Assembly (NCBI RefSeq): GCF_004027225.2
Contig: NC_044282.2
Span: forward strand, 52,825,593-52,889,592
Reading direction: 5' to 3'
Length of the DNA: 64,000 nt
From: Strigops habroptila
Lineage: Eukaryota > Chordata > Aves > Psittaciformes > Psittacidae
Shown here: positions 1 to 64,000 of the stretch, one piece after another
Numbering within the stretch: the first letter of the stretch is position 1
Layout: every line of letters starts with the position of its first letter
Program-made: the position numbers and the translations under genes
The notes under the pieces: model-generated
What the model was told of the DNA's origin: nothing
Database searches by the model: none
What the model saw: the letters and a program-made list of their open reading frames with translations, nothing else

Positions 1-65
1 TACCATTCAAGTTACCAAGACAGACAACAACTTTTTCCTACAAAATACAAATTAATTATACTAAC

Positions 66-32378
<32,313 letters not shown>

Positions 32379-32453
32379 CCCGGCGGAGCGGGGCGCGCCG
32401 CCCCTCACGGCAGCACGGCGCAGCAGGCCCAGCGCGGCCTCCCCGCTGACCGC

Positions 32454-32467
32454 GTCACCCCGGCAAC
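32454..32467. promoter_or_regulatory. RFX X-box in WDR35 promoter
   Basis: GTCACC-CC-GGCAAC matches the X-box consensus GTNRCC-N(0-3)-RGYAAC at every fixed position. It lies 76-89 bp upstream of the WDR35 ATG. RFX2/RFX3 and, in worms, DAF-19 bind such sites to switch on ciliary genes, so the site fits the gene. Binding itself is inferred. Confidence 0.8.
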
Positions 32468-33678
32468 CGCCGCCGGAAGTGAGCCCCGGGGCGCTCCTCT
32501 TCTTCCGGGAGCGGGAAGAGAAACACGGGCGCCATTAATGTGCTCTTACCCCCGTCTGGCCCCGACGCAGGGGCGCCGCCTCAGGCGCTGTCAGCCATGA
32601 GGCGCTGTCCTGCCTTCTGCCCGTCGCCTGCCGGCAGCCACGGCAGAGGATGGCTCCCCTGAGCGGGAAGGTGGGCTGGGGCTTTGCCCGCCCTGCCACA
32701 GTGATTAACGGTCGTACTCACCGTGGATAGAAAGCAGTGGTAATTCGTTAATAACGGTCACTCTGCTTTTACATGAGGGAAACCCGAAAGCTTGTGAATC
32801 CCAGATTGTTTGTACACAGTGTTTTTAGTGTAACTTGTATCTGTACATCCTGAGGGTTAGCCCAAGCTCAAGAGGTGCCCCGAGCGTAGCTGTTAACCGA
32901 AGTAACCGGCGGATGCGGCTGAGGCACTGGGCGCCCTTCCCGCTCCCTCGGAAGGTGCTCCCTGCACCTACGGCTAAGTCTGGTCGGGCAGTTACTCACA
33001 TTCACAGGTGAATAACGCCCTGATTCAGTGGGTTAGAGAGGGTAAGCGAGCCCCATGGAAGGATCAAGCCTGGACTCGTGCCGCAGGGGCTTCAGGAGCA
33101 GCCTGGCTCTGCAGCACTGGCTCCAAGCTAGGCTGGACGCAGCTGCAAAATAAATATTTTCCATACCGATGCTGTTTTGTAGCTGAACATGGGAGATGTG
33201 CAGCAGACTGTCCTGTGTCTTCTGCATCCTGCTCTTAAAACTCGCCTGCCTGACACAGGAGGAGCTAGAAGTGCTATGTCTCCCAGAGCATCTCCCTGGC
33301 TTTCACAGCGGCTAAGCACTCCACAGTGCAATTATCCACAATACAAACACTGAAATAGAAGCAATTTGTTTAATGTCAAAGGAGGATCACCTTGAAGCCA
33401 AGTTCTCAAACCTGCATCTTGTCAAGGTTAGTGCTCTTCCCCTCAGAGAAGCCATCTGGAAACGTAGAGTAATAGAGCCAGCCACATCGTTATCGTCATC
33501 ATCATTTTATTGACGTTACATGAACATGCAGCACTGAGGAGCACTGGGCACTCAGGTTTTTGACGGATGCCAACTTAGAAGCACGTACATAAGACAGACG
33601 TATAAATCAAAGCTGGCTGAACCCCTGTAAGCATTTTAGAACTGAATAAGATAGCTAACAGTAATTTAAAAAATGCCT

Positions 33679-33739
33679 GAGGTCAGGCAGTTGGACTAGA
33701 TGCTTGTTGTAGGTCTCTTCTAACAGAAATACTCTATTC
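33679..33739 (+). mobile_element. CR1 LINE tail scrap
   Basis: GGTCAGGCAGTTGGACTAGATGC...GGTCTCTTCTAACAG...CTCTATTC is a degenerate terminal CR1 piece of the same divergent type as that at 12,194. Confidence 0.65.
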
Positions 33740-35561
33740 AGAATAAAAATTTTAAAATACCACCCAAAAGATCAAATTTAGTTCTTTTCACAACAGTTCT
33801 CTACATTAGTCTGAAAGTTCTACTGCCCCAATAATTAAAACAATTTAATTACTCATTCCACATCTATATTTTAAGTCAAAATTTCAGTCAATAGGACATT
33901 CTGGTGTGTCCTATTTTAAAGATACCACATATGTCACTTTGGAGTTTTACCCATTGCTCACAAACACAAACTGAGACAAGATAATTGAACAGAGGAATTG
34001 AATGTAAATACTATCAGTTGTAATGTAAAATGGAGTTATGCACACTAATGCCTGAAACAAAGCCTGCCCAGCTGACAGCTTGCAAAACACATCTGGTCTT
34101 CAGGACAGTTTTCCACTATCATATAAAATTATACTTCTCATCTGACAACTGGCCTTAGTGTAAATGGGACTGATGTCATCCACTCCCAGTTGCCAAGAAG
34201 TTGAAAAGTCTTGCATTAGATTTACAACATGTTTATTCTTACCGATTACGGAGGCCAAGACACACTTCTGGCCTTCTAAATGCTTGTATAATACCCATGT
34301 CTAAGCAGAGGACATGAAAGTAAGCAAAGTGAATATAAAACCCCATGACTTACAGAAAAAATACACACAGCGCTTTGAGGAAGCAAGTGTAGCATAGCTA
34401 GCTTGTCCCATGCTAACTTTAATTGAACTACAGCAAATTAGTGTCAGTGGGGACACATCACAAAATAACAACCACAGACCAATCCAGCAGTCTTGGAGAG
34501 TTTATACTCTTATTTTTGTTCCATGTTCACCTGTGCTATTTAGTACTAATATCTATTATCCTAACATCACTGCATAGATACACCTGAAGTCCCACTCGTA
34601 TGTATGGTGAATGTGGCAAGTGAACTTCTGCCTGTTGATTTTCCTTGCAATTGTTTGTATCTATCATGTGCAGGGTATGAAGAAAGCACAGATGTCATTA
34701 TAATATGTCCTTGGCATACCAGCTACTGATGAAATATTTTGTGTAATAATTATATTGTAGATCTCTACAAAATACATTAGATTTTTCAATTCTTTAAGAA
34801 AATATATTATTAATAATCATAGTTTTGTCTCCATCTTCAAATATATTTAAATATAGTTTCTAAAGTATTTGGATGATTATAAATGCCGAGTGTACAAAAT
34901 GAGTGAATTCCTTTAACGATTAAATTTTTTAATTGTTAGCTTGCGTGTTTTATTCTACAAGCCCAATTGACACAAGTAGTCTCAGTACTTGACTTCTCAA
35001 TCTTGTCCATGGAACAAGAACAGAAATAACTGACTAATAACATAAGTAAATCTTGCAGGATGAAAAACTAAAATTTGGAGGATGCCTTTATCCTTCTGAG
35101 TGTTAAACAACATTATTAATACTTGAAAATACTATAAAACCTTTTATCTATATTAACAAGGACTTGCAGGTTTTAAAATCAAATTATTATTTTCCCAACT
35201 ATGTGACTTGGGCGTAGTGCACTGTTTAATTCTGTCAGTATCTTCCATTTATGCCTCCTTTATCTTTGAGGGTTTGTTTCCCTGTTTTTGGTAAACCTTT
35301 TATTTCATAACACACATAATTTTTCAGTTGTATATACAAAACATTCCAACATCAGCGTGCATAACATAATTTATTTTGTTAAAATACATTACAAGACCCC
35401 AACTTACTTTCTCATTTAATGGATAGAAGACATGGACACATTATTTACTCTGCCTTGCTATTTCACAGTTTTATACAATGTCATATACTGTATCCATTCT
35501 TTTTTTTTCTTTTTTTCTGTATTTACTTTTAAACAAGATAATAAAAATGCAGTTATTGCAG

Positions 35562-35608
35562 AAAAGCAGTACCTGCTGTACTGCTTGTACAACAAAGCAC
35601 AGCAGGTA
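35562..35608 (-). other. Inverted repeat in predicted MATN3 3' UTR
   Basis: TACCTGCTGT (35,570-35,579) and its perfect complement ACAGCAGGTA (35,599-35,608) flank a 19-nt spacer. A second, overlapping pairing is GCAGTA with TACTGC. It lies about 200 nt past the stop in the transcript. It could fold as an RNA hairpin, but ten pairs can also arise by chance. Confidence 0.5.
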
Positions 35609-35810
35609 TAGATAGCTTTATGGTTATAAAGCGACTGCGCATGAAGATCCTCAGGGTCTGTTGTCTTCCTGAAGTCTTCTTGACATATTATTTGTCAGTA
35701 ATAACAAACCAACTGCTGTTTTGTGAGCTGTGCCACAAAATAAAGCTTGCTGAACTCAATAAAAAGCATTGATTCTGAAAGAGTATTTGAAAATTAAGTA
35801 AAATGATAGC

Positions 35811-35866
35811 TCAGACAACCTGCTGCCTGCCTTGATATGCCTCCAGCTTCTCAGACACTTCATCTA
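35811..35866 (-). CDS. MATN3: MATN3 exon 8, end of coiled coil and stop
   Basis: With the split Leu, it codes [18 protein letters not shown] and stops at TGA. The acceptor ends in AC (CTGACCAC) and is preceded by CCCTTAACC, a U12 branch site about 11 nt away. The heptad pattern (L-xxx-V-xx-L) continues exon 7. The tail after KLEAY differs from human (which ends NEYGQIHR), so the last ten residues are less certain by homology, but the frame and splice signals agree. Confidence 0.87.
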
Positions 35867-38800
35867 GTGGTCAGTGGTTAAGGGCAAAAAATTCAATGTC
35901 TACAAGTTTTGTTTTATCTATAAACTTTCTCATTGCTACATTTTCAACAAACAGTCTGTTTTCTAGATGAGGTCAATACATGCATGAACCAGAGATTTCA
36001 AAACATTTTAGAGATGTGCCAAGGTCTGGCAACTTCCCAAATGATCTCAACAACCCTAATTTCTTAGAAGGAGTTGGACCAAGTGACATTCAGAGCTGAA
36101 GAGCAGCAGGTGGCTGTCTCTGCTGCTTTTTCCATGTTGCCTTGAAAGGATGCCAGGGATACAAATTGCCCACCAAAGAATAACTTTGGAAGAAAGCCTC
36201 AGTTATTTGTAATAAAGTATATTCCTAACTTGAAACCACTGCATTTTATTCCTTATCTCTTGGGAAGAAAGACTGATCTCTGAAGGACGCGATACTATTG
36301 AGATGATGTTACAGGTTTCATTATCTTGGTATTCAGTTTTAACTACCTGGATTCCATGGAATTATATATTACAATCCAAGGAAAATCAGCATCTTCCCTT
36401 CACTTTTTCCAGACAGATAAACTGAACTCCAATCACACTGCAAGCAGAGGGATTTGCAATCAGATCTTACAAAAATAACTGAATTTATTCAAGCACTGGG
36501 GAAGTCTTGTGTCGTTGGCAGAAGTTTTCATTTGGCTTTCAGAAACTTTGGCGACCTGAGAAATTAGTTTATCTGTATAAATGAGTTCACATATAAAACT
36601 TACTAGTTTGCTCTCCTTCTTTGATTAATCCTAAATACTCCACTCTTCCTTGATTTTGAAGGCACAGGGATCAGGATGACAACCACAGGCGTAGTGCTCA
36701 TCTAAGTCAATTCCTATTTGAACAAGAGCACCTTTTACAGGAAAAAAGCATGCAGTCTCAAAAATTTCCAGTGATGGAAATCTACTACAATCCTTGGCAA
36801 ATTGTAACAGTGATCAACCACTGTCACATCTAAAAATTGTGCCTTATGATGAACCACAGTTTGCCCAGCTTTAACTTCCAGTTACTAGTTCCTGCTGTGC
36901 CATCTGAGGGCATTTATTATAGCATTCAGGTTTGCTGTGGTTCAGAGTTCACTACTTTCACTTTTTTGTTTGTTTTTTCCTCTCCCAGATGTTTGTAAAA
37001 TGTCTAATCTGGGGGCTGACCGCATTTCACTGCCACAGGCGCCTCACTGCAGCAAATGAAGCCAGCAAATTCCAGCGCAGCGCAACTCACACCCAACAGC
37101 CGGTACCTTGGGTGAATCATGGAGCCAAGGTTTGCCTCCAACCTCATCACCCTGCCTCCCAGCTCTCCCATTCTCCTATATCCCAGCAGCTATATATTCA
37201 TAGGCTAGCACATTTTCATGGGAAAGAAGAAGGTCCATGAAAATTGGTTGGGACAATGCCTGCCTGCAGAGGTGGGATGAAGAGGAATACTGCAGCTAAT
37301 GGGACTGTGTTAACCCTGCATGTGAAGTTGTCTTGAAAATTTTGGGACATAATAGGAGGGCTCAAAACTGAGCATTTGCTATAACAGTAAAAGTTGTCTG
37401 GAAGAATTATGAATAAAGCAGTGCTTGATGTTCAACATAGCATATATAACCTAGGGGACGTGGGCATATATATTTTATTTGTATCTTGGTACTAAAGCCC
37501 TTCAATGAAGTGTAAAAACATTCTGGTATTTGAAACAACCAGGATTTTGCTCCATAACGTTTCTAAAATCAGCATGAAAACACTTTCTGTTTTAAGGGAT
37601 GTTCCTTCCATGGCTTATATCAAAACAGCTACCTCTAAAATACCATTCTTCTGAATGCAGAAGATCATGTAAGAAAAAGGATATATTTTGTAGACAGAGC
37701 TTCAAGGCGTGAGGTGACCGAGTCCTGTAGGGCAGCTATGGCTTCACACTTACAGGACTCTTCAGTAGTTACGAGACTGCTCACTGTGGCTCCTAAGAGA
37801 GAAAACAGCATTTAGAATATTTATGACAATTATCAAACACTTAAATCCCAGGAAAACGCTTGATTCTGCAACAGGAGTTGACCTCATGCTGTGAGACTAT
37901 AGCAAGCACTGAAACCCAGGGCAGTCGGGAAGAAGGGATAGCAGTGAGTGATGGCTGGTGTGTAGTCAGAGACACAAATTCCACTAGACCAGGTTGCTCA
38001 AAGCCCCTGGCCTTGAACACTGCCAGAGATGGGGCAGCCACAGCTTCTCTGGACAACCTGTGCGAGTGCCTCACCACCCTCGCAGTAAACAATTTCTTAC
38101 TTATATCTAAATGTATCTAAAGAGAAACTAAATCTATCTATACAAAAATCAAGGTTGCTGCCCTGTCAGAGCTGGATTGTAATGGCATTTGGAGTACCCA
38201 TCACTGCCAAACACAGCACTTCTGAGAATGCATTAGTCCAAAATTAAGCCTCTAGGAGTTTTGCAAGCCAAGCAGGAAGGCACGTAGATTTTAACCTCAA
38301 AAAGAGTCAGTCAGTGTCAGAGATTCATCAGTTTCCATCAGTTTCTGATATGTAGATGGAATTTAGATACTGAAATCTCAGCTTGGAAAGAAATCAGAAG
38401 AATTTAATTTACCACTGGTAAATACTACAAAAATGAAAGCAGGAACACATGTATTCATTTAAAATACTAAGCAATAGAGATTCAGCTAGATTATCAATGT
38501 GTATCACCCCACAAGTAGTCTTGGTTTGTAATGTTGACAATATACATGCATAGGGAGTATAATTTTTGATTCGAGAGGTGTGAACAGTCCAATGTCGCAT
38601 GAATATGGATAGAGGGAACAACCCCTTCAAACAGGCCCAAATTAGTTTAAAATCTAGTAAAAAGGCACAGCAATATTAATGGAGGAGCCAGCTAGTATGG
38701 CAGAGAAGTCATTAGCCTCCTAAGAAAGAGAAAGCAAGCACTGCCCCACTCCACAGTGGTTCTGTTGAACCCGTTCCTAGGTCTTGCCCTCTGTCTTCCA

Positions 38801-41800
38801 GACTTACGGGGGACCAGCCTCAGCTGTCCTGAAGAATTCCTTTTTCTCCATAATCCACCACAAGACCAGGGATGATCACAAAGGGCTCAGAGACGATAAT
38901 TTCATTGTGGTATGATGTCAGACATCTGCTGATGACTGTGAGTTCTTAGCTACATGAAAGGCAATTTAACCTTACCTACTCTATAAGGAAAATAGGTGTT
39001 AAGCTGCACCACTTGCTGCAGGCTTATAACAAACATATCAGCAGCCACGGAAGCACAAGTACTGTAGTGAGATTACCATCTACATCTGAGACCAGAATAA
39101 TAAGTTTCCAAAGGTAGAGCCTTCTTAAAAGAGGGCCCACAAGTATGAAATACCTGTTTAACAAGTTATCAAGAGGTCTTACTTGCATGTAAAATCTGTC
39201 TCTTTATACATGGGGTTTTTTTACATTGCCTCCAAAGGCAACAACAGCAGATTATTCAGTTATTTTTTCTGTAAGTTTATAAATGCATAGCTGATAAATG
39301 CCAAACAAATAATGTGAGCATTATAACAGTAAAACAATAGAAATATTATACCTGGATACAACTTCTCACCTTTTTTTTTTTCTTTTTCTGAATTTTGGGG
39401 GTTTCTTTTTTTGTTTCTCAACCATGCCATTGATACTTCCATTTTGCAGGGAAACTGCAAAATCTATGAACAGATTCATTTCTAGCAGTGGAGAAATCAA
39501 TTTGTCTTAGAGCCCATATTGAAACTGGTGTCTCCTTGATTCCACTGAACCGGTATTTGTTCAGCTCCCTTCTTTGGAATGTTTCACAGGCTTTATGGTT
39601 AATGTACAAAGAAGAGCTGTTCAGGAGTCAGCTGGAGGAAGGCCAGTTCAAAATATCACACCAACATGGTTGGTTTCCAACCAGCTACCAGGGTTTTTTT
39701 ATGTTTGCAATTAAATTCTCCAACGACAGATCCAGATCCAGATTGTCCTTGGATTATGTCTGTTTTAACGAAATTACTTTTCCAGCCAACCTTGGCAAAT
39801 GCCCAAGGGTACCCTGAAGTCTTCTACAGTCCTTCTGTGAAATGTAGAGTCTTCCAGTATTTGATATTCAAAATCTTGGACAGACCTGTTGCCACTGGGA
39901 TGCCCAGCAAGTCATACAGAACATGCTAGAGTTGCGTTTTTATACTGCATTTATGTTTAAGTCCAGACCTATTAAAAATTACTATATTTGCAGATGGTGT
40001 TCGGCTATATACACCTATTTTATAACTTTGCTCTTACATGGGGTTCTTAGCCACTTGGTGTAATGGCAAGTTATTCCTGCTCTGAACCAGAAATTGTACT
40101 AGGTACCTCTTGAGGTCCCTTCCAGTCTGACTATGATTCTGAATTAAATGGTGGAGAGATTCTGGCAATAGTTGATGCCAGTATTGCCCATCTGAAGGAA
40201 AAACAGTGCATTCATGCCTGCCCCACTCATCTTGGAGGAGTGGACAAGAAGATATGGTTTGGCACTGCAGTTCTTCTGACACCAGTTCTGTTCGTCTGTG
40301 CCTCCCCACCATCCTCCAAGTGCTGGTACACGATTGAGACAGATGCCCCAGAGCCTTGCTTTGCCAATCCCCCCAGGTATTCCCATTTCATAAGAAACTG
40401 CAGATTATAACAGATTATACATTTTTTTTAAATACAGTGAAGTCCTTAAAAGTATGGTGATAAGTAAGAGTCAACTGTAGTTTTAAATACAATAACTGCT
40501 ATACAAGAAGGATCAAATTAGCTTGATACATTAGTGGAAACAAGTAGAAAAGAATGAGAAGGGGTTATACTTTCAGGGAGTTTGTGAGTTGACAGAATGC
40601 TTCTTAAGCAGATTAAAAGGCTTTGATACATTAAAGAGAGGTACTTCAGTAAATATATTCAGGGGGAAAAAAACACAACAAAAACAAACAAACCCAGAAC
40701 ATTAAATTATTAATTGAGCATGTTTTCTCATCTGGATTTAAGGTAAAGCCTTCATATCAGTCACAGGTACATGATCCACCATTACTCACACAGACCTGCT
40801 CACAGTCATGGGTTCCTGGTGCAGACACATCGGTTCCTACAGAATGCATTTTGGAGAAGCGGTTACCCAAAAACAGGATGATAGCTTTTTAATGCTTCCC
40901 AATGGCAATGGTTTTCCATGTGGGAGCCTATCCTACATGAATCTTACTGGGAACTACTGAGATGTGTAACTGATCTTGCCCTGGAGCAGTGAGATGAACT
41001 AATTGCCTTACTGGGGTCTTCCTCAGCCCTTGCTTTGTACAGTCTGTGCTCACTCGGACTGCAGCTGGCTGGCGTCACGAGATGTGAAGTGCCAGGTCAC
41101 CTCCAAAGGCATGCTAGGAAAAGTTTCCAGTACGCAGTAACTTTAGTCAGGAGACCAGGAAGGAAAGAAACCTTCTAAAATGATTGCATATTTACTATGA
41201 CACAAAGTCCCTGGGAAGCTAAAGAAACAAATGGCAACATGAATTCAGTTGAGAGGGGAGGACATCACATCAAACTGTCTCCTGCGTGGTGGTACACAGA
41301 TTCACAGTACTGCAAAGTGTTTTACTGTGCGACTAACCCCAATTCTTCTCTCTTTAATTATGTCTCAGTTCTGGGCTTGCTGAATATTGCATAATATTTT
41401 TTTACATATAGTGAAGGCCTTAGTTGTAAGATGATAAAGACCAAATGGTAAGCAGTTACTAGCATTGTTGCCTATAAAGTGCTTTGCATCTCTGAACGTT
41501 GCTCAAAGTGGTAAAGGCAGAGTGACACAGAACTGTCTTATAACATGTGAATGCATGTGAAAGTTTCTAAACAGATCCAAACCTTCTAATGAGAGCTACT
41601 TCAATATATGTACTGAGCTGGGGAGGGTGTGGGGCATATGGAACAGCAATCTGCTCTTACTTGAGCACGTCTTCTTGTCTGGGTTCAGGGTGTAGCCTTG
41701 GTAACAGTCACAGGTATAGGACAGATCGTCTCTCACACAGACCTGATCACAGTCATGCCTTCCGGGTTCACACATGTCCACAGCTGAGGAAGGCACATGA

Positions 41801-44800
41801 GAATAGAAGAATATTAATCAATACCCAAATCTTCAGATTTTTAAATTGGTGTTAGTAATTCCATTTTGCAAGCATATATTCATTTGGAATCAAACCAGGA
41901 TGTTTTTATTGCACGTCAGCACGCTATTAGCCATAGCAGGGAAAACAAAGAGCGTTTTCATCTGGCAATCAGCATCATAAAATTAATACAATTTTTGGAA
42001 TATTGGCAACACTGTTTTGGAGTTATAACAGATTGCAAAAGGAACTGAATTAGCAGTGATCCAGTTGCAAAATAATTATCCAGAGGAATTTCAGAGAACA
42101 AATAACTGGATTTTAAGAAATTATTTGGCATGATTTCAGCTCTAATTGGGTTGTATAAGACGCTGTTTTACAGAGTGAAAACACTGTAAACAGAAGAGTA
42201 TACATGGCTGTTGAAAAAAAGAGACATGGTACCCGCTGCCAGTTACAAAGTGGGCACCTTATGTGTGAGGCTGATAATTTCTGCCAAATTTAACACGTCA
42301 ACTCCGAAAGGGCAAGTTGAGAGGGAGTTCCTATATTTGGATATCTTTGCAGTAAGGAGGTCCAGTAAGGCACAAGGAAAGAAAGAATGATGGAAAGAAA
42401 GAACGAAGGGAAAGAAAAATTAAAAAAGGAAAAGTCAAGACCCCTCCTGGACCTAGACTATTTTTGTTGCATCACAAACACCTGTATTGTTGAGAAACAC
42501 TTGGATAATTTACCAGAGAAATAAGAGAAATTAACCTGGCTTTTAAGAGCTACTTGCTTTTAGCTGAACACAATATTTCCTTAATCAGGTCTCACCTGAG
42601 CAAGTCTTCTTGTCTGCATTCAGAGTGTATCCTTCATAGCAGTCACAGCTGTAGGATCCATCATTATTCAAACAGACCTGTGCACAATCATGCCTTCCAG
42701 GTGCACACATGTCCATGGCTGTGGTGAACCATGTTTTAGAAAAGAAACTTATTTATCTCTCCCAGACACCCAAGCATTTTAAATGCTTCAACATTTATAA
42801 ATACACTTTAATTAGGATTCAAATTACGATTCAGCCAGCACCCTACTACATTATTATATTATGCTGCAGACAACTAAATTCAGTTACTAATTGTTTAATG
42901 GAGGAGGCAGATACCAGGACTGCAAGACATTACTACACCACATCTCACGCAAGTCTGATTTTCATGAGCAATTATAACAGTGCTGAATATGCCCAGTAAG
43001 GATGAAGCTAAAACACCATACTGAGATGAGCAATAACCTGCTGTGTGCCAAGGCAGAAGTTGTTTCTTGCAATATTAGCAGTAACTATGGTGAGTCCAAA
43101 TATAACTTCATACTTTTTGTCCATGAGCTGAAGACAGACACAAAAAGCCAGGCAAGGTATGTAGAAATGCTATTAAATGGCAGAGAGATAAAAACCCTAG
43201 TGAGAAAAAAAACAAACACACAAATAAGCAGGAGCATTAGAAGATTATGTTCTGTCTTCAGAAACAAGAAGAGTGAAAACTTTAGTGAGAAGAATGCTTA
43301 TGTGCTCTCAAAGGGAGAGATGCACTTACCAGTTATACAATAGCTACCCTAAGGCTGGTGCTGCTCAGAACTTGTGGATTAAAAGAAACAACAAAGAGAA
43401 GTATTTGGAGGAAAAGAAGTTTTTATAATAGGCTATTTTTTCAGGGTGCCAATTCAAGGAGTAGGAAAGGAAGAAGCTGCTGCCGGTGTAAGACTGGGGT
43501 TGCCGTATAGCAGAGCCCAGCACAGCTTTGGGAGCAGAAGCAGCAAGCTGTAAAACCCCCTGAGTTTTACAGGGGAGAGATGGAGAGCACAGGAAAGATG
43601 GAGAGCACATGGGAAGATTATCAGGCTTTAAATTCTCTATGGGCAAATGGCACTAACTCTCCAGTGGAGACCCATTGCTGCAGGGCATCTCCAAGTAGGT
43701 TCATTCTCTCACAGGGGCTAAGTTTATGAAGTACTGTGAAGACCATGAAATGGTAGGTGAGTGCCACATTGCATTTTTTTAATCAATGCATTGAAAGAAA
43801 AATACAATGCTATTGTTATTGGAACCAAGGGGAAAAGCTCCAGGTGAATTTTTGTTTTAAGAGTTGATGTCTGTAAGCAATTTTTCAACTAGAAAAAATC
43901 AATATAACTCACAGAAAACATGACCATGTCTCCATGAGTTTCATGTATTAAAGTAGCCTTTAATTCCTACCTGAGCAAGTCTTCTTATCTGAATTCAGGG
44001 TGTAGCCTTCATAGCAGTCACAGACATAGGATCCATTGTTTCTCACACAGATCTGATCACATTCATGCCTTCCAGGTGCACACATGTCCACAGCTGTAAA
44101 ACACACATTAAAAAAAACAAGTCATTGTTAATAAAAAGTAGTTTGAGATGGAGTGCATCTTCACATTTTTTGATATATTTTGATTTGGAATCAGCTCAGA
44201 AATGGCAGTAGTAATTGAAAGAATTAGAATAACTGGTAGGAGAAAGTATCTATACTGTGTCTACATCTGAAGTCTTTGTTTTGGCATCCTAATGAATGGA
44301 TCTGTAGGCATAATAAAAAGGATGGTGATGGAATCAAACTATTTCTCACCATTACTTGCAGCAAAGTTTTATTTATTATTGAAGATACAGATGGTCACTG
44401 TTTCAACAGAAATACACAAGTAGCTTCTCAAATCCATTATGGTGTTAAAAAGTGATATTTTTCTAGTTGAGCATATTTACCAAAGGAGTAATACCTGAGC
44501 AGGTTCTCTTATCTGGATTCAGAGCGTAGCCGCCATAGCAATCACAAAGGTAGGATCCGCTGTTACTCACACAGACCTGCTCACAGTCATGGGCCCCAAG
44601 AGCACACACATTTGCAGCTAAAGGGTATTTACAGAAAAGGAATTTCAGTCATCCCAGAGGAGAGGAACAGTCATTAATAATTTATGCTTACAAAAGTACA
44701 TCTTGCACTGTTTGCTGGATTAGTAGCAGTAAATGTCAGCGCTGTGTCACTGTCACACAAAGTTACAGGCATCTTTTGCATCATTCTGTAGCCAGAAGAA

Positions 44801-47800
44801 AGAGGTCATAAATGACACTGGAACAACTGCATTGAAATAACACAACACCTGAGGTGGCAGAAAGCCAGGATGGATTGAAAAGGGTGCAACAGAGAGAGAT
44901 TTTAAGCATTTTGTAACATTACACTAGAAATGAGAACTCGGCAATGAAAAGGACCTTCTGGCTTTTTGTATCCAGTCCCTTTCTATTACAGATAAGCAAC
45001 TGAAATAACCCCAAAATGTATCTGTCACTGTCTGGCAGCTTACTAACTTCTGCTCGCTGGCATACAACCTGATTTATGAACTCCTGCTGCACTGTAAAAA
45101 ACTCCCATGTAAACTGAAATGCAACAGAAAATAATATACTAAAATAAAATAAAATATACTATACTAAAATAAAATAAAATAAAATAAAATAAAATAAAAT
45201 AAAATAAAATAGCAACAGAAAGAACATCAGGACCAGGAGGAAGAGAAAAATTACTCAGAGGCACTAGGATAATACACTCTCTTCTCAGGGATGAAAAGAA
45301 TGTCTGTGTCATGATAATCCAGATGTATCAGCCAGCAAAGAAACCCACCAGTGCAAGACAGGGGTGTGAGGGCTGCAGTTGCCTTGACCCACCAGATCAA
45401 AAAGTCAAAACCAAAAGAAGATACGGAGGGAAGTTTCTACAGTAAGGTAGCTTTACAGGCACATGGACCTCTGAATTGAAGGACAGCACAGAAATAAAAG
45501 TCCAAACCTCAGAGAACTGAGAAGCTGAAACTGAAAACTACAAAATGAGATTGAATTTTTGAGGACCAGCTAATTCCCCAGCAAATGGTAAGGTCATCTG
45601 TCTCATCAGACTGAGAAAACAGCAAACAGTGACAGGAAAAGCAGCATGGTGGATGGCAGCTGATCCGCGTGTGCTGGGGTGACAGGACACACAACACAAC
45701 TGTGGTAACACTGGGCTGTCTCTGCAATGCACTTTATGTACTGACAGCCTTTTCCTTCACAGCTGATCTAACTACATAACTAATTAATTAGTGACTAGTT
45801 TTTATCAAGTGTATTTAGCTTTGGATCTGCTACTTCTTTGGTCACCTCAAGATGCCTCTGTTTCTCTCCACAGATTGTAAAGGAGACCTAGATACTCTCT
45901 TACAATGTGTCCATGGACTACTGGTAAAACCAAACTGCAAAGCCATAAGATATGCGAGATAAGAAATGAGAAGCCAGAGTGCTTGAATCTTCTCATGTAT
46001 TTCTGAATGCAAAGCAACATTTCCCTTTTTTCTAAAAAATTTTGATGTCCCCTAATAAGGTCTTGTGTTTCCATTGGTAAAAATAAATCTCAAACCAATC
46101 CAGCATCTTTTCATTCTGCTACACCCTTGGGAATAGGAGAATTCATCTCCATGATTTGTGAACAAAATCTGTGGGTGATATTTTCAAACATAACTGAGAA
46201 GCTCAGACTCAAATGATAGATTTTTGTGGTAGGAAATTCTAGCCTCAACTGACTTGGACACCAATTCAACACTAAGATTTTCCATCTCCAGGATGGTCTC
46301 ACGTTGAATGATGCTCTCAATGCATCAAGAACTTGATCTTAGCCAACTATTTTGCCCCTGAACATTAGTTTCACTGTTTTCAGTTCACCCTACAAACAAA
46401 TTTATTTGCCTTGGCCAAAGAAAAGAAAATCCTAATTGTCACTGGTGAGTCTAAATTTCTGACCAGAAAGCAGTCAGGAGCTGGAAAAGACCCAGTTTAG
46501 CCACATAATCTTACAAGACCCTTTTAGATTCATTTGGTTTTAGGAACCTTTTTAAAAACGATTCCTTTTACCCTGTTCTTATTCATGAATCCCACAGATT
46601 CTGGCTAACTGCACTCAGGTAACTCAGAGTTACACTGGAAGTGTGTATGTGTGAACTCTCTTTGATTTATCCTCCAGCCTAGTAAGGCCATAATTTCTAC
46701 ACTTTGGCACAATAAACAGTAAGTTTACCTTTGAGAACAAGAGATTTTTCTATGGTGCTATGAAAGGACTTGCTTTGGTGAGAACATAGATGTAAAATTA
46801 GTGCTATGTTCACAGCACACATACCTGTCCAGCTAGGTGGGCACTTGTACCCTTCCAGCTACCAGAGAGAGGGTCTGGTCACATCAGCAACCCAACATGA
46901 TGTCAAGCCAAACCTCAAGGCATTTCCTATGTTAATTATTGGGCAAAGTGTCCTGTCTGCAGATAGTTCTACACATTTATTTCATACCTAGAAAAAGACA
47001 TCTATTCACTCTGAACGTATTCAAGAGGCATGGTGGCAATTTTTAGTAAGGCTCTGAAATAACAAAGTGAGACATTGCCAACCAAGTTCCTGAGGCAATG
47101 GCTGTTATTTTAATTCCCTTATAATGTTCTTTACATCCAATTTTACCAATTACTTGATGGAGACTCATTTTACAAGAAATTTCCTTAGAAATGTACTAGA
47201 AAAATCTACTTCGTATGAGTTTTTAATTGTTAAAAAGTCATAATTTGATTTTTGTGAGTAGGGCTGTGTCATAGCTAGCTATAGAAAGTTCTAAATACTC
47301 CAAATACATGACCTGTTTTTTTCCGTAAATGAGAATAACAACCCACACTGGCCTAGGATTGGTAGTGGACTTCTAGCTCAAACCAAAAAGACATCCAACA
47401 TTTTTCCAAGACCAGTCCTGAAAAAGCAAAGCTAATTTAACCTGTCCCACAGTTCTCTGTCTAAATCAAGTTGCAGAGAAACAGAGAAAGGTCCAAGTCT
47501 GGTGCACTGAAAAAGTCTAACAATGCCTGCAGAACCTATCCTGAGTAGACCTGCCATTGTGTTTGGGCACTTCATCCTGCACCAAATTTCTCACCTGCTA
47601 CACTACTGTCCTACTCTGACTCTGTAAGAAACCCTTCAGCACCACCCTTTCACCCTCCTAGCTTCCCAGTGAGATGGCAAAAGACATGAGTAGACTGCGC
47701 TGCTCTGGTGTGGGCCCTCAGTAAGTCAGTAAATATACATAGCCAAATCCCGGCCAGATTGACATGCTTTCTCTTGCACTAAATCAGACCAGCCAGGAAC

Positions 47801-50613
47801 AAAAAGGTCCACTGAAATCAGGTCTGTTACTTGCATGGTAAGGTCACCACTCAAAATTAAAGGTCATTACTTGGCCTTCACTGAATGAAAGGGTTGGCTT
47901 GTTTGTTCAATGGATGGCAAAGGGAATATTTAGATGTCACACATAACACTTCTGAAAAAGAAACACTGCTTTCTTAGAGAGTAGGACCACAGTAGAAGCC
48001 AGAAGGAGCCAAATTACACTGCCCTCTTGGACTGACCACCTTACCACAGAAAGTCTCTCTGAATTGGGATGTCAGCTTTTCGATCACACCATAGGTCTCC
48101 ACATAGAAGACATGTTCATCCAGTGGTTCACTGGCCATTATCCTCAGGGACTGCATGTCTGCCCGGTCTACCCCCACTGCGTAGATCTCAATGCCAGCTG
48201 TCCGGGCGCTTGCTGCCACATCTTGAACCTGGTCTTGTGGCCGTCCATCTGTCACAACAATGACCACCTTGGGGATATTGAAGGTTGCTGGCCGGGTGCC
48301 CATTTCCTCCGTGAAGACTTCATCCATGGCAGTTTGGATGGCAAGGCCGGTCATTGTGCCAGCAGACAAGGGCTCAATGTGCGATATAGCCTCTTTCATT
48401 GATGCTTTATCAAAGTAGGTCCGGAGGGGGAACTCTACCTTGACAGTGCTGGCATAATTCATGACTGCCACACGGGTTGTTCTTTCACCAACATCCAGAG
48501 TATCAATCATTTTTGATAAGAAAATTTTCACTTTCTCAAACTCTTCAGGTCGGACACTGCGGGAGCTGTCTACGATGAAGACGAGGTCGAGGGGCCGGTT
48601 CTTGCAGGCAGAGTCTGTCGAGAGGGAAGGGAAACACTTCAGTCATCTCCCACACAGGATCAGAGCTCTCACCCTTGGGCAGTGAAAGCCATCATGGCAA
48701 ACTGTTCCTATCAGATAAATGTTGGCACCCTTCATTCTTTCCAAAGAAGCTTAAAATTATAGTGAGCGATGCATTAGAAATTCTTAAATGTTAATTTTGG
48801 CAAGTAATCAGTAATAGAATTTTTCTAAGCACTGACTGATAGGTTCACATTTCAGCCCACAAAATGTCTAACTACCCTTGAAACAAAGGGTTGTAGTTCA
48901 TATGTAATAGCCAATGCAGAAATTTAGCAATCATATATTAATGTACTTACTTTTTATTTTCATAAAGCCTGAATTCCATTTTTATAAGTTACAGAAATAA
49001 AATGGTAAAACAACAGGCTAGATTACATAGTGAACAGATCCTAATAATATAGATTGCTGATTAGGAATTATTTGGTTTTTGTAATTCACAATCGAAAGTA
49101 CACAAGAAGAAGAAATAAAGGCCAACAGGAAAAAGATGCAAATGGTGCTGCGATAAGGGCTTCTTTAGAAGTTGTTACTGTTCTAAGGATTCTAGAGCAG
49201 AGAAGAAAATTAAATTACTTATGAAGTAATTTTACATGTAAAAACAAACATTTACACACAGATTTCTAGCTTCCAAATTTCCTCGTTGACATATAAATCT
49301 ATACAGATTTATACAGATATAGAAACAGAAAAGCCATAGCTCAGATTAGAGACAAGCATCACTTCTAGGAAGACAAAAAATAACCAAGACAGCAACAGCA
49401 GGCAGCAAAGCAAAGCTTGTGTGCTCCATCCTGACATCCTGACCTGACACTGACAATGCCATGTACTTGCTTTGTACCATCAGGGTGTGGATTTGTGCAG
49501 CTGGTTTGGGAAAAACAGACAACCCAAAAGCAGAGTATTTCAGTAAAAGCGAGGTTCCAGCTCAACAGCGCATTAAATAACAACATATAAGGTGTTCGGT
49601 TTGCATACGCTCCCTGAGAGCTGTTTTGGGAACCCGACACACCTCTCCAAGCTACTTTTATTATTGCATTCCAGTTAAAAAATAAAAATAAAAATCTTTA
49701 CAAGTCTCTAAAAAGTATGGGTGAAAACAGCACTTCTTTTTCTTCCAATGCATTAAAACCCCTTTTTTCTCTTGTGCAAGCGAAAAAGGAAAGAAAGAAA
49801 TCAAATTGCGCAGGTAGAGCTTACTTCCATCAGGAAACACAGCAGCAGAGTTAATTTTGCCTTTGGACAGAGTAATGGACTGGATGAATCTAGGATCCCC
49901 TCCAGGTGTATTACAGACAATTCTACATGCATTCCACAACTCAGTTTTTTGCATAATGATTTAGAAGAATGGCTTTGTGCCCTCTGGGAAGCTGAGAAAA
50001 CATGAAGAAATGTTTGTACATGCACATGTATCTTAAGACATGGAAGAAAAAGACTCACAACACTTGTCCTACAAAAAAAAGACCAAATGCAAGGTTTGTA
50101 GGCAGAAAAATTCTACTTTCTAGATTAAGGGGAAAAAAACCCCAAACCTTTTCAGTAGCCTGATCCCTCCGTGAGTCTGAAATAAAGACGTTTCAAGAAA
50201 TGAATCCAGGTAGGGAAGAGCTATGTCGGGTTTAAAGATTAGCAAGGCCAGTTTTGCACAAGAGAAAGTAGTTAGCACTTGTCGCTGCAAGCGAGCGGTT
50301 CCCGGACCGCTGCAGCTACCCCGAGTTGTCCCCCGGGCGTAGCTTCCCGGCTTAGCACGTAAGGAGCAGGGAACATAAGCAGCGCGGGCTGCACCGGAGC
50401 GGCTGGAGAGCGGCGAGCGCAGCGAGGAGCGAGGGAGGGAACGAGCGGGGGATCGTCCCCGGCCGGCCCGGTACCTGCGGTGCCGAGGCCCCCGGAGCGG
50501 CTCCCGTCCGGGCGCGGATGCCGGCGAAGGCGGTGCGGGGAGCCCCGCGCCGCGGGCAGCAGCAGCGGCAGCAGCGCCAGGCAGCAGCCGAGGATGCCGA
50601 GCGCCCGCCGCAT
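35811..50613 (-). CDS. MATN3: MATN3, matrilin-3, complete in 8 coding exons
   Basis: Matrilin-3 is a secreted cartilage matrix protein that oligomerises by a coiled coil and links collagen and proteoglycan networks (family knowledge; human mutations cause multiple epiphyseal dysplasia). The eight exons join to 1,365 nt, 454 residues plus stop. They encode a signal peptide (residues 1 to about 23), one vWA domain (about 56-235) with MIDAS residues DSSRS and TDGRPQD, four EGF-like repeats of 41 residues (237-400), and a C-terminal coiled coil preceded by CKCE cysteines (about 412-454). Human MATN3 has 486 residues; the difference lies mostly in a shorter N-terminal linker and slightly shorter EGF exons. 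Six introns are GT-AG and mostly phase 1; the last is AT-AC (U12). It lies between WDR35 and LAPTM4A, as in human. Confidence 0.96.
35867..37684 (-). other. MATN3 intron 7, U12-type AT-AC intron
   Basis: 1,818 bp. It begins ATATCCTTTTTC, fitting the minor-spliceosome donor ATATCCTT, and ends CCAC with the branch-site-like CCCTTAACC just upstream. No GT-AG alternative joins the two coiled-coil halves in frame. Matrilin genes are known for an AT-AC intron at this place. No mobile element was recognised inside it. Confidence 0.88.
37685..37792 (-). CDS. MATN3: MATN3 exon 7, hinge and first half of coiled coil
   Basis: Codons 401-436: [36 protein letters not shown]. The paired cysteines CKC, expected to link subunits, are followed by heptads. 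The acceptor is TTTTCTCTCTTAG. There is no GT donor; the exon instead ends at ACAAAAT followed by ATATCCTTTTTC, a U12 AT-AC donor. 108 nt, phase 1-1. Confidence 0.92.
37978..38115 (-). mobile_element. CR1 LINE fragment, minus orientation
   Basis: The minus strand reads the end of the RT ORF and the start of the 3' UTR: GTGCCTCACCACCCTCGCAG and GGGGCAGCCACAGCTTCTCT on the plus strand, with CCACTAGACCAGGTTGCTC. The terminal tail is missing, so both ends are truncated. Confidence 0.83.
40057..40140 (+). mobile_element. Degenerate CR1 tail fragment
   Basis: Only the last part is clear (CTTGAGGTCCCTTCCAGTCTG, then CTATGATTCTGAA). It is an old CR1 copy in plus orientation, and its 5' boundary is uncertain. 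Confidence 0.55.
40714..40836 (-). pseudogene. Dead fifth EGF exon of MATN3 (pseudo-exon)
   Basis: A stretch of exactly 123 nt on the minus strand still aligns end to end with the four live EGF exons: acceptor CTGTAG, then [20 protein letters not shown], then SCTCD, stop, [14 protein letters not shown]. It cannot be used: the first cysteine is Ser, a cysteine codon has become TGA (40,757-40,759), Tyr before the fourth cysteine is lost, and the donor GT is gone (TCAA followed by TTAAT). It is closest to repeat 1, sharing the ACTCACACAGACCTGCTCAC stretch. Human MATN3 also has four EGF repeats. Confidence 0.88.
41661..41783 (-). CDS. MATN3: MATN3 exon 6, EGF-like repeat 4
   Basis: 41 codons (360-400): [39 protein letters not shown]. 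Six cysteines, phase 1-1, donor GTAAGA. The last base is A instead of the G of the other EGF exons, so the join to exon 7 makes Arg. Confidence 0.96.
41784..42595. other. MATN3 intron 5
   Basis: 812 bp between EGF repeats 3 and 4. It has a purine-rich GAAA/GGAA stretch near 42,372-42,420. Nothing else was recognised. Confidence 0.8.
42596..42718 (-). CDS. MATN3: MATN3 exon 5, EGF-like repeat 3
   Basis: 41 codons (319-359): [39 protein letters not shown]. Six cysteines, phase 1-1, donor GTGAGA. Confidence 0.96.
42719..43970. other. MATN3 intron 4
   Basis: 1.25 kb between EGF repeats 2 and 3. No further EGF remnant, repeat or conserved ORF was recognised. Confidence 0.8.
43971..44093 (-). CDS. 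MATN3: MATN3 exon 4, EGF-like repeat 2
   Basis: 41 codons (278-318): [39 protein letters not shown]. Six cysteines, phase 1-1, donor GTAGGA. The DNA of its first third is nearly the same as in repeats 3 and 4, a sign of tandem exon duplication. Confidence 0.96.
44094..44494. other. MATN3 intron 3
   Basis: 401 bp AT-rich intron between EGF repeats 1 and 2. Nothing was recognised in it. Confidence 0.8.
44495..44617 (-). CDS. MATN3: MATN3 exon 3, EGF-like repeat 1
   Basis: 41 codons (237-277): [38 protein letters not shown]. All six EGF cysteines are present in the C-x6-C-x3-C-x8-C-x-C-x12-C pattern. 123 nt, phase 1-1. Confidence 0.96.
44618..48044. other. MATN3 intron 2
   Basis: 3.4 kb between the vWA exon and EGF repeat 1. 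It holds the AAAAT repeat at 45,136-45,211. No CR1 or EGF-like remnant was recognised. Confidence 0.8.
45136..45211. repeat. (AAAAT)n pentanucleotide microsatellite
   Basis: About 75 bp of TAAAA/AAAAT units, interrupted once by TATACTATAC near 45,154-45,164, then nine perfect units. It lies in MATN3 intron 2 and is likely polymorphic in length. Confidence 0.95.
48045..48614 (-). CDS. MATN3: MATN3 exon 2, vWA domain
   Basis: Codons 47-236, the entire von Willebrand factor A domain: [20 protein letters not shown] with the DxSxS metal site at 62-66, then [45 protein letters not shown] and [14 protein letters not shown], ending ETFC. 570 nt, phase 1-1, donor GTAAGG. Cysteines at the two ends (CKN and TFC) can close the domain by a disulfide. 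Confidence 0.97.
48615..50474. other. MATN3 intron 1
   Basis: 1.86 kb, with its upstream end inside the CpG island. No repeat family was recognised. Intronic enhancers of cartilage expression could be here, but none can be named from sequence. Confidence 0.75.
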
Positions 50614-50800
50614 GGTGCCGCCGCCGCTGCCGCCGCTGCCGCCCCGCCGCCTTTAAAGCTGCCGGCGGCGGCCGGGGACACGGGGACGGGACCGAGGCGG
50701 CAGTGGCTGCCCCCGCCGCCCCGCCCGGGGAGGGAAGGAAGGGCTGTGAGGGTCGGAGCGCGGCTGTGGTAGCCGGCGGCAGGGCGTGGACAGGCTTCAA
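50280..50800 (-). promoter_or_regulatory. MATN3 CpG-rich promoter and first exon region
   Basis: A GC- and CpG-dense block surrounds MATN3 exon 1, with GC-box-like GGGGCGG runs and CCG/CTG-rich repeats directly before the ATG. The TATA-like TTTAAA at 50,652-50,657 is about 40 nt upstream of the ATG, which would give a very short leader, so its use as a TATA box is doubtful. Confidence 0.65.
50475..50613 (-). CDS. MATN3: MATN3 exon 1, signal peptide
   Basis: Codons 1-46: [20 protein letters not shown] followed by AARG and an Arg/Pro/Gly-rich linker ending GLGTA. It has a basic N-terminus, a hydrophobic core and an AARG-like cleavage region. The ATG has A at -3 (CACCATGC). The exon ends in phase 1 at donor GTACCG, so D of DSAC is split. 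The sequence diverges from human, as expected for a signal peptide. Confidence 0.9.
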
Positions 50801-53075
50801 ACCTGGGAGCAGCGGGAGCTCAAGCACAACCACAGCTTTCCTCCGAGCGCTGGAATCACTTGATCCAGGACTGCCAACTTTGCACTTCTGGTCTCACGGC
50901 TTTAGCTCCAGGACAGTATTTGCAAAGAATGGGAGAAAAAGCTCACAGCGTGATCACCGAGGAACAATAAACCACCTCCCCTGTTGTCAGACCTAACGCA
51001 GGGCACTTTGTCTAGTCCCTGGCACTGCAGATCTCGCCAGTTCCTGTGGGAAGCTGCAGCAAGCTCTAGGGGAAAGCACGATTTAGGGCACAAATCTACT
51101 ACAATCTCCAGCACAGTATTTTAGAAGACACCTTTGCTGACTCCACAGTTGACTCAGAGCCGTCATTTTGCCCTTAGCATCTGTAAGGGGAACAGGAAGC
51201 CTGAAGATGCTCCGAGAGCTGGAGCACCTCTCCTATGAAGACAGGCTGAGAAAGTTTGGCTTGTTCAGCCTGGAGAAGACTCTGAGAAGACATTAAAGCA
51301 ACTTCCAAAACCTAAAGGGGCCTACAAGAAAGCTGGAGAGGGGCTTTTTACAAGGCCATGTAGGGATATGACAAAGTGGAATGTCTTTAAGATGACAGAG
51401 GGTAGATTAAGATTAGATGTTAGGAAGTTGTTCACTATGAGGGTGATGAGACACTGGCACGGGTTGCCCAGAGAAGCTGTGGCTGCCCCATCCCTGGCAG
51501 TGTTCAAGGCCAGATTGGACAAGGCTTGGAGCAACCTGGTCTAGTGGAAGGTGTCCCTGCCCATGGCAGGGGGTTTGTAACTAGATGAGCTTTAAGGTCC
51601 CTTCCAAACCAAACTGTTCTATGATTCAGAACAAGATCCCACACAACTCCACACCCCACCAGCAGAATGGTCCCAGGCAGGTACTGCCCCACTTCATCAA
51701 GTACTGTCTTGACTGCCCGGTAGATGAGGCCATCATACACTCACAAAGACTGCAAACAGCATCAGAGCAGAGGGACCACCACCCTTCACATAGAAGAACG
51801 CCACAGGACAGGGCCTAGTGGAGTAAACCAGCTTTCATCTCCTGGAGGGAGCTGCAGCTCTGAGCAACAGCACATGCATGCACACACACTGCACAGCAAC
51901 TTCAGGCAGCGTCTGCTGCCACCAAATACTGCTCAGCCATGTGGTTACCCACCTGCATTTTGGGAAGCTTCAGTGGCCACGTCAGGGCCAGAGCTCTGCC
52001 CATACCCAACACATCCAAGTTCCCCGCTCACGGTCAGTCAGCCAGCCAAGGACAGAGCAAGGCTTCAGCTTCATTCTGTAGCACACAGGGAGTCGCCCTG
52101 GAGCAGATGGATTGTGGCCACAGTGTGCGCTCTGAGATGGGTACACAAGTACCACACACGCAGCAGTTCCAGCTGTGTTTCTTACACCAGTTTCACATGG
52201 TCTTTAAGCCCCACCAAAGTCGAGGTGCTCGGCCAGCACCTACATATCCCTTGGGTTTTGGAGTCCCTTTGTAAGCCCTGATGCAGTGCAGCTCTTTGAA
52301 ACCTGGACTCTGAGCACATCTGCCAACAGAGACAGGTATGCAGGGTGAGGGGAAGGGCACGTACTGCCGGAGCAGCAGCACAAGGGCCTTGTACCGCCAT
52401 GGCCTAAGGTGGTCTCACAGATGTAAAAGGAAAACTCATATAAAGGAAAACTTCAGTAAAAGGAAAGCTCATGAAACTATTACTGGTGGTTAATACTGTT
52501 AGGGGAACAGGAAGGAGGCATGTGCTTGAACAGGCTGGAATAACCAACAGTCGTGCTGTAGAAATTTGTAGCAGATCACCAAGTTATCTTTTACCTCTTA
52601 CTACACAGAAGGAAGAGTAGAAAATTTTTCTGTTGTTTAGTTTTTTGTTTGTTTCTTTTTTTAGAACATCTGTCCAACGACTTCGGACATTTTCCAGTGT
52701 AAACCACATCGCAGTCCCTCTGGCTGTCTGTCCTGTTCTTAATGCCTGAGCTCATCAGACATCAAATTTGCCCCAAGAGCCAGAAGCCTCCAGTACAATT
52801 CCCTTTTCCCAGCTTATGTGTAAGTAGCAACCAGACAAGCAGAAGACAACCGCGTACATGAACTGCAAAGGCTGCAAATGGAGCTTAATACCTCAAAGGG
52901 AATCCCCATTTTCCACCCACAGGAAGACTTTTGCTGAAGAACAGACCAGCCACTAAACAACCTATAGGAAGCCCATGTTCAGTAAGTTGCATGTATCTGG
53001 GACCACCTGCAGCACACTGAAACACTTAAAATCCCCAAACCCAACAAACAGACCAACTGAGGCTACTGATAAACA
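50801..53075. other. Intergenic region between MATN3 and LAPTM4A
   Basis: 2.3 kb upstream of MATN3 and downstream of the LAPTM4A 3' end. It contains a CR1 copy at 51,208-51,627. The part from 51,630 to 52,420 is GC-richer than its surroundings and has long chance reading frames but no recognisable protein. Confidence 0.7.
51208..51627 (+). mobile_element. CR1 LINE 3' fragment
   Basis: 420 bp: RT ORF end (RELEHLSYEDRLRKFGLFSL-like reading), 3' UTR with CTAGTGGAAGGTGTCCCTGC, and the tail CTGTTCTATGATTC. Plus orientation. Several small indels (for example after CTGGAGAAGA) break the frame. Confidence 0.9.
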
Positions 53076-53775
53076 TTTTGTAAAAGATTTATTTAAGTAT
53101 CCTTTATCACAAAGAGGAAAATACATATAAAGATTAGAAGCATGCAACCATCTTCACATTTCTATTTATTTTTCTTGCCTTTGCAGCACATGGTAATAGA
53201 ACTCTCGTGCCACCCTCACTTCTTCCTGAAGACTACTATGTTTCAAGACAAGGGATAACCAAAATACCACAATGAAGGTAAGATAACATATCAGGAAAGT
53301 GCAAAGTAAAAAGAGTCACATATATACCACATTCAAACCCCGTCCCCCTCCAGAAACTGGATAAAGGCAAACTGTCATTTTGCTGCACGATCAGATTGTC
53401 TTTATGACCTACTTTACAAAAAAATTAATATAAATTAAGGGCATGATCCTGCAGACACTTATAATTGTAGCTAACTTCAATTGCAGATTGGCTCAGTTGG
53501 TGTTATTAAAAGCCACAAGTTAGTCACATGCATAAGTTCTTGCAGTGTGAGGCCCTAAGGCAATAAAATGTTTAAGAGCATTAAGGAGAACAAAAATTAA
53601 AGCAAACAAAATCACTCTCAGATGTGTTTTGCTTAGTAAGTTTGTATCAAACATTTTAAACAGAACGGTTTGCTCCTAAAGCCCTGAATATTTCTATTAC
53701 TTAAGCAGTTTTGCAAGATTAAAAGACAAAACCCCCAGGAAGCTGGTACAGATGTTAATCAACATAAAAATTGCT
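53076..53775 (-). other. LAPTM4A predicted 3' UTR
   Basis: About 700 nt from the stop to the last good polyadenylation signal. AATAAA lies on the minus strand at 53,088-53,093, and a GT-rich run (TTGGTCTGTTTGTTGGGTTT) follows past the likely cleavage point. Another AATAAA, near 53,163-53,170, could give a slightly shorter form. Confidence 0.65.
53088..53093 (-). terminator. LAPTM4A polyadenylation signal AATAAA
   Basis: A canonical hexamer on the minus strand, followed 15-45 nt downstream by GT-rich sequence near 53,031-53,060, the usual cleavage-stimulating arrangement. Confidence 0.65.

Positions 53776-64000
<10,225 letters not shown>

Follow-up and report, generated by a model that had tools for sequence, protein, structure and literature searches.

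Intron 7 of the matrilin-3 gene (MATN3), on the minus strand of the 64-kb window (the whole stretch of DNA analysed here), is almost certainly an AT-AC intron of the U12 type that was already present in the ancestor of all four matrilin genes. This intron is already known and is not new. Titles in reference lists show that it was in print by 2000: the first, by Wagener et al. 2000 (reference list of PMC2427018), names a U12-type AT-AC intron in mouse Matn3; the second, by Muratoglu et al. 2000, an AT-AC intron conserved in matrilin genes. A passage of PMC6865273 reports minor introns for each of the four matrilin genes. Going by its title, the mouse intron of Wagener et al. is of the same gene and the same class as the one described here from a bird gene, and the matrilin-gene intron of Muratoglu et al. 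and of the passage in PMC6865273 is like in kind, with lengths of 157-2373 nt in the present genome. Table 2 of PMC7367187 gives 18% of chicken U12-type introns as AT-AC, which makes the class an uncommon but well-documented one. Our additions are three in-frame acceptors 3 nt apart and a GTAAGT within exon 7, the latter in MATN3 alone among the four matrilins; otherwise the published work is confirmed.

MATN3 is complete in the window, with eight coding exons that join into 454 codons plus a stop (Table 1). All seven introns are in phase 1, and introns 1-6 have GT-AG ends. The joined protein contains one VWA domain, four EGF-like stretches, and a Matrilin_ccoil domain (Pfam; 54.4 bits when the full-length protein is searched), and this combination of one VWA domain, four EGF-like domains, and a matrilin coiled coil identifies the gene as matrilin-3. 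Two AATAAA hexamers on the minus strand, at 35375 and 35304, lie 436 and 507 nt past the stop and are possible poly(A) signals.

Table 1. MATN3 exons, intron 7, and its splice signals, by position in the window
Feature	Position	Strand	Basis
Exon 1, coding part	50475..50613	-	ATG to GT donor, phase 1; signal peptide by inspection
Exon 2, VWA domain	48045..48614	-	GT-AG; Pfam VWA E 7.5e-53
Exon 3, EGF 1	44495..44617	-	Exon joining and Pfam
Exon 4, EGF 2	43971..44093	-	Exon joining and Pfam
Exon 5, EGF 3	42596..42718	-	Exon joining and Pfam
Exon 6, EGF 4	41661..41783	-	Exon joining and Pfam
Exon 7, opening part of the coiled coil (CKC to LSTK)	37685..37792	-	Matrilin_ccoil profile 2-30 of 45 on read-through
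GTAAGT within exon 7, candidate cryptic donor of U2 type	37748..37753	-	Motif scan
Intron 7, U12-type AT-AC, 1818 nt, phase 1	35867..37684	-	Sequence, motifs, paralogues
U12 5' splice site ATATCCTTT (then TTC)	37676..37684	-	Sole exact copy in window; same site in 4/4 matrilin loci
U12 branch-site-like GCCCTTAAC	35877..35885	-	7/9 vs. TTCCTTAAC; putative branch A at 35878
3' splice site AC, preferred	35867..35868	-	Top Matrilin_ccoil score among three in-frame acceptors
Alternative in-frame AC acceptor, adds one Ser	35870..35871	-	Frame and Matrilin_ccoil score
Alternative in-frame AG acceptor, LD becomes Y	35864..35865	-	Frame and Matrilin_ccoil score
Exon 8, coding part: coiled-coil end and stop	35811..35866	-	Frame, Pfam, 1AQ5 alignment

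The original prediction placed an AT-AC intron at 37684-35867, and these coordinates proved exact: exon 7 ends with TCTACAAAAT at 37685, the intron opens with ATATCCTTTTTC at 37684 and closes with TTTTTTGCCCTTAACCACTGACCAC at 35867, and exon 8 opens with TAGATGAAGTG at 35866. The codon across the junction, T/TA, encodes leucine. Donor and branch site were scored by consensus matching, and consensus sequences of the U12 kind for both are given in PMC2846911. The donor had been assigned to the minor spliceosome, and it matches RTATCCTTT at 9/9 positions, with C at +5 and +6, vs. 3-5 of 9 for the donors of introns 1-6; the U12 donor motif ATATCCTT(T) is likewise present at 9/9. The description of the intron as textbook holds for this donor but is too strong for the branch site, GCCCTTAAC, which agrees with TTCCTTAAC at 7/9 positions. 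The expected spacing, about 1.8 kb to the branch site and then about 11 nt to an AC end, agrees with an intron of 1818 nt that has 11 nt between the branch A and its end, the tail reading CCCTTAAC-N8-AC and the AC at 35868-35867 giving the best fit. The further statement that exon 7 has no GT donor is correct between the end of the exon and the read-through stop, where no GT occurs, but a GTAAGT lies inside the exon, at 37753.

The AT-AC ends of an intron do not by themselves settle its class, as U2-type AT-AC introns also exist (PMC2831892), and removal of intron 7 by the major (U2) spliceosome was therefore considered. In sodium channel genes, the U2-type AT-AC introns described in that source all have G at +5, whereas the C at +5 and +6 of ATATCCTTT argues against such an intron in MATN3. 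The whole of ATATCCTTT conforms to the U12 consensus, and CCTTAAC places its A 11 nt from the intron end, leaving splicing by the major machinery exceedingly improbable.

The motifs themselves occur about as often as chance allows in 64 kb. ATATCCTTT has one exact copy on both strands of the window, vs. 0.86 expected by chance, and the GT form of the donor, GTATCCTTT, has three exact copies. CCTTAAC-N5-14-AC has three matches vs. 4.48 expected, two of which are the two AC acceptors of MATN3 intron 7. One pairing of donor, branch site, and AC was found in the window, vs. a mean of 0.995 in shuffled sequences, of which 115 of 200 contained one or more. At this chance level the motifs alone prove nothing, and motif counts were ruled out as proof of a U12 intron. 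Such frequencies are also what a fortuitous resemblance would produce, with exon 7 ending elsewhere and exon 8 spurious. The case for intron 7 is carried instead by its placement at the break in the coiled coil, by the kept frame, and by the same layout in the other three loci.

The coiled coil is split by the intron, as had been proposed. On the coil peptide spliced at AC 35867, the Matrilin_ccoil profile scored 59.7 bits and matched from position 2 to 45 of 45, vs. 40.4 bits for the read-through peptide, whose match stops at position 30. After the AC, the sequence continues in frame to a TGA that ends at 35811, in line with the predicted last exon. The same prediction had the unspliced protein truncated at LSTK; its frame does stop early, but runs on for six more residues (YILFLT) before the stop. 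MATN3 is a clean check case for annotation, since a gene finder restricted to GT-AG introns would leave out the final part of the coiled coil.

Four acceptors were tried, of which three, AC 35870, AC 35867, and AG 35864, are in frame and 3 nt apart. The flanking two scored lower with Matrilin_ccoil (56.0 bits for AC 35870 and 47.5 bits for AG 35864). The remaining candidate, AC 35875-35874, was rejected, as the frame then shifts and reads LTTR before a stop. We infer that the AC at 35867 is used and that branching takes place at 35878; AC 35870 and AG 35864 may give minor products.

The domain encoded jointly by exons 7 and 8 is the one represented by Pfam Matrilin_ccoil and by PDB 1AQ5, the coiled coil of cartilage matrix protein, which we take to be from chicken. 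With AC 35867, MATN3 aligns to 1AQ5 without a gap across the junction, albeit weakly (20.4 bits, E 0.0042). 1AQ5 was second of the 10 matches listed for the MATN3 coil, behind a spike-protein chain (E 0.0018) whose match consists of several weak repeats. The two proteins differ at the C-terminus, where MATN3 ends in YQGRQQVV and 1AQ5 has LENKII.

MATN1, MATN2, and MATN4, proposed for comparison at the same position, were examined in the same genome (1,148,577,936 bases in 89 contigs). A Matrilin_ccoil search of it returned four places, the window and three others, and each match reaches just profile position 30 or 31. Within each of the four matrilin loci of about 3.1 kb, [AG]TATCCT occurs once on both strands taken together, always as ATATCCTTT and at the same codon, and all four loci found (4/4) have an AT-AC intron in phase 1 at that codon. 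The last exon was found in each of the three other loci: on C12 (MATN1; intron of 1406 nt; LEAVAKRIEALENKII), on C1 (probably MATN2; 2373 nt; LEEMTKRMEDLENRLKY), and on C13 (probably MATN4; 157 nt; IAQTTARLEDLEKQIAKKK). The locus on C12 is assigned to MATN1 because its joined peptide matches 1AQ5 at 40/43 residues, ungapped over the junction (identities counted by hand). The branch A is followed by 11 nt in C12, C1, and the window, and by 10 in C13 (the last by manual count).

A strict branch pattern missed the C13 acceptor because the branch site there reads TTCCTTAGC. A looser heptad scan gave three candidates (AC 347, AC 8888, and AG 338 of the turned locus), among which tblastn ranked AC 347 top, with a best E of 0.047. 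The acceptor chosen is a putative one, supported jointly by scan, frame, position, and branch motif. The resulting MATN4-like AT-AC intron (C13:11381954-11382110, minus strand), with its TTCCTTAGC branch site, has a G+C content of 60% over 157 nt.

The AT-AC intron is thus retained in every matrilin locus found in this bird genome, four in all. These paralogues bear directly on the idea that the signals in MATN3 are fortuitous: with exon 8 the coiled coil is complete and in frame, the layout recurs at the same codon in 4/4 loci, and the MATN1 product is identical to a known protein at 40/43 residues. Because of them, a chance resemblance is very unlikely indeed, with a probability close to nil. 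Judged from sequence, the four introns would share common descent and are probably spliced by the minor spliceosome.

The GTAAGT inside exon 7 is formed by the codons of the CKC motif, TGT AAG TGT, and allows a different reading of the junction, in which the major spliceosome joins it (from 37753) to AG 35864. The resulting protein would stay in frame but lose both the cysteines of CKC and the first half of the coil. By eye, CCT/GTAAGT resembles a strong donor, TTTTTTGCCCTTAACCACTGACCACTAG could serve as acceptor, and the join keeps the frame; yet it would cost the Matrilin_ccoil domain its conserved first half, and the 120 nt before the donor contain no GTRAGT in the other three of the four matrilin loci. 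We regard this reading as very improbable, and a U12-type AT-AC intron remains the preferred one. A further proposal, which we consider very unlikely, is that splicing of the MATN3 coil is adjustable in this lineage, with the tandem acceptors shifting the register by one residue and the GTAAGT form arising when minor splicing is limiting. If this were true, minor-spliceosome activity would set matrilin-3 assembly.

Removal of intron 7 as a U12-type intron would begin with recognition of ATATCCTTT by U11 and of CCCTTAAC by U12. U4atac/U6atac would then act, and the minor spliceosome would remove the intron, joining codon base T to TA to give a leucine midway along the trimeric coiled coil of matrilin-3. 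The genome contains RNAs of the minor spliceosome: U6atac has four matches above the gathering score (the top one of 130.6 bits), U12 one (147.9 bits), and U11 one (106.1 bits). Rfam at the gathering threshold gave no match in the 64-kb window. The 5' end of the U11 found in the genome reads AAAAAGGG, with which the MATN3 donor TCCTTTTT can form seven Watson-Crick pairs and one U-G pair by inspection, exceeding by two the pairing of CCTTTGG or CCTTTCG in the other three matrilin loci. Computed U12 and U6atac duplex energies gave no distinction between MATN3 and shuffled sequences, of which 567 and 463 of 1000 were as low, and little for the other three loci (28 to 179 of 1000). These energies are uninformative, as the search for the best duplexes was not confined to the register in which the RNAs are known to pair.

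According to a passage of PMC1464127, LAPTM4A, MATN3, and WDR35 all belong to the neighbourhood of syndecan-1 that is conserved in human, mouse, and chicken. In the window, the WDR35 side of MATN3 is clear: all three frames tested (653-1030, 19249-19668, and 26860-27252, minus strand) matched WDR35 propeller models, and frame 19249-19668 also matched chain A of PDB 8fgw, which is WDR35 (E 5.2e-37). The first exon of WDR35 may lie near 32.3 kb, in a frame that contains MFIYLCKKV. The exon at 56789-56977 (minus strand) gave a weak match to Pfam Mtp (16.9 bits, E 0.005, cut-off 25.2), and we presume from its resemblance that it belongs to LAPTM4A. Between two WDR35 exons, at 6118-8871 on the plus strand, lie pieces of a retrotransposon reverse transcriptase, presumably CR1-like, with an RVT_1 match of E 6.5e-34 for a piece of frame 7472-8404 (plus strand).
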